Made by a program: the position numbers and the translations under genes
Part shown: piece after piece, positions 1-64,000 of the stretch
How positions within the stretch are numbered: the stretch's first letter is position 1
Layout: each line of letters starts with the position of its first letter
DNA from: Gemmatimonadota bacterium
GTDB lineage: Bacteria; Gemmatimonadota; Gemmatimonadetes; Gemmatimonadales; GWC2-71-9
Reading direction: 5' to 3'
Assembly: GCA_009692185.1 (NCBI GenBank)
Contig: SHZT01000001.1
Span: 1-64,000 of the forward strand
DNA length: 64,000 bases
The notes under the pieces: generated by a model
Seen by the model: the letters and a program-made list of their open reading frames with translations, nothing else
The model's database searches: none
What the model was told of the DNA's origin: nothing

Positions 1-13
1 GCGGAAGATCATC

Positions 14-586
14 ATGTCCGATCCCAAGTTCGCTCCGCTCAACGGGTCGACTTTAAAGGACGGGCAGCTTATCTTTATCAACTTCGCGGGCGAGAACCCG
101 GGACGGTACGAAGCGTTGCTCCATGAAGCGCAGGCAAAGATGCCGGCGCAGTATAATGCCATACAGGGAGCACAGACCTTTGTCGGGGAGTATGTCGATG
201 GGCACCTCGCGCACCGTACCGTTTTCGGAGGGACAGTTCAAGACACCGAGTGGCTTGTGGGGATTGGTCGGCAACTTGCCCCCCATGCGGAAGCCTGGGG
301 CGTCAAGTACCTCCGAGAAAAACCCGGACACGTCACCAGACGATTCGGCGGGTACTTCGACACCCTAGCGGAACCCGCCCCCCGACCCCTCGGGAAGTCT
401 ACCGGCTTCCTGGGGACGCTCGAGCCCCCTCCCGCGAAGTTCGTGCCGAAGGCCCGGAAGGTCGCCAAGTTCCCCACGGTGGCGGTGGTCAGACGGGCCC
501 GCACCCGGTCCCAGACGAGTCGTCGGAGAACCAGCCTCCAGTCACCGGCGTCCATGAAAAGCCAGGGTACCCTGGGCAACGCCTGA
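14..586 (+). CDS. Hypothetical protein of 190 residues
   Basis: I do not recognise this protein. It starts at ATG 14 with a GGAAG ribosome-binding site six bases upstream. Codon choice looks coding over about the first 150 codons (mixed hydrophobic and acidic residues, for example INFAGENPGRYEALL). The last 40 residues are basic, Arg/Ser-rich and low in complexity. There is no signal peptide and no membrane segment. It ends six bases before the promoter of the downstream export gene, so it is probably not co-transcribed with it. A small soluble protein is the best description; the basic tail could reflect a frame change near the 3' end. The opposite strand has an open frame of similar quality over bases 400-590, so the gene call is moderate only. 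Confidence 0.45.
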   Translation: MSDPKFAPLNGSTLKDGQLIFINFAGENPGRYEALLHEAQAKMPAQYNAIQGAQTFVGEYVDGHLAHRTVFGGTVQDTEWLVGIGRQLAPHAEAWGVKYLREKPGHVTRRFGGYFDTLAEPAPRPLGKSTGFLGTLEPPPAKFVPKARKVAKFPTVAVVRRARTRSQTSRRRTSLQSPASMKSQGTLGNA

Positions 587-591
587 CGGAG

Positions 592-622
592 TTGACTACT
601 TTGTATCACAAAGTACATTATG
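592..622 (+). promoter_or_regulatory. Palindromic promoter-operator, copy 1 (upstream of wza-1)
   Basis: A -35 like hexamer TTGACT (592-597) is followed by a perfect 7-bp inverted repeat ACTTTGT-ATC-ACAAAGT (598-614). A -10 like hexamer TACATT (614-619) overlaps its end. The palindrome therefore fills the promoter spacer, the classic position for a repressor. The same block occurs at 13824-13851 and 55471-55492. The start ATG of the export gene (628) is only eight bases past the -10, so the transcript may be leaderless. Confidence 0.6.
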
Positions 623-627
623 GTACC

Positions 628-3333
628 ATGAAAAACAGGGAAATGGGAAAAGGGAAACGGGAATCGTACTCCCCCGACACCGGAGCCTCGGGGCGTGAGA
701 CTTACTTTTCCCTTTTCCCTTTTCCCTTTTCCCGTTCTTTTCCCCTTTCCCCTTTTCCCTCCTGTCTGTTGGTTGCGCTTGTTCTCGTCGCCGCCCCGCT
801 TCGCGCCCAGCAGCCCACCACGGGCGCGGGCCAAGGCCTGCCCCAGCTTCCAGGAGGCATGACCCCCCAGCAGGCCCTGCAAATGGCCCAGCAGCGGCCG
901 GAAATCGGGCGGCTGCTCTCCGAACGTCTCCGCGAGTCCGGCATGACACCCGATGAAATCCGCTCGCGGCTCCGCGCCGCCGGATACTCGGGCAGCATGC
1001 TCGATCAGTTCCTGACGCGAGACACGGTCGGGATTCCCGCACCCACCCAGGCAACGCTCCAGGCCATCTCGCTCCTGGGCCTGGCCCAGTTCTCGATGGA
1101 GGACTCCCTCCTCCTGACGCAGGACACCCTCGGCTGGCGCCTCTTCCGCGACTCGCTCCGCACCGACTCCGTCATCCGGCGTGATTCGGTCCTCAAAGCC
1201 GTGGGCCGGCTTCAGCTCTTCGGCCTCGACGTGTTCCGCAAGGCCACGACCCAGTTCGCCGGCATCGTCAATGGGCCGGTGGATGACACCTACCGCCTCG
1301 GCCCCGGCGACGTGCTCGTCCTCATTCTCACCGGCGAGGTCGAAGCCGCCCACACGCTCGAAGTGACCCGCGAGGGATTCATCGTGATTCCCGAGGTCGG
1401 GCAGGTGTTCGTCAGCAACCTCGCCCTCGGCCAGCTCCGGAGCGTGCTGTACGACCGGCTCGGCCGGATCTACTCAGGCGTCACTCGCGCCCAAAACGCC
1501 AAGACCAAGTTCGAGGTCACGGTCGCCCGCGTCCGCGTGCTCACCGTGCGCGTGGCGGGCGATGTCGCCCGGCCCGGCGCCTACCAGGTGGCCGCGACGG
1601 CCGGCGTGCTCTCGGCGCTATACGAAGCCGGCGGCGTCACCGAGCGGGGGAATTTCCGGGCCGTGGAAGTGCGGCGCGGCAGTGAACTCATCGGCACGGT
1701 AGACCTCTACGACTACCTGCTCCGCGGCAGCACGCCGGCCAATGTGCGCATTGACGGCGGCGACGTGGTGTTCGTCCCGGTGCGCGGGGCGCGCGTGAAG
1801 ATCAACGGCGCCGTGACCCGGCCCGCTATCTACGAAGTGAAGCCGACCGAGACACTGCGCGACCTGATCCGCATTGCCGGCGGCCTCACGCCCGAAGCGG
1901 AAGCCACGACCGTCACGATTGACCGCATTCTTCCGCCGAGCGAGCGGCCCGCGCCGGGCCGGAACCGGACGGTGATCACGGCGGACCTCCAGGCGGCGCT
2001 GGATTCCACCAAGGCCCCGGTCCCCCTCGCGGCCGGAGACAGCGTCACCGTGTTCGGCATCAGCGGCGGGCGCACGCAGTCCGTCGCGATCGAAGGCAGT
2101 GTGTGGCACCCCGGTGCCTACCGCCTCGATGCGGGCATGCGCCTGTCGGACCTCATTCGCATTGCCGGCGGCACGAGGCCCGAGACGTACCGTGGGCGGG
2201 CACAGATTCTTCGCGTCCGGCCTGATTCCACCAGGGAAATGATCGGCGCCGCGCTCGACAGCGGGGACGATCCCCCGCTTCGCGAGCAGGACCAGGTCAC
2301 GATCTACGCGCGGACGGACTTCCGCCCGCTCCGCTACGTGGGCGTGTACGGCGCCGTGAAGAACCCCGGCCGCGTCGCATTTGCCGATTCGATGACGCTC
2401 AAGGACGCCATCCTCATGGCCGGCGGCGTCACCGAAGTGGCAGACCTCACCGAGGCCGAAGTCGCGCGCCTCGTGCTGGACCGCACCGGCGCCGGCGATT
2501 CCATCGCCACGGCGCTCAAGGTGCCGCTGGATTCTTCGTTCGTGGGAGACCCCACCGGCTACATCTCGCGCCCCGCTGGAAACGCCGGCCCGATTATCCG
2601 GCTCGCGCCTTACGACAACATCCTGGTGAAGCGCCTGGCCGGCTTCGAATCGGCGCGCGAGGTGGTCCTGAGCGGTGAAGTGCGCTCGCCGGGCCGCTAC
2701 ACACTGCGTTCAAAGAACGAGCGGCTGAGCGACCTGATCGAGCGTGCCGGCGGGCTGACCCCGCAGGCTCACCCCGACGGCGTCCGTTTCTTCCGCGCCG
2801 CGGCCACCGGCACCACCGCCTGGCGCGGCGCCCGTACACCGGTCCGGGATTCGACCGGGCGGGTACGGCCCGGTGCGCGGCTTCCGTCGGACTCAATGCC
2901 TCCCAAGTGGTCGGCCACGATGGACCGGGTCGGCCTCGACCTGGCCCGCGTGCTCAAGAACAATCGGGACAAGGACAACATCGTGCTGGCCGGAGGGGAC
3001 TCGATCTTCATCCCCGCATACAGCCCCATCGTCCGGGTGGAGGGATCCGTGAATTCACCAACCTCCGTGACATACCGCCCCGGCGCCGGTGTCTCGTACT
3101 ACGTCGATGCGGCCGGTGGCTACGCCCGGCTTGCTTTCAAGAAGGGGACGTTCGTACAGCAGCCGAACGGCGCAATCCAGAAACGTGGAGAGCCCGGGGC
3201 CGGGGCGGTGGTCGTGGTACCGGAGCGTGAGGCGGCGCCGCCCTCCCAATTCAGTCTGGCTGCAGTATTGGGACTCGTTGGGCAGGTGATCTCGGCGGCC
3301 ACGACCATCGCCGTCATCATTGTCACCCGGTAA
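628..3333 (+). CDS. Polysaccharide export outer-membrane protein (Wza/OPX family), six SLBB-like repeats
   Basis: Outer-membrane polysaccharide exporter of 901 residues. After an unusual N-terminus (about 46 residues, encoded partly by heptamer repeats) comes a hydrophobic signal core ending at LRA-QQ near residue 60. A helical region around residues 75-130 (SGMTPDEIRSRLRAAGY) is shared with the second exporter. The Poly_export domain begins at YRLGPGDVLVLILTGEVE (about 222). Six SLBB-type beta-grasp units follow at about 308, 390, 487, 571, 679 and 802, each with a G-x-V-x-x-P-G-x-Y core and a later AGG. A hydrophobic helix closes the protein (about 875-898), as expected for an OPX barrel helix. 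The open frame extends upstream to 250, but ATG 628 fits the promoter. It is much longer than E. coli Wza (about 380 residues), so its periplasmic part is probably extended. The function class is clear; the exported polymer is unknown. Confidence 0.9.
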   Translation: MKNREMGKGKRESYSPDTGASGRETYFSLFPFPFSRSFPLSPFPSCLLVALVLVAAPLRAQQPTTGAGQGLPQLPGGMTPQQALQMAQQRPEIGRLLSERLRESGMTPDEIRSRLRAAGYSGSMLDQFLTRDTVGIPAPTQATLQAISLLGLAQFSMEDSLLLTQDTLGWRLFRDSLRTDSVIRRDSVLKAVGRLQLFGLDVFRKATTQFAGIVNGPVDDTYRLGPGDVLVLILTGEVEAAHTLEVTREGFIVIPEVGQVFVSNLALGQLRSVLYDRLGRIYSGVTRAQNAKTKFEVTVARVRVLTVRVAGDVARPGAYQVAATAGVLSALYEAGGVTERGNFRAVEVRRGSELIGTVDLYDYLLRGSTPANVRIDGGDVVFVPVRGARVKINGAVTRPAIYEVKPTETLRDLIRIAGGLTPEAEATTVTIDRILPPSERPAPGRNRTVITADLQAALDSTKAPVPLAAGDSVTVFGISGGRTQSVAIEGSVWHPGAYRLDAGMRLSDLIRIAGGTRPETYRGRAQILRVRPDSTREMIGAALDSGDDPPLREQDQVTIYARTDFRPLRYVGVYGAVKNPGRVAFADSMTLKDAILMAGGVTEVADLTEAEVARLVLDRTGAGDSIATALKVPLDSSFVGDPTGYISRPAGNAGPIIRLAPYDNILVKRLAGFESAREVVLSGEVRSPGRYTLRSKNERLSDLIERAGGLTPQAHPDGVRFFRAAATGTTAWRGARTPVRDSTGRVRPGARLPSDSMPPKWSATMDRVGLDLARVLKNNRDKDNIVLAGGDSIFIPAYSPIVRVEGSVNSPTSVTYRPGAGVSYYVDAAGGYARLAFKKGTFVQQPNGAIQKRGEPGAGAVVVVPEREAAPPSQFSLAAVLGLVGQVISAATTIAVIIVTR
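638..662 (+). repeat. Purine-strand heptamer repeat (GGGAAA/GGGAAAA)
   Basis: Three to four imperfect heptamer units rich in GGGAAAA lie in the first codons of the exporter gene. They are complementary to the TTTTCCC array that starts 44 bases downstream, so the two arrays could pair in the nascent transcript. Confidence 0.6.
706..759 (+). repeat. TTTTCCC heptamer array inside the signal-peptide coding region of wza-1
   Basis: Four perfect tandem TTTTCCC units (706-733) are followed by three degenerate ones. They encode the Phe/Pro/Ser-rich stretch before the hydrophobic core of the signal peptide. Unit length 7 is not a multiple of 3, so gain or loss of one unit would frameshift the gene. 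The same heptamer recurs at 14034, 49513 and 49895. Confidence 0.85.
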
Positions 3334-3347
3334 TAGAAGTCGAGCGG

Positions 3348-4466
3348 TTGACCGGTCCGCGCGTCGCGTTTGACGTCACCCAGGCAACCGCGGACCCGGC
3401 GGGCACCGGCCGCTATGCCGCAAGCCTCGCCTCCGCACTCCAGGCACAGCTCCACGAGCGGTTCATCCCCATACGCTTTGGTCCCCTGGGCAAGCCCGCC
3501 GAACAACCGACGGCCGCCCGCCGGCTGGCCTTCGCGGCGCGCGACATGTGGTGGGGGCCTGTGGGGGTCGCGCGCGCGGCAAGAGCCGCGGGAGCGGACC
3601 TCCTGCACCTCCCCGTTCCCGTCGGTCCCCTTGCAGGTGGGTTCCCGTTCGTGGTCACCATCCACGACCTCGCCGTGCTCACATTCCCGCAGTATTTCCG
3701 GCCGTGGTTCCGCAACGTCGCTCGGGTGATGCTCCCGCGCGTCGCGCGCGCCGCGCGCGCCGTCCTCACCGTCTCCGAAGCATCGAAGCGCGAATTGGTC
3801 GAGCACCTCGGCCTCTCGCCCGAGCGGGTCGTCGTCACCCCGAACGGCGTGGACCCGGAGTTCCAGCCCGAAGACCCGGAGGGCCCTCGCGCACGCGAGG
3901 TCCGTGGGCGGCTGAACCTGCCCGCTTCGTTCATCCTGTGCGTCGGGACCGTCGAACCGCGCAAGAACCTGCCGCGGGTATTCGAAGCCCTCGCTGTCCT
4001 GCGACGCCAGGCCGGCGATGTCCGGCTGATCCATGCGGGCCCGGACGGCTGGCTGCACCGGGACACCCACGCCGCAGTTGCCCGTCACGGGCTGACTGGC
4101 GCCGTCACTTTCCTGGGGCGCGTTCCTCGCACCGACCTCCCGGTGCTATACTCACTCGCGAGGCTCCTCGCGTATCCATCGGTGTGCGAAGGCTTCGGTT
4201 TCCCGGTGCTGGAAGCAATGGCGTGCGGCTGCCCGGTCCTGACCGCCGACCGCTCGTCACTGCCAGAAGTGGCGGGCGACGCGGCCGTGCTGGTGGATCC
4301 TTACTCGGTGACCGCTATCGCGGAAGGGATGACACGCCTGTGGCACGATGAGGCGCTACGGGCCCGCCTCGCACTCCTCGGCCGCGCGCGCGCGCGCCGG
4401 TACGTGTGGGCTCATACGGCGGATCTCACCATGCGCGTCTACCACGAGGTTCTCGGAAGGGCATGA
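3348..4466 (+). CDS. Glycosyltransferase family 4 (GT-B)
   Basis: A 372-residue GT-B retaining glycosyltransferase that would add a sugar to a lipid-linked oligosaccharide on the cytoplasmic face of the inner membrane. The N-terminal acceptor domain has DPAGTGRYAASL and FVVTIHDLAVL. The C-terminal donor domain has LCVGTVEPRKNLPRVFEAL and the E-x7-E signature EGFGFPVLEAMACGCPV (near residue 281). The start is TTG 3348, 14 bases after the exporter stop; no ATG fits the domain start. The next gene overlaps its stop by ATGA, so the two are translationally coupled. The family is certain, but the sugar and linkage cannot be read from sequence. Confidence 0.88.
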   Translation: MTGPRVAFDVTQATADPAGTGRYAASLASALQAQLHERFIPIRFGPLGKPAEQPTAARRLAFAARDMWWGPVGVARAARAAGADLLHLPVPVGPLAGGFPFVVTIHDLAVLTFPQYFRPWFRNVARVMLPRVARAARAVLTVSEASKRELVEHLGLSPERVVVTPNGVDPEFQPEDPEGPRAREVRGRLNLPASFILCVGTVEPRKNLPRVFEALAVLRRQAGDVRLIHAGPDGWLHRDTHAAVARHGLTGAVTFLGRVPRTDLPVLYSLARLLAYPSVCEGFGFPVLEAMACGCPVLTADRSSLPEVAGDAAVLVDPYSVTAIAEGMTRLWHDEALRARLALLGRARARRYVWAHTADLTMRVYHEVLGRA

Positions 4467-6766
4467 GTCTTCGCATCGGCATTGACCTGTTCCAGTTGGT
4501 TCCTGGCGCCGGCCGCGGGGCAGGCTTTCACCGTTATACCACGGGACTGGTGTCGGGCCTGTCCGAACTGGACGACGACCATCAGTACTTCCTGTTCGTC
4601 AATCGCCTCAACGCCGGCATGTTCCCGTCCGGCCCACGGTTCCGGCACGTGGTCATTCACCTTCCGCCCAGCCGGTCAGCGTGGCCGTTCCGCCTCTGGT
4701 GGCACCATGGGCTCCTGCCGTTGCTCGCGAACCGGTATCGCCTCGACGTAATGCATTTCCCCATGGACACGGCCTCGTTCGCACTCGGCCGGCCGTACGT
4801 GGTGACGATTCACGACCTGATCGCGGACGTGTTCTACCCCAACAACTACCCTGAGTCGGTCTCCTGGCTAAAGGCGCGGTACCTGTACCTCGCGAAGCAG
4901 CATTCCGGCCGGCACGCCCGGGCCGTGATATGCCCGTCCAAGGCAACCGCACGAGGCGTCCGTAAGCACTACGGCGTCCCGCCGGAGCGGACCGTGGTCA
5001 TTCCGGAGGCCATCCACCACCTCTTCTATGAAGACGGCAAGCCGAATCCGGATCCGGCCCCACGCCCGTACATCCTTGCGGTGGCCTCGTTGTCGCCGCA
5101 CAAGAACCTGCACACCACCGTCCGCGCGTTCCTCTGGGCTCGCGAGGCGTACCACCTCCCGCATGAGCTGGTGATCATCGGGATGCGGGGAACGGACGCC
5201 GGGCCAATCGAGCGCTACCTCGCCGCGGAACGGGGCCGTGGCCTGCCGGTGCGATACCTGGGATTCGTGGACGACCGCACGCTGCGCGAGGCGTATCACG
5301 GAGCATCGCTCTTGGTGTATGTGTCGCAGGTGGAAGGCTTCGGGCTACCGCCGCTCGAGGCCATGGCGAGCGGGACTCCCGTCATCGCGAGCAACATCAG
5401 CAGCCTGCCCGAAGTCTGCGGTGACGCCGCTCGCCTCGTCTCGCCGGACGACACCGAGGGACTGTCCACCGCCATCGGAGACATTCTGACGAACCCGGCC
5501 CTGGCCCGGCGGCTGACCGAGGCCGGGCGCGAGCGCGCTCGCAACTTCTCCTGGCTCGAGACGGCCCGCCAAACGCGCGAGGTGTTCGAGCGAGTAGCCG
5601 GCGTGCGACTCTCCGCCCTTCCCTCGGCCCGGCGAAAGCCCGTGTTTGTCAGTCGGCGCCCGAGGATCGGCGTGGTCGTGGTGAACCAGAGCGGCTGGCC
5701 CGATACGCTTGAATGCCTCGAGTCACTCCGGCGGGCGGCGCCCGCCGCCGACCGTATCGTGGTCGTGGACCAGGCCCCCGGCGACGATTCTGTCGGACAG
5801 ATCGGCGCGTGGGCGGACCGCGCGGCCGCCCGATGGGAGGCGGCGGCCGTCACCGACCCGGCGCCTCGTCACGCCAACGCGCCCCCATGGCTTACCGTCC
5901 TCACGGGATGCGAGGCCCGAGGCTTGGCCGCGGCCCGCAACGCCGGGCTCACGATACTCGCGCGCGAGCCGGAACTCACCCACTTCATCCTGATCAGCAA
6001 CGATCTCGTGCTCGAGCCGGACTTCTTCAACCAGCTCGCGGCGGCGCTCGAGCGGGTTCCGGATGCCGGGCTCCTGGGGGCGACGATCTACGAAATGGAG
6101 AGCCCGGGACGCGTGTGGTACGCCGGCGGGCGGTTCCACGCGCTGCGCGGCGACGCCGGGAATATGCTCGACGTTCCGGCGGATATCGAGCCGCGGCCAA
6201 CGGAGTTCGTCACCGGCTGCGCCATGCTGGTCTCCCGCCAGGCATTCGAGCACCTGGGTCCGTTGCCAGAGTGCTACGGGTTCGATTCCGAGGATGCCGA
6301 GTATTCCCATCGCGCGCTTGCGGCAGGACTGCGTGTGGGATACGCGCCCGGCGCGGTCGCGCACCATCGCACGGGGGCTTCCGGCCGCGCGGGCAATCGG
6401 GCGCCGGCCACGTATTTCGCGGCCCGGAACCGTGCCCTATTCGTGCGGCGCAACCTGCTGGGGTGGGGCCGCATCCTGCCCACGGCGTACCTCGTGACCG
6501 CCGGGCTCGCCCAGGCGGCCGCGAACTTCGCTATTGGCCGCGGGTCGCTGGCGGCGGCTCTTCTCCAGGGCACGTTCGCCGGATTGCTCAATCGTGCGGC
6601 GAGCGAGGGCCAGCTCCACGCGCTTCTGGCCGAACAACGGCGGGCGGCTCTGTTTCCGGCTGACCTCGCGGCGCGCGGGGGCGCCGAGCACGCCGGGCCG
6701 GAGAGTCAGATGGCGGGGAGACCGGGTGACCGGCGCCGCGCGGATGCCCGGCCGACAAGCCCGTAA
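4463..6766 (+). CDS. Two-domain glycosyltransferase: GT4 fused to GT2
   Basis: A 767-residue fusion. Residues 1-375 form a GT4 enzyme like its upstream neighbour (GRGAGFHRYTTGL, VVTIHDLIADVFY, LAVASLSPHKNL, EGFGLPPLEAMASGTPV). From about residue 398 a GT2 domain begins (RRPRIGVVVVNQSGWPDTLE) with an ISNDLVLEPDFF metal-binding motif and FVTGCAMLVSR, as in rhamnosyltransferase-like GT2 enzymes. Such fusions often add two consecutive sugars. The start ATG 4463 lies inside the upstream stop (ATGA). The 3' end overlaps the convergent flippase gene by 61 bases. Neither the order of domain action nor the substrates can be deduced. Confidence 0.88.
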   Translation: MSLRIGIDLFQLVPGAGRGAGFHRYTTGLVSGLSELDDDHQYFLFVNRLNAGMFPSGPRFRHVVIHLPPSRSAWPFRLWWHHGLLPLLANRYRLDVMHFPMDTASFALGRPYVVTIHDLIADVFYPNNYPESVSWLKARYLYLAKQHSGRHARAVICPSKATARGVRKHYGVPPERTVVIPEAIHHLFYEDGKPNPDPAPRPYILAVASLSPHKNLHTTVRAFLWAREAYHLPHELVIIGMRGTDAGPIERYLAAERGRGLPVRYLGFVDDRTLREAYHGASLLVYVSQVEGFGLPPLEAMASGTPVIASNISSLPEVCGDAARLVSPDDTEGLSTAIGDILTNPALARRLTEAGRERARNFSWLETARQTREVFERVAGVRLSALPSARRKPVFVSRRPRIGVVVVNQSGWPDTLECLESLRRAAPAADRIVVVDQAPGDDSVGQIGAWADRAAARWEAAAVTDPAPRHANAPPWLTVLTGCEARGLAAARNAGLTILAREPELTHFILISNDLVLEPDFFNQLAAALERVPDAGLLGATIYEMESPGRVWYAGGRFHALRGDAGNMLDVPADIEPRPTEFVTGCAMLVSRQAFEHLGPLPECYGFDSEDAEYSHRALAAGLRVGYAPGAVAHHRTGASGRAGNRAPATYFAARNRALFVRRNLLGWGRILPTAYLVTAGLAQAAANFAIGRGSLAAALLQGTFAGLLNRAASEGQLHALLAEQRRAALFPADLAARGGAEHAGPESQMAGRPGDRRRADARPTSP

Positions 6767-8025
6767 GCGCCAAACACCAGCAGCGCATCGAACGCGACGC
6801 GGAGCGACCACGCGGCCGCCGCCCCCGTGACTCCCCACCCGCCGACCAGCCACCACGCGACCGCCGCGTAGAGCGGTAACTCCAGTAGCTGGAATTTTGC
6901 GGGCAGGTCCGGCCTACCCGCGCTGTACAACCACATGTTCGGCAGGTGGGCCAGCGCGTTGACGAGGACGCCGACCGCGAGCCAACGCACGGCGGCCGTC
7001 GCCTCGCCGGCAAACTGGGCTCCCAGCCACATACGAAGCAGGGATTCCGCAGAAAGCATCAGCGCCCCGGCGATGACCAGGAAGACGACGGCGAGCGCCC
7101 CGAGGGATCGACGCATCACCCGCGCCGCATCCGCTTCCCTTCCCTGCGCCAGGAGTCCGGTGAGCATCGGGAAGAGCGCGGCCGTGAGTCCGCCCGGAAT
7201 GATCAGCAGCCGCGTCACCACCTCGAAGGGCGCGGCGTAGTACGCCACCGCCGAGACACCGGCGAGCGCGCCAAGAATGAACCGGTCCAGGTAGAGCACG
7301 ACGGGGTTGACGGCGTTCGACACCGCCACCCAGCCGCCGTAGCGCCACATGTCACTCAGCGGCACGGCGGGCCGCTCGAGTGTCCAGCGGAACCCCGGCG
7401 TGGTGCGGCGGAGCGCCACGCTCGCGGCGACCGCCGCCGCGACTCGGGTTAACCCCAAAACCGTAACAATGCCGACCAGTCCCACCCCGAACGGGGCAAG
7501 GGCGGCGGGAACGAGAAACGTGGCGGCGGTGGCGGGCGTGCGGATCAGGTTGACGAGATCGAACCGGCGCGTGCCTTCCAATGCGGCCCGGAGGCCGCCG
7601 AACAGCAACACGAACGGCAGGGCTCCCGCCAGGGCGTAGCACGAAGCGCGGGCCTCTGGCTGAATTGCCAGGGGAACCGTCAGCACGCGGGCCATCAGCA
7701 CCGGCGTGAGCACGGTGAGCAACGCCGCGCCGGCCACGCCCAATACGAGTTGGGCAAGGACAGATCGGGTCACGAGGGGACCCACGCCGGCGGGGTCGCG
7801 CGCTAGCTGCTCGGCCACGAACTTCGTGGTCGCCCGGCCCAGGCCAAAGTCGAAGAGCGCGAAGTAGCCGAGCACCGCCCACACCAGCGCCAGCACGCCG
7901 AAACGCTCCGGCCCAAGGTGCCGCACGATGACGGGCATGGCCGCGAACCCGATGACCAGGGACACGCCCTGCCCGCCGATATTCCAGAGCGTGTCACGCC
8001 CGACCGAGCCGACGCGGGGCATCAT
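6706..8025 (-). CDS. Wzx-type oligosaccharide flippase (MATE/MOP superfamily)
   Basis: A 439-residue integral membrane protein with about 12 to 14 hydrophobic helices. The start DTLWNIGGQGVSLVIGFAAM and the following ERFGVLALVWAVLGYFALFDFGLGRATTKFVAEQL are typical of the polysaccharide-transporter (Polysacc_synt) family that flips undecaprenyl-linked repeat units to the periplasm. ATG 8025 overlaps the TGA of the upstream glycosyltransferase (ATGA), so the two form a pair. It is the first of three flippases in the window, suggesting more than one polymer. Its 3' end overlaps the convergent GT4-GT2 gene. Confidence 0.88.
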   Translation of the reverse strand: MMPRVGSVGRDTLWNIGGQGVSLVIGFAAMPVIVRHLGPERFGVLALVWAVLGYFALFDFGLGRATTKFVAEQLARDPAGVGPLVTRSVLAQLVLGVAGAALLTVLTPVLMARVLTVPLAIQPEARASCYALAGALPFVLLFGGLRAALEGTRRFDLVNLIRTPATAATFLVPAALAPFGVGLVGIVTVLGLTRVAAAVAASVALRRTTPGFRWTLERPAVPLSDMWRYGGWVAVSNAVNPVVLYLDRFILGALAGVSAVAYYAAPFEVVTRLLIIPGGLTAALFPMLTGLLAQGREADAARVMRRSLGALAVVFLVIAGALMLSAESLLRMWLGAQFAGEATAAVRWLAVGVLVNALAHLPNMWLYSAGRPDLPAKFQLLELPLYAAVAWWLVGGWGVTGAAAAWSLRVAFDALLVFGAYGLVGRASARRRSPGLPAI

Positions 8026-8825
8026 GGGCGGGATTCCGGGAACACCCGGTCGCGGAAACGCTTGAGCGCGCGGCCCCACCGGTACCGGAGCAGTGTGCGC
8101 TTCACGGTGCGGGCGTAGTACCGAGCCCACGTCGAGAAACGCGGCGCGCCGTGCAGGATGGCCGAATCGCGGAACTCGGCGAATGCCCGCCGGTACTTCC
8201 GGCCGCTGTTTCCGCCGAGCCGCATGTGCGCCTGAATGCGCGGGATGTAGACAAACCGGACGCCGGCCTGCACGCAGCGGTGCACGAACTCGCAGTCCAT
8301 GGAGACGGGAAAGCGGGCAGAAAACGTCCCCAGCCGCTGATACACGTCCCCCTCGACGAACATCGTGGGGTGGTACATGGACATGTATTTCCAGATATCG
8401 TCCGGCCGGGGGCGAACGTCGAGCGCGTGGGTACCGTCTTCCTGGTGATATGACATGTCGCCGTGGTAGATGGCAAACCGGTTCCCGGCGTCCCGCGCCG
8501 CCCCTACCGCGTTCAATGCCCCCGGCGCATACCAGTCGCCGGCGTTGAGAATGCCGATGACTTCCCCGCGGGCGGCCGCGACGCCCTTGTTGAACCCGTC
8601 CGCGATCCCGCGGTCCGGCTCGCTGACCAGGTAGTCCAGGCGACTTTCGTGCTCCCGCAGTATGTCGAGGGTGCCGTCGGTCGAGCCGCCGTCAATCACG
8701 ACGTACTCGACATCGCTGTCCTTCTGGTCGAACACGGAGCGAAGGGTCTGCTCGATGACGGCCCGGCCGTTGAGCACAACGGTGACCACGCTCAAGCGGG
8801 GCCGGGGAACGATGGGGGGAATCAC
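8022..8825 (-). CDS. Glycosyltransferase family 2
   Basis: A 267-residue GT-A enzyme. The N-terminus RLSVVTVVLNGRAVIEQTLRS is the nucleotide-binding strand and helix. VVIDGGSTDGT is the UDP-sugar loop, and ILNAGDWY takes the position of the DxD motif. The class resembles colanic-acid WcaA/WcaE-type transferases, which often read NAGD here. It has a basic, membrane-proximal C-terminus (RTVKRTLLRYRWGRALKRF). It is coupled to the flippase downstream by ATGA overlap. Transcription probably starts in the 45-base divergent gap shared with the Wzi-like gene. Confidence 0.87.
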   Translation of the reverse strand: MIPPIVPRPRLSVVTVVLNGRAVIEQTLRSVFDQKDSDVEYVVIDGGSTDGTLDILREHESRLDYLVSEPDRGIADGFNKGVAAARGEVIGILNAGDWYAPGALNAVGAARDAGNRFAIYHGDMSYHQEDGTHALDVRPRPDDIWKYMSMYHPTMFVEGDVYQRLGTFSARFPVSMDCEFVHRCVQAGVRFVYIPRIQAHMRLGGNSGRKYRRAFAEFRDSAILHGAPRFSTWARYYARTVKRTLLRYRWGRALKRFRDRVFPESRP

Positions 8826-8870
8826 GGGGTGTTAAGTTACGGCTCGCCGCATGCGCAACCAACCCTCCGA

Positions 8871-11800
8871 ATGACACGCACCTGCGGGATCGTCCTGGCC
8901 ATGGCCGCGTTGTGGTTGCCGGGCGTGGCCGGTGCCCAAACGCCCGCAATGGTGGGCAGTGACGAAGAGGAGTACCTCCGGTGGCTTCAAGTCGCCGGCC
9001 TGGTGCCCCTCTCGGAGTGGACGGTGCGCCCGTTCTCCTCCCGTGACCTGAAACGCCTTGAACCCCCTGCCTTCGGCCACCCGTGGTCCTTCCGGCGGTC
9101 CTTGCGAGCCGCAGAGCATTCTGGCCCGTACATCAATCCTCTGCCGTTCGCGAACCGCACCTCGGTCAACAGCGGCTTCCCCTGGGGCTTCAACGACGGG
9201 CCTGTGTGGCAAGGCCGAGGCTTAACCACCGCCGTGAGTGGCGGGCTGGCGGCGTCGTGGGGGCCTTTGTCCCTCACGTTGTTGCCCACCGCTTTCGTGG
9301 CCCAGAATGCCGGCTTCGCGCTCCAGGACAACGGGCGCACGGACAGCCTCAAGTTCGCCCACGGCTACCCCCCGCTACTCGTGGATGCGCCCCAGCGCTT
9401 CGGAGACGGGACGTATGTGCGGACCGATCCGGGTCAGAGCACATTCCGCCTCGACCTCCCGGTGGTCACGGTGGGCGTGTCCACGGCGAACGAATGGTGG
9501 GGGCCAGCGGCGTCACAGCCGATACTGCTGGGCAACAACGCCGGTGGGTTTCCGCATGTGTTCCTGGGCAATTCCGAGCCGATCAACCTCGGTGTCGGCA
9601 CGGTATCCGGCCGCCTGCTATGGGGCGATCTCCGGCAGTCGGCGTACACCCCCGCCGTCGCGGAGGATGCCCGTCGGCTGGCGACGGGCCTGGTCGGTGT
9701 CTTTCGCCCGCGCGGGGCGACGGGAGTGGAAATTGGCGGAGGGCGGTTCTTCCAGGAGAGTTGGCCCGCTGGCGGGCTGACATGGTCGAGCTGGGCCAGG
9801 CCCCTGAGCGCGTTTCTGAGATCCGACCGCGGCAGTCGCACCATTGATCCATCGGATCCCAACGCGGATCCGCCGAACCAGACCGCCTCCCTCTGGATGC
9901 GGTGGGCCGTGCCGCGTGCCGGCGTCGAGTTCTACGCCGAGTACGGCAAGGACGACGACAACTGGGACCTGCGGGACTACATCGCCGAGCCGGAGAACAC
10001 GGGCGGCTACGTCCTGGGCCTTCGCAAGCTGTGGGGTCTCTCTCAAAGTGGCTTCTGGAGTGCCGGAGTCGAGCGCCTGGACCTGCGGCCGTCGCAGTGG
10101 ACCACCGGCCGGCCTGGCGGTGGGGTGATGTACCGCCATGGCTCGAACATCACCCAGGGACATAGCGAACGCGGCCAAATCCTCGGCTCGGCGTTCGGCA
10201 TCGGAGGGTTTGCGTCGAGCGTGACGCTGAATCGGTACACCAGCACCGGGCGGTGGCGCCTCACCTGGATGCGGGCACTTCAGCAGGACGCGCGCAACCT
10301 GGTGTCGGTGCTTGACGGCCGCGTGCAGCGAGTGAGCGCCTACCGGCCGGACGGCTACGACATGGTACACGCGATTGGTGTCGAGGCCGTTCGATTCCGC
10401 GGACCGCTCACGTTCTCCGGCGGTCTCACGGCGATGTATGAGTTCAACCGTTACTTGGGCAACGATGCGGCCAACCTGCATGCGTGGGTGGGGGTGAGCT
10501 GGGATCCGTCGGCGAGCGGACGACCCTACCAACGGGAGACGGGAGACGAGAGACCGGGTCTTCCCTCACCCCGTTTGCTCCCTGCACCGCGCTTCACCCT
10601 CGACGCGTCCACGCTCGACGTCAGCGGGCCGGCGGTGGACCGCGCACGCCTCGATCAGCTCCTGGGCGCGCCAGCCGACGGCTTCTTGTTGCGCTCCCCT
10701 TCTTCGCTGATATCGGGCGCCGACGACCGACGACCGATTGCCAACGCCCCTCACGTGCGTCTCCTCGCCCCCGAAATCCGGCTCGTCCGCAACTCGGCGA
10801 TTCCCTTCTCGCTGAATGATGGGCCACTGTGGGCCGGTGCCGGAAGCAACATGATGGTCACCGGCGGGTTTCGCGGAGTGTGGGGACCGGTGAGCATCGT
10901 GGTCGCGCCGCAGGTCACCTGGAGCCAGAACAAGCCGTTCGCCATGCCGGACCCTCGGTTCTTCCCCATTCCCATTCCGGCGGGGCGGGATTCCCTGGCG
11001 TCTCCCTGGCATATCCGCCCCGGCTCGATTGACCTGCCCGTCCGGTTCGGGACTGCCGGGTTCACGCGGGTGCACCCCGGGCAAAGCACGCTGGCCGTGC
11101 GGGCTGGGGCGCTGGAAACCGGTTTCTCGAGCGAGAACGAGTGGTGGGGACCGGGAGTCCGGAACGCGATCGTCCTGAGCAACAACGCGCCTGGCTTCCC
11201 GCACTTCTTCGTGCGCACGGGCCGGCCGTTGGCCACGCCGATCGGCGACATCGAGGGCCGGTGGCTGGCCGGCGGGCTGGCCGAATCGCATTACTTCGAC
11301 CGGGACGCCTCCAACAACCTTCGCTCCATGAGCGCGCTGGCCATGACGTGGCAGCCCCGGTGGGTACCGGACCTGACCCTCGGCCTTACGCGGTCCGTGT
11401 ATGCCCCCGTCAACGGTTGGAGTGCTCTGCCGCTCGATTTCTTCAACGCGCTCGTCGCGTTCCCCGGGCACCCGAACGACCGCGCGATGGACGATTCCAC
11501 GCAGACGCCCGGCCCGGACCAGGTCTATTCCTGGTTCGGCCGCTGGGTGTTTCCCGCAGCAGGGCTCGAGATCTACGGCGAGTTCGCGAAGACCGAACTT
11601 CCCGCATCGCTGAGGGACTGGCTGATTTCGCCCGGTCATACGACGGGGTTCACGCTTGGCCTTCAATGGGCCCGACCGCTCGCGAGCCGGGACTCCGCGC
11701 CAGCCCTGCGCCTCCAGGCAGAGTTCACCGGTCTGGAAAAGAGTGCCACGTTCCGCCAAAAACCGATCGGTACCTATTACGCGAGTCCCGCCGTGATCCA

Positions 11801-12185
11801 GGGATACACCAACGACGGTCAGGTGCTGGGCGCGAGCATCGGGCCTGGGGCATCGAGCCATTGGCTGGCCGTGGATTACGTGGACCGGCATTGGGAGGCG
11901 GGGGTGTTTGCGGGACGTATCCGGTGGGACAACGACGCGCTCTACACGGTGAACCTGATCAGCCCGTACTTGAGCTACTGGTGCATGCACGACGTCTCCC
12001 TGTTCGGCGGCGTGCGGGGCGGCTATCGGGGGGCCCTTGGCACCGTCGCCGCGTCCATCTCGACCGGCACGCGGTACGACGTCTGGTTCCGGAACACGTT
12101 CGTGTGCGGGAAGGACTTCAAGCCGGGCTATGCGACGGATGTGAAGAACACGACGTTGGAGATTCGGTACACGGTTCCGTTCTGA
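8871..12185 (+). CDS. Tandem-duplicated capsule assembly protein (two Wzi-type barrels)
   Basis: A 1104-residue outer-membrane protein with a signal peptide (MTRTCGIVLAMAALWLPGVA then GA-QTP). It carries two homologous halves of roughly 500 residues. Each half has an F-N-DGP-W-GRG/GAG motif (FNDGPVWQGRG; LNDGPLWAGAG), then S-ENEWWGP (TANEWWGPAAS; SENEWWGPGVR), a NNAxGFPHxF motif and alternating beta-strand patterns. Wzi of E. coli is a single 18-strand barrel that anchors group 1 capsule; here one chain encodes two. The linker (about residues 550-625) contains short heptamer repeats. ATG 8871 is preferred because a clean signal peptide starts there, although the frame is open far upstream. 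The protein probably binds or helps assemble the exported polymer at the cell surface. Confidence 0.82.
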   Translation: MTRTCGIVLAMAALWLPGVAGAQTPAMVGSDEEEYLRWLQVAGLVPLSEWTVRPFSSRDLKRLEPPAFGHPWSFRRSLRAAEHSGPYINPLPFANRTSVNSGFPWGFNDGPVWQGRGLTTAVSGGLAASWGPLSLTLLPTAFVAQNAGFALQDNGRTDSLKFAHGYPPLLVDAPQRFGDGTYVRTDPGQSTFRLDLPVVTVGVSTANEWWGPAASQPILLGNNAGGFPHVFLGNSEPINLGVGTVSGRLLWGDLRQSAYTPAVAEDARRLATGLVGVFRPRGATGVEIGGGRFFQESWPAGGLTWSSWARPLSAFLRSDRGSRTIDPSDPNADPPNQTASLWMRWAVPRAGVEFYAEYGKDDDNWDLRDYIAEPENTGGYVLGLRKLWGLSQSGFWSAGVERLDLRPSQWTTGRPGGGVMYRHGSNITQGHSERGQILGSAFGIGGFASSVTLNRYTSTGRWRLTWMRALQQDARNLVSVLDGRVQRVSAYRPDGYDMVHAIGVEAVRFRGPLTFSGGLTAMYEFNRYLGNDAANLHAWVGVSWDPSASGRPYQRETGDERPGLPSPRLLPAPRFTLDASTLDVSGPAVDRARLDQLLGAPADGFLLRSPSSLISGADDRRPIANAPHVRLLAPEIRLVRNSAIPFSLNDGPLWAGAGSNMMVTGGFRGVWGPVSIVVAPQVTWSQNKPFAMPDPRFFPIPIPAGRDSLASPWHIRPGSIDLPVRFGTAGFTRVHPGQSTLAVRAGALETGFSSENEWWGPGVRNAIVLSNNAPGFPHFFVRTGRPLATPIGDIEGRWLAGGLAESHYFDRDASNNLRSMSALAMTWQPRWVPDLTLGLTRSVYAPVNGWSALPLDFFNALVAFPGHPNDRAMDDSTQTPGPDQVYSWFGRWVFPAAGLEIYGEFAKTELPASLRDWLISPGHTTGFTLGLQWARPLASRDSAPALRLQAEFTGLEKSATFRQKPIGTYYASPAVIQGYTNDGQVLGASIGPGASSHWLAVDYVDRHWEAGVFAGRIRWDNDALYTVNLISPYLSYWCMHDVSLFGGVRGGYRGALGTVAASISTGTRYDVWFRNTFVCGKDFKPGYATDVKNTTLEIRYTVPF
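10534..10735 (+). repeat. Short heptamer repeats in the linker of the double-barrel gene
   Basis: GGGAGAC occurs twice plus one variant at 10534-10554, and GACGACC occurs twice at 10722-10735. Both sit in the linker between the two Wzi-like halves and keep the reading frame. They suggest this linker tolerates repeat-driven length changes. Confidence 0.5.
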
Positions 12186-12222
12186 GCGTCGTGACGGGCC
12201 TGGTGGAGCTCAAGTCGGCGTC

Positions 12223-12345
12223 CGGTCCCAAGCTGAAGCCTGGGCTCGACGGGTTGCACAGTCCTCAAGGACACACGCTTCAGCGTTGCCCTTGACGCCG
12301 AGCCCAGCCCCTCGCTGTGCTCGGGGCAGACTCTTCAGGCTGGGA
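12223..12345 (+). repeat. Structured dispersed repeat, copy A
   Basis: A block of about 76 bases (12230-12305) is nearly identical to 12813-12889. It starts CTGAAGCCTGGGCTCG and ends CGCCGAGCCCA, with the inner inverted repeat GTCCT-CA-AGGAC. The outer arms TGGGCTCG and CGAGCCCA pair, so the unit folds into nested stems. This looks like a REP or small mobile repeat. No transposase of the REP-associated type is visible in the window. Confidence 0.7.
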
Positions 12346-12449
12346 CCAGTCGCGAAGCGCGTTCTTCTCATACCCTCGCGTTCTTTTGCCTATGCTACCG
12401 GCCCCGCATACATTGATTATTGACGCCTCAAGTGCATGGGGAGGCGGCA

Positions 12450-12773
12450 ATGCCAGTAGCGAAACTGTCCCGTAACTTCTACGAGAAGTTCGGCGACGAG
12501 CTCACCGACGAATTGGTGAATTGTCTGAACACCATCGAATCGAGTTACCGGCTGGAGTTGCGGGATCTATTTGACGCCCATTTTGGGCGTTTCGAAGCAA
12601 GGCTGGAGCATCGGATCGCCGACCTTCGGGGCGAGTTGCGGGCGGAGATCCACAAGGAGATCGGCTCGGTTCGCGCAGAAATAGGAGCATTCCGGGCGGA
12701 GTTGATCAAGTGGATGTTCGCCTTCTGGGTCCCGGTCGCCTTGGCGGTAATCGGGCTCTACTTCAAGCCGTAG
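12450..12773 (+). CDS. Small tail-anchored coiled-coil protein
   Basis: A 107-residue protein starting MPVAKLSRNFYEKFGDELTD. A charged heptad-rich coiled coil (FEARLEHRIADLRGELRAE onward) is followed by one C-terminal hydrophobic helix (LIKWMFAFWVPVALAVIGLY). ATG 12450 has a strong GGGGAGG site. From memory, similar small proteins recur in Gemmatimonadota genomes, usually in accessory regions; their function is not known to me. The gene is bracketed by two copies of a structured repeat, which may have moved with it. It probably sits in the inner membrane with the coiled coil in the cytoplasm. Confidence 0.72.
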   Translation: MPVAKLSRNFYEKFGDELTDELVNCLNTIESSYRLELRDLFDAHFGRFEARLEHRIADLRGELRAEIHKEIGSVRAEIGAFRAELIKWMFAFWVPVALAVIGLYFKP

Positions 12774-12808
12774 ACGTACCGGAAGCCGCAGGCCTCCCCA
12801 TCACGTTT

Positions 12809-12906
12809 CCCAGGCTGAAGCCTGGGCTCGGCGAGTTGTACTGTCCTCAAGGACACACCCTTCAGCGTTGCCCGTCGGCGCCGAGCCCACCTTTCAGGGT
12901 GGGACA
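12809..12906 (+). repeat. Structured dispersed repeat, copy B
   Basis: This is the second copy of the element at 12223. It opens with a perfect hairpin CCCAGGC-TGAA-GCCTGGG, shares GTCCTCAAGGACACAC and TTCAGCGTTGCCC with copy A, and closes with CCCACC...GGTGGG. Its end lies just beyond the vapC stop, where it could also act as a transcription terminator. Confidence 0.7.
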
Positions 12907-12912
12907 CCGGAA

Positions 12913-13296
12913 TCAGACGCGGAGCAGTTGCGGCAGGTGGTCGAAGTGCTGGTCTCGCGCGTAGAGCACCAGGTCGTGCTGAAGGGCCAGCGCCGCGATC
13001 CACATGTCGTTGGTCGGAATGGGCGTGCCCTGCTGGCGGAGCTGGCGGTACACCGTGGCGTAGTGGTGGGTGGTTTGCTCGTCCGGGAAAAGGGCGGAAA
13101 CGCCTTCTCTCATGAGGAACCGACGGAGGGTGCGTTCGTTGGCCGGCCCTTGCGACCCCACCGCGAACCCCGCTCGCAGTTCTCCCAACACCGCGAACGC
13201 CATATACACCGCCTCGGCCCTCTCGAGCGTCTCGGCTACGCCCGGCGCGTTCTTGCAGAAGTCCACGTAGCGATTAGTGTCGAGCGCCAGCCTCAC
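12913..13296 (-). CDS. vapC: VapC-family PIN-domain toxin
   Basis: A 127-residue PIN-domain ribonuclease. The acidic metal-binding residues are visible: Asp6 in LALDTNRYVDF, a glutamate in AVLGELRAGF, and aspartates in PTNDMWIAALAL and ARDQHFDHLP. Expected activity is Mg-dependent cleavage of tRNA or rRNA when not bound by antitoxin. Its start overlaps the antitoxin stop by ATGA, the usual vapBC order. Nothing looks degraded, so the pair may be active. Confidence 0.88.
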   Translation of the reverse strand: MRLALDTNRYVDFCKNAPGVAETLERAEAVYMAFAVLGELRAGFAVGSQGPANERTLRRFLMREGVSALFPDEQTTHHYATVYRQLRQQGTPIPTNDMWIAALALQHDLVLYARDQHFDHLPQLLRV

Positions 13297-13535
13297 CGCC
13301 AGAGAGCCTCGTCCACCCGATGCTGGTCAGTCAGCGCCCGCTCGAACTCGGGGTCCTCCCGCCAGGTTCCAGCGAGGTCGTCGAGGACCCGTCGTCTGGA
13401 CGGGGCATCCTCGGCGCCCAGCGCCTGCCCCAATGCGCGGAGGGCCACCTCGTTCATGCTCTTCCCTTCGCGTTTCGCCAGCGCGCGGAGGGCTCGGTCG
13501 ACAGCCGGCGGGATATTGCGGATCGTGTATTGCAT
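13293..13535 (-). CDS. vapB: VapB-like ribbon-helix-helix antitoxin
   Basis: An 80-residue antitoxin. The N-terminal beta strand and helices YTIRNIPPAVDRALRALAKR with EGKSMNEVALRAL form a ribbon-helix-helix DNA-binding domain. The C-terminal part (DDLAGTWREDPEFERAL) is the toxin-binding tail. The frame stays open upstream because a protease remnant is fused in frame, but ATG 13535 is the proper start: it falls within a 16-bp palindrome that is a plausible autoregulatory operator. It is coupled to vapC. Confidence 0.85.
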   Translation of the reverse strand: MQYTIRNIPPAVDRALRALAKREGKSMNEVALRALGQALGAEDAPSRRRVLDDLAGTWREDPEFERALTDQHRVDEALWR

Positions 13536-13544
13536 GCATGCAAT
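13529..13544. promoter_or_regulatory. 16-bp perfect palindrome over the vapB start
   Basis: ATTGCATGCATGCAAT is a perfect palindrome that includes the vapB start codon. VapB and other RHH antitoxins repress their own operon by binding such sites, so this is a candidate operator (inference). Confidence 0.5.
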
Positions 13545-13697
13545 GTAGGCATTGCAGGCGTCTTTGGCAAACACCAAATCCCACCATTTCAACCGGCGAG
13601 TTTCAGCAACGCCCGGACAGGGGAAAAGGCGCCGCCCCAACGGATCCACGCCCAGTCCGAATTCCTCCAGTGTGACCGCGCCCAGAATCGGATGCGC
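13536..13697 (-). pseudogene. C-terminal remnant of a retropepsin-like (clan AA) aspartic protease
   Basis: On the minus strand, after a TGA, the frame reads HPILGAVTLEEFGLGVDP and then LGRRLFPCPG. This matches the end of the small aspartic-protease-like family whose intact member lies at 49125-49496 (LLGVFALEGFRLAADPV...LVSVPG). The DTG active-site half is absent. The remnant continues in frame into vapB, so a joining deletion may have created the present vapB upstream region. Confidence 0.55.
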
Positions 13698-13823
13698 TCA
13701 TTGATCCGGATGAGGACAGACCCGATAGGGTGCTCGCTGGTGGTAGTTGAAAGAGACGCCTATATCCCCTTGACCCACTGATGGTTACGTAGCGATCTTC
13801 CCCTTCACCTTTCACCCGAGCCG

Positions 13824-13854
13824 TTGACGACTTTGCATCGCAAAGTACATTACG
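13824..13854 (+). promoter_or_regulatory. Palindromic promoter-operator, copy 2 (upstream of wza-2)
   Basis: TTGACG (13824-13829), the perfect inverted repeat ACTTTGC-ATC-GCAAAGT (13830-13846) and TACATT (13846-13851) repeat the arrangement seen at 592. The arm base T/A of copy 1 is replaced by C/G on both sides, a compensatory change that argues for selection on symmetry. The exporter start lies 167 bases downstream, so this copy has a leader that contains a gene remnant. Confidence 0.6.
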
Positions 13855-14026
13855 GCACGTCGGATGGCGGGCGGCCAACTTAGCGGAGGAGTGTGACATC
13901 CGGTTCGGGGTGGAACTACTATGCTATACGCCGGGCGAGTATCAGCGCAAACGGCAGGAGCTGGGCATCGTGCGGACGGCGACGGACGAGGGCATTGACC
14001 TTCTGGCGGTGGGCACACATGCATAA
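13853..14026 (+). pseudogene. C-terminal remnant of a nucleotidyltransferase (MNT-like) gene
   Basis: The frame reads WRAANLAEECDIRFGVELLC then YTPGEYQRKRQELGIVRTA and ends EGIDLLAVGTHA-stop. This is the C-terminal signature of minimal nucleotidyltransferase domain proteins (HEPN-MNT type). No start codon and no GSxAxG catalytic motif exist upstream, because the palindromic promoter lies immediately before it. The remnant overlaps the exporter start by eight bases. Confidence 0.6.
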
Positions 14027-16250
14027 GCAGTATTTTTCCCTTTTCCCTCTTCCCTTTTCCCGTCTTTTCCTCGGGCTGGTGCTCTTGGCTAGTCCGGTGG
14101 CCGCCCAGCAATTGCCCACGGCCTCGCAAGCCCAGAGCCTGCTGCAAATGCCCGGCGTCGCCGACTCTCTGCACCAGCGGCTCCAGCAATCCGGAATGAG
14201 TCAGGACCAGATTCGTGCCCGGTTGCGTGCCAGCGGCTACCCCGAGTCCCTGCTCGACCAGTACCTGGGGGCTTCGCGGCCCGGGCAGGGGGCGGCCGAG
14301 CCGGGGGCCCAGCAGTTGGCGGCAATCCAGGCCCTGGGCATTACGCTGGTCACGGAACGCAACCCGTTGCCGGTGGACACGGGATTCATTCGCCCCCGCG
14401 CCGACACGCTGGCGCCGCCGTCCCGCGTGTTCGGGGTGAATGTGTTCCGCCGCCGCACCAACCAGTTCCTCCCGACACTCGCCGGCCCGGTGCCGTCCGA
14501 CTATCGCCTGGGCCCGGGCGACATGACGGTGCTGATCCTCACCGGCGACGTGGAACTGGCCTACTCGCTTCCCGTGACGCGCGAAGGGTTCATGCTGATC
14601 CCGCAGGTGGGGCAGGTGTTCGTGTCCAACCTGACGCTCGACCAATTGCGCGACGTGCTGTACGCGCGCCTGGGCCGGGTGTATTCGGGCGTGCGGCGGG
14701 GGGACAACGCCACGACGCGCTTCGACGTGACGGTCGCCAACGTGCGGACGGTACAGGTCTACGTCGTGGGCGAGGTGAACCAGGCCAGCTCATACCAGGT
14801 CAGTGCTCTCAGCACGGTCCTGACAGCGCTCTATGCCGCGGGTGGCGTGACGGAACTGGCCAACACCCGCCGGATCGAGGTTCAGCGCGCCGGGAAGACC
14901 GTCTCGGCGTTCGATCTTTACGACTACATGCTACGGGGGGACACGCGAAACGACATCCGGCTCGAGACCGGAGATGTCATTTTCGTGCCGGTGCACGGAA
15001 CGCGCGCCTCGGTGTCCGGGGCGGTCACTCGGCCGGCGATCTACGAGTTGAACGCCGGCGAAACGCTGGCCGACCTGATCCGCTCGGCGGGCGGGTTCCG
15101 GGCGGATGCGGCGCTGAGGCGGCTGGCGATTCACAGAATACTACCCATGGCAGACCGGGGGCCGGGGCCTTATCCGAGAGCCGTAGTGGATGTGCCGCTC
15201 TCCCTGACTTCGACCGCGAACGGCGCACCGCGCACCGGGAACGGTGCGGTCGTTCCCCCGCTTGGGCTGGAGAACGGAGACTCCGTCGTGGTGGACTCGG
15301 TGCCGCCGCTCGGCGAGGGATCGCTCTTTGTCTCGGTCGCTGGCATGGTCACCAAGCCCGGCCGGTATGCGTGGCGGGAGGGCATTACACTCCGCGACCT
15401 GGTCTCGCTCGCGCGCGGACCCGCAGTGGGGGCATACCTTCAGGAGGCGGAAATCGCGCGGCTCCCCGAGGATCGCTCGGCGGGCCAGCTGGCGACGACG
15501 ATACGCGTTCCGCTGGATTCCACGTACCTGTTCGAGCGGGACTCGGCCGGCCGCTACGTGGGCCCGCCGGGAATGCCCTTCCCTGCCCGGGGTGCGCCCG
15601 AGGCCGTGCTCCAGCCGTTCGACAACGTCCTGATTCTCCGGCAGCCCAACTTCGAACTCCAGCGAACGGTGGCGATATTTGGGGAGGTCCGTTTCCCCGG
15701 CACGTATTCACTGCGGTCCAAGGATGACCGCCTGGCCAGCCTGGTAGACCGGGCAGGCGGGATGACGCCGAGGGCCTATCAGGCGGGCGTGCAGTTCTAC
15801 CGGAAGACCAACTCGGCCGGGCGTATCGACATTGACCTGACCGGTGCTCTGAGCAATCTGGCTGGCCGCGACAACATGATTCTCCAGCCGGACGACTCGA
15901 TATTCATTCCCGAGTATCAGCCGAGCGTCAAGGTGCTGGGCTCGGTGAACTCGCCGGGCAGTGTGCTGTGGCAGCAGGGCAAGGGCCTGGACTACTACAT
16001 CAGTGCCGCGGGTGGGTACTCATACAATGCCGACAAGGGCAGGACGAGCGTCAAGTTCGCCAATGGCGGCGTGAAGACGGTACGGCGGAAGATTCTGTTC
16101 GAGTCCAGCCTGAAGCCGGGGCCGGGTGCGGAGGTGTTCGTGCCGGCGCATGATCCCAACGCGCGGAAGGATTGGCTGGGGGCGATCGGGTCCATCGCGC
16201 AGATACTAGGGAGTACGGCGGCGATTATTGTGGCGGTGGTGAAGTTATAG
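14019..16250 (+). CDS. Second polysaccharide export protein (Wza/OPX family), five SLBB-like repeats
   Basis: A 743-residue paralogue of the protein at 628-3333. The signal peptide (MHKQYFSLFPLPFSRLFLGL then VLLASPVAA) is again built over TTTTCCC repeats. A shared helical segment (SGMSQDQIRARLRASGY) precedes Poly_export, which starts at YRLGPGDMTVLILTGDVE (about 161). SLBB-type units lie near 247, 330, 438, 551 and 637. The last helix (LGAIGSIAQILGSTAAIIVAVV) is the probable outer-membrane anchor. ATG 14019 gives the clean signal peptide; the open frame begins earlier in the overlapping remnant. Two such exporters suggest two polymers or two export stages. Confidence 0.88.
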   Translation: MHKQYFSLFPLPFSRLFLGLVLLASPVAAQQLPTASQAQSLLQMPGVADSLHQRLQQSGMSQDQIRARLRASGYPESLLDQYLGASRPGQGAAEPGAQQLAAIQALGITLVTERNPLPVDTGFIRPRADTLAPPSRVFGVNVFRRRTNQFLPTLAGPVPSDYRLGPGDMTVLILTGDVELAYSLPVTREGFMLIPQVGQVFVSNLTLDQLRDVLYARLGRVYSGVRRGDNATTRFDVTVANVRTVQVYVVGEVNQASSYQVSALSTVLTALYAAGGVTELANTRRIEVQRAGKTVSAFDLYDYMLRGDTRNDIRLETGDVIFVPVHGTRASVSGAVTRPAIYELNAGETLADLIRSAGGFRADAALRRLAIHRILPMADRGPGPYPRAVVDVPLSLTSTANGAPRTGNGAVVPPLGLENGDSVVVDSVPPLGEGSLFVSVAGMVTKPGRYAWREGITLRDLVSLARGPAVGAYLQEAEIARLPEDRSAGQLATTIRVPLDSTYLFERDSAGRYVGPPGMPFPARGAPEAVLQPFDNVLILRQPNFELQRTVAIFGEVRFPGTYSLRSKDDRLASLVDRAGGMTPRAYQAGVQFYRKTNSAGRIDIDLTGALSNLAGRDNMILQPDDSIFIPEYQPSVKVLGSVNSPGSVLWQQGKGLDYYISAAGGYSYNADKGRTSVKFANGGVKTVRRKILFESSLKPGPGAEVFVPAHDPNARKDWLGAIGSIAQILGSTAAIIVAVVKL
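14034..14061 (+). repeat. TTTTCCC heptamer array in the signal peptide of wza-2
   Basis: Four units (TTTTCCC, TTTTCCC, TCTTCCC, TTTTCCC) start five codons after the ATG, followed by a partial unit. Position and orientation match those in wza-1. Confidence 0.85.
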
Positions 16251-16425
16251 CCGCAGGAGCAGCGATGTCGCGGCCTTCGCGATGGCAACTCCCCTCTTAA
16301 GCGTCTTTGGCTTACCTTTCGCGCGCTCGATGTGGTAGGTGCGCCACGGCCTCTACGCAGGAGAAGAGGAACGTGGCGCTTGTCTCGTCTATAGAATCCC
16401 GGGGGCCCGTGGAGTGGATCAATAG

Positions 16426-16693
16426 GTGAAGGTCCAGCATATCGCCTCAGCCTGCGCGATCATTGAGCATCGGGGTGTTCGGGTGCTATGTGATCCCTGG
16501 CTCGTCGACGGGATCTACTACGGAGCATGGTACCATAACCCCCCGCTCTCCGTCACACCGCGAGACTTTCAGGACGTCGACTACATCTACCTCTCTCACA
16601 TACATGGAGGTCGGGTCCCACCTGTTCTTCAATCGCCGACCGGACGTGTACGAGCGATTGCCCTACCATTCGCTCAGCTACCTGCACGTCTAA
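16426..16693 (+). pseudogene. MBL-fold hydrolase with a large internal deletion
   Basis: GTG 16426 opens a metallo-beta-lactamase-fold N-terminus (CDPWLVDGIYYGAWYHNPPL and VDYIYLSHIH). The metal motif HxHxDH stops after HIH. Immediately afterwards, in another frame, the sequence reads VGSHLFFNRRPDVYERLPYH and SLSYLHV-stop, which looks like the C-terminal end of the same kind of protein. The first 60 and last 25 or so residues seem to have been joined by deletion of the middle, with loss of frame near 16606. Such MBL proteins often accompany ulosonic-acid genes in surface-sugar loci. Confidence 0.62.
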
Positions 16694-16695
16694 GC

Positions 16696-17223
16696 TCATA
16701 GGCGGGCATGGTTCGTCAGGATCTCCGCGAAAGTGTCGCATACCTCCCGCACTGCGCCGCGCCCCCCCGGCGCGCGGGTCCGCCACTTGGCTGCCGTGCG
16801 GACCGCGGGGTGAGCATCCTGAACTATGATCGGAAGCCCCACCGTCCTCAGGCAGGCCAGATCATTGACGTCGTTCCCCACGTAGGCCACCTGGGCCGAC
16901 GAAAGACCGCGCTGCTGCATGACAACGGCCAGCGCAGCCCCCTTGTCGGCGACGCCTTGGAGGCATTCGAGCCCGAGTTTCTGCGCTCGGGCGGATACGA
17001 CCTTGTTAGTTTCAGTCGAGATAATCAGGAATTCCATCCCGCAGGCCCGCAAGGCTGTGAGGCCGAGCCCGTCGCCGCGCCAGCACCGCACGGCCTCTCC
17101 GCCGTCCTCGGTTACGACGACTGTGTTGTCGGTGAACACGCCATCGAAGTCGAACACCAGGAGACGGATGTGTGGCACGATCTCTCTCAGCGCCGCGCGA
17201 CTACTAGTCTTAGATGGACTCAT
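16696..17223 (-). CDS. KdsC-like HAD phosphatase (ulosonate-phosphate phosphatase)
   Basis: A 175-residue HAD-superfamily phosphatase of the KdsC type. Motif I is VFDFDGVFTDN (nucleophile Asp plus acid Asp), motif II is LIISTETN, the lysine lies in GVADKGAAL, and motif IV is VAYVGNDVNDLACL. KdsC-type enzymes remove phosphate from KDO-8-P or sialic-acid-9-P like products made by NeuB/KdsA synthases. It is divergent from the NeuB gene that begins 203 bases away, so it most likely dephosphorylates that product. ATG 17223 is chosen because it directly precedes the fold. A TATATT element lies upstream on this strand near 17265. Confidence 0.85.
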   Translation of the reverse strand: MSPSKTSSRAALREIVPHIRLLVFDFDGVFTDNTVVVTEDGGEAVRCWRGDGLGLTALRACGMEFLIISTETNKVVSARAQKLGLECLQGVADKGAALAVVMQQRGLSSAQVAYVGNDVNDLACLRTVGLPIIVQDAHPAVRTAAKWRTRAPGGRGAVREVCDTFAEILTNHARL

Positions 17224-17426
17224 ACCAGGACCGGACCGATGTTGGGGGGTGAGCCGCCTGGTAATATACGAACGCCCCGGTCGCCGCGCTCGTGGCAACC
17301 GGTCACACCTAGCTATACATTTTCCCGTGTTCCATGCCGGCGCTGGCACACGCCTTGGGCACAACAGTCGTGGCGCCTCACTCTACCACATGGCGAACTC
17401 GCCGTACTAACCGGAGATGTGACCGA

Positions 17427-18299
17427 ATGACGCAGGGCTTCGTGCGCGTAGGCAACCAGGAAATCGGCCCGGATCGACCCGTGTTCACCATCGCGGAAAT
17501 TGGGATCAACCATAACGGGTCCCTGGAAACCGCCATGAAGCTGGTCGATGCGGCTGTCGAAGCCGGCTGCGACGCCGTGAAATTCCAGAAGCGGACCATC
17601 GAGATCGTCTATACTCCGGAAGAGCTGGCCAAGCCGCGCGCGAGCGTCTTCGGGGCCAGCAATGGGGATCTCAAGCGCGGGCTGGAGTTCGGCCGGGAGC
17701 AGTACCGCCAGATCGATTCGTACTGCAAGGCGAAGAAAATTTCCTGGTTCGCCTCCTGTTGGGACGAGCGGTCGGTGGACTTCATAGCCGAATTCGACCC
17801 GCCCTGCTTCAAGATCGCCTCCGCCTCACTGACTGATGACGCGCTCCTCAAGTATCACCGGCGACTTCGCAAGCCCATCATTCTGTCGACGGGCATGAGC
17901 GATCTGGCACTTATTGAGCACGCCGTCTCCGTACTGGGCAGTAACGACCTCGTCCTGATGCATTGCACGTCGACCTACCCTTCCGACCCCGCTGAACTCA
18001 ACCTGCGGGGCATCAACACGCTCGCCGCACGGTTCGGGGTGCCCGTCGGCTACTCGGGTCACGAGGTGGGCCTGCAGACGACCGTGGCAGCCGTCGCATT
18101 GGGCGCGCGAGCGATCGAACGGCACTTGACCCTGGACCGTAGCATGTGGGGAAGTGACCAGTCCGCCTCGGTAGAGCCGCAGGGGTTCGCCCGGCTTGTC
18201 AGGGACGTGCGCGTCATCGAGAAGGCCCTCGGCGACGGCGCGATCCGCATCTACGAATCCGAGCGGCCAATCATCCAGAAGCTCCGTCGAGTGCAGTGA
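17427..18299 (+). CDS. NeuB-family ulosonic acid synthase lacking the SAF domain
   Basis: A 290-residue TIM-barrel synthase that condenses phosphoenolpyruvate with a sugar. Conserved parts include FTIAEIGINHNGSLETAMKL, DAVKFQKRTI, CFKIASASLTDD, ILSTGMSD, LMHCTSTYP, VGYSGHEVG and IERHLTLDR. Typical NeuB has about 340 residues with a C-terminal antifreeze-like SAF domain that lids the active site. Here the protein ends soon after the barrel (YESERPIIQKLRRVQ). The short form with a KdsC-like phosphatase suggests a phosphorylated substrate. ATG 17427 follows a GGAG site. Its stop overlaps the next gene by GTGA. Confidence 0.88.
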   Translation: MTQGFVRVGNQEIGPDRPVFTIAEIGINHNGSLETAMKLVDAAVEAGCDAVKFQKRTIEIVYTPEELAKPRASVFGASNGDLKRGLEFGREQYRQIDSYCKAKKISWFASCWDERSVDFIAEFDPPCFKIASASLTDDALLKYHRRLRKPIILSTGMSDLALIEHAVSVLGSNDLVLMHCTSTYPSDPAELNLRGINTLAARFGVPVGYSGHEVGLQTTVAAVALGARAIERHLTLDRSMWGSDQSASVEPQGFARLVRDVRVIEKALGDGAIRIYESERPIIQKLRRVQ

Positions 18300-18982
18300 C
18301 CACGGGCGCCGGTGAAGTCCTGGCGATAATTCCGGCCCGAGGCGGGTCCAAGCGCCTCCCGGGCAAAAACCTGATGCCCTGGAACGGCAAGCCTCTCATC
18401 GTCCATTCCATTGAACACGCGCGCGCCGCCAGCCTGGTCACCCGCGTGGTTGTCTCCACCGATGATTCCGAGATCAAGGCGGTCGCCTCCGCCACCGGCG
18501 CCGAGGTAGTAGACCGCCCTGCCGACCTGGCGACCGACAACGCCACGTCGGAGTCCGCCCTGCTCCACGCCCTAGGCCACCTGGAATCGTCCGAGGGCTA
18601 TCGGCCCGAGCTCGTGGTGTTTCTCCAATGCACATCGCCTTCACGCCGCCCTGGGGACATCGACGGGGCCATTCGACAGCTGCTGGCCGACAAGGCGGAC
18701 TCCCTGTTCTCGGCTTGCCGATTCGAGCGGTATGTGTGGCGAACGATCAACGGGGCGGCCGAGCCCATTAACTACGACTTTCGGCGACGTTGGCGAGACC
18801 AGGAATTCCCGGCCCAGTACATGGAGAACGGCTCGATTTACGTCGTGCGACGAGAGATCCTCGAACAGACCCAGAATCGCCTTGGTGGCAGGATGGTGAT
18901 CTACGAGATGCCCGCGGAGGATTCCTTCCAGGTCGACCGAATTCAGGACCTGAGAATGCACTCTGCGACCGGACATCCGTGA
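18296..18982 (+). CDS. NeuA-like CMP-ulosonate cytidylyltransferase
   Basis: A 228-residue nucleotidyltransferase that activates the ulosonic acid as its CMP derivative. The CTP-binding start AIIPARGGSKRLPGKNL is diagnostic, with VVVSTDDSEI, FLQCTSPSRRPGDID and QYMENGSIYVVRRE further on. It starts at GTG 18296 and is translationally coupled to the synthase upstream and the SDR downstream. CMP-sialate, CMP-legionaminate and related synthetases share this family, so the precise sugar is open. Confidence 0.9.
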   Translation: MTTGAGEVLAIIPARGGSKRLPGKNLMPWNGKPLIVHSIEHARAASLVTRVVVSTDDSEIKAVASATGAEVVDRPADLATDNATSESALLHALGHLESSEGYRPELVVFLQCTSPSRRPGDIDGAIRQLLADKADSLFSACRFERYVWRTINGAAEPINYDFRRRWRDQEFPAQYMENGSIYVVRREILEQTQNRLGGRMVIYEMPAEDSFQVDRIQDLRMHSATGHP

Positions 18983-19812
18983 ATCCCCCCGAATCCCCCT
19001 TTTCGCTGCACGGACAAACCGCGCTGCTGACTGGCTCCACGGGGTTCTTCGGCCGGGGGTTCGCCGACGCTATGGCATCGGCCGGCGCCAGCGTATGCCT
19101 CTTCGGGCGGAGCGAGCAGGTCTTCCTTCAGGCCGAGCGACTCGCGGCTAACCATCGGGACGTTGCGGTCCGACCCTATCAGGTGGACAACGGGGACGAC
19201 GCGGCGTTCCGGCGTACCCTGGCCCTCGCCGATCAGGAAACAGGCGGGATCGACATTCTCATCAACAATGCCTTCGAGTTCAGCCCGGCGACCGGCTTTA
19301 ACGATCCGTCGGGCAAGCTCGAAACGATCTCCCACGATCAGTGGCTGCGTGCGCTCGACGCCGGTGTTGCATGGCCGGCCACGGCCGTGCAGATCCTGGG
19401 GGAGGGGATGAAGAAACGCGGGAGGGGTTCCATCATCAACATCAGCTCGATGTATGCCCTCGTATCCCCCGACCCCGCGCTATACGAAGGTACGCAGCTC
19501 CACAATCCGCCGACCTACGGTGCCGCCAAGGCTGCCCTCCTCGCTTTCACTCGATACGTAGCCGCCTTTTACGGAGCGGCCGGGGTTCGGTGCAATGCCC
19601 TGCTTCCAGGAGCATTCCCCAACCCCGACCCCATAGCGTTCAACAGTCCTCGGGATGAAGAGTTCACTCGCCGGCTCGCTCAGCGGACCGTCCTGGGCCG
19701 CGTGGGGCGGATCGAGGATCTCACGGGCGCGCTGGTCTTCCTTGCGGCGCCCGCCTCTGCATACATGACCGGCCAGGCGTTGGTCGTTGACGGCGGGTGG
19801 ACCATCCTATGA
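18979..19812 (+). CDS. SDR oxidoreductase, first of three in the ulosonic-acid operon
   Basis: A 277-residue short-chain dehydrogenase/reductase. The nucleotide-binding loop reads LLTGSTGFFGRGFADAMASA (a variant of TGxxxGxG) and the NNA motif is ILINNAFEF. The catalytic residues are Ser in INISSMYAL and Y-x3-K in PTYGAAKAALLAFTRYVA. It starts at GTG 18979 (GTGA overlap). A long insert before the Tyr (SPDPALYEGTQLHNPPTYG) is shared in style with the third SDR and fits a polyhydroxylated substrate. It resembles PtmA-like SDRs of legionaminic-acid loci. It probably oxidises, reduces or epimerises a carbon of the ulosonate or its precursor. Confidence 0.85.
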   Translation: MNPPESPFSLHGQTALLTGSTGFFGRGFADAMASAGASVCLFGRSEQVFLQAERLAANHRDVAVRPYQVDNGDDAAFRRTLALADQETGGIDILINNAFEFSPATGFNDPSGKLETISHDQWLRALDAGVAWPATAVQILGEGMKKRGRGSIINISSMYALVSPDPALYEGTQLHNPPTYGAAKAALLAFTRYVAAFYGAAGVRCNALLPGAFPNPDPIAFNSPRDEEFTRRLAQRTVLGRVGRIEDLTGALVFLAAPASAYMTGQALVVDGGWTIL

Positions 19813-20651
19813 ACCAGATCGGCGTCATGCAAGGCCGATTGCTTCCGCAGATCGACGGTCGCATCCAGGCGTTCCCGCAGGCAGACTGGTCCGCTGAATT
19901 CCCCACGGCCCGGCGCATAGGGTTCGACGCAATCGAGTTCATTTTCGAAGGCGATCCCGACAAGCACCCATTGTTACAGGTCGAGGGTCGGGACCGGATC
20001 GGCCGACTCGTCCGGGAGACGGGCGTGACCGTTCCATCGGTATGCGCCGACTTCTTTATGGAGTGCCCCTTGTTCCGCGGAACGGCCGCGCAGCGAGCTG
20101 CCAGCGTCGACGTCTTGCGGCGCCTGATTCAGGGAGCGGCGCGCGTAGGCGTGCAACGAATCGAAATCCCGTGCGTCGACGGCTCAGCGCTGAAGACGGA
20201 CCAGGAAAAGCAGGACCTGGTATCAGCGCTGCACTTAGTGATGCGCGATGCCGACGAGCATGGCATAGGCATTCTTCTCGAGACCGATCTCCCACCCGGT
20301 CCCTTCGCCGCCCTAGTCAGGGCCGCGGACCATCCGGGTGTTCTCGTGAATTACGATACCGGCAACAGTGCTGCGCTTGGCTACGACCCGGAGGAGGAGA
20401 TCCGCACGCTTGGCGCGCTCATCGGCAACATCCACATCAAGGATCGCATCATGGGCGGGACGACCGTGCCCCTAGGCCAGGGCAACACGGACTTTCCCCG
20501 GGTCTTTCGCGCCCTCCACTCAATCGGCTACCGCGGCGCCTTTGTCTTGCAGACGGCTCGTGACCCTGACGATGTCGGCGTGGCCTCCCGGTACCTGACG
20601 CAAGTTCGGCAGTGGATTGGGGAGCACCTTTCAACCCCGCCGACATCATGA
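19809..20651 (+). CDS. Sugar-phosphate isomerase/epimerase (xylose-isomerase-like TIM barrel)
   Basis: A 280-residue AP_endonuc_2 family TIM barrel. The start MNQIGVMQGRLLPQIDGRIQ is typical. The expected metal ligands are Glu in FDAIEFIF and ILLETDLPPG, Asp and His in VLVNYDTGNSAALG and IHIKDRIMGGTTVPLGQG, and a final aspartate-containing QTARDPDD segment. ATG 19809 overlaps the SDR stop (ATGA). In this operon it probably epimerises or isomerises the sugar between two SDR redox steps. The family is recognised with good confidence; the substrate is unknown. Confidence 0.82.
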   Translation: MNQIGVMQGRLLPQIDGRIQAFPQADWSAEFPTARRIGFDAIEFIFEGDPDKHPLLQVEGRDRIGRLVRETGVTVPSVCADFFMECPLFRGTAAQRAASVDVLRRLIQGAARVGVQRIEIPCVDGSALKTDQEKQDLVSALHLVMRDADEHGIGILLETDLPPGPFAALVRAADHPGVLVNYDTGNSAALGYDPEEEIRTLGALIGNIHIKDRIMGGTTVPLGQGNTDFPRVFRALHSIGYRGAFVLQTARDPDDVGVASRYLTQVRQWIGEHLSTPPTS

Positions 20652-21430
20652 ACCTGGCACTGACGGGAAAACGCGTGCTGATAACCGGTTCGTCGCGCGG
20701 AATCGGCGCAGCCATTGCGCAGGGCTTCCTTGCGGAGGGTGCCAGCGTGGTTCTCACTGGACGCGACCCCGAAACGCTCAAGGACCGGGCCAAGCAACTC
20801 GCGGCCGCCTTCGGCCGTGATCGGGTCCACAGCCTGCAAGCCGACCTCGCTGGCTCCGAGTCAGACATCCAGACCTGCGTCGACCACGCGGCGGGAAGCC
20901 TGGGCGGGCTGGACGTCTTGGTGGCGAACGTAGGTTCCGGCTCCGGGCCCCGGGGGCTTCAGGCAGCCGACGCCGATTGGGAGCGTCTGCTCCGCCTCAA
21001 TCTGGTAGGCACCGCGTTGGCCTGTCGGCACTCACTCTCGTGGCTCACGAAAGCTGGAGGCGGAAGCATCGTTCTGGTTGCATCCATCGGGGGAATGGAG
21101 TTGCTCAGCGCCCCGCTGCCCTACACCACGGCAAAAGCCGGTCTGATCGCCCTGTCCAAGGCCCTCGCCTGGGAGTGCGCCGCGCAACAGGTCCGCGTGA
21201 ACTGCGTCTCCCCGGGGAACATCCTGCACGAAGGCGGGAGCTGGGAAGGCCGACTGGCGGAGCACCGGGCTGACACGCTCCAGTACATTAAATCCGAAGT
21301 CCCGCTCAAGCGCTTCGGTAAGCCCGAGGAGATTGCCAACGCGGTTCTGTTTCTTGCGTCGGACGTCACGGCGGGGTTTGTAACCGGTGCGAACCTGGTC
21401 GTTGACGGCGGTCAGACGCGGGGCTGGTAG
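20648..21430 (+). CDS. SDR oxidoreductase, second of three
   Basis: A 260-residue classical SDR. It has VLITGSSRGIGAAIAQGFLA, VLVANVGSGSGPRG in place of the NNAG loop, a catalytic Ser in IVLVASIGGMELL, and Y-x3-K in LPYTTAKAGLIALSKALA, then VRVNCVSPGN. ATG 20648 overlaps the isomerase stop (ATGA). It is the most FabG-like of the three and lacks the long pre-Tyr insert. Its role is probably a carbonyl reduction. Confidence 0.85.
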   Translation: MNLALTGKRVLITGSSRGIGAAIAQGFLAEGASVVLTGRDPETLKDRAKQLAAAFGRDRVHSLQADLAGSESDIQTCVDHAAGSLGGLDVLVANVGSGSGPRGLQAADADWERLLRLNLVGTALACRHSLSWLTKAGGGSIVLVASIGGMELLSAPLPYTTAKAGLIALSKALAWECAAQQVRVNCVSPGNILHEGGSWEGRLAEHRADTLQYIKSEVPLKRFGKPEEIANAVLFLASDVTAGFVTGANLVVDGGQTRGW

Positions 21431-21431
21431 C

Positions 21432-22271
21432 GTGAACCAACCGAGTCTCAGGAAAACCTACGACTTGGCCGGCCGGGTTGCGGTCATCACTGGCGGGGGC
21501 GGCCTCCTCGGCCCGCTGCATGGGGAGGCAATTGCCGAGAGCGGCGGCGTTCCCGTCCTCGTCGACATCGAAGAGGATCGCGCCGAGGAGAGGGCAGCCG
21601 ACATCCAGCGCAGGTTCGGAACGAAGGCCCACGGCTTGCAGATGGATGTAACCGACGAGGGCAGCGTGCGACAGGCGACGGAGCTGGTCGAGCAGCGCTG
21701 GGGACCGATCGCCATCCTGGTGAACAACGCCGCCCATGACCCGAAAGTCGGTGGGACATCCGGCGAGAATCGCCTCACCCGCCTAGAGCACTTTCCACTG
21801 ACACAGTGGGAACAGGAGATCGCGGTGGGTCTGACCGGGGCGTTCCTGTGCGCCAAAGTGATTGGGGCAGGTATGGCCCAACGGGGATCAGGGGTGATTC
21901 TGAATATCTCGTCCGACTTGGGATTGATCGCGCCCGATCAACGCCTGTACGCGCGTCCGGGAGAGTTGGAAGAGAACCAGCCGGTAAAGCCGGTGACGTA
22001 TTCTGTCATCAAACACGCCGTCATCGGTCTCACGCGATACCTTGCCACCTACTGGGCCGCACGGAACGTCCGCGTAAATGCGCTGGCCCCGGGTGGGGTT
22101 CTAGCGGATCAACCGGCGGAGTTCCTCAGACGGGTCGAGGATCGCATTCCGCTCGGCCGCCTGGCTGAGCGCCATGAGTACAAGGGTGCGGTAGCGTTCT
22201 TGTGCTCCGACGCCTCTTCCTACATGACCGGCGCCGTGGTCGTGATGGATGGGGGGCGTTCCGTCTGGTAG
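21432..22271 (+). CDS. SDR oxidoreductase, third of three
   Basis: A 279-residue SDR with an altered glycine loop (VITGGGGLLGPLHGEAIAES). It has LVNNAAHDPKVGG, a catalytic Ser in VILNISSDLGLIA, and Y-x3-K in VTYSVIKHAVIGLTRYLA. It carries the same extended pre-Tyr segment as the first SDR. GTG 21432 begins one base after the upstream stop. It is the last gene of the plus-strand operon and converges on the PhyH gene 11 bases away. Confidence 0.85.
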   Translation: MNQPSLRKTYDLAGRVAVITGGGGLLGPLHGEAIAESGGVPVLVDIEEDRAEERAADIQRRFGTKAHGLQMDVTDEGSVRQATELVEQRWGPIAILVNNAAHDPKVGGTSGENRLTRLEHFPLTQWEQEIAVGLTGAFLCAKVIGAGMAQRGSGVILNISSDLGLIAPDQRLYARPGELEENQPVKPVTYSVIKHAVIGLTRYLATYWAARNVRVNALAPGGVLADQPAEFLRRVEDRIPLGRLAERHEYKGAVAFLCSDASSYMTGAVVVMDGGRSVW

Positions 22272-22282
22272 CCCACCCCGTC

Positions 22283-23272
22283 TTAGACCACCTGAAGGAA
22301 GTCCGCCACCGCTCGCTCCCGTGCCCCCAGCGAGTCGTACACCGACCGCGGTAGTCCGAACTGCTTGTCTCCGGTTCCCTCGAACTCCTCGTGCACCACG
22401 TAGTCCAAGGTCAGCATCGTCCGATCCGCACCCCGGATCTTGGTGCCGCGGTGGAAGCCGTTGGTATCGGCCATCAAGACGTCTCCAACCTTGGCCGTGA
22501 GGTAGGCGACGCTGTCCTTGCCGTATTCGCGTTCCATCTCCTCTAGAGTCCAACGCCCTTTGCTCATCCAGCCGCCAAAACGTCGGCGCAGGCTTCCACG
22601 CACGTAGCAGAAGGGACCGCCGTCCATGTCCACATCGTTCAGGTAGAAGAAGAACTTGAGGAACCGCTGGCTGTTTTTGTCCACGTGAAAAAACAAGGTG
22701 TCGAACTCGGGAAGGTCGTTGGAATAGCTCTTCCGCAGGTTGAGGCCCCCGAGCGCCGGCACGCAATCGAGGTATGCGCGCGCGATGTCAATCATCAGGG
22801 GGTGGAATGCCACCTTGGAGACAGCGGGACAGGAAACCAGGGGATCCGCGATCGACACGTAGTTGGTGTGCTGGCGAAAGAACTGTTGGCCCTTCCTCAT
22901 CTCGTCCGGGGCAAAGAACACGGTCGGAGCGGAACGGTCGCCCCTGGCCCGTGCCGAATCCTTGGAGGCTGGCTTGAGGGACGTTCCCGCGTCGAGGTGC
23001 CGTTCCACCTGCTGCCGGATTTCCAGCAAGACCCGCGTATCAAACGCCCCGGGAAGGATGCTGCAGCCGTCCCGTTCGATCGTGGCAGCCACCGCGCTCT
23101 GGTCCTGGAACCCAAATCCGGCCCTGGCGTACCGACTCGTTCGGGTGCGCCGGTCGCGGTTGAAGGCCCGCATCCGCATGCGCGGCTCCATGATCTCGCG
23201 CACGCCACTGAGGACGCGGAGAGGGTTCCCCAGCTTCTTGTTCACGTTTCTAACAAATCCTAACAGGCTCAT
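22283..23272 (-). CDS. Phytanoyl-CoA dioxygenase (PhyH) family oxygenase
   Basis: A 329-residue Fe(II)/2-oxoglutarate oxygenase. The facial triad appears as H-x-D in LFFHVDKNSQRF and a distal His in DTNGFHRGTK, followed by an Arg in RGADRTMLTLDY for 2-oxoglutarate. PhyH proteins of this size recur in polysaccharide clusters where they hydroxylate sugars or lipid parts. It stands alone on the minus strand, facing the ulosonic-acid operon. A TTGACA lies upstream near 23350 on this strand. A hydroxylating decoration of the polymer is inferred. Confidence 0.85.
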   Translation of the reverse strand: MSLLGFVRNVNKKLGNPLRVLSGVREIMEPRMRMRAFNRDRRTRTSRYARAGFGFQDQSAVAATIERDGCSILPGAFDTRVLLEIRQQVERHLDAGTSLKPASKDSARARGDRSAPTVFFAPDEMRKGQQFFRQHTNYVSIADPLVSCPAVSKVAFHPLMIDIARAYLDCVPALGGLNLRKSYSNDLPEFDTLFFHVDKNSQRFLKFFFYLNDVDMDGGPFCYVRGSLRRRFGGWMSKGRWTLEEMEREYGKDSVAYLTAKVGDVLMADTNGFHRGTKIRGADRTMLTLDYVVHEEFEGTGDKQFGLPRSVYDSLGARERAVADFLQVV

Positions 23273-23379
23273 GCCGCCCCATGGGAAGATGCAGTCTTTT
23301 CAATTGCGCTGACTTCAAGAACTCTCATTTGTCACCCACACTCTGGGCTGTCAACCGCGTCGCGGACTCTGATTCCAGC

Positions 23380-24177
23380 TCATCGTAGCGGCACCCAATC
23401 CCCGTCAAGAAGTCCACCGAGAGTTTCACGACGCTCCTCCGGGATAAGAACAACGTTTCGCGTGCCCACAACGCCAAACGCCGAATAGTTCTCGAGGGAC
23501 TTGCAGATGCTCCTATCTAGATCCTCCAGCTGGATTACTGGACGCAAACGGCGGATCGTCTCCCGCCCTCCGTGCAAAATAGCCTTCTCAGCTCCCTCGG
23601 CGTCAATCTTGAGGTAGTCAACGCTTTCCAGCCGCTCCCACGCGACCAGCTGGTCCAGCGTCAAACTCAGGGCCGAATGCCCCGGTGCCTCGTCAAGTCG
23701 CTGCAGAGAAAACGAGTTGGGTCTGCCGGAATTCATCCATAGGGTTACCGGGCCGATGCTATCGCTGAGGCAAAAGTTTCGAGCCCGTATGATCTCGCCA
23801 AACCGGTTCTTGCTGACATTCTCGCACAGTTGGGCATAAGTGTCGGGGAATGGCTCGACGCTCACAATGACCCCCTGCGATCCAACCAGTGCGGCCGCGG
23901 ACAAGGAATAGACGCCCACGCTCGCGCCGACATCAATGAACACAGAGCCTTTGCGCAGAATTCGCGGCAGGAGCTGCAATTCGGGTTCTATGTCCTCCCG
24001 GAAGATATATACGCCTCGACCGCCCCATCCAGCCTTGTTCCGGCCCGTTATGCTAACACCGTTTCGTAGGATGGCGGTGAGTTTCCCGCTCCGCGGGCTC
24101 AACGCAACGCGTACCTTGCGCCAGAACACAGCGACCGGAGACTGCGTGCGCAGCCTGACGAATTCGTCTTGGCTCAT
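23380..24177 (-). CDS. FkbM-family SAM methyltransferase
   Basis: A 265-residue methyltransferase. The SAM-binding motif is FIDVGASVGVYSLSAAALVG, followed by IVSVEPFPDTYAQL. VDYLKIDAEGAEKAILHGG is the FkbM signature. Members O-methylate sugars in surface polysaccharides. The start is taken as ATG 24177 because it overlaps the upstream stop by ATGA; an in-frame ATG at 24186 is an alternative. It is the last gene of the long minus-strand operon. Confidence 0.86.
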   Translation of the reverse strand: MSQDEFVRLRTQSPVAVFWRKVRVALSPRSGKLTAILRNGVSITGRNKAGWGGRGVYIFREDIEPELQLLPRILRKGSVFIDVGASVGVYSLSAAALVGSQGVIVSVEPFPDTYAQLCENVSKNRFGEIIRARNFCLSDSIGPVTLWMNSGRPNSFSLQRLDEAPGHSALSLTLDQLVAWERLESVDYLKIDAEGAEKAILHGGRETIRRLRPVIQLEDLDRSICKSLENYSAFGVVGTRNVVLIPEERRETLGGLLDGDWVPLR

Positions 24178-25622
24178 TGCAACCATCGGGGATCCCGTAC
24201 GCCCGCCCCGGCGACGTCGGTGTGCCGCCAGATCTCCTCCGCGAGTGACTGCGCGAACACCCGGCAGTTGTCGTGGTCCGAATCGTACAGTTCTCCGGGG
24301 TGTGACGAGTCCCACACGCCCTGGAAAAAACGGCCGATGGCCTCGTCGCTGTGGGGAGATCCCCGCACGGCATTGTCGAGTGCCACCGCCAAGTCTTCGA
24401 GGCTGGCCACCGGAGACACCAGGCCGGAATCGCGGTAAAAGGCGTCGCCCAGTACGACGACTGGTCGGTTCAACAGCAATGCTTCGGCCCCCGACTTCGA
24501 ATTCACGGTCACAATGGCTGCGGCTTGCCGGATCACATCGAGATTATTCAGCGAAGGACGCAACACGATCACGTTGTCGTGACGGCGCAGGATTTCACCG
24601 ATCCGCGTTGGGCTAAATGCGCCGCGCTGAGCGGGGTGTTCCTTGACCGCCAAGACATGGGTTGCGGGTGTGTTTCGCGCCACATAGTCGATCAAGCCGA
24701 ACTGGTCGAGGTATTCCGGCGACCTGAGCGTTAATGCAACGTCCGATGGCACATGCAGTGGGTAATAGATGAACGGGCGGTTGGGCAGCTCGCGATAGTG
24801 GCGTGCCAGCCGCCATCCATTTACGAACATAGAAAGGTGTCGGCGGACGTACCACGCAATGTGGGTAAACTCTTCGCGTTCGCCCCGGACGTGTTTCTGT
24901 ACCACCTTTTCGATTAACCGGCTTGCGTTACGCCGGTTAACAATCTTCTTCCACGCCGCGTGATAGGCGCTCGCATCCTTGTTCGGCATGACAATCTTCC
25001 GCTCCGCCTCGGTGTCCCGTAGATACTTCGACACCTCGGCCCCGGCGCCTCGCGCTGACCCAGGCACGCGGGGCGCGTCGAGCGAATTCAGCGTGAAAAA
25101 CACTCTCCCCCGGAAAAAAGACGGCTCGATGAAGAGAGCGTTCATTCCCCGCCGGCGCGCGGCGTAGAAGCCACCGAGCACGCCTAGAAAGCCGCCAAGC
25201 TCTTGCACCAGCGCCACCGGGCCGCCCTTGTCTGCCACGCGTTCCAGGATCGAATCGAATGCAACCGTGTAGCTGGCAAGCTTCGCCACCAGGTGGGCGC
25301 TGTCGCGAATCTCGTAGAAATAGCGCTCGTGACTGATGGCCCGGGCGACATTCGCGACGCCGAACCGGGCGACTATGGCGAGCGCGTCGGCCTCGGCGAA
25401 CGAATTGAGGGGGCGGGCTTCGCGATATAGGTTGAAGACATCGAACCCCGCACGCTCGATCAACGGGATGCTCGGTTCGTGCAGGGAAACAAACACGATC
25501 GTGAATCCCTGCGACCGCAGGTGCTCGGCAACCTTCACGTAGAAGGGCGTCTGCATGGCAGCAAGGGGAACGAGTACGAGCGTCGGCTGGTCGCCGCCTG
25601 CCCTGCCGGGGCGAGCAGTCAC
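24174..25622 (-). CDS. Capsule polysaccharide biosynthesis glycosyltransferase (KpsC/KpsS-like)
   Basis: A 482-residue GT-B-like protein with features of the Capsule_synth (KpsC/KpsS/LpsZ) family. The N-terminal domain reads LVLVPLAAMQTPFYVKVAEH. The C-terminal domain has the signature VTVNSKSGAEALLLNRPVVV followed by LGDAFYRDSGL. KpsC and KpsS transfer beta-KDO to capsule lipid anchors, so a member next to NeuB-type synthases could transfer the ulosonic acid. It starts at GTG 25622 (GTGA overlap with the polymerase gene). The link to a specific sugar is inference. Confidence 0.75.
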   Translation of the reverse strand: MTARPGRAGGDQPTLVLVPLAAMQTPFYVKVAEHLRSQGFTIVFVSLHEPSIPLIERAGFDVFNLYREARPLNSFAEADALAIVARFGVANVARAISHERYFYEIRDSAHLVAKLASYTVAFDSILERVADKGGPVALVQELGGFLGVLGGFYAARRRGMNALFIEPSFFRGRVFFTLNSLDAPRVPGSARGAGAEVSKYLRDTEAERKIVMPNKDASAYHAAWKKIVNRRNASRLIEKVVQKHVRGEREEFTHIAWYVRRHLSMFVNGWRLARHYRELPNRPFIYYPLHVPSDVALTLRSPEYLDQFGLIDYVARNTPATHVLAVKEHPAQRGAFSPTRIGEILRRHDNVIVLRPSLNNLDVIRQAAAIVTVNSKSGAEALLLNRPVVVLGDAFYRDSGLVSPVASLEDLAVALDNAVRGSPHSDEAIGRFFQGVWDSSHPGELYDSDHDNCRVFAQSLAEEIWRHTDVAGAGVRDPRWLQ

Positions 25623-26995
25623 GACGCGATCGCCGGCGCACGGCGCGTAGCCGGGGCGCGCCCCAGCGATTCGCCGTTTTCATAGAGCACCCAAATGGCC
25701 ACTGCAGTCACCTTGAGCAGGAACTTCCAGTTGACAATCGAGTTCACCATCCCGCTCACGCAGAAGAGGAGAAAGGGAAACAGAATGTAGAACACTAGGA
25801 AGACTCGGACATACTGCCGCCGGAGAATTCCTTCCATCAACCAGTAAAGGAGTTTGGCGAGGGCGTACGCCATGACAAGCACGGCGGCAAAGCCGTACAC
25901 TGGACCGAAGAGCTCGAATAGCACCTCCGGATATCCTCCCGTATAGACCACGCCGAGCTGCAGCAGCGGATAGACCTGGAGGCCAATCTCCCGCTCCATC
26001 AGGTATGGCAGCGTCGTATTGCGCTCCGGTGCAATCGGGTCGAGCAGAACTCCCTCCAGTGCCTCGTCCTGGTTCCAGTCATGGTTCACGAACACGTGCT
26101 CGTATTCACTCCACCACAGGCCGCCCTGGAGGATCAGCACGCGCTCCGCGATGTTCACCAGCGCGGCCTGAGGATCCATGCCGCGAGTGAAGAACAACGA
26201 GCGGTATTGCGCGAACATCACAATACCCCCGACGATCATCAGCGCCGCCGAGGTCTGCACCCAATACCGCCGCGACGGCGCGTTGCTCTCGGCGATCGGA
26301 CGCCGTCTCGGGAGCAGAACCAGGAGTGCACAGGGAATCAGGAACGATGTCCCGTGGCTGTAGTACGCCGAGAAGCGATGCCCCGCCAGGAGCAGGTACG
26401 CAAACAGGACCAGCAGCAGCACGAGGAACCTGGTATCCCGCCGCTCACTCAGGAATGCAGGCGAGGCGAACAGCACCCCGAGGATGAAGCTCAGGTGGAT
26501 GCCGTACTTGCTCACGAAGGCATGGAACACGCCCGCGTACTGGTCGGAATAGATGTACCGCTCGATGCCGGAGAAGAGCGGGATATGGCCGATCCGGAAC
26601 ATGTCGAGATACAGGAGGACCCAGAGCACAGTGAAGGCAATGAACGCAACGCGAGCAACTCCCCGGAGGCGGGTCAGCGCAGCCGCGCGCTCGTCAGGTG
26701 ACCAAACGAGCAGACTAGCCAGTTGCTGGAGCCGCGAGTGACGGAAAACGAACGCCAAGGTTCCGATGAACAAGAGGTGACAGGCCACCAGGACCACGGC
26801 GGAACGTCCGGGGCCGATGTCGCGAAACAATTCGATTGAATAGATTGGCCCCGCCACATCGATGAAGGCGCTAGACGACAGCCGCCAAACAAACGACACC
26901 CAGACGAGCAGCAGCGAATAGAAGAGAATCGGTTGCCGCCGATACATCCACGCAACGACGGCGACCAATACTACCACCGCTCCAAAACTAGGCAT
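25619..26995 (-). CDS. Wzy-like polysaccharide polymerase
   Basis: A 458-residue membrane protein with about 10 to 12 hydrophobic helices and a large loop in the second half (residues 285-360, about FFTRGMDPQAALVNIAERVL). O-antigen polymerases are recognised by topology more than by motif, and this has the expected one, in the right place between flippase, Wzz and glycosyltransferase genes. ATG 26995 overlaps the upstream gene by eight bases. It would polymerise repeat units in the periplasm. Confidence 0.78.
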   Translation of the reverse strand: MPSFGAVVVLVAVVAWMYRRQPILFYSLLLVWVSFVWRLSSSAFIDVAGPIYSIELFRDIGPGRSAVVLVACHLLFIGTLAFVFRHSRLQQLASLLVWSPDERAAALTRLRGVARVAFIAFTVLWVLLYLDMFRIGHIPLFSGIERYIYSDQYAGVFHAFVSKYGIHLSFILGVLFASPAFLSERRDTRFLVLLLVLFAYLLLAGHRFSAYYSHGTSFLIPCALLVLLPRRRPIAESNAPSRRYWVQTSAALMIVGGIVMFAQYRSLFFTRGMDPQAALVNIAERVLILQGGLWWSEYEHVFVNHDWNQDEALEGVLLDPIAPERNTTLPYLMEREIGLQVYPLLQLGVVYTGGYPEVLFELFGPVYGFAAVLVMAYALAKLLYWLMEGILRRQYVRVFLVFYILFPFLLFCVSGMVNSIVNWKFLLKVTAVAIWVLYENGESLGRAPATRRAPAIAS

Positions 26996-28376
26996 CGGCC
27001 GCCACCCGAACCGCGGCCACCGCACTCCATCGCCCCCGCTCCGCCATGGGTGGGGATGCCGAAACGTCGGCAAAGCCGGGCTCAACCCCCTTCAACCGGT
27101 CTATGATCCCCGTGACGGCGACGACGTCGAACCGCTTCACCGCGCCACGACTCTTGGAACGAGTGCTCCTCCCGAAACGCGAGAACCGGCACGACCCCAA
27201 CAACAGCAGGACCGCGTACTTCAGCCACGCCCTTACATTCCGCTCAGTTGAAAGAAGCTCCAGGGGTATGCCTGACGTCCTTCCGTGGTCTCGCTGATTG
27301 TCTCCCGTCTCCAACAATGCCGTCGCAACCCGCCTGAATGCCCCGCCGTCGTTGGCGTGGAACCAGTCCCGAATGGTTTGGCGTCTGGCCTCTTGCGTGT
27401 CGGGCGGCACGTCGAGTTTTCGGCCCTCGATACATGCCCGGACCATTTGCTCCATTTCCTCGGGAGTTCCGGCCCGCAGGGACACGGCATGCGGCACCGG
27501 CTGCAACAGATGCGAGCCGCCGATCCAGTCGGCGTCGATGGGTTCCCGATCGGTCAGGAATGCCTCGATCGCGGTCGAGCAATTGTGGTGGATGACGGTC
27601 GCGGCCGCGCGGAGCCACTCGAATACACCTCCCTCCTGAATCACCTTCGCATTGGGACAGTCGGCGAACGCCGCCTCGTACACCGCCTTCGATTCGAACG
27701 GATGTGGGCGTATCACGAACGCGACTTCCGGCAGCCGCTTGGCCATGGTCCGCACGGTACTAACCAGCTCGTCCTTTGCCAGGGTGGTCTGCATGAGCAG
27801 TTCATTCACGTATCTCTCGGAAAAGCCCATCTTCTGGATGAGCTGACGGCGTTCCATTTCCTGCGTCTGGAAGCGAGGGGCAACCAGCGCGAAGTTGGTG
27901 TTGACCAGGACCATTCGCCTAGCATCCATCTCCGTCCGGCGCACCGCGTCATTCCACGGCGCCGTCGCGAAATCGTAGCGCGGGCAGCCCGTCTCCACCA
28001 CGCGGAATTTCCCCTCGGCCGCCAGCGGCCTCAGAGCGTCGAACTGTTTCCGGCCCCAGGTGCAGTAGAGGGTGACACCATCGAGCAAGCCGCGCATCTG
28101 GTCTGCGAACAGCTGCACGTCCTTGAAGATTCCACCCTCGGTGTCCAGGACCGCGACCCGGATTCCCATCCGGGCACACGTGGTGAGAAACCGGGCATTC
28201 GCGAAGCGGACGTGGTTCACGACCGCGATATCGGGCCTCAGTAGCAGAATCTCATGGCGCTCGTACATCGGAACCAGGAAGACTTCCGCGCTGCGCCGCG
28301 CCAGCTCACACGCCAGCAGCACCATGCCCTCGAGGTCACGGTCCGGATGGTCAACGATCAGGCAAACCCGAGTCAT
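26988..28376 (-). CDS. Surface carbohydrate biosynthesis protein (GT-B fold)
   Basis: A 462-residue protein of the surface-polysaccharide (surf_polysacc) type. It opens MTRVCLIVDHPDRDLEGMVL, has VVETGCPRYDF, VAFVIRPHPFESKAVYEAAF, and a donor-site VIHHNCSTAIEAFL. These RPHP and HHNCS-T-E motifs resemble CDP-glycerol or KDO/sialate-type GT-B transferases. The C-terminal 60 residues are basic, and a hydrophobic patch (YAVLLLLGSC) may attach it to the membrane. ATG 28376 overlaps the upstream stop (ATGA). Confidence 0.75.
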   Translation of the reverse strand: MTRVCLIVDHPDRDLEGMVLLACELARRSAEVFLVPMYERHEILLLRPDIAVVNHVRFANARFLTTCARMGIRVAVLDTEGGIFKDVQLFADQMRGLLDGVTLYCTWGRKQFDALRPLAAEGKFRVVETGCPRYDFATAPWNDAVRRTEMDARRMVLVNTNFALVAPRFQTQEMERRQLIQKMGFSERYVNELLMQTTLAKDELVSTVRTMAKRLPEVAFVIRPHPFESKAVYEAAFADCPNAKVIQEGGVFEWLRAAATVIHHNCSTAIEAFLTDREPIDADWIGGSHLLQPVPHAVSLRAGTPEEMEQMVRACIEGRKLDVPPDTQEARRQTIRDWFHANDGGAFRRVATALLETGDNQRDHGRTSGIPLELLSTERNVRAWLKYAVLLLLGSCRFSRFGRSTRSKSRGAVKRFDVVAVTGIIDRLKGVEPGFADVSASPPMAERGRWSAVAAVRVAADA

Positions 28377-29044
28377 GCCTTTCGGGGCCCTCTCACGGCC
28401 AGCCACAAGGCCCCAAGGATACGCCAGTTGGCCCGCATGAATCCGCCAAAGCGGGAGGCGTCCTTTCTCGGCACGATGGTGATCGGTACCTGTCGCAAGC
28501 GGGCTCCCGCCCGGACCATAGCGAGGGCCACTCCGGTCCCGATAGAGCCGGGCAACATGTCGGGAGTGTTTCGATCGAAGAGGGCAATCCGGTATCCCTT
28601 CATCCCGCACAACGGGTCCCAGATCCCGAATTGCATGGAGGCATACAGCGCGAAGATGTACTCGGCGACCCGGGCCGGGCGCGGCCGGTACCCGACGACA
28701 ACATCCGCCTTTCCTTCGACCAGGGGTAGGAGAATGGATTCGAGCAAGCGGGGATCATGCTGACCGTCGGCATCGAGTGTCGCCAGGTACTCGAATCCCC
28801 GTTCAGCCGCGTACGTGAACCCCGTTTTCAGCGCTCCGTCATACCCCTTCTGCTTAGGGTGTCGCACCACGGTGGCACCCGCCGCTTCGGCTTCCGCGGC
28901 TGTGCGGTCGGTGCTGGCATCATCGACCACCACCACCGCCGACACGACCGCCCTGGCGCCCCTCACTATGTCCGCGATGGTGCGATCCTCGTTGTGGGCC
29001 GCGAGCACCGCTACCGTGCGAGCTGACCTGGTGGCGCTCGTCAG
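28373..29044 (-). CDS. Glycosyltransferase family 2 (dolichyl-phosphate-mannose-synthase-like)
   Basis: A 223-residue GT2 enzyme: TVAVLAAHNEDRTIADIVRG, VVVVDDASTDRTA, a DxD site in LATLDADGQHDPRL, and GYDGALKTGFTYAAERG. It resembles DPM1/GtrB transferases that use a polyprenyl-phosphate acceptor but lacks their C-terminal helices. The start is unclear. The last in-frame ATG (29158) is deep inside neuB2; the position matching family starts is CTG 29044, which overlaps the upstream stop as CTGA with GGGGA before it. A CTG start is assumed here. Confidence 0.75.
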   Translation of the reverse strand: MTSATRSARTVAVLAAHNEDRTIADIVRGARAVVSAVVVVDDASTDRTAAEAEAAGATVVRHPKQKGYDGALKTGFTYAAERGFEYLATLDADGQHDPRLLESILLPLVEGKADVVVGYRPRPARVAEYIFALYASMQFGIWDPLCGMKGYRIALFDRNTPDMLPGSIGTGVALAMVRAGARLRQVPITIVPRKDASRFGGFMRANWRILGALWLAVRGPRKA

Positions 29045-30108
29045 ACGTCCCCGGGTTTCAGGTGGTCGCCCATCTCGAGGTTTCGCCGGAGCGCCTTCCC
29101 GACGACCCGGGGGAGCTCGTAGGGCGGCACGCCGTCGGGCGGACAAGGCCTCAGGCACTCCAGGTCGTCGGCCGCGAGAACCGTGCCGGCCCTCAATTCA
29201 CGCGCCGCGCGGATAGCCCGCCGCTGGAGGACTACCGTATCCGCTTCGTTCCCTTCCACTTTCTTGGTTTCCGAACCCAGCGCACGCTCGAGCTCTCGAG
29301 TACGATCCACCATGTCACGCCAGGACTTGGGGTCCATGGAGAACTTGTGGTCCGGCCCGTCGCTGTTACAGTTGTCGGTGAAGTGCTTTTCCACCACCCG
29401 CGCGCCCAGCGTTACGCTGCCGAGCACCGTCGCGTGTCCGGGGGTGTGGTCCGACAGACCCAGCACCACGTCGGGGAACAGCCGGGCATAGGTCCGCAGC
29501 ACATTCAGCTGGATGTACCCGAAATTCTCGAGCGACGCGGTGTAGTTTGTGTTGCACTGCATGAGGACCACGTCGACGGGAAACCGGCGCAGGGTTTCCA
29601 TGGCCCGCCTTACATCGTCCAGCGTTGAGGCACCGGTCGCCAGCATGACCGGTTTCCCCTGCCGAGCCACCCGCTCAATCATCTCCGGCCAAGTGATGTC
29701 GCCCGACCCGATCTTGTAGGCCGGGACGAAGGGAGCGAGCATGTCCACCGCTTCGAGGTCATAAGGGGCAGAGAAGTAATGGATCCCCGCCTCCTCGCAG
29801 GCTTCCTTCAACTTTTCCGTCCATTCCCATGGCAGGCTCGCGTCGGCATAGACGTGAAATACGGACTTGCTCCAGCCCGCCTGGTGAGATTTCTGGTGAC
29901 CCAGGTTTTTGAAGCCCCGGTCGCTCACGATGCGGGGCGCGCGAAAATTCTGGAATTTCGCCGCGTCGGCGCCGGCCTCGGCAGCGAGATGGATCAAGCG
30001 CTTCGCGCGCTCCAGATTCCCGTCATGATTCGCGGCGATGTCCGCAACGAAGTAGGTCGCCGCGTTCCCACCGACCTCGCGGCCCAGGATCTTCAGGGTC
30101 TTACTCAC
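29041..30108 (-). CDS. Full-length NeuB/PseI-family ulosonic acid synthase
   Basis: A 355-residue synthase with both domains. The TIM barrel shows FVADIAANHDGNLERAKRLI, DAAKFQNFRAP, YKIGSGDITWPE, MLATGAST, VLMQCNTNYT, GLSDHTPG and VVEKHFTDN. The SAF (antifreeze-like) domain follows (IRAARELRAGTVLAADDLEC and VVGKALRRNLEMGDHLKPGD). GTG 30108 overlaps the upstream stop. With PseB and SpsF upstream, the product may be a pseudaminic or legionaminic type acid. It is clearly different from the short NeuB at 17427. Confidence 0.9.
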   Translation of the reverse strand: MSKTLKILGREVGGNAATYFVADIAANHDGNLERAKRLIHLAAEAGADAAKFQNFRAPRIVSDRGFKNLGHQKSHQAGWSKSVFHVYADASLPWEWTEKLKEACEEAGIHYFSAPYDLEAVDMLAPFVPAYKIGSGDITWPEMIERVARQGKPVMLATGASTLDDVRRAMETLRRFPVDVVLMQCNTNYTASLENFGYIQLNVLRTYARLFPDVVLGLSDHTPGHATVLGSVTLGARVVEKHFTDNCNSDGPDHKFSMDPKSWRDMVDRTRELERALGSETKKVEGNEADTVVLQRRAIRAARELRAGTVLAADDLECLRPCPPDGVPPYELPRVVGKALRRNLEMGDHLKPGDV

Positions 30109-30992
30109 GTACGTAGAACCTCCCCTGTCCGATGGCTGTCGTGCAACAATGCGATGCCATCATGCACGGTGGGTAGCCGCCGGTTGAGCCGACTCTCCAG
30201 CAGCTCCACGTTCATTCGTAGATCCGCCGGCCGATAGGCCTTGAAATGGCCCTCGGCAACAGGGATCACGCGTGTATTCGCGGTGCTGTAGCCGAACGCC
30301 TTGGCGATGAGAACGGCGAATTCCGCTTTGCTGAGACCGGCTCCGGACGCCCCAGCGTTGTACGTGCCGCTCAGGTCCAGCCGGACAACGTCCCGGATTA
30401 CCTCGACCAAGTGGCTGATGTGCAGCGGAGAGAAGTACACGTCACCAAACAGCTGCATGGGCCGCCCGTCGCGCAGGCCCTCCAAGACCCAGTCGCTCAG
30501 GCTCGCACGCCCCGGTATCCGCTCACCAAAAAGGTTGATTCGCAAGATGCTGTGGCGACTTACCCGCCGCGCGACGTCCTCCGCCCAAAGCTTGAGCAGG
30601 GCGTAGACATTGGACGGCTTTGGCCCGCCTTCCCGGTGCGGCCCTGGGCCGTCATAGACGTGATCGGTGGAGATGTACACCAGGCGCGTATCAGGAGATC
30701 GCTCCCGGATCCAATCCACGATGTGCGCGGTGGTGTCTACCGTGAGCTGGTAGCCCTGGTAGGGGCGCTCATGGCACCCATCCACATCCGCCAACGCCAC
30801 CGTGTGAATGATCGTCTCCGGAAGATGACGGGAAAGAAACTGTTCCGTTTCGGCTCTCGAGGTGAGGTCCACCCGCTCGAGCCCTGGGCCTGCCTTGCTC
30901 AAACAGGTCCCGAGCGCCGTCCGCGCACCCCAATCCGCCCGCATCAGGTAGGTGCCCAGGAGCCCCGACCCGCCCGTGACGAGCAGCTTCAC
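30105..30992 (-). CDS. RmlD-like NAD(P)-dependent sugar reductase/epimerase
   Basis: A 295-residue extended-SDR protein. It starts MKLLVTGGSGLLGTYLMRAD (GGxGxxG) and carries LVYISTDHVYDG with Y-x3-K in NVYALLKLWAED. The STDHVYDG and INLFGE segments match the dTDP-4-dehydrorhamnose reductase (RmlD_sub_bind) family. It lies between spsF and neuB2 with four-base overlaps on both sides, so it most likely modifies a precursor of the same pathway rather than dTDP-rhamnose, for which a separate set is present at 51-54.5 kb. Confidence 0.82.
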   Translation of the reverse strand: MKLLVTGGSGLLGTYLMRADWGARTALGTCLSKAGPGLERVDLTSRAETEQFLSRHLPETIIHTVALADVDGCHERPYQGYQLTVDTTAHIVDWIRERSPDTRLVYISTDHVYDGPGPHREGGPKPSNVYALLKLWAEDVARRVSRHSILRINLFGERIPGRASLSDWVLEGLRDGRPMQLFGDVYFSPLHISHLVEVIRDVVRLDLSGTYNAGASGAGLSKAEFAVLIAKAFGYSTANTRVIPVAEGHFKAYRPADLRMNVELLESRLNRRLPTVHDGIALLHDSHRTGEVLRT

Positions 30993-31738
30993 GTTCCGCT
31001 CCTGATCGGCTTTTGCTCCACGTGTGCGTTAATAGCATTCAGCTGCGGCCGCCTCTGCAAGAGCTCGAGCACCGCCGCCGTAGAGAAGAAGTCCTGATTT
31101 GCGGTGGTCGCGAGCAGGCCGTAGATGGCCGTCAGGAGAGCAAAGTCATCCGGCGTATCAAGGGTCCAGCGGTGGCTCGATAGATCCGGCGATTCGACAA
31201 ATGCCTCGAGAGCGAACAGTTCGGGATGATGGTATAGGTACGGGGTGACGTGCTCCCGCTCATACGGTTGTTGCGCTTCCACATGCGCGCGCTCGAGCGC
31301 CGCATAGGTGAACACCTCGGCGTCAAGCCCCCGGGGGAACGACCGTGTCACGGTATTGCTGAGGTAGTCAACCCGGCCATTGGCCCGCCGCTCACGGAAC
31401 CGCGTCAGGATGCGCGTCAGGAGGTCTGGATCGAAGAGGGGGCAGTCGGAAGTCACCCGCACCACGACATCGGCCCCCAGCGCGGCGCCGTAATACCGGG
31501 CCAGCACGTCTTCTTCGCTTCCTCGGTGAACGGCAGCTCCGTGCTTGCGGCTTTCTTCCACCACTACATCGTCGCCACGGTTCGTTGTGGTGGCGACGAT
31601 AACGTCATCAACCAGGCGACAGCGCTGGACCCGGGAAATGACCTGTGCCAGGACGCTGGCACGTCCGAGTCGCTTGAGGACCTTTCCCGGAAGCCTGCTG
31701 GACCCCATCCTGGCCTGTATAACGGCAACGGTTTTCAT
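30989..31738 (-). CDS. SpsF-like cytidylyltransferase-family protein
   Basis: A 249-residue protein of the SpsF family. It starts MKTVAVIQARMGSSRLPGKV (nucleotidyltransferase loop), then VDDVIVATTTN, HRGSEEDVLARYYGAA, RVTSDCPLFDPDLL, and VTPYLYHHPELF. The family is often next to NeuB/PseI synthases and is proposed to activate sugars with CMP or act in their transfer. It sits between pseB and the RmlD-like gene. No other CMP transferase is in this operon, so it is the best candidate for activation of the NeuB2 product. Confidence 0.85.
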   Translation of the reverse strand: MKTVAVIQARMGSSRLPGKVLKRLGRASVLAQVISRVQRCRLVDDVIVATTTNRGDDVVVEESRKHGAAVHRGSEEDVLARYYGAALGADVVVRVTSDCPLFDPDLLTRILTRFRERRANGRVDYLSNTVTRSFPRGLDAEVFTYAALERAHVEAQQPYEREHVTPYLYHHPELFALEAFVESPDLSSHRWTLDTPDDFALLTAIYGLLATTANQDFFSTAAVLELLQRRPQLNAINAHVEQKPIRSGT

Positions 31739-31747
31739 TGCTCGCCG

Positions 31748-33774
<2,027 letters not shown>

Positions 33775-33837
33775 TGCGCGCTTGGCCGAGGCCGTACTCG
33801 ATCACGAGTAGGACAGGACAACCTAGGATCAGCACGG

Positions 33838-33902
33838 CGAAAGATGGCAAAAGATGGCAAAAGATGGCAACCGTTAATATAAAAGATGGCAACCGTTAAT
33901 AT
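33838..33902. repeat. Tandem AT-rich repeats in a divergent promoter region
   Basis: The unit AAAAGATGGC is repeated about three times (33838-33868). A perfect 22-bp tandem pair, consisting of that unit followed by AACCGTTAATAT, follows at 33859-33880 and 33881-33902. Each 22-mer supplies a TAATAT that resembles a -10 element. The array lies 64 bases upstream of wzz1 on one side and 86 bases upstream of wzx2 on the other, in unusually AT-rich DNA. Confidence 0.8.
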
Positions 33903-33988
33903 ATTGGTGTAGCGGGCACTTAGCTAGTGACCGTCATTCCCCCTAAACCATTGCCTGGCAGGCACTTCTCCGGAGTTGGCGCGCCTAC

Positions 33989-35557
33989 ATGACCGAGGAT
34001 AACCCGCGGACCCCTTCTCGTCGCCCGCTAGCCGCGGGTCCCGAGATCATGAGAAATACGCTCATCAGCGCGGCACACCAGTTGATTTCAATCGTTGTCG
34101 GCATCCTGCTGCTCCCGTTCATGATCGGAACGATGGGGACGGAACGGTATGGCTTCCTGCTCATCGTTCAGGTTTTCAGCTTGTCCGGTGTGCTGGCCTA
34201 CGCGGACATCGGCTTGCAGAACAGCTTCACCCGCCACATGGCGGCGAGCTACGCCCGCAACGATGCGGGGGAGTTTCGCGGCTTCTTCGTGACCACCCTA
34301 GCGACCTTCTTTGCCATCGGTGCCGCGTGCGCGGTCGTGATCTTTCTATGGGCGAGCGTGAGCTTGGTGGAGTTCTTCAGGATTCCCAGTCCCTTCGAGC
34401 AGGAAACCCGGGCAGCGCTCTACGTGTATGCCGGGATGTTCCTCATACAGTTCCCGGCACTGGGGCTCAAGGCCTTTTATACCGCGGTCCAGGACCTGCC
34501 AATGCTGAAGGTGTGGGAACTGGCCAGCCGTCTGATCTACGCAGGCGCTGTGGTCATTCTCCTCATGTCGTACCAGGACGTGCTCAGAGTAGTCCTGGTC
34601 GAGCAGGCGGTCGCCCTGTGTACGATCCTGTTCTTTGCGTTCGTTGCCGCGCGCAGGCACCCCGCGTGGTTTGCGATCCGCCCCGCGCTGGCATCGTGGT
34701 CACATCTCCGCAAAGTAGTTCCCTACGGCGGCCACGTGTTTGCGAACTCTTTTACAACATACGGTGTGTACCAGCGAGTCCCCGACATCGTCGTCGCCCG
34801 CGTCCTGGGGCCAGAGGCGCTCGCGGCGTACGCCATCATCAGCCGCGTGCCCCGCGTCATCAAGACACTGACCGCCGCCGCCAACACCGCCGCGGCGCCG
34901 GTGGCCGCCGCGCTCGACGGCATCGATGCGCGCGAGAAGTTGAGAGACCTGGTGCTGCGAGGGACCCGGTACAGCTATATACTCCTGACCCCGATCGTTG
35001 TCTTTGTGCTTGTGTTCGCCAGCAACATTCTGCGAGTGTGGGTCGGCGAGGAGTTCGTTCCGCTCGCGGATCAGCTGCGAGGAATGGTCGTGTGGCAGTA
35101 CCTTGTGTTCCTGGTGTTCTACACGAATTCGACGCTCACCCGCACGGAGCAGTTCAGGCGCCTGCTCCCTTACACGGTGGGAGGGAACCTGGTCTTTCTC
35201 GTCGTGCTGTTCGCCACCGTGAACCAGCTTGCCCTCTGGTCGGTCGTGGCCTCGCTGCTGGCGAGCCTGCTCGTGGTAGCGACCGGAACAATCGTGGTTC
35301 AGCGTTCGTCGCACGCGTTCTCCTACCGGGACGTGTACCACGTCGTCTTCCGGATGCCCGTGGTGGGTAACGGTATTCTGGCATTCGGTCTGTGCCTGAT
35401 CCTTTGGACTCTCGTGAGGCCCGACAACCCCGCCGCCCTGGCCGCCGCGGCCGCCCTATTCTATACGGGGCACATCGCGATGCTGTACCGGTTGGGACTT
35501 CAGCCGCTGGAACGCAAACAGGTGACACGGCTCCTGCGCCGTGCGCTGGGAGGCTAG
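33989..35557 (+). CDS. Wzx-type flippase, copy 2
   Basis: A 522-residue protein of the polysaccharide-transporter family with about 12 to 14 helices. MRNTLISAAHQLISIVVGIL and TERYGFLLIVQVFSLSGVLA then YADIGLQNSFTRHMA match the usual N-terminal bundle. A second bundle starts near VPYGGHVFANSFTTYGVYQR. It is read from ATG 33989 and divergent from wzz1. It is followed six bases later by a methyltransferase gene and probably exports the ulosonic-acid repeat unit built by the neighbouring operons. Confidence 0.88.
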   Translation: MTEDNPRTPSRRPLAAGPEIMRNTLISAAHQLISIVVGILLLPFMIGTMGTERYGFLLIVQVFSLSGVLAYADIGLQNSFTRHMAASYARNDAGEFRGFFVTTLATFFAIGAACAVVIFLWASVSLVEFFRIPSPFEQETRAALYVYAGMFLIQFPALGLKAFYTAVQDLPMLKVWELASRLIYAGAVVILLMSYQDVLRVVLVEQAVALCTILFFAFVAARRHPAWFAIRPALASWSHLRKVVPYGGHVFANSFTTYGVYQRVPDIVVARVLGPEALAAYAIISRVPRVIKTLTAAANTAAAPVAAALDGIDAREKLRDLVLRGTRYSYILLTPIVVFVLVFASNILRVWVGEEFVPLADQLRGMVVWQYLVFLVFYTNSTLTRTEQFRRLLPYTVGGNLVFLVVLFATVNQLALWSVVASLLASLLVVATGTIVVQRSSHAFSYRDVYHVVFRMPVVGNGILAFGLCLILWTLVRPDNPAALAAAAALFYTGHIAMLYRLGLQPLERKQVTRLLRRALGG

Positions 35558-35563
35558 CGCTAC

Positions 35564-36454
35564 ATGTCCTTGCCGTACGATGACTCGTGGGCCCGCCTCG
35601 GGCGTGGCGTTGCCATCGGCGTTGGGCGTACCTATGCTCCGGTCGGAGGACGCGTGGTCTTCTTGCAGCGCCGCCTGGCGTCGTTTCTCATCGGCGAGAT
35701 CCTCGACGTGGGGGCTGGCGCCAATGGCAAGACCCTCGGCGACGCGCTTGGATCCCGGTACCACGCGCTCGACATCGGGACCAGTTATAAAATCGTTAAT
35801 ACCGCCGAACGGGCTGCCCTTCACTACGTCGCGGACATCGAGGGAAAGCCGCTTCCCTTCGGCGACGGCCAGTTCGACACCGTCCTCTGCATGGATGTCC
35901 TGGAACACATCGATGAATCGCATCTCTTACTCGACGAGCTGTTCCGGGTAGCCAGGCGCGCCGTTATCGTGTCTCTCCCAAACAACTGGCCGGGCTTCCT
36001 GTGGAGTATTGTCCTGGGTCGCAATATCACTCATCGAAGCGGGTACGGGCTGGACGCGCAGGCGAAGCCACCCGGCCAGCGGCACAAGCATTTTTTCAAT
36101 TTCGAGGAGGCGTTCCGGTTCTTGTTTGGGCGAGTCCCTCCCGGCTTCCGGGTGGCGGAAGCCCACTTTGTCTTCGAGCACGGCAATGACGGATTGCTCG
36201 CCTCAGCCCCCTGGTGGAACCGCTGGTTCCGGGTGGCAGGGAAGGCCTCTCCGGAAGACCTGCGCGCCCGAGTCGGTCCCGCGGCGTACCCGCTCTGGCT
36301 GGTCATCCGCCTTGGATATGGAATTGTTCACAGTCTGGATACCGCGCTCTCGGCCCTCCTGTACGGATGGGGCTCCCGGGTCCGGTTCTATAATCTCTTT
36401 TGTCGCCAATTGTGGGTCGTGTATGAGCGCAAGCTCGCGCCGATCCTGAATTGA
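35564..36454 (+). CDS. Class I SAM-dependent methyltransferase
   Basis: A 296-residue Methyltransf_11-type protein. Motif I is ILDVGAGANGKTLGDALGS, motif II is HALDIGTSYKIV, and motif IV is FDTVLCMDVLEHIDESHLLL. The C-terminal third has two hydrophobic stretches (YPLWLVIRLGYGIVHSLDTA and ALLYGWGS) that may touch the membrane. It is in a short-spaced run with wzx2 and the small membrane protein. Its substrate is unknown; a sugar or lipid-linked intermediate is likely. Confidence 0.82.
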   Translation: MSLPYDDSWARLGRGVAIGVGRTYAPVGGRVVFLQRRLASFLIGEILDVGAGANGKTLGDALGSRYHALDIGTSYKIVNTAERAALHYVADIEGKPLPFGDGQFDTVLCMDVLEHIDESHLLLDELFRVARRAVIVSLPNNWPGFLWSIVLGRNITHRSGYGLDAQAKPPGQRHKHFFNFEEAFRFLFGRVPPGFRVAEAHFVFEHGNDGLLASAPWWNRWFRVAGKASPEDLRARVGPAAYPLWLVIRLGYGIVHSLDTALSALLYGWGSRVRFYNLFCRQLWVVYERKLAPILN

Positions 36455-36461
36455 GGCGTCC

Positions 36462-36608
36462 ATGTACATTGATCCCGGACTCGGGAGTTACGCGAATCAG
36501 GCGATCGTTGCCGGCTTGCTGGGACTGGTCGTTGGATTCAGGGAACGCGTCAAGCAGGCGTTTCAGGCTGTTCGGCAGAGCATCACGTCGCGCTTCCGTA
36601 GCCGTTGA
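36462..36608 (+). CDS. 48-residue single-span membrane protein of the YIDPG type
   Basis: A small gene: MYIDPGLGSYANQAIVAGLL followed by GLVVGFRERVKQAF. It has one hydrophobic helix (about residues 12-27) and a basic, amphipathic tail. From memory, short proteins beginning with YIDPG-x-GS sit beside surface-polysaccharide methyltransferases and sulfatase-fold enzymes in many bacteria; no function is known to me. ATG 36462 is eight bases after the methyltransferase stop. The TGA overlaps the next start as TTGA, which strongly supports translation of this reading frame. Confidence 0.72.
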   Translation: MYIDPGLGSYANQAIVAGLLGLVVGFRERVKQAFQAVRQSITSRFRSR

Positions 36609-37987
36609 CCGATCATTCCTTCATCCCCCACCCCGGTTCGTTTCGTGATCCGGCGGGATTCCTGTTTTCCCGGAACGGGCATCTCTTTCGCCAGATCAAC
36701 CGGGTCTACGAACAGCATTACCAGCACTTGATGCGGAGCGGGTTGTACCGCGAGCTGATCGATCGGAAGTGGCTGATTCCCCACGCAGAGGTGGAAGACA
36801 CGCCACCCCCAGACCCGGCGACCGCCTCCCGAATCATCCAGCCAGAACCGGTGACGTTCCTTTCCTACCCCTACGAGTGGTGTTTCGGCCAGTTGAAGGC
36901 AGCCGCCCTGCTGAGCCTGCGGATCCAGCTGCTGGCAATGGACCATGGGATGTCACTCAAGGACTGCACGGGCTTCAACGTCCAGTTTCGCGGGCCTGAG
37001 CCCGTGTTCATCGACACGCTGTCCTTTGAGACTCGTGTGTCGGGGGAACCCTGGCACGCATACCGGCAGGCGTGCCAGCATTTCCTGGCTCCGCTCGCGC
37101 TTATGTCGTATTGCGATCCGGTTTTTGGTCGCCTGCTTGGCCTGCACGCCGACGGGATTCCCTTGTCGCAAGCCGCTCGAAGCCTGCCTCGCCGGACCTG
37201 GCTTCGTTCCGGCCTCGCCCTGCACATCCATCTCCACGCGAGGGCCGAGCGCTGGTCAGCACACCAGGCCCCGGGCGGCATCCGCAAGGTGAGCGAGCGT
37301 GGCGTCCGAGCGCTGGTCGATCAGCTCGCGGCCTCGGTGGCTTCGCTCCCGTCGCCCCGCGCCGAGGGCTACTGGAGCCGGTACGACCCTCGGGAGAGCT
37401 ACGACCAAGACTCGGTCGCGGCGAAGACCGCGCTCGTGGATGGTTTCCTGCGGGAAATCAGGCCGCAGACGGTCTGGGATCTCGGGGCCGGCCAAGGCCA
37501 GTTTGCCTCGTTGGCCGCGCGACTCGGCGCACAGGTGTTGGCCATCGACGGAGAACATCAGGCTGTCGAGCGGAGCTTCCTGACGGCCCGCCAGGCCGGC
37601 CTCTCTATCCAACCCGTGTGGATGGATCTCGCGAGACCGAGTCCGGGGCAAGGATGGGACGGCCAGGAACAGGTCTCCCTGGTGCACCGCGGTCCCGCGG
37701 ATTGCGTCATGGCCTTGGCCCTGTTGCACCACCTTGCGATCGGAAACGGGGTCCCGTTGGAACTCATCGCCGGCTGGCTCGCCCGGCTGGCCCGCACGCT
37801 GATTGTCGAACTCGTCGACGTTGGGGACCGGCAGGTCGACAGCATGCTCGCCCGGCGCCGGACGTCGCTGCCGTACGGCAAGGGGCCGTTCGAGGACGCC
37901 TTCCTCTCCCGTTTCCAGCTTATCCGGAAGGCCCAGGTCGGCACGACCGACCGAACGCTTTACCTGATGCGCTCGATGGACCCATGA
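36605..37987 (+). CDS. NoeA-like methyltransferase with an N-terminal kinase-like region
   Basis: A 460-residue protein. The N-terminus has the signature SFRDPAGFLFSRNGHLFRQI. Residues 100-145 read LKDCTGFNVQFRGPEPVFID, a D-x4-N ... D pattern resembling a protein-kinase-like catalytic loop. The C-terminal class I methyltransferase domain has TVWDLGAGQGQFASLAARLG, VLAIDGEHQAVE and MALALLHHLAIG. Similar proteins are annotated as NoeA-like nodulation methyltransferases. It starts at TTG 36605 and ends in an ATGA overlap with the sulfatase-fold gene, so the three genes are one translational unit. Confidence 0.78.
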   Translation: MTDHSFIPHPGSFRDPAGFLFSRNGHLFRQINRVYEQHYQHLMRSGLYRELIDRKWLIPHAEVEDTPPPDPATASRIIQPEPVTFLSYPYEWCFGQLKAAALLSLRIQLLAMDHGMSLKDCTGFNVQFRGPEPVFIDTLSFETRVSGEPWHAYRQACQHFLAPLALMSYCDPVFGRLLGLHADGIPLSQAARSLPRRTWLRSGLALHIHLHARAERWSAHQAPGGIRKVSERGVRALVDQLAASVASLPSPRAEGYWSRYDPRESYDQDSVAAKTALVDGFLREIRPQTVWDLGAGQGQFASLAARLGAQVLAIDGEHQAVERSFLTARQAGLSIQPVWMDLARPSPGQGWDGQEQVSLVHRGPADCVMALALLHHLAIGNGVPLELIAGWLARLARTLIVELVDVGDRQVDSMLARRRTSLPYGKGPFEDAFLSRFQLIRKAQVGTTDRTLYLMRSMDP

Positions 37988-39444
37988 GGCAAATACGGCG
38001 TATCCACCCGCTGCTCCTTGCGATGTCGCACCCGCTATTCCTGCTCGCCCAAAACCCGGCGACGGTCCCCGCCTGGGATGCGGCCGCCGCGGCGGGCATC
38101 TGCCTGGCAGGAGCAGCCATCGTGCTGGTAGCGAGCATGCTGGTGACTCGCGACAGCGAGCGCGGCGCCCTGGCAGCCGGCGGGTTGGTGATCCTGATCT
38201 TCTTGTACGGGCCTATGCTGGACGCCGCCGCCGCCATCCACCTGGGGGACGTCAGACTAGGGCGGACACGCTATGTTCTCCCCGCCTGGACTCTCATTTC
38301 CGCGACAGTCCTCTTTACCGTCGGGAAAGCCCGCCATGCCGACCGCCTGAATGTGGTACTGGCTGTCGCCTCAGCGGCGCTCTGCGCCACGTCCGGGTTT
38401 CGTATCGGAGCGCATGCGATTACCACACGTCACGTTGTTCCCCTGGCGCTCATCCCGTCGCCGGTCGCACGCGCGCCTGACGCCGAGCGACGTAGCGTGT
38501 ACTACATCATCCTCGATGATTACGGCAGCGAACGTGGGCTCCGACGCGGGTACGGCATCGACAACAGCGCCTTCACGGACAGCCTTCGCAAACAAGGCTT
38601 TCGGATCAACCCCGACACCAAGAGCAACTATCCTATCACGCTTCTGTCGCTTTCGTCATCGCTCAACATGCGCTACATCGCGCCGGAGGCGTCCCGGGCA
38701 GGTGGAGTGGTCGATCCCTACGAATTGATTCGTACCAACATGGTGATGAACTTCTTCCGCAGCCGCGGTTACCGAGTCGTTCACTACAGCTCAGGCAACG
38801 GGCCGACCATGCGTAGCCCCCTGGCCGACGTCAACGTCATGTGCCAGCCGCTCGGGGAACTCGCCACATCCCTGATGAAACAAACGGTCTTCAATATCCT
38901 CCAGCTCAGCTTCGCGTCCCGGGAGGCGCGGGTCCGCTGCATTTTCCGGGAGCTCAGGCGGTCGGCATCCGATACCCTTCCCACGTTCTACTTCGCACAC
39001 ATCCTGGTCCCCCATCCTCCCTACCTGTTCAATGCCGATTGCACCCGCGCGCCGACGCCGTCACCGCCTCCGACCATTGTGGCGGAGTGGCGGGACGGCC
39101 GGAGCTACGGAGCACAGCTGAAATGCGTGAACCGGCTCGCGCTCGAAGTGGTCGACGCAGTACGGAAGCGCAACCCGGAACCAGTCATCGTGCTGCAGGG
39201 CGATCACGGCCCGGCGGCCCTTATGGCCGCTCCGGTCCTGGGTGGTCGAGCCCCGACAGATGATGCGCTGGCGGTCCGCCTGGGAATCCTGAACGCGGTG
39301 TCCCTGCCCGGGACGCCGGTCTCCGCTACATCCTGGGGGACAACCCCGGTGAACACCTTTCGCTTGATCTTCAACCGGTACTTCGGAGCCAACCTGAGGC
39401 CGCTGCGGGACACCAGCTTCTTTGTGTGGTACGACGATTTCTAG
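37984..39444 (+). CDS. Membrane sulfatase-fold (alkaline phosphatase superfamily) transferase or hydrolase
   Basis: A 486-residue protein with four predicted N-terminal helices and a periplasmic alkaline-phosphatase-type domain. YYIILDDYGSERG carries the metal Asp, HILVPHPPYLFNAD the central His cluster, and VIVLQGDHGPAAL the final Asp-His pair. LTA synthase and phosphoethanolamine transferases have this architecture. The nucleophile is not certain; a Ser/Thr in the SNYPITLLSLSSSLNM segment is the candidate. ATG 37984 overlaps the methyltransferase stop. A role in adding a phospho-alcohol group to the surface polymer is inferred. It converges on the GT2 gene with a four-base overlap. Confidence 0.78.
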   Translation: MRQIRRIHPLLLAMSHPLFLLAQNPATVPAWDAAAAAGICLAGAAIVLVASMLVTRDSERGALAAGGLVILIFLYGPMLDAAAAIHLGDVRLGRTRYVLPAWTLISATVLFTVGKARHADRLNVVLAVASAALCATSGFRIGAHAITTRHVVPLALIPSPVARAPDAERRSVYYIILDDYGSERGLRRGYGIDNSAFTDSLRKQGFRINPDTKSNYPITLLSLSSSLNMRYIAPEASRAGGVVDPYELIRTNMVMNFFRSRGYRVVHYSSGNGPTMRSPLADVNVMCQPLGELATSLMKQTVFNILQLSFASREARVRCIFRELRRSASDTLPTFYFAHILVPHPPYLFNADCTRAPTPSPPPTIVAEWRDGRSYGAQLKCVNRLALEVVDAVRKRNPEPVIVLQGDHGPAALMAAPVLGGRAPTDDALAVRLGILNAVSLPGTPVSATSWGTTPVNTFRLIFNRYFGANLRPLRDTSFFVWYDDF

Positions 39445-40307
39445 GAGGACCGCCAACGCAGGAAAGCCGAGACGTTCCGGAGAACGCCCGTGAGGAAGAA
39501 CCTGGTCTCGCGACTCACCGACAGAAGGACGTAGCTCGCCATGTACAGGTAGGCGCGGACGCCGAGTGGCCGCCCGTTGCTGACGTACTCTCGATAGAGC
39601 CGAACATTCTTGCGCAGCATCCCCGTCTTTCCTCGTGATATCCCTGAGGCGCTAAGTCGGTAGAATACAAGCTTCTGTCGCAACCAATAGCTTTGTTTGA
39701 TGCGGTGTTGATGGAGCTCCAGCCAAAGAAGGTAGTCCTCGATGGCCTTATACTCCGGCCGCTCATCAAAAAGTCGCCCGTCCAGCACTGCCCGCTTCAG
39801 CACGACACTGGAACCACTCTTGATCACGTTCTTCCATAGCAACTTGGCGTGTCCCACGACGGAACAAGGCATTTCGCTCGCTGGAAAACGCCGGGCCATC
39901 AGTGCCGCAATCGATTGCGCATTCCGAAACACCGCTACGTCCGTGAAGCAGAATTCGCCATCGTGTTCCCGCAGACATCCAAGTTGGAGGTCGAGCTTCT
40001 GGGGGTGCCAGAGATCGTCCGCATCAATGAACGCCACCCAGTCCCCCCGCACGCCTCGTAGGCCGGCGTTTCTGGGTACGGCGGGCCGACCACTATTGGC
40101 GGGCATTTGCACGATTCGGATCCGAGGGTCATCACCGGCATATCGGTTGACGATCTCGAGCGAACGGTCAGTGGAATGATCGTCCACGACAATCAGCTCC
40201 CAGCGCGCATACGTTTGGCTGATTACGGATTCGATAGTTTGGGGAAGGTAGGACGCGGCATTGTACATCGGCAACACGATCGAAACGAGTTGACCGTCGG
40301 TCGACAC
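39441..40307 (-). CDS. Glycosyltransferase family 2
   Basis: A 288-residue GT-A enzyme: LVSIVLPMYNAASYLPQTIE, LIVVDDHSTDRSLEI, PRNAGLRGVRGDWVAFIDAD with the DxD in FIDADDLWHPQKL. The FRRL-like end region (VFYRLSASGISRGKTGMLRK) is common in O-antigen GT2 enzymes. It lies on the minus strand, separated by 104 bases from the sugar-transferase gene upstream, so it may be read from the same transcript. The acceptor is unknown. Confidence 0.86.
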   Translation of the reverse strand: MSTDGQLVSIVLPMYNAASYLPQTIESVISQTYARWELIVVDDHSTDRSLEIVNRYAGDDPRIRIVQMPANSGRPAVPRNAGLRGVRGDWVAFIDADDLWHPQKLDLQLGCLREHDGEFCFTDVAVFRNAQSIAALMARRFPASEMPCSVVGHAKLLWKNVIKSGSSVVLKRAVLDGRLFDERPEYKAIEDYLLWLELHQHRIKQSYWLRQKLVFYRLSASGISRGKTGMLRKNVRLYREYVSNGRPLGVRAYLYMASYVLLSVSRETRFFLTGVLRNVSAFLRWRSS

Positions 40308-40411
40308 GAGTAGCAGTCCTGTTTACGGGGTCAGGGAAAGCATTATCACAGATCGCAGCCGGCGATGGACGGACGCTACGCTTGGATCGCCTCGTTGTGG
40401 CTAGGCGTTGA

Positions 40412-41983
40412 TCAGTGCGCTCCGTGCTGACTAAGAACGATGGGCAGCGTCCTCAGAATGATTAAAAAATCCCTCCAGAGAGTCCATTCGCGCACGTAGG
40501 CGAGCTCGAGATCCACCCGGCCCGGATACCCGACCCTGCTGCGACCAAGCACGGCCCACGCGCCCGTGAGGCCCGGCTTGAGCGACAGGAAGAGTGAGGC
40601 GCGGTGGCCATAGTGAATCAACTCGTCCGGCACGATGGGCCGCGGCCCCACGAGCGACATCTGCCCCAAGAGCACATTCAGAAGTTGTGGAAGTTCATCC
40701 AGACTGCTCCGCCGGAGAAACCTCCCCAAGCTCGTCAGGCGCGGATCATATCCCCCCGGCAGCTTGAAGTCGTTCTCCACATAGGCCCTGTAGAGCGCCG
40801 GGTCTGCCTGAAGGACTTGCTCTGCGTCGGTCCGCATCGATCTGAATTTCCAGCAACAAAACCGGGTACCGTGTATACCCATCCGAATCTGCCCGAACAA
40901 GACACGCCCCGGCGAGTCAATCCTCACCAGAACTGCGATCAAGGCCAACAACGGACTCAATACCAGGAGACCCAACGCACTTCCCATGACGTCAAGGACG
41001 CGCTTCAGGACAAGTTGCTGGCCTCGCAGGCTGGGGCCAGTGAGTTGGACAATCGGTTGCCCGTCACGCCACAGAAACTCTGGCTGCACTCCCGCAACCT
41101 GCACGGCTCGAGGGATCGATAGAACCTGGCAGCCCGAGGCGATAGCGGAATCAACGACTTCTTCGAACTGGCTGTCACTCAAATACCCGCACACGACTAC
41201 GACCTCCGCCCCGGTGGCCGCGAGAAAAGAAGAAAGCTGGCCTTCGTGCCCCAGCGCACGCATTGACTCGGGATCAGCGGTGTCAAAGAACCCAACAGCC
41301 AGATACTCACCTCCCGCGCTGAACAACGGAGTCTCCATTGCGCGAGATACTTCGCTTTCAGGTCCTACGAATATCGTTCTCGCACGGCCCCGCGTACGTC
41401 CTCGCGTGATGCTGACCACACGATCCAACAGGAGACGGTCCGCTACCAGGGCGAGCCACACGGCAGACACCGCAGGTGCGTATCCCCAAAGCGCGACCAT
41501 GAAACCGCGACTGAAAGCGACGGTCCACAATGGAAGGGCAACCCCCAACACGCTTGCGGTGAAGAGCTGTCCCAAGTCACGCCGACGGCGGTTTCCCGCA
41601 CTGTAGTTTCCGGTTACGACCAAACCAAGAAGCACAGCCATCGCGTACTGCCAGCTTGCACCGGGACCGGTCGCGAGCAAGGCGTCACCGACACCCGAAA
41701 GCGCACCTCTCGCAAAACCACTTTGCCAAACCCCGATCGCGACGCGATCGAGCAGGTACAAGGCGGCCAGGTCCGACAACACCAGGACGGCTGACCGCCG
41801 CACGGCCCGGAGAACGTGCCGACGGATGTTCTCGGACGCGGGTCGCCGCGGACTCGACCGCACGACCTCCCCTTGATCGAGCTTCGGGGCTGGATAAAGA
41901 GAGGGCCACCGCCGGGTTTCTGGACGACCTAGCGTGCTGCCGTGAGGCGGGGTCTTGCGACTCTCTATACGCACCGGCTCCAA
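40412..41983 (-). CDS. Initiating polyprenyl-phosphate sugar transferase (WbaP/WcaJ-like)
   Basis: A 523-residue membrane enzyme that moves a sugar-1-phosphate from a nucleotide sugar to undecaprenyl phosphate, starting repeat-unit synthesis. The N-terminal half has about four to five helices and a nucleotide-binding-like domain ([20 protein letters not shown]). A further helix and the catalytic Bac_transf domain follow: [56 protein letters not shown] then PRPIVPDE, and [16 protein letters not shown]. The Asp-Glu pair in SLDELPQ is catalytic. It is the only initiating transferase seen in the window. Its promoter lies next to the insertion sequence. Confidence 0.9.
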
Positions 41984-42044
41984 GCCGCTTCCTCCAAAAC
42001 TCGATCGGTCAAGTACCGCCTTCGAAGCGCTGACAAGGGCTACT

Positions 42045-42073
42045 AGTGTAGCTCGCGAAGTGGTAGGTGTCTA
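42045..42073 (-). promoter_or_regulatory. Sigma-70-like promoter of the sugar-transferase gene
   Basis: On the minus strand TAGACA (42073-42068) is followed after exactly 17 bases by TACACT (42050-42045), about 60 bases before the start codon. The TAG of the -35 belongs to the CTAG target site, so the insertion sequence ends one base upstream of the promoter. Confidence 0.5.
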
Positions 42074-42074
42074 G

Positions 42075-43374
42075 CAGGTTGCTGAAAAAGTAAGAAAACT
42101 CAGCGTAGCGCGGAGGACCGGAACCCCTATGTTGGGGCGGCCTCCACAGGGAGAGCAGCGCGTGGCCCCGACGAGCGGCAAGCGATCCTGTTCACCTACC
42201 GGTCGATCCAGGACCGGATTCCCGCCGACCACCCGCTGCGGGCCATGCGCCGCCTGGTCGATCCCCTGCTGGTCGAGGTGTCGCCGCGGTTCCAAGCGCT
42301 GTACTCGGCTGTGGGGCGCCCGCCGATTCCCCCCGAGCAACTCCTCCGTGCGCTCTTGCTCCAGGTGCTCTACACCATTCGGAGCGAGCGCCAGTTGATG
42401 GAGCAACTCGACTACAACCTCCTCTACCGCTGGTTCGTCGGCCTCACGCCGGACGATGCGGTCTGGGTGCCGACGGTGTTCACCAAGAATCGTGACCGCC
42501 TGCTGGCCGGGAAGATTGCCGAAGCCTTTTTTAACGCCGTGCAGCGCGTGGCCCACGAGCACCAGCTCTTGTCGCTCGAGCATTTCACGGTGGACGGGAC
42601 GCTGCTCGAAGCCTGGGCCAGTCACAAGAGCTTCCGCCCGATCGAGGCCCCGGCCCCTCCGTCGGACGACGATCCCAGCAATCCGAGCGTAAACTTCCGG
42701 GGGGAGAAACGCTCCAATGCGACGCATCGCTCGGTGACCGATCCCGACGCGCGGATGGTGCGGAAGACGCGTCACGGCGCCGCCTTCCTCGGCTATCAAG
42801 CCAGCGTGCTCACGGAGAATCGCCACGGGCTCATTGTCCAGACCGACGTCCGGGCCCCGGGCTACCACGCCGAGCGGGACGCGGCGCTGGAGATGCTGAC
42901 GCTGCTGCATCCGCGGCGCGGGCGCCGGACCTTGGGCGCCGACAAGGGCTACGATACGCCGGACTTCATCGCGGGCGTCCGGGCGCTGGGCTTCACTCCC
43001 CACGTCAGTCCGAATCGGCATCGCTACCGTCGGCGGAGCACGGTCGATGGGCGGACGACGCGGCACCTCGGCTATGAAGTGAGTCAACGCGAACGCACGT
43101 TGGTCGAGGAAGGCTTTGGGTGGCAGAAGTGCGTGGGGCTCCTGCGGAAACTGCATCACCGCGGGCGGGAGCTGGTGAGCTGGGTATTCACCTTCACGAG
43201 TGCCGCGTACAATCTGGTGCGACTGCGCACGCTCCTCGCAACCGCGCCGACGTGACGCGGCTTTGCACGACGGGCCCAGTCGCAGCGAGGATCGAGCCCC
43301 ACGGCCGATGCCAGAGCGGTGATTCATCAGCGCAGCACCAACCGCGTCATTGTTTTCCATTTGTCAGCGACCTG
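42075..43374 (+). mobile_element. IS5-like insertion sequence of 1300 bp
   Basis: The left end CAGGTTGCTGAAAAAG and the reverse complement of the right end CAGGTCGCTGACAAAT are imperfect inverted repeats. CTAG flanks both ends (42071-42074 and 43375-43378) as a four-base target duplication or recognised palindrome. It contains one DDE transposase gene. It is inserted between the sugar-transferase promoter and the GmhA-like gene region. The near-intact ends suggest a recent insertion. Confidence 0.85.
42245..43255 (+). CDS. IS5-like DDE transposase (DUF772 plus DDE domain)
   Basis: A 336-residue transposase. RPPIPPEQLLRALLLQVLYT and LDYNLLYRWFVGL belong to the DUF772 N-terminal domain. FTVDGTLLEAWASHKSF gives the first catalytic Asp, LGADKGYDTPDFI the second, and ERTLVEEGFGWQK the Glu region. 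Homology extends upstream in the same frame (GPDERQAILFTYRSIQDR from about 42165) but no start codon exists there. An ATG at 42129 is in another frame. Either a frameshift (mutational or programmed) joins the two, or the protein starts at ATG 42245. The reported start is therefore the safe minimum. Confidence 0.82.
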   Translation: MRRLVDPLLVEVSPRFQALYSAVGRPPIPPEQLLRALLLQVLYTIRSERQLMEQLDYNLLYRWFVGLTPDDAVWVPTVFTKNRDRLLAGKIAEAFFNAVQRVAHEHQLLSLEHFTVDGTLLEAWASHKSFRPIEAPAPPSDDDPSNPSVNFRGEKRSNATHRSVTDPDARMVRKTRHGAAFLGYQASVLTENRHGLIVQTDVRAPGYHAERDAALEMLTLLHPRRGRRTLGADKGYDTPDFIAGVRALGFTPHVSPNRHRYRRRSTVDGRTTRHLGYEVSQRERTLVEEGFGWQKCVGLLRKLHHRGRELVSWVFTFTSAAYNLVRLRTLLATAPT

Positions 43375-43378
43375 CTAG

Positions 43379-43695
43379 CGTGTATCCCGCGAGACGCCTT
43401 TGAGTTACGCGATCCCAGCGCACGACGTCAACACGCAAGGAGACGAACCAGGGGCGCCCCACTAAAGGACGCCGAATATCCAAGAACGTAACACCTTGGA
43501 CACCTCGCTTTGCTCGTGCATGTCCGAGGCTGCTCTCCCGCGAATCTGGGCATCGCTCCCGCCGCAACCCAACATAAGCCGAACCGGGTCAATTCTTGGA
43601 CAATCACCCTAACTTCATTCCTGGCAATATCATGCATGCAGTCGCCGCAGCCAGATTTTCCTTTGCCAGTTCCCACAGAGGTGATCGGGTTGATC
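43379..43695. other. Region without recognisable gene
   Basis: Between the IS right end and the GmhA-like gene stop I see only short open frames with no familiar motif. A minus-strand frame with scattered cysteines (CGDCMHD, CPRC) at 43428-43709 is not convincing. This may be a remnant of whatever lay here before the insertion. Confidence 0.4.
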
Positions 43696-44301
43696 TCAGG
43701 CCCCGGCACTGGTGGCGTGGAGCGACCCTTCGACTAGCTCACAGATGATGTGACCAATTGTGATGTGGACTTCTTGAATGTGCTGGGTGGATTCACTCGG
43801 TACCCGGATCACCACGTCGCCCAGTTCGTTCGTTGCGCCACCTGACCTGCCGGTCAGTACCACCGTCTTGAGTCCCCGCTCCCGTGCCCGCCGCAATGCC
43901 GCCAGCACGTTGGGCGACTTGCCGCTCGTGCTGATCGCGATGAGCACGTCGCCCGCTCCACCCAGAGCCTCGACTTGCCGAGCGAACACATTCTCAAACC
44001 CGAAGTCGTTGGCGTTCGCCGTAAGGAACGAGGTATCGGTGGTGAGGGCGATGGCCGGAAGGGGGGGCCGTGGCCGGCGCTGATCCAGTACGCTGACGAA
44101 CTCGGCCGCGATGTGCTGGGAATCCGCCGCACTGCCGCCGTTACCGCAGAGCAACAGCTTTCGCCCGCCCCGGAACGCGCCGGCGATGAGATCGGCCGCG
44201 CGCACGATTGCGTCACCGCATTCGGCCGCCGCGTGTTCCTTGACGCGGACGCTCTCGCGGAAGTGCTCCGCGACCGTGTCCTTGGACCTCTGGTTGGTCA
44301 T
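43696..44301 (-). CDS. GmhA-like SIS-domain phosphoheptose isomerase
   Basis: A 201-residue SIS-domain protein. LLLCGNGGSAADSQHIAAEF is the GmhA signature, followed by ALTTDTSFLTANANDFGFEN and VLIAISTSGKSPNVLAALRR. The end STQHIQEVHITIGHIICELV supplies the active-site His and Glu. GmhA converts sedoheptulose-7-phosphate to heptose-7-phosphate for LPS core or GDP-heptose. ATG 44301 fits the family start. It stands alone; no GmhB, HldE or HldD is in the window. Confidence 0.87.
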   Translation of the reverse strand: MTNQRSKDTVAEHFRESVRVKEHAAAECGDAIVRAADLIAGAFRGGRKLLLCGNGGSAADSQHIAAEFVSVLDQRRPRPPLPAIALTTDTSFLTANANDFGFENVFARQVEALGGAGDVLIAISTSGKSPNVLAALRRARERGLKTVVLTGRSGGATNELGDVVIRVPSESTQHIQEVHITIGHIICELVEGSLHATSAGA

Positions 44302-44615
44302 GGGCCATTCGTCCGGAGGACGGCTGGAAGAACTGGTAACTAAGCGACTTATGGCGCGATTGCAAAGCCAGGCGCCGATCGCCACCCGCCTTCAACGCAG
44401 GCGTCGAGTCACGAGCGACACGACCTGTCCGGCCGACCTCGGCAGCTGGCTGTTCGGACGCATTCACCGCAATGTCCGCATCGCCCGGAACCTCGTACCG
44501 ATCCAAGCCCCGTACTCCCGGTCCCTAGATGAGAATCACTGGGCACGCCATGACGGAATTCTTTGATCGTGCGTGCGTTGATTCGGGTACGCCACGGACC
44601 GGCCAGCGCCCAGTA
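44302..44615. other. Region without recognisable gene
   Basis: Between the GmhA-like start and the Uma2 promoter there are only short frames in several directions. None has a recognisable domain. It probably holds the upstream control region of the GmhA-like gene. Confidence 0.35.
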
Positions 44616-44645
44616 TTGACTCGGCATCCTCGCCGAGCCGAAGTT
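44616..44645 (+). promoter_or_regulatory. Palindrome-containing promoter of the first Uma2 gene
   Basis: TTGACT (44616-44621), then the inverted repeat CTCGGC-6 bases-GCCGAG (44620-44637), then GAAGTT (44640-44645) six bases before the ATG. Layout and spacing are identical to the block before the second Uma2 gene at 46996. Confidence 0.55.
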
Positions 44646-44651
44646 GTGCAC

Positions 44652-45223
44652 ATGGCCCTGTCCCACCTCGACGTCCCGCCGACGGTGGCCAGCTTCAACG
44701 AGCTGGCGGTGCTGGGCGCCTTCCCGGACGACCTGCGCGCCGAACTCATTGACGGCCGGGTGGTCGAGATGACACCCATCGGAGACCGCCACGCGCTTTG
44801 CGTCCGGCGCCTGCACGACCTCCTCGCCCGCATCCTGCCGGCCAGCGCGATGGTGGATGCCCAGAACCCGGTGGTGCTGGGGGAGTACCAAATGCCCCAG
44901 CCGGATCTGGTCCTCCTCCACCGCCGCGCCGACGCGTACCCGCACCACCCGCACCACCCGCACCACCCGCACGCCGGGGACGTCCGGCTGGTGATCGAGG
45001 TCGCTGACAGCTCGCTGGCGCACGACCGCTGCACCAAGCTCCCGCGCTACGCCCGAGCGGGCATCCCGGACGGCTGGTGAACCTGCCGGGGGCCGAAATC
45101 CTGGTATTCTCGCAACCAGGCCCCGACGGCTACGCGAGCGTCCGCATTGCCCGGCGCGGCGACGTGCTGTCACCGGTGGGCCTGCCGGGCCTCACCCTCT
45201 CCGTGAACCACATCCTGGGCTGA
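44652..45223 (+). pseudogene. Uma2-family (DUF820) gene with a 3' frameshift
   Basis: ATG 44652 opens a Uma2 protein (FNELAVLGAFPDDLRAELID then GRVVEMTPIG, QNPVVLGEYQMPQPDLVLL, VRLVIEVADSSLAHDR). At the conserved A-GIPEVWLV site it reads AGIPDGW-stop at 45080. The rest of the family C-terminus (VNLPGAEILVFSQPGPDGYA and later GLTLSVNHILG) continues in another frame to 45223. A small indel thus splits it. A 9-base repeat encodes HHP units (44941-44967). Uma2 proteins have a PD-(D/E)xK-like nuclease fold; their role is unknown. Confidence 0.72.
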
Positions 45224-45247
45224 CGAGGACGTTGCCCCGCGCTGGAC

Positions 45248-46924
45248 TCATTCTCCGACAGGCATGATATGGCCAAGCACGCGGCCCGCCGCCTGCGCCG
45301 GACTCAGGTCACTCGCACCCACCACCACCTCGGCATCGGTCGGCGCTTCGTACAGGTCCGAAATCCCGGTGAATTCCTTGACCGTCCCCGCCCTGGCCTT
45401 GGCATAAAGCCCCTTTGGGTCCCGCTGCTCGCACACCGCGAGCGGCGTCGCCACATAGACCAGCACGAACCGGCCATACCGTTCGACCAGCGCCCTGGCT
45501 TCCCGCCGCGCCGAATCGTAGGGGGCAATGACCGGACAGACTGCAATACCACCTTCCTTGACGATCTCGGCGGCCAACGCCGCAACCCGGCGCACGTGCT
45601 CCTCCCGGTCGGCCCGCGAGAATCCCAGGCCAGCTGACACGGTACGGCGGAGCATGTCACCATCCAGCAGCCGCACGGGGCGGTCTCCGCCTTCGAGCAG
45701 CCTCGCGACCAGGTGCCCGGCGATGGTTGATTTGCCGGACGCCGGCAAGCCGGTGAGCCATATCGTCACACCGGGACGCGCAGGCGGCGCCTGGGCGCGC
45801 CGGAGCTCGCTGGCCACCTCGGGGAATGTGAACCATTCCGGGATCTCGCCTCCGCTCGCGAGGCGGCTTCGGAGTTCGGTCCCCGACACCGTGACGCTCA
45901 TCTTCCCCGCCGGCACTTCCCCTTCAGGCACGTAGTCATCGAGCTCCGGGACATAGACCAAGGCGTCGGACGCGACAATCTGGACGCCCAGCTCATGCTG
46001 ATACGCTCCGGCAAGGCGAGCTGCAGTGTCCGGCGCATAGAATGGTTTTCCTGAGGAATCCGGCCCCGGCCCCGCATGGTCCCGCCCCACGATGAAATGC
46101 GTGCACCCATAGTTCTTCCGGATGATCGCGTGCCACAGCGCCTCGCGCGGCCCCGCCATCCGCATCGCCAGCGGCAGCAGGGAGAGCATCGCGGAGCCCT
46201 CAGCGTAGCGCGGCAGAAGGGCCTTGTAGCACCGAACCCGCGTGTAGTGGTCCACGTCACCCGCCTTGGTCGCCCCGACCGACGGGTGGATTAGAAGCTT
46301 CAGCCCAGCGTTCCCCTCTCCCCGAAGGAGAGGGGTCAGGGGAGAGGCAGCCCGCACCGTGAGCTCGTAGTGGGCCCGATGCATGGGGTTCCGCGTCTGG
46401 AACGCCACGACCTGGGTCCACCCGCGCCTCGAGAACTCGGCGCGGAGCTCGGCCGGCGTGTGCCGATAGTCGCGGAAATCGAAATGCTCAGGTAGCGCGA
46501 GGGCCTCTACCCCGCCGCCCACGTAGCGCTCGGCCGGCTCATCGAAGAGCGCGGCGACACCGGCATGCTCGCGGTTGGCGGTCCCGAACACGGCCTCTGC
46601 TTCCGCGGCAATGTCGGGCTCCCACGCGTCCTCCACATGCAGCACGCCGAGTATGGTCCCGTCGGAGTCGCGGAGCGCGAGCCGGCCAGCCGCCGTTCCC
46701 TGCCTCGCTACTTCCTTCGAGACACCGAGCGTAACCGGGATCGGCCAGAGCGTGCCATCGGCCAGTCGCATGTCGGCGAGGACACGATCGTAGTCGGCGC
46801 GACGGAGGAACCCGGTGAGCGGCGCGAAACCGCCGTTCGCCAGCAGCTCGAAATCGCAGAGCTGGCGCAGCGTCAGCGTCCAGGAGGGGAGGTTCATGGC
46901 CTCCCGCCGCAATTCATCGGTCAT
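45248..46924 (-). CDS. Bifunctional sulfate adenylyltransferase / adenylylsulfate kinase
   Basis: A 558-residue enzyme. The N-terminal ATP sulfurylase has FLRRADYDRVL, the QTRNPMHRAHYELT site and FIVGRDHAGPGPDSSGKPFY. The C-terminal APS kinase (from about residue 375) has the P-loop IWLTGLPASGKSTIAGHLVA and LLDGDMLRRT. Together they make PAPS, used for sulfate reduction or for sulfating polysaccharides. No sulfite-forming reductase or sulfotransferase is nearby. A segment of about 12 residues (SPLTPLLRGEGN) is inserted after RAA where a REP-like hairpin is translated in frame. ATG 46924 is the first start; ATG 46897, with GGGAGG before it, is an alternative. Confidence 0.9.
   Translation of the reverse strand: MTDELRREAMNLPSWTLTLRQLCDFELLANGGFAPLTGFLRRADYDRVLADMRLADGTLWPIPVTLGVSKEVARQGTAAGRLALRDSDGTILGVLHVEDAWEPDIAAEAEAVFGTANREHAGVAALFDEPAERYVGGGVEALALPEHFDFRDYRHTPAELRAEFSRRGWTQVVAFQTRNPMHRAHYELTVRAASPLTPLLRGEGNAGLKLLIHPSVGATKAGDVDHYTRVRCYKALLPRYAEGSAMLSLLPLAMRMAGPREALWHAIIRKNYGCTHFIVGRDHAGPGPDSSGKPFYAPDTAARLAGAYQHELGVQIVASDALVYVPELDDYVPEGEVPAGKMSVTVSGTELRSRLASGGEIPEWFTFPEVASELRRAQAPPARPGVTIWLTGLPASGKSTIAGHLVARLLEGGDRPVRLLDGDMLRRTVSAGLGFSRADREEHVRRVAALAAEIVKEGGIAVCPVIAPYDSARREARALVERYGRFVLVYVATPLAVCEQRDPKGLYAKARAGTVKEFTGISDLYEAPTDAEVVVGASDLSPAQAAGRVLGHIMPVGE
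46312..46349. repeat. REP-like hairpin inside the ATP sulfurylase gene
   Basis: CCCCTCTCC-CCGAAGG-AGAGGGG followed by TCAGGGGAGAGG. The same pattern, CCCCTCTCC...GGAGAGGGGG then ACAGGGGGTGAGG, is present at 50795-50835. The copy here is translated in frame as part of the enzyme. Confidence 0.75.
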
Positions 46925-46995
46925 TCATCGCTCGCGTTCTTCCGCACCTGCCGGAAACAAAACAGTGCCACGCCTCACCTCATCCCCAAATAGGA

Positions 46996-47025
46996 TTGAC
47001 TCGGCTTTTTCGCCGAGGCGATATT
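46996..47025 (+). promoter_or_regulatory. Palindrome-containing promoter of the second Uma2 gene
   Basis: TTGACT (46996-47001), CTCGGC-6 bases-GCCGAG (47000-47017), and GATATT (47020-47025), with ATG at 47032. The six bases between -10 and ATG imply a leaderless transcript. The block is shared with the other Uma2 gene. Confidence 0.6.
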
Positions 47026-47031
47026 GTGCGC

Positions 47032-47592
47032 ATGGTGGTCAGACTCCTCCAAGGTGCCTTCACGGTGGACGACTACTACCGTCTGGGCGAGCTGGGCGTC
47101 TTCCACGAAGACGACCGGGTGGAGCTACTGGGCGGACAAGTCGTCGCCATGAGCCCCATCGGCCACCGGCCTGCGGGATGCGTCAGGTACTTGCTTAACA
47201 CGCTCCTCAGGCAAATCGGTGATGACGTGATCGTGAGCTGCCAGGATCCCCTTCGCCTGGACCGTCAGTCCGAACCACAGCCAGATCTGACGCTCCTCAA
47301 GGCGCGAGGCGACAGCTACCGCTTAAGGCATCCCGGCCCGCTCGACACCCTTCTCGTGATCGAGGTCGCGGACTCGTCACTCGAGTACGACCGGGACATC
47401 AAGATCCCGTTCTACGCACGCGCGGCAATCCCGGAAGTCTGGTTGGTGGACTTGCAGAACGAACACATCGAAGTCTATCGCGAACCCGCAGGCGGCACCT
47501 ACACGAGTGTCCGTTCAGTATCGAGAGAAGAAACCCTGACGCCGCTATCCCTCCCCCACCTCACGCTCAAGGCCTCGGACATCCTGATCTAG
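47032..47592 (+). CDS. Uma2-family (DUF820) endonuclease-fold protein
   Basis: A 186-residue intact Uma2 protein: YYRLGELGVFHEDDRVELLG, GQVVAMSPIGHRPAG, SCQDPLRLDRQSEPQPDLTL, LVIEVADSSLEYDRDIKIPF and AIPEVWLVDLQNEHIEVYRE. The E-x-A and D-x-x-K residues match the restriction-endonuclease-like core. Uma2 proteins are abundant in some phyla, and their biological role is unclear. ATG 47032 is favoured by the conserved promoter block; the open frame starts earlier at a TTG that is itself part of the -35 element. Confidence 0.88.
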   Translation: MVVRLLQGAFTVDDYYRLGELGVFHEDDRVELLGGQVVAMSPIGHRPAGCVRYLLNTLLRQIGDDVIVSCQDPLRLDRQSEPQPDLTLLKARGDSYRLRHPGPLDTLLVIEVADSSLEYDRDIKIPFYARAAIPEVWLVDLQNEHIEVYREPAGGTYTSVRSVSREETLTPLSLPHLTLKASDILI

Positions 47593-47692
47593 ACTGCCGT
47601 TCCAACACCCTCGCGTTTTTCGGCACCCTTTCGCGTTGTTTTCATACCCCGTATCATACGCCACTGCATACTTTCTGGACATGGAGACTGCC

Positions 47693-47935
47693 ATGAAGGA
47701 ACGCGTGACCATCTCCCTTGCCGGCGATCTCCTTAAGGCGGTGGATCGCGCACCCGGGAATAGCCGGTCCGAGAAAATCGAGCGGCTCCTCAGGGAGGCC
47801 TTGTCCGGCACGACGTATCGCCGGTGGGTCCAGGAGCTGAAGACGTTCTATGGGGGCGGCATGCACCCGGAAGACCGGGCGGAAGATCTCGACTGGCAAG
47901 CATTGGCAAACCGCGCGCTGACCCGGGACGACTGA
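47693..47935 (+). CDS. Ribbon-helix-helix antitoxin (partner of MazF-like toxin)
   Basis: An 80-residue antitoxin. MKERVTISLAGDLLKAVDRA and SRSEKIERLLREAL form the ribbon-helix-helix DNA-binding part. The C-terminal region (VQELKTFYGGGMHPEDRAED and LDWQALAN) would wrap the toxin. ATG 47693 has GGAG six bases upstream, and an earlier ATG at 47681 is possible. The stop overlaps the toxin start as TGATG. Confidence 0.82.
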   Translation: MKERVTISLAGDLLKAVDRAPGNSRSEKIERLLREALSGTTYRRWVQELKTFYGGGMHPEDRAEDLDWQALANRALTRDD

Positions 47936-48237
47936 TGCGGCGTGGCGAAATCTGGACGATCCAGCCGCTCAATCACCCCAAGCCCCGCCCCGCCCTCATC
48001 GTGAGCGTAGATCCCTGGAACAGCTCCGCGCCCGATGTCGTCCTCGTCCCGCTCACCACCCGGCCCGGTCCCTCGCGCCCTCCCGTCCAGCATCCTCAGC
48101 TCAAGCGTGCCAGCTACGCCAAGTGCGGCGCCATCTCCGCCATCCCAAAGGAACACCTCAAGCAACGCCTGGGGATACTGAGTGACCAGGCCATGAGCCA
48201 GGTGATCGTCGAGCTCAGGCGGGTACTGGGGATCTGA
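47935..48237 (+). CDS. MazF/PemK-family toxin
   Basis: A 100-residue endoribonuclease toxin. MRRGEIWTIQPLNHPKPRPA then LIVSVDPWNS gives the MazF N-terminal strands, VVLVPLTTRPGPSRPPVQ the loop, and CGAISAIPKEHLKQRLGILS the conserved middle. The usual R and T/S catalytic positions are retained. It is coupled to the antitoxin. It is expected to cut mRNA at short sequence motifs. Confidence 0.85.
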   Translation: MRRGEIWTIQPLNHPKPRPALIVSVDPWNSSAPDVVLVPLTTRPGPSRPPVQHPQLKRASYAKCGAISAIPKEHLKQRLGILSDQAMSQVIVELRRVLGI

Positions 48238-48279
48238 TACTATAAGTCAAATGGAGCCAATGACCTATATACCTATTGC

Positions 48280-48314
48280 GCATAATGCATCTTTCCGCAT
48301 ATTACGTATTATGC
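48280..48314. promoter_or_regulatory. AT-rich inverted repeat over the third antitoxin start
   Basis: GCATAAT (48280-48286) and ATTATGC (48308-48314) are inverted repeats in a strikingly AT-rich 70-bp gap (ACTATAAGTCAA, GACCTATATACC). The right arm contains the antitoxin ATG. This is a plausible autoregulated operator-promoter. Confidence 0.5.
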
Positions 48315-48574
48315 TTCGGGTCTCCGCCACAGAACTCGCTCGTCGCCTTGGCGACTTTCTTGGTCGTGTCCGCTTTCGCGGCGAGAGCTTCATCATTGAG
48401 CGCAACGGGTCGCCGGTTGCCCTGCTCAAGGCCCTGCCGCCTTCCCCCGATGCAACCGTCAAGGAAGCGCTGGCGGCGTGGTGCGCGGCCAGCGAGGCCG
48501 ATGCGGGCTTTGCCGACGTCCTTGAGCGCATTGGCGCGGCCGATCGTCCGCCGGAGAACCCGTGGGACTCGTGA
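48311..48574 (+). CDS. Phd/YefM-type antitoxin
   Basis: An 87-residue antitoxin: [20 protein letters not shown] and [19 protein letters not shown] are the Phd/YefM N-terminal DNA-binding motif. The tail ([18 protein letters not shown]) is the toxin-binding region. ATG 48311 starts at the conserved motif and falls in the operator-like repeat; the frame is open from ATG 48251. The toxin gene overlaps it by 13 bases. Confidence 0.82.
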
Positions 48575-48972
48575 TCGATACCAGTGCGCTGGTGAGCATC
48601 GAACGTCACCGGTCCTCGTGGGAGACCGCACTCGCCAGCGTGGCCGGCGAACCCGCCGTCGTACCGGCAATCGTGTATGCCGAGTTGATGATCGGCGTCC
48701 ACCTCGCGGATACCCCGATGCGAGCGGACAATCGCCGGGCCAGCATTAACGCCCTCCTCGGCCTGGCCCCCATCGCGGAGTTCGATCGCGCAATCGCGGA
48801 CCGCTGGTCCCAGCTGCATGCCCTGCTCAGCCGGCGCGGCCGCCTGATTCCTGCCAACGATCTCGCCGTGGCCGCAACGGCGCTCGAGTTTGGATTCGGC
48901 GTCCTGGTCGGCCCGACCGACGAGCACCACTTCCGCGCAGTTCCGGAGTTGTCCGTCACCGTGCTCCGCTGA
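48562..48972 (+). CDS. PIN-domain (VapC-like) toxin
   Basis: A 136-residue PIN-domain ribonuclease. [15 protein letters not shown] holds the first Asp, [17 protein letters not shown] the Glu, [17 protein letters not shown] the next Asp, and [15 protein letters not shown] the last acidic residue. It starts at GTG 48562 inside the antitoxin gene. With its Phd-type partner it forms a complete module. Confidence 0.88.
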
Positions 48973-49124
48973 TCGATCCTCAACCAGCCGACCCGTTGAC
49001 CCGCCGCAAAGCCTCTCGCCAACTCGCTTCAGGCGCCAGCGCGACCCCCTCCAGAAGGCCAGTGATTACCAGCAAAGTCACGTTGATTGGCCAGAGAACT
49101 CCCGACGTGATTAGGTTTGCAGGC

Positions 49125-49496
49125 GTGGGCAGCTTCCGAGTTCCAATCGAAATCGCACGCATGGACGGTGGTCGTTTTGACCGGCTCGATGCACTGGTGG
49201 ACACCGGTGCCACGTACACGACTTGGCCTCGAGACCGGCTCAAGGCACTCGGCGTCCAGCCGGAGGAACAATGGCCGTTCGTCCTGGCCGATGGACGCGA
49301 GGTGAACTTCGACCTGGCCTGGGCCCAGATTCGGATCAACGGGAAAACCCAACCAACCATCGTAATCTTCGGCGAACCCGGGGCTGAGCCACTCCTGGGA
49401 GTCTTCGCGCTCGAGGGGTTCCGGTTGGCAGCCGACCCGGTAAACCACCAGTTGGTCAGCGTGCCAGGACTCCTCAAGCAGTTGGCGGCGGCGTAG
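49125..49496 (+). CDS. Retropepsin-like (clan AA) aspartic protease family protein
   Basis: A 123-residue protein. FRVPIEIARMDGGRF leads to ALVDTGATYTTWPRDRLKAL, the D-T/S-G-A active-site motif of retroviral-type aspartic proteases. ADGREVNFDLAWAQIRI and PLLGVFALEGFRLAADPV complete the single-domain fold, which acts as a dimer in the known family. GTG 49125 is the best start by homology; the frame is open from 48996. Its role is unknown. A C-terminal remnant of a relative is at 13536-13697. Confidence 0.75.
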   Translation: MGSFRVPIEIARMDGGRFDRLDALVDTGATYTTWPRDRLKALGVQPEEQWPFVLADGREVNFDLAWAQIRINGKTQPTIVIFGEPGAEPLLGVFALEGFRLAADPVNHQLVSVPGLLKQLAAA

Positions 49497-49508
49497 AGGG
49501 AAAGGGCT

Positions 49509-50696
49509 TTACTTTTCCCGTTTCCCGTTTCCCTTTTCCCTGAGATAGTCCACCAACTCCTCCACCTCTCCCCGCCCCGCCGACACACACACCGCATTCT
49601 CAAACCGCCCCTTGAGCGCCGCCCGCTGGGCCTCCTGCTCGGGTACCAGGTCCATCTTGTTGAACACGGGCACGACCGGGGTCGCGTCGTCCACTCCAAG
49701 CTCGTGCAACGTCTGGTTCACCACGTCCATCTGGCTCTCCCACTCGGCGTGCGACACGTCAATCACATGGAGTAACAGGTCAGCCCGCTTTGCTTCCTCA
49801 AGCGTCGCGCCGAAACTCGCCACCAGATGGTGGGGCAGTTTTCGAATGAAACCGACGGTATCGACCAAGCGGATTCTGTTTTCGCCTGGAGTACTTTTCC
49901 CTTTTCCCTTTTCCCTTTTCCCTTCGTCTTCCCCTTTTCCCTTTTCCCTTTTCCCGCCATTGACCACGAACTCTCTGGCCAGTGTATCCAGCGTCGCAAA
50001 CAGCCGGTTCTCGACAAACGCCTCCGCCCCCGTAAGCGCGTGCAGGAGACTCGACTTCCCGGCGTTCGTGTAGCCCACCAGCACCGCCGTCATCACGTCC
50101 CGCCGGCCCTGGCCCTGGCGCATGGTGTCCCGGTGCTGAACCACGTGTTCCAGTTTTTCCTTGAGCACGCTGATCTTGCGGCGAATCATGCGGCGGTCGG
50201 TCTCGAGCTGGGTTTCACCCGGCCCCCGGAGCCCGATGCCGCCGCGAATACGGGACAAGTGCACCCACATGCGCAAAAGGCGCGGAAGCATGTACTCCAG
50301 CTGGGCCAGCTCCACTTGCATCTTCGACTCGCGGCTCCGCGCGCGGGTGGCGAAAATGTCCAGGATCAGCTCGGCCCGGTCCATCACCCGGAGGCCGAGG
50401 GCCTCTTCCAGGTTCTTCCCCTGCCCCGGCGACAACTCCTCGTCAAACACGATCAGCGTCGCCTTGATCGCCTCCGCCTCGGCCTTCACCTCGTCCACCT
50501 TGCCGGACCCGATGTAAAACTTGGACCCGGGCGACTTGACGGTCTGCGTGAGCCGGCCAACGACCACCGCCCCCGCCGTGTCCGCCAGGGACGCCAGTTC
50601 GTCCAGGTGCTCCGTCAGCGCGAGCGCATCGGGCGTGCGCTGCCGCGGCGCACCCACCAGCAGGACGCGCTCCGGCTGCGGACGCGTGTCAATCAT
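49509..50696 (-). CDS. hflX: GTPase HflX with repeat-encoded insertions
   Basis: A 395-residue ribosome-associated GTPase. The N-terminal HflX domain shows GSGKVDEVKAEAEA and VFDEELSPGQGKNLEEALG; ELAQLEYMLPRLLRMW and GGIGLRGPGETQLETDRRMI are diagnostic. G1 is VLVGYTNAGKSSLLHALTG, G3 is LVDTVGFIRKLPHHLV, G4 is PVFNKMDLV and G5 is CVSAGRGEVEEL. Between switch I (FATLDTLAREFVV) and G3 sits an extra Lys/Arg/Glu/Gly-rich segment of about 25 residues, encoded by heptamer repeats, and the C-terminus (REKGNGKREK) comes from a second array. ATG 50696 is the family start; the longer frame runs into a REP-like repeat. Confidence 0.9.
   Translation of the reverse strand: MIDTRPQPERVLLVGAPRQRTPDALALTEHLDELASLADTAGAVVVGRLTQTVKSPGSKFYIGSGKVDEVKAEAEAIKATLIVFDEELSPGQGKNLEEALGLRVMDRAELILDIFATRARSRESKMQVELAQLEYMLPRLLRMWVHLSRIRGGIGLRGPGETQLETDRRMIRRKISVLKEKLEHVVQHRDTMRQGQGRRDVMTAVLVGYTNAGKSSLLHALTGAEAFVENRLFATLDTLAREFVVNGGKREKGKGEDEGKREKGKGKSTPGENRIRLVDTVGFIRKLPHHLVASFGATLEEAKRADLLLHVIDVSHAEWESQMDVVNQTLHELGVDDATPVVPVFNKMDLVPEQEAQRAALKGRFENAVCVSAGRGEVEELVDYLREKGNGKREK
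49513..49540 (+). repeat. Heptamer array at the 3' end of hflX
   Basis: Four units (TTTTCCC, GTTTCCC, GTTTCCC, TTTTCCC on the plus strand) encode the last residues of HflX and reach the stop codon. They share the unit and plus-strand orientation of the arrays in the two wza-like genes. Confidence 0.85.
49895..49955 (+). repeat. TTTTCCC heptamer arrays inside hflX (GTPase domain)
   Basis: Four perfect TTTTCCC units (49895-49922) and three more (49935-49955) are separated by 12 bases. They are translated from the minus strand as KREKGKG-like peptides between switch I and the G3 motif. Confidence 0.88.
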
Positions 50697-50794
50697 CGTG
50701 CGAATAGGAGGTGCCTCCAACGAGCGAGCGAGCGAACGAGCGGAAGTTAACCGAGTGCGCGCGCGCCGAGGGGAGCCGCCTCTGGGCGGCTGCG

Positions 50795-50835
50795 TCCCCC
50801 CTCTCCCGTATGGGAGAGGGGGACAGGGGGTGAGG
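50795..50835. repeat. REP-like hairpin upstream of hflX
   Basis: CCCCTCTCCC-GTAT-GGGAGAGGGG followed by GACAGGGGGTGAGG. It is a second copy of the element at 46312. It lies between divergent hflX and rmlA and may act on their transcripts. Confidence 0.75.
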
Positions 50836-50956
50836 AACAACGAAGGGCAAGGACGGGGGTAACGAGCGGCCGTGTGGGGTAGAGTCGCAGGCGCGCGAAG
50901 CCCCGCGCCTCTCGGCCGTGGCGCCTCTGCGCACGCGGCTTGGTTAGTTTGTTGCC

Positions 50957-52024
50957 ATGAAAGGTCTCGTCCTCAGCGGCGGCAAAGGCACCCGCCTCCG
51001 CCCGATCACGCACACCGCCGCCAAGCAGCTCGTCCCGGTCGCCAACAAGCCGATCCTGTTCTTCGTACTGGAAAACCTGGCCGAGGCTCAGGTGAAGGAC
51101 GTGGGCGTGATCGTGTCGCCCGAGACCGGCCCCGCCATTCAGGAAGCCGTCGGCGACGGCTCGCGGTTCGGCATCTCGATCACGTGGATCACGCAGGACC
51201 GGCCCGGCGGGCTGGCCCACGCCGTGAAAGTGGCCAGGCCCTTCCTCGGCGATTCTCCGTTCGTCATGTACCTGGGCGATAACCTCATCGAGACCCGGAT
51301 TACCGCCTTCGTGAAGGAGTTCAAGGCCGGCGATGCCGCGGCCATGATCCTGCTCAAGGCCGTCGCAGACCCGAGCGCCAGTGGCGTGGCCGTCGTGGAC
51401 GCGCACGGACACGTGGTCCGGCTGGTCGAAAAACCCAAGGTCCCGCCATCAAACCTCGCTCTCGTGGGTGTGTATTTCTTTCGCAATGCCATTCACGCCG
51501 CGATTGACGCGATCAAGCCGTCGGCCCGCGGCGAGCTGGAGATCACCGACGCCATCCAGCGCCTGCTCGACACCGGCGCGCGCGTGGACAGCCGGATCAT
51601 CACCGACTGGTGGTTGGACACCGGGAAGAAAGACGACCTCCTCGCCGCCAACACCACCGTCCTCACATCGTGGTGCCGCCGGAAAATCGAGGGTGACGTG
51701 GACTCCGCCAGCGAGGTCACCGGAGAGGTCGAGATCGGCCCTGGCACCACCGTGCGGAACAGCAAGGTCAAAGGGCCATCCGTAATCGGCCGCGATTGCC
51801 GCATCGTGGACTCGGTGATCGACCCGTTCACCAGCATCGGCGACCACAGCAGGATCTTGCGCTCCCACGTCCGGCACACCGTCTTGCTCGGCCACTGCCA
51901 CATCGAAGGCGTAGACGCGGTGGAGAACTCGCTCATCGGCCTCAACGCCCAGGTACGGAGCAGCGGAAAGCACCGCGGTCCCCTGCACCTCTCCCTCGGC
52001 GACGACTCGACCGTAGACCTGTGA
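50957..52024 (+). CDS. rmlA: Glucose-1-phosphate thymidylyltransferase, long form with beta-helix domain
   Basis: A 355-residue nucleotidyltransferase that forms dTDP-glucose. The signature is GLVLSGGKGTRLRPITHTAA then KQLVPVANKPI, with VMYLGDNLIE, VVRLVEKPKVPPSN and TDWWLDTGKKDDLLAAN. The C-terminal 100 residues form a left-handed beta-helix (VEIGPGTTVRNSKVKGPSVI). This is the long RmlA type seen in actinobacterial and archaeal-like pathways, about 60 residues longer than E. coli RmlA. It is the first gene of the rhamnose operon and overlaps rmlB by TGATG. Confidence 0.9.
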   Translation: MKGLVLSGGKGTRLRPITHTAAKQLVPVANKPILFFVLENLAEAQVKDVGVIVSPETGPAIQEAVGDGSRFGISITWITQDRPGGLAHAVKVARPFLGDSPFVMYLGDNLIETRITAFVKEFKAGDAAAMILLKAVADPSASGVAVVDAHGHVVRLVEKPKVPPSNLALVGVYFFRNAIHAAIDAIKPSARGELEITDAIQRLLDTGARVDSRIITDWWLDTGKKDDLLAANTTVLTSWCRRKIEGDVDSASEVTGEVEIGPGTTVRNSKVKGPSVIGRDCRIVDSVIDPFTSIGDHSRILRSHVRHTVLLGHCHIEGVDAVENSLIGLNAQVRSSGKHRGPLHLSLGDDSTVDL

Positions 52025-53142
52025 TGCCCTTCCAGAGACTGCTGGTGACCGGCGGCGCCGGCTTCATCGGATCCAACTTCATCCGGTGGGTCCTGTCGCG
52101 GCATCGGGATGTCTCGATCGTCAACCTGGATCTGCTCACCTACGCCGGGAACCTCGAAAGCCTGGCGGACGTGGACGCGAAATACGGAGCGAAGGGCGAA
52201 GGCCGGTACTCGTTCGTGCACGGGGATATCCGCGACTTCGACCTGGTGGCCGGCCTGCTTGCCGGGACCCCATCCGCTCATCCGCTCATCCGCTCATCCG
52301 CTCATCCGCCTAACCGCCCAACCGCCCAACCGCCCGACTCCGTCGTCCACTTCGCCGCCGAGTCCCACGTGGACCGCTCGATCATGGGTCCGGTGGTCTT
52401 CGTGGATACGAACGTCCGCGGTACCGTGGCCCTGCTGGAAGCGGCCCGCGCCGAACTGACCGCTCGGCCCAGGGATTTCCGCTTCGTTCACGTGAGCACT
52501 GACGAAGTGTATGGGTCACTTACGGCCACCGACCCGGCCTTCACGGAGGACACGCCGCTCGCACCCAACAGCCCCTACGCGGCCAGCAAGGCGGCGTCCG
52601 ACCTGCTGGTGCGGTCCTACCCCGAGACGTTCCAGTTCCCCGCGATCATCACGCGCTGCTCAAACAACTACGGGCCCTACCAGTTTCCCGAAAAACTGAT
52701 CCCGCTCATGGTGACGCGCGCCATGCGGGACGAGCCGCTCCCGGTGTACGGCGACGGGCTCAACGTGCGGGACTGGATTCACGTGGACGACCACGCCGAG
52801 GCGTTGTGGACCGTCCTGCAAGGCGGGCAGCCGGGGTCGGTCTACAACATCGGCGGCAATGCCGAGCGGCCGAATATCCAGGTAATCAAGCGGATACTCG
52901 GGCAGCTGGGGAAACCCGAATCACTCATTTCCTTCGTGACAGACCGACTGGGCCATGATCGCCGCTACGCGATGAACTCCGGCCGCATGCAGAAAGAACT
53001 CGGCTGGACGCCCCGGCACACGTTCGAGGCGGGCCTCGCCGAGACGGTGCGCTGGTACGCGGAGAACCGGACGTGGTGGGAGCGGGTCCTGTCGGAGGCG
53101 TACCGCGCCGCGAACGCGCTGTACCTGGAGCCGGCGAAATGA
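52024..53142 (+). CDS. rmlB: dTDP-glucose 4,6-dehydratase with a repeat-encoded loop
   Basis: A 372-residue RmlB: RLLVTGGAGFIGSNFIRWVL, VNLDLLTYAGNLESLADV, VVHFAAESHVDRSI, FVHVSTDEVYGSL with Y-x3-K in NSPYAASKAASDLLV, and TRCSNNYGPYQFPEKLIPLM. It makes dTDP-4-keto-6-deoxyglucose. Between residues about 82 and 104 an extra Pro/Ser/His-rich loop (PSAHPLIRSSAHPPNRPTAQ) replaces the usual short turn before PDSVVHFAAE; an octamer array encodes it. The catalytic parts look intact, so the enzyme may still be active. Confidence 0.9.
   Translation: MPFQRLLVTGGAGFIGSNFIRWVLSRHRDVSIVNLDLLTYAGNLESLADVDAKYGAKGEGRYSFVHGDIRDFDLVAGLLAGTPSAHPLIRSSAHPPNRPTAQPPDSVVHFAAESHVDRSIMGPVVFVDTNVRGTVALLEAARAELTARPRDFRFVHVSTDEVYGSLTATDPAFTEDTPLAPNSPYAASKAASDLLVRSYPETFQFPAIITRCSNNYGPYQFPEKLIPLMVTRAMRDEPLPVYGDGLNVRDWIHVDDHAEALWTVLQGGQPGSVYNIGGNAERPNIQVIKRILGQLGKPESLISFVTDRLGHDRRYAMNSGRMQKELGWTPRHTFEAGLAETVRWYAENRTWWERVLSEAYRAANALYLEPAK
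52271..52334 (+). repeat. Octamer array inside rmlB
   Basis: Four perfect CATCCGCT units are followed by CATCCGCC, TAACCGCC and two CAACCGCC units, making eight octamers in a row. The unit length is not a multiple of 3, yet the total insertion keeps the frame. Confidence 0.88.
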
Positions 53143-54005
53143 CTCGCGTTCTCCTCCTGGGTGCGTCAGGAATGCTCGGGCGCGATCTCGTGGCGGCCGC
53201 GCCGCCCGGCATTGACCTTCGGCCTCAGTCCCACCAGGACGTGGACATCACCGACGCCGCCCAAGTGAACCGGGCGGTCGTATCCGCCCGGCCCGATATC
53301 GTGATCAACACCGCATGCTACACCAACGTGGACGGCGCGGAGGCGGAGAAGGATCTTGCATTTCGGACGAACGGAGCGGCGCCGGGCCTGATCGGCCGCG
53401 CGGCGGCGGGGGTGGGGGCGCTGACCGTGCATTTTTCCAGCGACTACATATTCGACGGAACCCAGGGGCGCCCAATTCGCGAAGACGACGCGCCCGCCCC
53501 CCTCTCGGTGTACGGCGCATCCAAGCTCGAGGGAGAACGCGCGCTCGCAGCCAGCGGCGGGAAGTACCTTATTATCCGTACGCAGTGGCTTTTCGGACTC
53601 AAGGGCCGGTCGTTCCCGCGCACCATGTGGGAACGCGCCCGGGCGGGCCAATCCACCAAGGTGGTGAACGACCAGTTCGGCCACCCGACGTCTTCCGTTG
53701 ACCTGGCGCGGGCGACCTGGAGCGTGCTCGGCGGCGCCGCTCCCGCCGGTGTCCTCCATATCGCTAACCGCGGCGTGGCCACGTGGTACGATGTGGCGCG
53801 GCACGTATTCGAACGGGCGGGCGCCGCCGACCTGGTCGCGCCGTGCACCAGCGCGGAGTTCCCGCGGCCGGCCCGCCGCCCCGCGTGGTCCGCCCTGGAC
53901 ACGAGCCGGTACGAGAAGCTCACGGGCTCCTCCCTTCCTCGCTGGGAAGACGCGCTGACGCACTTCCTGGGCCTTCTGAAAGGCGAGCCTGTCCATGCGC
54001 ATTGA
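53139..54005 (+). CDS. rmlD: dTDP-4-dehydrorhamnose reductase
   Basis: A 288-residue RmlD: RVLLLGASGMLGRDLVAAAP, DVDITDAAQVNRAV, VINTACYTNVDGAEAEKDLA, VHFSSDYIFDGTQGRPIRED, and Y-x3-K in LSVYGASKLEGERA. It reduces the 4-keto group to finish dTDP-L-rhamnose. ATG 53139 overlaps the rmlB stop (ATGA). The next cupin gene overlaps by 11 bases. Confidence 0.9.
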   Translation: MTRVLLLGASGMLGRDLVAAAPPGIDLRPQSHQDVDITDAAQVNRAVVSARPDIVINTACYTNVDGAEAEKDLAFRTNGAAPGLIGRAAAGVGALTVHFSSDYIFDGTQGRPIREDDAPAPLSVYGASKLEGERALAASGGKYLIIRTQWLFGLKGRSFPRTMWERARAGQSTKVVNDQFGHPTSSVDLARATWSVLGGAAPAGVLHIANRGVATWYDVARHVFERAGAADLVAPCTSAEFPRPARRPAWSALDTSRYEKLTGSSLPRWEDALTHFLGLLKGEPVHAH

Positions 54006-54486
54006 GTTCACGCCCGGTGAAATCGCGGGGGTGCTCATAACCGCGGCAGTCCGCTACGCCGACCATCGCGGATGGCTCCTGGAATGCTTCCGGACGGACG
54101 AGTTGGCGCCGGACCTCGCACCGAAGATGGCCTACGTGTCGCTCACGCACCCAGGCGTCGCCCGCGGGCCCCATCTCCACCAGGACCAGACGGACCTGTT
54201 CGTGTTTCAGGGGCCGTCGGACTTCCGCATCTGGTTGTGGGACGCGCGTCCGGCGTCCAAGACACACCGCCGGAGACACATCCTGACGGGGGGCGAGAGC
54301 AATCCCATTCGGGTGATCGTGCCGCCGGGCGTCGTCCACGCCTACCGCAACGTTGGAGCGGTGGACGGCGTCGTGTTCAATGCCCCGAACCGCCTCTACG
54401 CCGGACCCGGAAAAAAAGAACCGGTGGACGAAGAGCGGTTCGAAGGCGTAGCGAACTCACCCTACCGTCTGGACGAGGCCGAGTAG
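53995..54486 (+). CDS. RmlC-like dTDP-sugar epimerase/isomerase (cupin)
   Basis: A 163-residue cupin. FRTDELAPDLAPKMAYVSLT and RGPHLHQDQTDLFVFQGPSD carry the His positions, and VIVPPGVVHAYRNVG and FNAPNRLYAG match RmlC-type folds. The canonical RGLHYQ is RGPHLH here, so it is a divergent member. By position it is the 3,5-epimerase of the rhamnose pathway, although an isomerase for another deoxysugar is possible. Confidence 0.8.
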   Translation: MRIEFTPGEIAGVLITAAVRYADHRGWLLECFRTDELAPDLAPKMAYVSLTHPGVARGPHLHQDQTDLFVFQGPSDFRIWLWDARPASKTHRRRHILTGGESNPIRVIVPPGVVHAYRNVGAVDGVVFNAPNRLYAGPGKKEPVDEERFEGVANSPYRLDEAE

Positions 54487-54498
54487 CACACCGGCACG

Positions 54499-55452
54499 AT
54501 GCGGATCCTCGTCACCGGCGCCGCCGGATTCATCGGGTCACATGTCGTAGATCGCCTGCTCGCCCGCGGAGACCTGGTGATCGGCATGGACAACTTCGAC
54601 CCGTTCTATTCCCCGGCCGAGAAGCGCAGCAACCTGGCGGGGGCGCTCGCGAACCCGCGGTTCACGCTCCTCGAGGCTGACATCACCGATCTGGCCGCCA
54701 TGGATCGTGCTTTCGCCGGGCCCCGATCCGACGCGGTCGTGCACCTGGCCGCCAAGGTCGGCGTCAGGCCCTCACTCGCCGACCCGGTGGGCTACGAACG
54801 GGTCAACGTGGGCGGCACGCGCACTGTTCTCGACGCGGCCGGCCGCTCGGGAGTTCGGGCATTTGTGTTCGCGTCGTCGTCTTCGGTGTACGGGAACGCC
54901 GCGAGGGTGCCGTTTCGCGAAGGCGACGCGGACCCCTCGCCTATCTCGCCGTACGCGGCCACCAAGCTGGCCGCGGAGGCCGCCTGCCGCGACCACCAGG
55001 CGAGGGTCGGCGGGGCGATGATCTGCCTGCGGTTCTTCACCGCGTATGGGCCGCACCAACGCCCCGACCTGGCGATCCGGAAGTTCGTGACGCTCATGAG
55101 AGCCGGCCTGCCTATTCCGGTATTCGGAGACGGCGGGACCGAACGGGACTACACCTGGATCGAGGACATCGTGGACGGGGTGCTCAAGGCGGTGGACCGG
55201 AGCGTGGAAGGCCGGGAAGAATTCGAGATCATCAACCTGGGCTCAGGCCGTCCCGTGCGCCTGGACGAGTTGGTGGCACTGCTGAGCCGGACGCTGGGTG
55301 TCCCCCTCCTCGTTGATCGTCAGCCGATGCAGCCGGGAGACGTGGCGAGGACCTGGGCGGATATCTCCAAGGCCCAGGACCTGCTCCGCTGGGCCCCGCA
55401 GACCAAGCTGGAGAGCGGCATTCGGCAATTCACAGCTAAACCCTTGACATAG
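54499..55452 (+). CDS. NAD-dependent epimerase (UDP-glucuronate 4-epimerase-like)
   Basis: A 317-residue extended SDR: MRILVTGAAGFIGSHVVDRL, GMDNFDPFYSPAEKRSNLAG, VVHLAAKVGVRPSL, FVFASSSSVYGN and Y-x3-K in ISPYAATKLAAEAA, then LRFFTAYGPHQRPDLAIRKF. The YGPxQRPDMA-like motif is typical of UDP-glucuronate 4-epimerases, giving UDP-galacturonate. It follows the cupin gene after 12 bases. Its stop lies 18 bases before the palindromic promoter of wzz2. Confidence 0.85.
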   Translation: MRILVTGAAGFIGSHVVDRLLARGDLVIGMDNFDPFYSPAEKRSNLAGALANPRFTLLEADITDLAAMDRAFAGPRSDAVVHLAAKVGVRPSLADPVGYERVNVGGTRTVLDAAGRSGVRAFVFASSSSVYGNAARVPFREGDADPSPISPYAATKLAAEAACRDHQARVGGAMICLRFFTAYGPHQRPDLAIRKFVTLMRAGLPIPVFGDGGTERDYTWIEDIVDGVLKAVDRSVEGREEFEIINLGSGRPVRLDELVALLSRTLGVPLLVDRQPMQPGDVARTWADISKAQDLLRWAPQTKLESGIRQFTAKPLT

Positions 55453-55470
55453 CTACGATTAATGCACTAC

Positions 55471-55492
55471 ACTTTGCATTACAAAGTACATT
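55471..55492 (+). promoter_or_regulatory. Palindromic promoter-operator, copy 3 (at wzz2)
   Basis: ACTTTGC-ATT-ACAAAGT (55471-55487) is an inverted repeat with 6-bp arms plus one mismatch. It overlaps TACATT (55487-55492), as in the copies at 592 and 13824. No good -35 lies in register (TGCACT only). The ATG at 55493 directly abuts the -10, so transcription from this site would begin after that ATG. Confidence 0.5.
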
Positions 55493-56626
55493 ATGACACC
55501 TGATCCAGAGCGTCCCCAACCAGCCCCGCAATCGGGGTTGCCCGCGAATCGCGCCTGGAGCGAGGCGCCCGTCTTCGTGGCCTCCGCCTGGGATCGCGAC
55601 TCCCGGCGGACGACGTTCTTCGAGCTGGCAAACGTGCTGCTGCAGCGGTGGCGCCTTGTCATCCTGACGCCCATCGTTGCAGGTGTACTCGCGGCGATCG
55701 CCGTGCTGGTCGTCTCGCCCAGGTACACGGCCATCACGACCTTCGTCCCCGAAACCAAGAAGTCCGGCATGAACCTCCCGGGCATCGCCGGCCTCGCAGC
55801 CGAGTTCGGCGTGGGGATTCCGGGAATGGACAACTCCTCGCGCTTCTACGCTGAAGTGCTGGAAAGCCGGTCCCTTCGAGACAGCGTGTTGCTGACCCGG
55901 CTCCCCGATCCGCGCCGCGCGGGCGACTCCGCCCGCGTGCTCGATATTCTGGAGGTCCGAGGCCGGGACTCGGCCGAGAGTCTCGAGAATGGCCGCGTCG
56001 TGCTCAACTCGATCGTCAAGGTTGGGGTTGATGGGACCACGAACGTGGTCACGATCGCGGTGAAAACCTACTGGCCCCTCGTGTCGGCCCACGTGGCCAC
56101 CCGCTACATCGCGCTCCTGAACCAGTTCAACAACCACCAGCGCCAGACGGGCGGCCGGGTCAAGCGCGAGTTTGCCGAGGCCCGCGTGACCCAGGCTGAG
56201 GCGGAGCTGCGGGCCGCCGAGGACGACCTCGTGCGCTTCCAGGGCCGAAACCGGCAATTCGAACGTTCGCCGGAGCTCAACAGCGAGTACGGCCGCCTCC
56301 AGCGGGAAATCCGGGTGAAGGAGAGCGTCCTCTCGACGCTCCGGAGCCAGTACGAGGAGGCCCGTATCCAGGAGGTGGACGACACGCCCCTGATCACCGT
56401 CATTGACCGGGCCGACCCACCCGGAAAGAAGTCCAGTCCCAAGCGCACACTGACCGTCATCCTGGTGACGTTGCTGGCGCTCTTTGCGGGCGTGCTCGCA
56501 GCGTTCATGTCGCACTACCTGGGGACGGCGCGCCGGGAGGACGCCGAGAACTTCCGGGAAACGCTCGACAACCTGGCTGCAATACGGTCGTTCCTGCGCC
56601 GGCTGGTGCGGGGGCGGCCGGCCTAG
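55493..56626 (+). CDS. Chain-length determinant (Wzz family), kinase-less, copy 2
   Basis: A 377-residue Wzz/GumC-N protein. TM1 is near residues 54-76 (LVILTPIVAGVLAAIAVLVV), the periplasmic coiled coil lies around RVTQAEAELRAAEDDLVRFQ and SVLSTLRSQYEEARIQEVDD, and TM2 follows the proline motif RADPPGKKSSPKRT (about residues 318-338). There is no kinase domain. ATG 55493 is the only Met, but it sits next to the predicted -10. TTG 55538 or GTG 55577 would be the start if that promoter is used. It is paired with the polymerase-like gene downstream. Confidence 0.87.
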   Translation: MTPDPERPQPAPQSGLPANRAWSEAPVFVASAWDRDSRRTTFFELANVLLQRWRLVILTPIVAGVLAAIAVLVVSPRYTAITTFVPETKKSGMNLPGIAGLAAEFGVGIPGMDNSSRFYAEVLESRSLRDSVLLTRLPDPRRAGDSARVLDILEVRGRDSAESLENGRVVLNSIVKVGVDGTTNVVTIAVKTYWPLVSAHVATRYIALLNQFNNHQRQTGGRVKREFAEARVTQAEAELRAAEDDLVRFQGRNRQFERSPELNSEYGRLQREIRVKESVLSTLRSQYEEARIQEVDDTPLITVIDRADPPGKKSSPKRTLTVILVTLLALFAGVLAAFMSHYLGTARREDAENFRETLDNLAAIRSFLRRLVRGRPA

Positions 56627-56662
56627 CTGGAGAGCGGGGGTCCCACGGCGTTTCTGCTCGCG

Positions 56663-57946
56663 TTGCCACTCCTGCTCTCCGTCGAGTACCGCATCGAATT
56701 GGGGCCGGCCAGTTTCGCGTTGTGTGAACTGGCCCCGGTTATCGCCGTTGGGGCTGCATTGATGGAAGGACGCGGCGGCCGGGGGTTGGCGGACGACGCC
56801 CGCCTCACCCTGCTCATCCTGGTCATCGCGGTCACCGCCTTCATCAGCATCTTCCTGGCCACCGACCAGAACCACGCCCTCAGCGCGTACCGCGACCTGA
56901 TGGCCCCCATGCTCCTCTTCTGGGTGGTGACCACCATTCGGCTCACCCGCGACCAGGTCCTTGCCCTGGTGCGGGTGGCAATTTGGGTCGCGTTCGCCTC
57001 GGCCGGGCTCGGCATGATCCAGATCTGGACCGGGCGCTTCCTCTGGCTCCTTCGCCCGGAAGACGTGTGGTGGCAGGAGTACAAGACCGGGTTCATCCGG
57101 AGCTTCTTCCTCGGCCGGTGGCTCGGCGTGGGCACGACCCTCCCGAGCGGGCTGTTCGCCACCACGAACAACTTCGCCGTGTACCTCATGATTCCGACGC
57201 TGGCGGTGATGGCAATGGCGTGGACCCCGGGACAACGGGGAGGCTGGTGGTCGTACAAGGCGGTGTTTGGCGTCCTCTTGCTGTGCCTGGTGCTCACGTT
57301 CTCCCGCAGCAGCCTGATCACGGTCCTCATGGGGTGGGTGGTGTGGCGCAGCCTCCGGCACCGCTCGTCCGTGCCCGCCGGGCGCCTGGCAGCGGCCGGC
57401 GCCATCGCCGGGGGCATGGCATTGCTGATCGTTGTGAGCGGTGTCGTTTCATTCGACGCGCTCGGCACCCTCCGGGGGCGCGGAACCATGATCGGGGCGG
57501 CCCTGTCGCTGGTGAAGGATCACCCCGCTGTCCTCGCGACCGGCGGACTCACCGACCTGTATCGATCCCGCTACTACAGCGCCCAGCCCGTCCACAACGT
57601 CCTGCTGTACGGGGTCGTCCAGTACGGCCTCCCGGCCACATTGGCCTGGCTCGGTCTCGTTCTGCTCACGCTGGCGCGGGGCGCGCGTACGCTCGCGAGC
57701 CGGGACGCGGTGCCCCGGGCGCTGAGCCTCGGTACCGCTATCGGCGTGGGCTTAACGGCCCTGGTCTACGCCCAGACGACCAGCTTCATCGACAATGTTC
57801 AGGCCGGCGCCACGCTGGCGTTCTGGATGGGCGTGGTGTGGCAACTCGGGCGCGCCGCGCAACCGCTCGAAGCGGCGCCCCGATCCACCGCACCTGCCGG
57901 CCCGCCCGGCATGCCGGACGCGGCCGCAGCGGGTGTGACCGGCTAG
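56663..57946 (+). CDS. O-antigen ligase/polymerase-like membrane protein
   Basis: A 427-residue protein with about 10 to 12 hydrophobic helices. The large periplasmic loop contains LVKDHPAVLATGGLTDLYRS and YYSAQPVHNVLLYGVVQYGL, the H-N motif region typical of the Wzy_C (O-antigen ligase) family. The in-frame TTG 56663 is the first usual start; CTG 56627 would extend it by 12 residues. It lies right behind wzz2, so it is the polymerase or ligase for the second polymer. Confidence 0.82.
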   Translation: MPLLLSVEYRIELGPASFALCELAPVIAVGAALMEGRGGRGLADDARLTLLILVIAVTAFISIFLATDQNHALSAYRDLMAPMLLFWVVTTIRLTRDQVLALVRVAIWVAFASAGLGMIQIWTGRFLWLLRPEDVWWQEYKTGFIRSFFLGRWLGVGTTLPSGLFATTNNFAVYLMIPTLAVMAMAWTPGQRGGWWSYKAVFGVLLLCLVLTFSRSSLITVLMGWVVWRSLRHRSSVPAGRLAAAGAIAGGMALLIVVSGVVSFDALGTLRGRGTMIGAALSLVKDHPAVLATGGLTDLYRSRYYSAQPVHNVLLYGVVQYGLPATLAWLGLVLLTLARGARTLASRDAVPRALSLGTAIGVGLTALVYAQTTSFIDNVQAGATLAFWMGVVWQLGRAAQPLEAAPRSTAPAGPPGMPDAAAAGVTG

Positions 57947-57955
57947 GAGGGGTCG

Positions 57956-59254
57956 CTAGTGCCGCCACACGTCGGCGCGGACGGTGCCTTCTCCGATCGT
58001 CGCTGTTTTCCCCGAAAGGTTGGCCAGCGTGACACTCACGACATCAGGGGCTGAAACGGCGCCGCTCACGATCAGGCCCGTTGCAACCGGGTGACTGAAT
58101 CCGACCGCCACGGTATCACCGGCCTGCGCTCCGGGGACTTTGACCGTGGTGCCGACGGCGGCCCCGTTCGAGACCCTGCCAGGAGCCCACGCCACGGTTG
58201 CCGACAGGTGGCCTGCAATGGCCGCACCGCCGCCAATCCGCAAGGGTGCCAGGTCCGAGGACGCATTCCGGCTCGACGTTATTGCGTAGCTGTCCGCACC
58301 GCCATCCTGTGCGTAGAACGCCAATGCGCCGTCGAAGAGCGTCTGGCTCAACGTCTCATTGATCAGGAGGGAATCCCCCTTCGACCGGTACGCAAAGAGT
58401 ACGAGGACGCGGCCCGGCGTCCGGATCCGGACGAGATTGCTCACGTATTCCCCGTCCACGTCGGAGAGGGAGCCGTGACTGCCACGATCGAACACGACGC
58501 CGTCCCGGTGGTATTCGACGTGGATCCCGTGAGCGTCGAGCTTCCCGCCAACCACCCGGATCGCCGCACCCTGGTACCCACCCTCCGAGAAATGCGGCAC
58601 GATGGAGACGTTCTCGATCCGGTTCTTCCACGACCCGGCGTTGACGAGGATGCCGGTCGAGTCGCGAGTCCCGTTGCTCGCCAGTAGCTCGAGGTTCTCC
58701 AGGTAAAAATTGCTGATCCCCATGCCCGCGTCGCCGTCGAGCTGAATTCCTCCCCGGTGATAGGAGTTAATGATGACGTTGCTCACGCACCCGTTCTCCT
58801 GCAGGTCCGACGAGAACACTCCCCACGAGCCGAACACATGATTGCACTCGATCTGCATTTGCTCGACCCCGCAGCTGAACGCATACTCCTTTCCGTCGCC
58901 CAGCCGCACCACCGCGGTGTTGCCGGGGAATCCCGCCCGGGCTCGCAGGACCGATGAGCGGCTTCCGGTCCCAACCAGCCGGACAAGCTGGGGCACCACG
59001 ATCTGTTCGCCGACGTCGTATACCCCTGTCGGGAAGAACACGATGCCCCCACCGCCTGCGGCACACGCGGCAACAGCCGCCTTGACGGCTCCCGTGTCAT
59101 CCGCCCGTCCGTCTCCCTGGGCTCCGCTGGCCCGCACGTTCAGCACCCCGGGAACGGGGGCCTGCTGGGCGAGGTCGCGCCGAACCTCCGAAGCACCGGA
59201 CGACACGACACCCAGCGCGGCCAGGTGTCCGACAAAATCTCGGCGGGACGTCAT
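57956..59254 (-). CDS. Secreted right-handed beta-helix protein (pectate-lyase-3 / GH28-like)
   Basis: A 432-residue protein with a twin-arginine-like N-terminus (MTSRRDFVGHLAALGVVSS). It has NVRASGAQGDGRADDTGAVK then AAVAACAAGGGGIVFFPTGV, the typical start of Pect-lyase_3 beta-helices, followed by repeated short strands (GIQLDGDAGMGISNFYLENL). Such proteins act as polysaccharide lyases, hydrolases or epimerases in exopolysaccharide loci. It is a single gene on the minus strand between the polymerase and wzx3. Confidence 0.82.
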   Translation of the reverse strand: MTSRRDFVGHLAALGVVSSGASEVRRDLAQQAPVPGVLNVRASGAQGDGRADDTGAVKAAVAACAAGGGGIVFFPTGVYDVGEQIVVPQLVRLVGTGSRSSVLRARAGFPGNTAVVRLGDGKEYAFSCGVEQMQIECNHVFGSWGVFSSDLQENGCVSNVIINSYHRGGIQLDGDAGMGISNFYLENLELLASNGTRDSTGILVNAGSWKNRIENVSIVPHFSEGGYQGAAIRVVGGKLDAHGIHVEYHRDGVVFDRGSHGSLSDVDGEYVSNLVRIRTPGRVLVLFAYRSKGDSLLINETLSQTLFDGALAFYAQDGGADSYAITSSRNASSDLAPLRIGGGAAIAGHLSATVAWAPGRVSNGAAVGTTVKVPGAQAGDTVAVGFSHPVATGLIVSGAVSAPDVVSVTLANLSGKTATIGEGTVRADVWRH

Positions 59255-59307
59255 GCATTCGCTCCTTTGAATGGCGTTGAAGGCCGCTATCTTTGGCGCA
59301 ACCCTCG

Positions 59308-60612
59308 ATGACTCAGCCCTCCCTCGTCGCCGCCATCAAGGCATCACTGCCCCTGGGTCGCATCCGCAGCATCAGTACGACCGTGGTCGACCAGGGAATG
59401 GTTTCTGCAGGGACGTTTGTGGCGAACATCGTCCTCGCGCGTTCTGTCCTGCCGCGGGACTACGGGGTGTTCGTGCTCTCCTACTCCGTGATCAATTTCT
59501 GCACCGAACTGCAGAATGCCCTGCTCCTCGAGCCCATGATGGTCTTCGGACCGGCCAAGCGGAAGGAGGCGCAAGCGGGGTACCTCGGCGCCGTCGCCAA
59601 GCTCCAGGCCGTCTTCATGATGGCCCTTGCCCTGCTGGTTTGGCTGGGTTGCCTCGCCTGGTATCTCTCCGGGCGTGCCGGCCCGGCGCTGGGCACGGTC
59701 GCCATGATGGGCTTCGGAGTCCTCGGCATTCAGGCCCGCGAGTTTACTCGCAAGGCGTTCTACACGGCGCTGGCGCCCGAGGCGGCGCTTCGCAACGACG
59801 CGCTGTATCTCGTCGTCCTGCTCGCCGGGCTATGGGTCACCGCGGCAACCGGACACCTGAGCGGCGCAACGACGTTCGCCGTCATGGCGGTGGCCGGGCT
59901 CCTGACGTCGGTAATCGGGCTCGCCCGGGCCGGGGTTCGCTGGACGCGTGACCCGACCGCCCAGCGCGCCGCCGTGCTCTCGCACTGGGCATACGGCCGG
60001 TGGATGATCGGGGTCACCGCAGCCCGCTGGTCGGCCAACGAGCTGTACTTCTTCGTTGCCGCCATCTTCGTGGGCACGGCCGGCACCGGCGCGCTCAAGG
60101 CGGTACAGAACGTCTTCGCCCCGGTGGCCATGTTCGTCACCGGGCTGGGCAATCTCTTCTTGCCCGTCGCGTCACGCCTGGCCCAGGACCCCTCCATCAC
60201 CCGTCTCAACCGGTTCTCCCTAGCCGTAGGCGCCCTGCTTGCACCCATGGTCACGGCCTACGTCATCGCGGTCATGCTCGGATCGGAGCAGGTATTCGGG
60301 GTCCTGTACAAGGGTCAGTACGAAGAGTTCGCGTACCTGTTACCCTTGCTTGGAATCGGGCAGGTGCTGGTCGCGGCATTCCAGGGGCCGGCGCTCGGAC
60401 TCAGGGCGCTCGATCGGCCCCGCGCCGTATTTTTTATTACGACCATCAGCGCGTCCGTGACGGTGCTTGCCGTCGTGCCGCTCACCGCCCGGTGGGGCCT
60501 GGCGGGCGCCGTGTCGGCGATGCTGCTCAGCCTGCTGGTAGGCTCACCCCTCTGGGCCATGCACTACCTGCGGGCTGCGCGCGAGCGAACGGCCTCTGTC
60601 CGCCCGATCTAG
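59308..60612 (+). CDS. Wzx-type flippase, copy 3
   Basis: A 434-residue flippase-family protein: STTVVDQGMVSAGTFVANIV, LARSVLPRDYGVFVLSYSVI, and a second bundle with YGRWMIGVTAARWSANELYF and ALKAVQNVFAPVAMFVTGLG. It has about 12 helices. ATG 59308 is preferred over TTG 59293. It lies with wzz2 and the polymerase-like gene and completes the second export set. Its 3' end overlaps the methyltransferase gene by four bases. Confidence 0.87.
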   Translation: MTQPSLVAAIKASLPLGRIRSISTTVVDQGMVSAGTFVANIVLARSVLPRDYGVFVLSYSVINFCTELQNALLLEPMMVFGPAKRKEAQAGYLGAVAKLQAVFMMALALLVWLGCLAWYLSGRAGPALGTVAMMGFGVLGIQAREFTRKAFYTALAPEAALRNDALYLVVLLAGLWVTAATGHLSGATTFAVMAVAGLLTSVIGLARAGVRWTRDPTAQRAAVLSHWAYGRWMIGVTAARWSANELYFFVAAIFVGTAGTGALKAVQNVFAPVAMFVTGLGNLFLPVASRLAQDPSITRLNRFSLAVGALLAPMVTAYVIAVMLGSEQVFGVLYKGQYEEFAYLLPLLGIGQVLVAAFQGPALGLRALDRPRAVFFITTISASVTVLAVVPLTARWGLAGAVSAMLLSLLVGSPLWAMHYLRAARERTASVRPI

Positions 60613-61298
60613 GCGGGCCGCAACACGAACAGGCCCAGGGCGTACACGTTGCGCAACGACGTCCAGGACGTGACGTCCGCGACAAAGCCCACGGCCGTGC
60701 CCCGGTCTACCGTCTGCCATTTGTTGCGGTCGTCCTTCATCCAGTACGCCTCTTTCTCCACCTTGTACCCACTCAGCAACTTCGGCAGCCGCGTAGAGCC
60801 ATAGACCCGGCACAGCGGGGAAAACACCGCGTCCTGCCCGACCGGAACCGTCATCAGCATTGTGCCACCGGGCTTCATCAGGGACCTGAGCCGCGCCATG
60901 GCCTCGAGATCGCCGTCGGGCTTTCCTTCGGCCACGCCATACCGGCCCACCAAGCCGACATGCTCCACGGTCGAGCAACTCAAGACGAGGTCGAACCGGT
61001 GGGTCTCGAATGGAAGAGTCAGAACGTCGCCCCGGACCAGGCGAAGGCGAGGGTGTTCGTACGGCCAGGTTATGTATCCCAGGTCAACCGCGGAGACATT
61101 GAAACCGCGCTGGGCCGCCGCGAGCCCGAGGAAACTGCCCCCGTTGCCAAAATCCATCGCCTCACCGGGGCCCGGCGGGATGTGGCCGGCAATCCACGAC
61201 CACTCGACGTCGCGGTCGCCCACGAGGTTCGGCTCACGCGCCGCGAGCCGCCCATAAATCCTGCGCCATAGCGAAACAATCCGGCTCCCTACCGCCAT
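60609..61298 (-). CDS. SAM-dependent methyltransferase-like protein
   Basis: A 229-residue class I methyltransferase-like protein. MDFGNGGSFLGLAAAQRGFN is motif I (the usual DxGxGxG is altered to DFGNGGS). VSAVDLGYITWPYEHPRLRL, LPFETHRFDLVLSCSTVEHV and MKPGGTMLMTVPVGQD are motifs II to V. It is divergent from the FkbM gene. A sugar O-methyltransferase role is likely. Confidence 0.78.
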   Translation of the reverse strand: MAVGSRIVSLWRRIYGRLAAREPNLVGDRDVEWSWIAGHIPPGPGEAMDFGNGGSFLGLAAAQRGFNVSAVDLGYITWPYEHPRLRLVRGDVLTLPFETHRFDLVLSCSTVEHVGLVGRYGVAEGKPDGDLEAMARLRSLMKPGGTMLMTVPVGQDAVFSPLCRVYGSTRLPKLLSGYKVEKEAYWMKDDRNKWQTVDRGTAVGFVADVTSWTSLRNVYALGLFVLRPA

Positions 61299-61409
61299 TT
61301 ACACCCTCTTCAGCAAACACGCCCAAGAAAGAGATGACGCACGGCCCCAATTACGTGCGAAGGTTACCGCGACGCAAGTCCTTGCCCTCAACTAGGTTGC
61401 CGCCCTCCA

Positions 61410-62351
61410 ATGCGTGTATATTCCGCCCCCGTGCAACAAGACCAAAACGTGGACCTGGCAGTGCAACTGCGGATGGCAGTCGTCCGATCCATCGGCTGGT
61501 ACCTGCGACGCCCGACTCCCTCGCTCGGCCGGGGGCGCCTGATGTCGTGGGGCACCCGGCTCCTGCGGGGAACGCCGCAGGTTGTCCGCTTAGCCGACGA
61601 CCGGCGTTTCGCACTCCAGTTTCCGCGGGATCGCGGGTGGGAGACCCTCTTTTTCACCCGGACGTTCGAGACCGGCACTACCACCGTCCTCCGGCGGGTG
61701 CTCCGCCCGGACGATGTCACCGTCGATATCGGCGCGAACATCGGGTGGTACACCACCCTGTTCGGACGCCAGTGCCAGTTGGGTCACTGCCACGCGTTTG
61801 AACCGGAACCCACGGTCTTTGGCGAGCTGGCGGCCAACTGCGGGCTCAACGGCCTGGGCCCGGGCGTGACCCTCAACAATATGGGGCTCGCCGAGAAACC
61901 GGGAACGGCCACGATCTACCGGTTCGACGACCTGCCTCACGGGCATTCGTCACTGTCCCCGACGCTGGGATCCAAGGGCCACGGCGTCACGTGTCAGGTC
62001 TCAACACTCGACCGCTACGGCGCCGAACGTGGCCTCTCCCGCGTGGACCTCATCAAGATGGACGTGGAGGGCGCGGAACTCATGGTGCTCAAGGGGAGTG
62101 AGACGCTTTTCTCCCTCACCCCACCACCCATCTGGCTCCTGGAAGTGAATTTCGCAACCAGCCGGGCATTCGGCTACCAGCCCAGCGACCTGTTTGCATT
62201 TCTTTCCGCCCGGCACGACTTCCGGTTCTTTCGGGTGGTGGGGGGCTGGGGGAAGCTTGTCCCAATGCGAGATGCGCGTGAATGCGGCCCCTCCGACAAC
62301 GTCTTCTGCGTCCCCGTGGAACGGCTGGACAGAATCTCGCCACTCCTGTGA
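61410..62351 (+). CDS. FkbM-family SAM methyltransferase, copy 2
   Basis: A 313-residue FkbM methyltransferase: VTVDIGANIGWYTTLFGRQC, HAFEPEPTVFGELAANC, VDLIKMDVEGAELMVLKGSE. It differs from the FkbM protein at 23380. ATG 61410 opens the frame. A TATATT at 61417-61422, however, points to a transcript starting near the in-frame GTG 61431, which would then be a leaderless start. It overlaps the next gene by GTGA. Confidence 0.85.
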   Translation: MRVYSAPVQQDQNVDLAVQLRMAVVRSIGWYLRRPTPSLGRGRLMSWGTRLLRGTPQVVRLADDRRFALQFPRDRGWETLFFTRTFETGTTTVLRRVLRPDDVTVDIGANIGWYTTLFGRQCQLGHCHAFEPEPTVFGELAANCGLNGLGPGVTLNNMGLAEKPGTATIYRFDDLPHGHSSLSPTLGSKGHGVTCQVSTLDRYGAERGLSRVDLIKMDVEGAELMVLKGSETLFSLTPPPIWLLEVNFATSRAFGYQPSDLFAFLSARHDFRFFRVVGGWGKLVPMRDARECGPSDNVFCVPVERLDRISPLL

Positions 62352-63670
62352 CCACCACGTTTGTCCACGCCGACTTGCTCAACTCGCACTACGTCGAGTG
62401 GGGCGCGTTTCTTCGGGACGCCGATCGCTGGTCTTCCCAACAGATCGCCGACTACCAGCTGACGCGGCTTCAGCACGCGGTCCGGGTCGCCAATGAGACA
62501 GAGGGTTATCGCGAGCGCTTCGCGGCGGCTGGAATCACGCCGGCGGACCTTCGCTCGCTCGACGACCTGCGCCGGTTTCCACTCATTGAAAAGGACACGA
62601 TACGGGACCGCCTGCGTGACTTCAGCCGGGAGGTGCCGGACCGCGAGTACGTCACCACCGGCGGCAGCACCGGGGTTCCGTTCGGCTTCTACCGTGACAA
62701 AGTGGCGTTCGCGCGGGAGCTGGCGTCCAAGGCGCACCAATACCACCGGATCGGCTGGCGCGAAGGCGACCCCCAGCTGGTTTTTCGGGGTCTCCCGATC
62801 ACCAGCCCGGACCACGTGCAGATGGTCCCCGAGTTCAACGAACTCCGGTGCTCATCATATCACCTCGTGCCCGAATGGATGGAGCGCTTCACCGCGCGGG
62901 CATTCGAGTATCAGCCGCTCTGGCTCCGGTGCTACCCGTCGTCCGGGCACATCTTCGCGCGCTGGCTCAAGGACACGGGACGGCGGTTCCCCGCCATCAA
63001 GGGTGTCCTGTGCGCCTCGGAAAACCTCTATGATTTTCAGCGGGACCTGATGCGGGAAGTGTTCAACGCGCGGGTCTTCAGCCACTATGGGCACTACGAG
63101 CTGGCGGTACTCGCCGGGTTCTGCGAGCACGAGGACACGTACCACGTGCTCCCGCAGTACGGGCTCGCGGAGCTGCTGGACCCGGATGGCCGGCCGGTGA
63201 CAACCCCCGGGGCGGTCGGGGAAATCGTGGGCACGTCGTTCCTGATGGCCGCCACGCCCTTCATTCGTTACCGGACCCGGGACTATGCCCGTCTGAAGGG
63301 GGTGGGCTGCGCGGCCTGCGGGCGCCCCTACCAGGTGTGGGACCGAATCGAGGGCCGGCTCCAGGAGTTCATCGTCACGGGAACGGGCCGGTGGATTTCC
63401 ATGACCGCGATCAACATGCACGACGACGTGTTCGACCACGTAGCGCAGTTTCAGTTCCACCAGAAGGAGCGCGGCAAGGTGACGTTCCGGTATATCCCCA
63501 GGGAGACGTGCGGACCAGACCAGCTGATGGACATCCGGCGCCGGCTCATGATCAAGCTGGGGGATGACACCGACCTCCGCCTGGAGGCCGTCAGCGAGAT
63601 CCCGCCAACCGCGCGTGGCAAGCACCGCTTCCTGCTGCAGGATCTGAAACTGGCGTTCGGCGATGCCTGA
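62348..63670 (+). CDS. CapK/PaaK-like adenylate-forming enzyme
   Basis: A 440-residue protein of the phenylacetate-CoA-ligase/CapK family. YVTTGGSTGVPFGFYRDKVA is the P-loop-like phosphate-binding motif, followed by VLCASENLYDFQRDLMREVF, VFSHYGHYELAVLAGFCEHE and IRYRTRDYARL. CapK-type enzymes activate an acid, perhaps as an acyl decoration of capsule. It starts at GTG 62348 (GTGA overlap). Four cysteines are visible, two of them as CAACG in KGVGCAACGRPYQV, possibly a metal site. Confidence 0.83.
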   Translation: MTTTFVHADLLNSHYVEWGAFLRDADRWSSQQIADYQLTRLQHAVRVANETEGYRERFAAAGITPADLRSLDDLRRFPLIEKDTIRDRLRDFSREVPDREYVTTGGSTGVPFGFYRDKVAFARELASKAHQYHRIGWREGDPQLVFRGLPITSPDHVQMVPEFNELRCSSYHLVPEWMERFTARAFEYQPLWLRCYPSSGHIFARWLKDTGRRFPAIKGVLCASENLYDFQRDLMREVFNARVFSHYGHYELAVLAGFCEHEDTYHVLPQYGLAELLDPDGRPVTTPGAVGEIVGTSFLMAATPFIRYRTRDYARLKGVGCAACGRPYQVWDRIEGRLQEFIVTGTGRWISMTAINMHDDVFDHVAQFQFHQKERGKVTFRYIPRETCGPDQLMDIRRRLMIKLGDDTDLRLEAVSEIPPTARGKHRFLLQDLKLAFGDA

Positions 63671-64000
63671 GCTGCCTCCGCCGCCCTCGCGCGTCGCCAT
63701 CGCCCGCGCGAGCCTCGCCGCGTACCCGGGCATGTCCCCGTATCACCCGTCCGAGCCGTACCCGGAGTATCCATTCCCGGACGCGTTCGCCACCGACACC
63801 AACGCGCCATACGGAGCGGTGCGCGACGCGTTCCGCCTGCTGGGCTATGACGCGGAGCGGTTCGGAAAGCGGGACTGGAACCCCCTGGGGCACCTGATTC
63901 GCCCCGGCATGACCGTGTTCATCAAGCCGAACTTCGTGCTGTCGCGCCACGCCAGGGGCGGCGACCTCTGGTCCATCGTCACGCACCCGTCCGTGCTGCG
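63663..64000 (+). CDS. DUF362 domain-containing protein (partial, runs off the window)
   Basis: ATG 63663 overlaps the CapK-like stop by eight bases. The first 112 residues read MPELPPPPSRVAIARASLAA, then MTVFIKPNFVLSRHARGGDL and SIVTHPSVLR, the N-terminus of DUF362 proteins (IKPNxV and T-P-x-x motif). DUF362 proteins recur in exopolysaccharide clusters; the function is unclear. The gene is incomplete here only because the window ends. Confidence 0.8.
   Translation, partial: MPELPPPPSRVAIARASLAAYPGMSPYHPSEPYPEYPFPDAFATDTNAPYGAVRDAFRLLGYDAERFGKRDWNPLGHLIRPGMTVFIKPNFVLSRHARGGDLWSIVTHPSVL

Follow-up and report, generated by a model that had tools for sequence, protein, structure and literature searches.

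We found that three overlapping genes in a genome from the Gemmatimonadota encode homologs of the nodulation proteins NoeA and NoeB together with a short membrane protein (the microprotein), and that this trio is conserved in distant prokaryotes. We propose that NoeA phosphorylates an envelope molecule and then methylates the phosphate, that NoeB acts outside the membrane, and that the microprotein links the two enzymes. We judge the chances of this mechanism to be about even.

In the window (the whole 64-kb stretch of DNA that we analyzed), the trio belongs to a near-gapless run of five genes on the + strand, at 33989-39444. The genes and the parts of NoeA are:

33989..35557, + strand: MatE/Wzx-like flippase, the first gene of the same-strand run (PF01554, E = 7.6e-10)
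35564..36454, + strand: separate SAM methyltransferase (PF08241, E = 3.6e-10)
36462..36608, + strand: YxDPGTGS microprotein, 48 amino acids, with M-YIDPGLGS, one hydrophobic span, and a basic tail (ORF and profile match)
36605..37987, + strand: NoeA homolog, 460 amino acids, with a TTG start (full-length match to NoeA of S. meliloti)
36638..37360, + strand: predicted kinase-fold domain of NoeA, residues 12-252 (invariant residues, AlphaFold2, Foldseek)
37361..37984, + strand: class I methyltransferase domain of NoeA, residues 253-460 (sub-threshold Pfam match, AlphaFold2, VIA-align, PDB sequence match)
37984..39444, + strand: NoeB-type membrane enzyme with a sulfatase/phosphatase fold, 486 amino acids (PF00884, column conservation)

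The flippase and the SAM methyltransferase genes are 6 nt apart, and the latter ends 7 nt upstream of the microprotein gene. The TGA stop of the microprotein gene lies within TTGA at 36605-36608, which it shares with the TTG start of noeA, and noeA and noeB overlap by ATGA (37984-37987). Both overlaps had been given in a first-pass annotation of this DNA, and they and the coordinates are exact. The TTG at 36605 is the only ATG, GTG, or TTG codon in the noeA frame upstream of the conserved SFRDP motif. Genes on the opposite strand flank the run on both sides; scans for promoters and terminators gave about as many matches as expected by chance. Because a polyprenyl glycosylphosphotransferase and a glycosyltransferase are nearby, the trio is in a surface-polysaccharide locus here.

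The two enzymes are related to proteins that have names. noeA and noeB are known as host-range nodulation genes, and in the literature their modification of the Nod factor is only a hypothesis. NoeA from the window is about 31% identical to NoeA of S. meliloti across residues 11-453 (tblastn, E ~1e-56), which confirms its initial description as NoeA-like. NoeB is about 22% identical to its S. meliloti counterpart, by a weak match (blastp, 21.8% over residues 1-409, E = 2e-7). In the nodL-noeA-noeB operon of S. meliloti, the homologs of NoeA and NoeB are in the same order and on the same strand as in the window, and a homologous small ORF lies directly before noeA. Similarly, the annotations of Ensifer canadensis and S. 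meliloti R14 list nodL, a hypothetical protein, noeA, and noeB. The rhizobial small ORF has a leader that resembles a signal peptide, whereas the window's copy starts with M-YIDPG. A search of plasmids for NoeA returned 65 records, 57 of them from Sinorhizobium. NoeA from the window is 43-47% identical to 13 of the 16 other rows of one alignment (A1). For NoeA and the microprotein, Pfam and NCBIfam offer no names beyond sub-threshold matches to generic methyltransferases.

In 2022, NoeA and Lani_1194 were described as a family of kinase-methyltransferases with two conserved neighbors (PMC9758233). These neighbors were conserved in 65% and 38% of 816 neighborhoods, and one of them is NoeB-like. 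Like the window's NoeA, members of the family as that paper describes them have an atypical kinase site, a methyltransferase half, and a NoeB-like neighbor. The main text does not state the nature of the other neighbor, Lani_1193, which may be a microprotein like the window's. The first-pass annotation had suggested an undescribed system. This is not so for the pair of enzymes, because noeA and noeB are named genes and a kinase-methyltransferase family with conserved neighbors has been published (PMC9758233). As far as our literature searches reach, what is new is the microprotein family and how it connects to the nod operon, the finding that it pairs with NoeB where NoeA is lacking, and the WbdD-like residues in NoeA (see below).

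We then examined the microprotein. A profile of 34 homologs, from which the window's copy had been left out, matched that copy with E = 4.2e-8, and this was the only match in the six frames of the window. (The search covered 3390 fragments, drawn from the window and from seven plasmid loci.) Other small ORFs that adjoin NoeA were matched by a profile that left out both these ORFs and the copy from the window. They come from a deltaproteobacterium, from Novosphingobium and Singulisphaera, and from rhizobia, where the ORF separates nodL from noeA and is annotated as a hypothetical protein. Across 35 aligned copies, the Y, D, G, S, and Q of the motif YxDPGTGSxxxQ are invariant, and the motif is followed by a hydrophobic span and then by a basic stretch. 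The micro-ORF is thus a real gene from a family of membrane proteins, as the first-pass annotation had supposed.

By a simple rule (a hydrophobic segment whose last residue, just ahead of the Y, is small), 54 of 75 microproteins have a leader that resembles a signal peptide; the window's copy starts with M-Y and has none. A cleaved leader, together with a basic tail after the span, would leave YxDPGTGS on the outer side of the membrane and the tail on the inner side. From charge and leader, then, the microprotein probably has its N-terminus out and spans the membrane once. Pfam and NCBIfam have no model for the family (there are scattered matches above E = 0.01 only), and a search of the literature with the motif found no description of it. 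We also considered that the microprotein might be fused to NoeA or NoeB in some genomes, and rejected this: none of the 75 matches has a long tail.

To what extent do the three genes occur together? Our sample of loci is the best 80 of at least 516 confirmed relatives in named genomes, so these are the closest relatives and not a random sample. (Alignments A3 and A5 omit one locus, L067, which has a broken frame.) Judging from their titles, these best 80 loci span over 20 phylum-level names, including Chloroflexi, Bacillota, Peregrinibacteria, Parcubacteria, and an Altiarchaeales archaeon. In 71 of the best 80, the microprotein is encoded within 300 nt of NoeA on the same strand (65 before it and 6 after it). 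Another four have it within 2 kb, and five have none, two of which (L070 and L072) start at the end of a contig. A NoeB-type gene is present in 64 of the best 80. The statement in the first-pass annotation that distant bacteria have similar trios is thus supported. Among those of the best 80 that have 1.5 kb or more of sequence on each side (n = 50), 46 have the microprotein, 44 have NoeB, and 41 have both. Where the right flank is 700 nt or longer (69 loci of this sample), NoeB comes directly after NoeA in 45. An earlier motif rule, limited to ORFs of up to 140 amino acids, placed the microprotein beside NoeA in 66 of the best 80, and the microprotein was recovered in 11 of the 14 genomes that this rule missed. 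Distance matrices over 47 loci are correlated (r = 0.41 for NoeA and NoeB, 0.40 for NoeA and the microprotein, and 0.25 for NoeB and the microprotein), for which common organismal ancestry could suffice.

The first-pass annotation had also placed such trios in surface loci. This holds for the window, but among the 123 nearest neighbors from outside the module, taken from 75 loci of the sample (the best 80 of at least 516), just three match Glycos_transf_2 and two match Glycos_transf_1. A caveat is that these neighbors were chosen as the longest ORFs, and some are not genes. Because few of the nearest neighbors match glycan families, the cassette is mostly self-contained. Its self-containment and its presence in Bacillota, Chloroflexi, and an archaeon point to a general envelope substrate.

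An alternative is that the system decorates only Nod factors, or only lipopolysaccharide. We consider this very improbable. noeA and noeB are indeed host-range nodulation genes, but the sampled loci (the best 80 of at least 516) include Bacillota, Chloroflexi, candidate phyla, and an archaeon, and several of these groups have no lipopolysaccharide. As for Nod factors, we recognized no nod genes among the window's ORFs or beside the trio, not even nodL.

The genomes of the window's phylum gave a similar picture. Among 298 genomes, 19 have NoeA, 18 have the microprotein, 22 have NoeB, and 18 have all three, so every genome with the microprotein also has both enzymes. In the nineteenth genome with NoeA (G231), NoeA is at the end of a contig. 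(There were 48 genomes with a match to NoeA at E = 0.001, and we counted the 19 with E of at most 7.7e-36. G246, G015, and G126 were dropped because their proteins are of a distant type that is followed by an ORF resembling a carrier protein; the other rows that we dropped were short methyltransferase matches. The count for the microprotein is from 21 matches with E of at most 3.2e-5, and it excludes G102, whose match of 0.006 is beside NoeB, and G291, whose match of 0.008 is alone.)

Could the neighborhood be due to chance, with a micro-ORF that is not a gene? Open frames do abound in DNA of high G+C content. But NoeA is never more than 2 kb away from any of the 75 microprotein matches in the 606 kb of sampled loci (the best 80 of at least 516), and the co-occurrence in genomes has a Fisher p of about 6e-28 (ignoring the kinship of the genomes). 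The conservation of the trio in both loci and genomes refutes chance, to which we give practically no credence.

The 21 strong copies of the microprotein in these 298 genomes also indicate which enzyme it works with. Seventeen adjoin NoeA (16 of them with NoeB too), and the remaining four have a NoeB-type gene as their direct neighbor but no NoeA there. Because of these four copies, the microprotein is a partner common to NoeA and NoeB, and not an accessory of the methyltransferase alone; to call it an adaptor of the methyltransferase would be too narrow. Overall, the microprotein is the usual but unnamed third component of the NoeA-NoeB system. The enzymes sometimes occur without it: 9 of the 15 places with a NoeB-type gene away from NoeA have no match to the microprotein, and the NoeA of G008 has no adjoining microprotein. 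NoeB was not found in 6 of the 11 genomes with NoeA that we tested, most of which are metagenome bins.

We then considered the chemistry of NoeA. The first-pass annotation had pointed out a kinase-like D-x4-N...D stretch before the SAM domain. This stretch is present, as Asp120 (36962-36964), Asn125 (36977-36979), and Asp137 (37013-37015), and these residues, along with Arg29 and Glu91, are invariant in all 80 aligned homologs (from the best 80 of at least 516). AlphaFold2 modeled all of NoeA with a pLDDT of 91.9, and residues 1-255 with one of 93.4. When we compared residues 1-255 of the model to known structures with Foldseek, all 50 of the matches listed were protein kinases or kinase-like domains (best E = 9e-5), with TM-scores over the query of 0.34-0.46 among the matches listed. 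VIA-align gave Z scores of 9-10 for this half, over about 200 residues and with an rmsd of 4-5 Å. Profile searches of PDB sequences gave no match at E = 0.01 for the whole of NoeA and none at E = 10 for the kinase half. Pfam had no supporting match for the kinase half either; RIO1 came closest (E = 0.077) and was seen in 4 of the best 80 of at least 516 relatives. Given the model and the invariant residues, a kinase fold is supported for the N-terminal half as a prediction. The kinase-like D-N-D site and the SAM methyltransferase are in a single chain, which ends after the methyltransferase.

Several observations link the methyltransferase half to WbdD from E. coli O9a, in which a kinase and a methyltransferase are also fused. 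First, a profile of this half, compared to 177,635 PDB sequences, had WbdD as its first match, although the match is weak (E = 0.0015-0.0024) and is tied with other methyltransferases, such as phosphomethylethanolamine N-methyltransferase (E = 0.0026). Second, His375 and His376 (37727-37732) align with His132 and His133 of WbdD. In WbdD, these two residues and Arg203 are needed for methylation of phosphate, and mutation of the histidines abolishes it. His375 and His376 are found in 80 of 80 homologs and Arg450 in 79, with one gap (best 80 of at least 516). Arg450 would be opposite Arg203, judging from the ends of the ranges aligned by VIA-align (253..460 and 9..213), if the last ten residues are ungapped. 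There are also differences: WbdD has the order methyltransferase, kinase, coiled coil, while NoeA has the kinase half first and no coiled coil after the methyltransferase. We detected no sequence similarity between the two kinase halves, and the substrate of WbdD is mannan. Because WbdD is the first PDB match and because His375 and His376, and perhaps Arg450, correspond to its residues, we predict that phosphate methylation is the most likely chemistry of NoeA.

Alternatively, NoeA might not make a phosphate at all. Its N-terminal half would then be a pseudokinase or would bind the substrate, and its methyltransferase would act on a sugar hydroxyl, amine, or carboxyl, like NodS and many methyltransferases of sugars. 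Many methyltransferases tie as structural matches to this half, with NodS the highest, and NodS or RebM has an HH pair as well. Furthermore, in the main text on the published family, the site is atypical in that an arginine replaces the catalytic lysine and no glutamate partner was identified (PMC9758233). However, Asp120, Asn125, and Asp137 do not vary among the best 80 of at least 516 relatives, which argues against a pure pseudokinase because it would not need them. The invariance of the HH pair and the rank of WbdD in the sequence search also favor a phosphate. We think that this alternative is fairly unlikely.

A separate candidate was a defense system. The methyltransferase mad2 of the MADS defense system matches NoeA (E = 3.7e-9), but only in part of the methyltransferase (residues 256-386), and we found no match in PHROGs, so we rejected this.

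The third protein of the trio had been described as a membrane enzyme with a sulfatase fold. This is upheld by a match to Sulfatase from Pfam (PF00884), which is barely above the cut-off (25.8 versus 25 bits), and by residues 36-142, which contain four hydrophobic segments. The likely functional residues are conserved across 91 sequences of the NoeB family: Asp178 (97%), Thr219 (95%), His339 (95%), His344 (93%), Asp407 (95%), and His408 (86%). A formylglycine sulfatase would have the activation motif C/S-x-P-x-R. We rejected this activity, since the motif is absent: the presumed nucleophile is a threonine in 95% of the 91 sequences, and the window's protein has NYPITLLSL. In the alkaline phosphatase superfamily, phosphotransferases such as LtaS and EptA have a threonine nucleophile, with aspartates and histidines as metal ligands, in a catalytic domain outside the membrane. 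NoeB is similar to these in that its membrane segments are followed by a catalytic domain with a threonine and an Asp/His site. LtaS is among the matches of NoeB in a profile search of the PDB (E = 6e-4), although formylglycine sulfatases outscore it (best E = 1e-11).

How might the three proteins work together? In the mechanism that we prefer, NoeA would be a cytoplasmic enzyme with two domains. The kinase-fold half would most likely phosphorylate a hydroxyl group of a membrane-associated envelope molecule (a lipid-linked glycan, a glycolipid, or a lipid), and the methyltransferase half would then methylate that phosphate, as WbdD does. NoeB would have a membrane anchor and a catalytic domain on the outer side. 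Its most likely role would be that of a phosphotransferase or a phosphohydrolase, with threonine as the nucleophile, acting on the modified molecule. The microprotein would cross the membrane once, with its YxDPGTGS end out and its basic tail in, and as the common partner it would join the steps of NoeA and NoeB. Our analysis shows how the genes are arranged, their homology and joint conservation, the folds predicted for the enzymes, and the conservation of catalytic residues; from there, the substrate, the order of the reactions, the topology, and the linking role are inferred.

A different role for the microprotein is that it is itself the acceptor, or the regulated substrate, of NoeA and NoeB, or that it presents its YxDPGTGS end to the active site of NoeB. 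The microprotein is very short, its end is strictly conserved and includes an invariant serine, and, judging from the leaders, this end would be the mature N-terminus outside the membrane. An acceptor could also pair with either enzyme, as the microprotein does. But both enzymes occur without an adjoining microprotein (the NoeA of G008 and the nine NoeB-type places), and we know of no modified form of the microprotein. Such a role seems unlikely to us.

Our preferred mechanism can be extended to a widespread machine that decorates the envelope from both sides of the membrane. NoeA would place methylphosphate on a common lipid or glycan of the envelope, NoeB would use or transfer it outside, and the microprotein would be an obligatory subunit. 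This is possible, and we offer it tentatively. If it is true, then it would also account for noeA and noeB, host-range genes that have been known for three decades, and it would add a third, overlooked gene to the noeA-noeB operon. The cassette occurs in bacteria with more than 20 phylum-level names, and in an archaeon as well (sample of the best 80 from at least 516 loci), which suggests a general envelope substrate, not the Nod factor only. The WbdD-like residues make the chemistry of NoeA directly testable. And the microprotein, which is nearly always by NoeA in the sampled loci yet has no model in Pfam or NCBIfam, is a good target for the study of small proteins.

The PADLOC model mad2, for MADS defence, matches the methyltransferase part of the window's NoeA homologue (36605-37987) with an E value of 3.7e-9, and the match covers residues 256-386 only.

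Three of the loci that we compared (L053, L054, and L055, from genomes G246, G015, and G126 of the phylum) encode NoeA-type proteins that are distant, at about 28% identity, and the YxDPGTGS microprotein is absent from all three. In each of them, the next ORF after the NoeA-type gene is about 95 amino acids long and reads as acyl carrier protein-like. This arrangement is perhaps a second type of kinase-methyltransferase system. In another locus, L136 (6176-9543), the microprotein is followed by two NoeB-type genes in tandem, with no NoeA adjoining. (The NoeA of that genome lies on the same contig, about 28 kb from this group, and itself has neither a microprotein nor a NoeB.)

Several window ORFs contain repeats. 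A GTPase-like ORF (49509-50840) has a low-complexity KGKREKGKG stretch within its reading frame, and similar repeats are read in further ORFs, such as 238-1353 and 13812-14645. The ORF at 44529-45080 has a short His-Pro-His repeat (HHPHHPHHPH).

The polysaccharide locus around the trio is bordered by an ORF (42245-43255) that, from its sequence, we take to be transposase-like. Two other ORFs (17334-18299 and 29041-30108) are presumably both sialic-acid-synthase-like, which suggests that the window's polysaccharide contains nonulosonic acid sugars.
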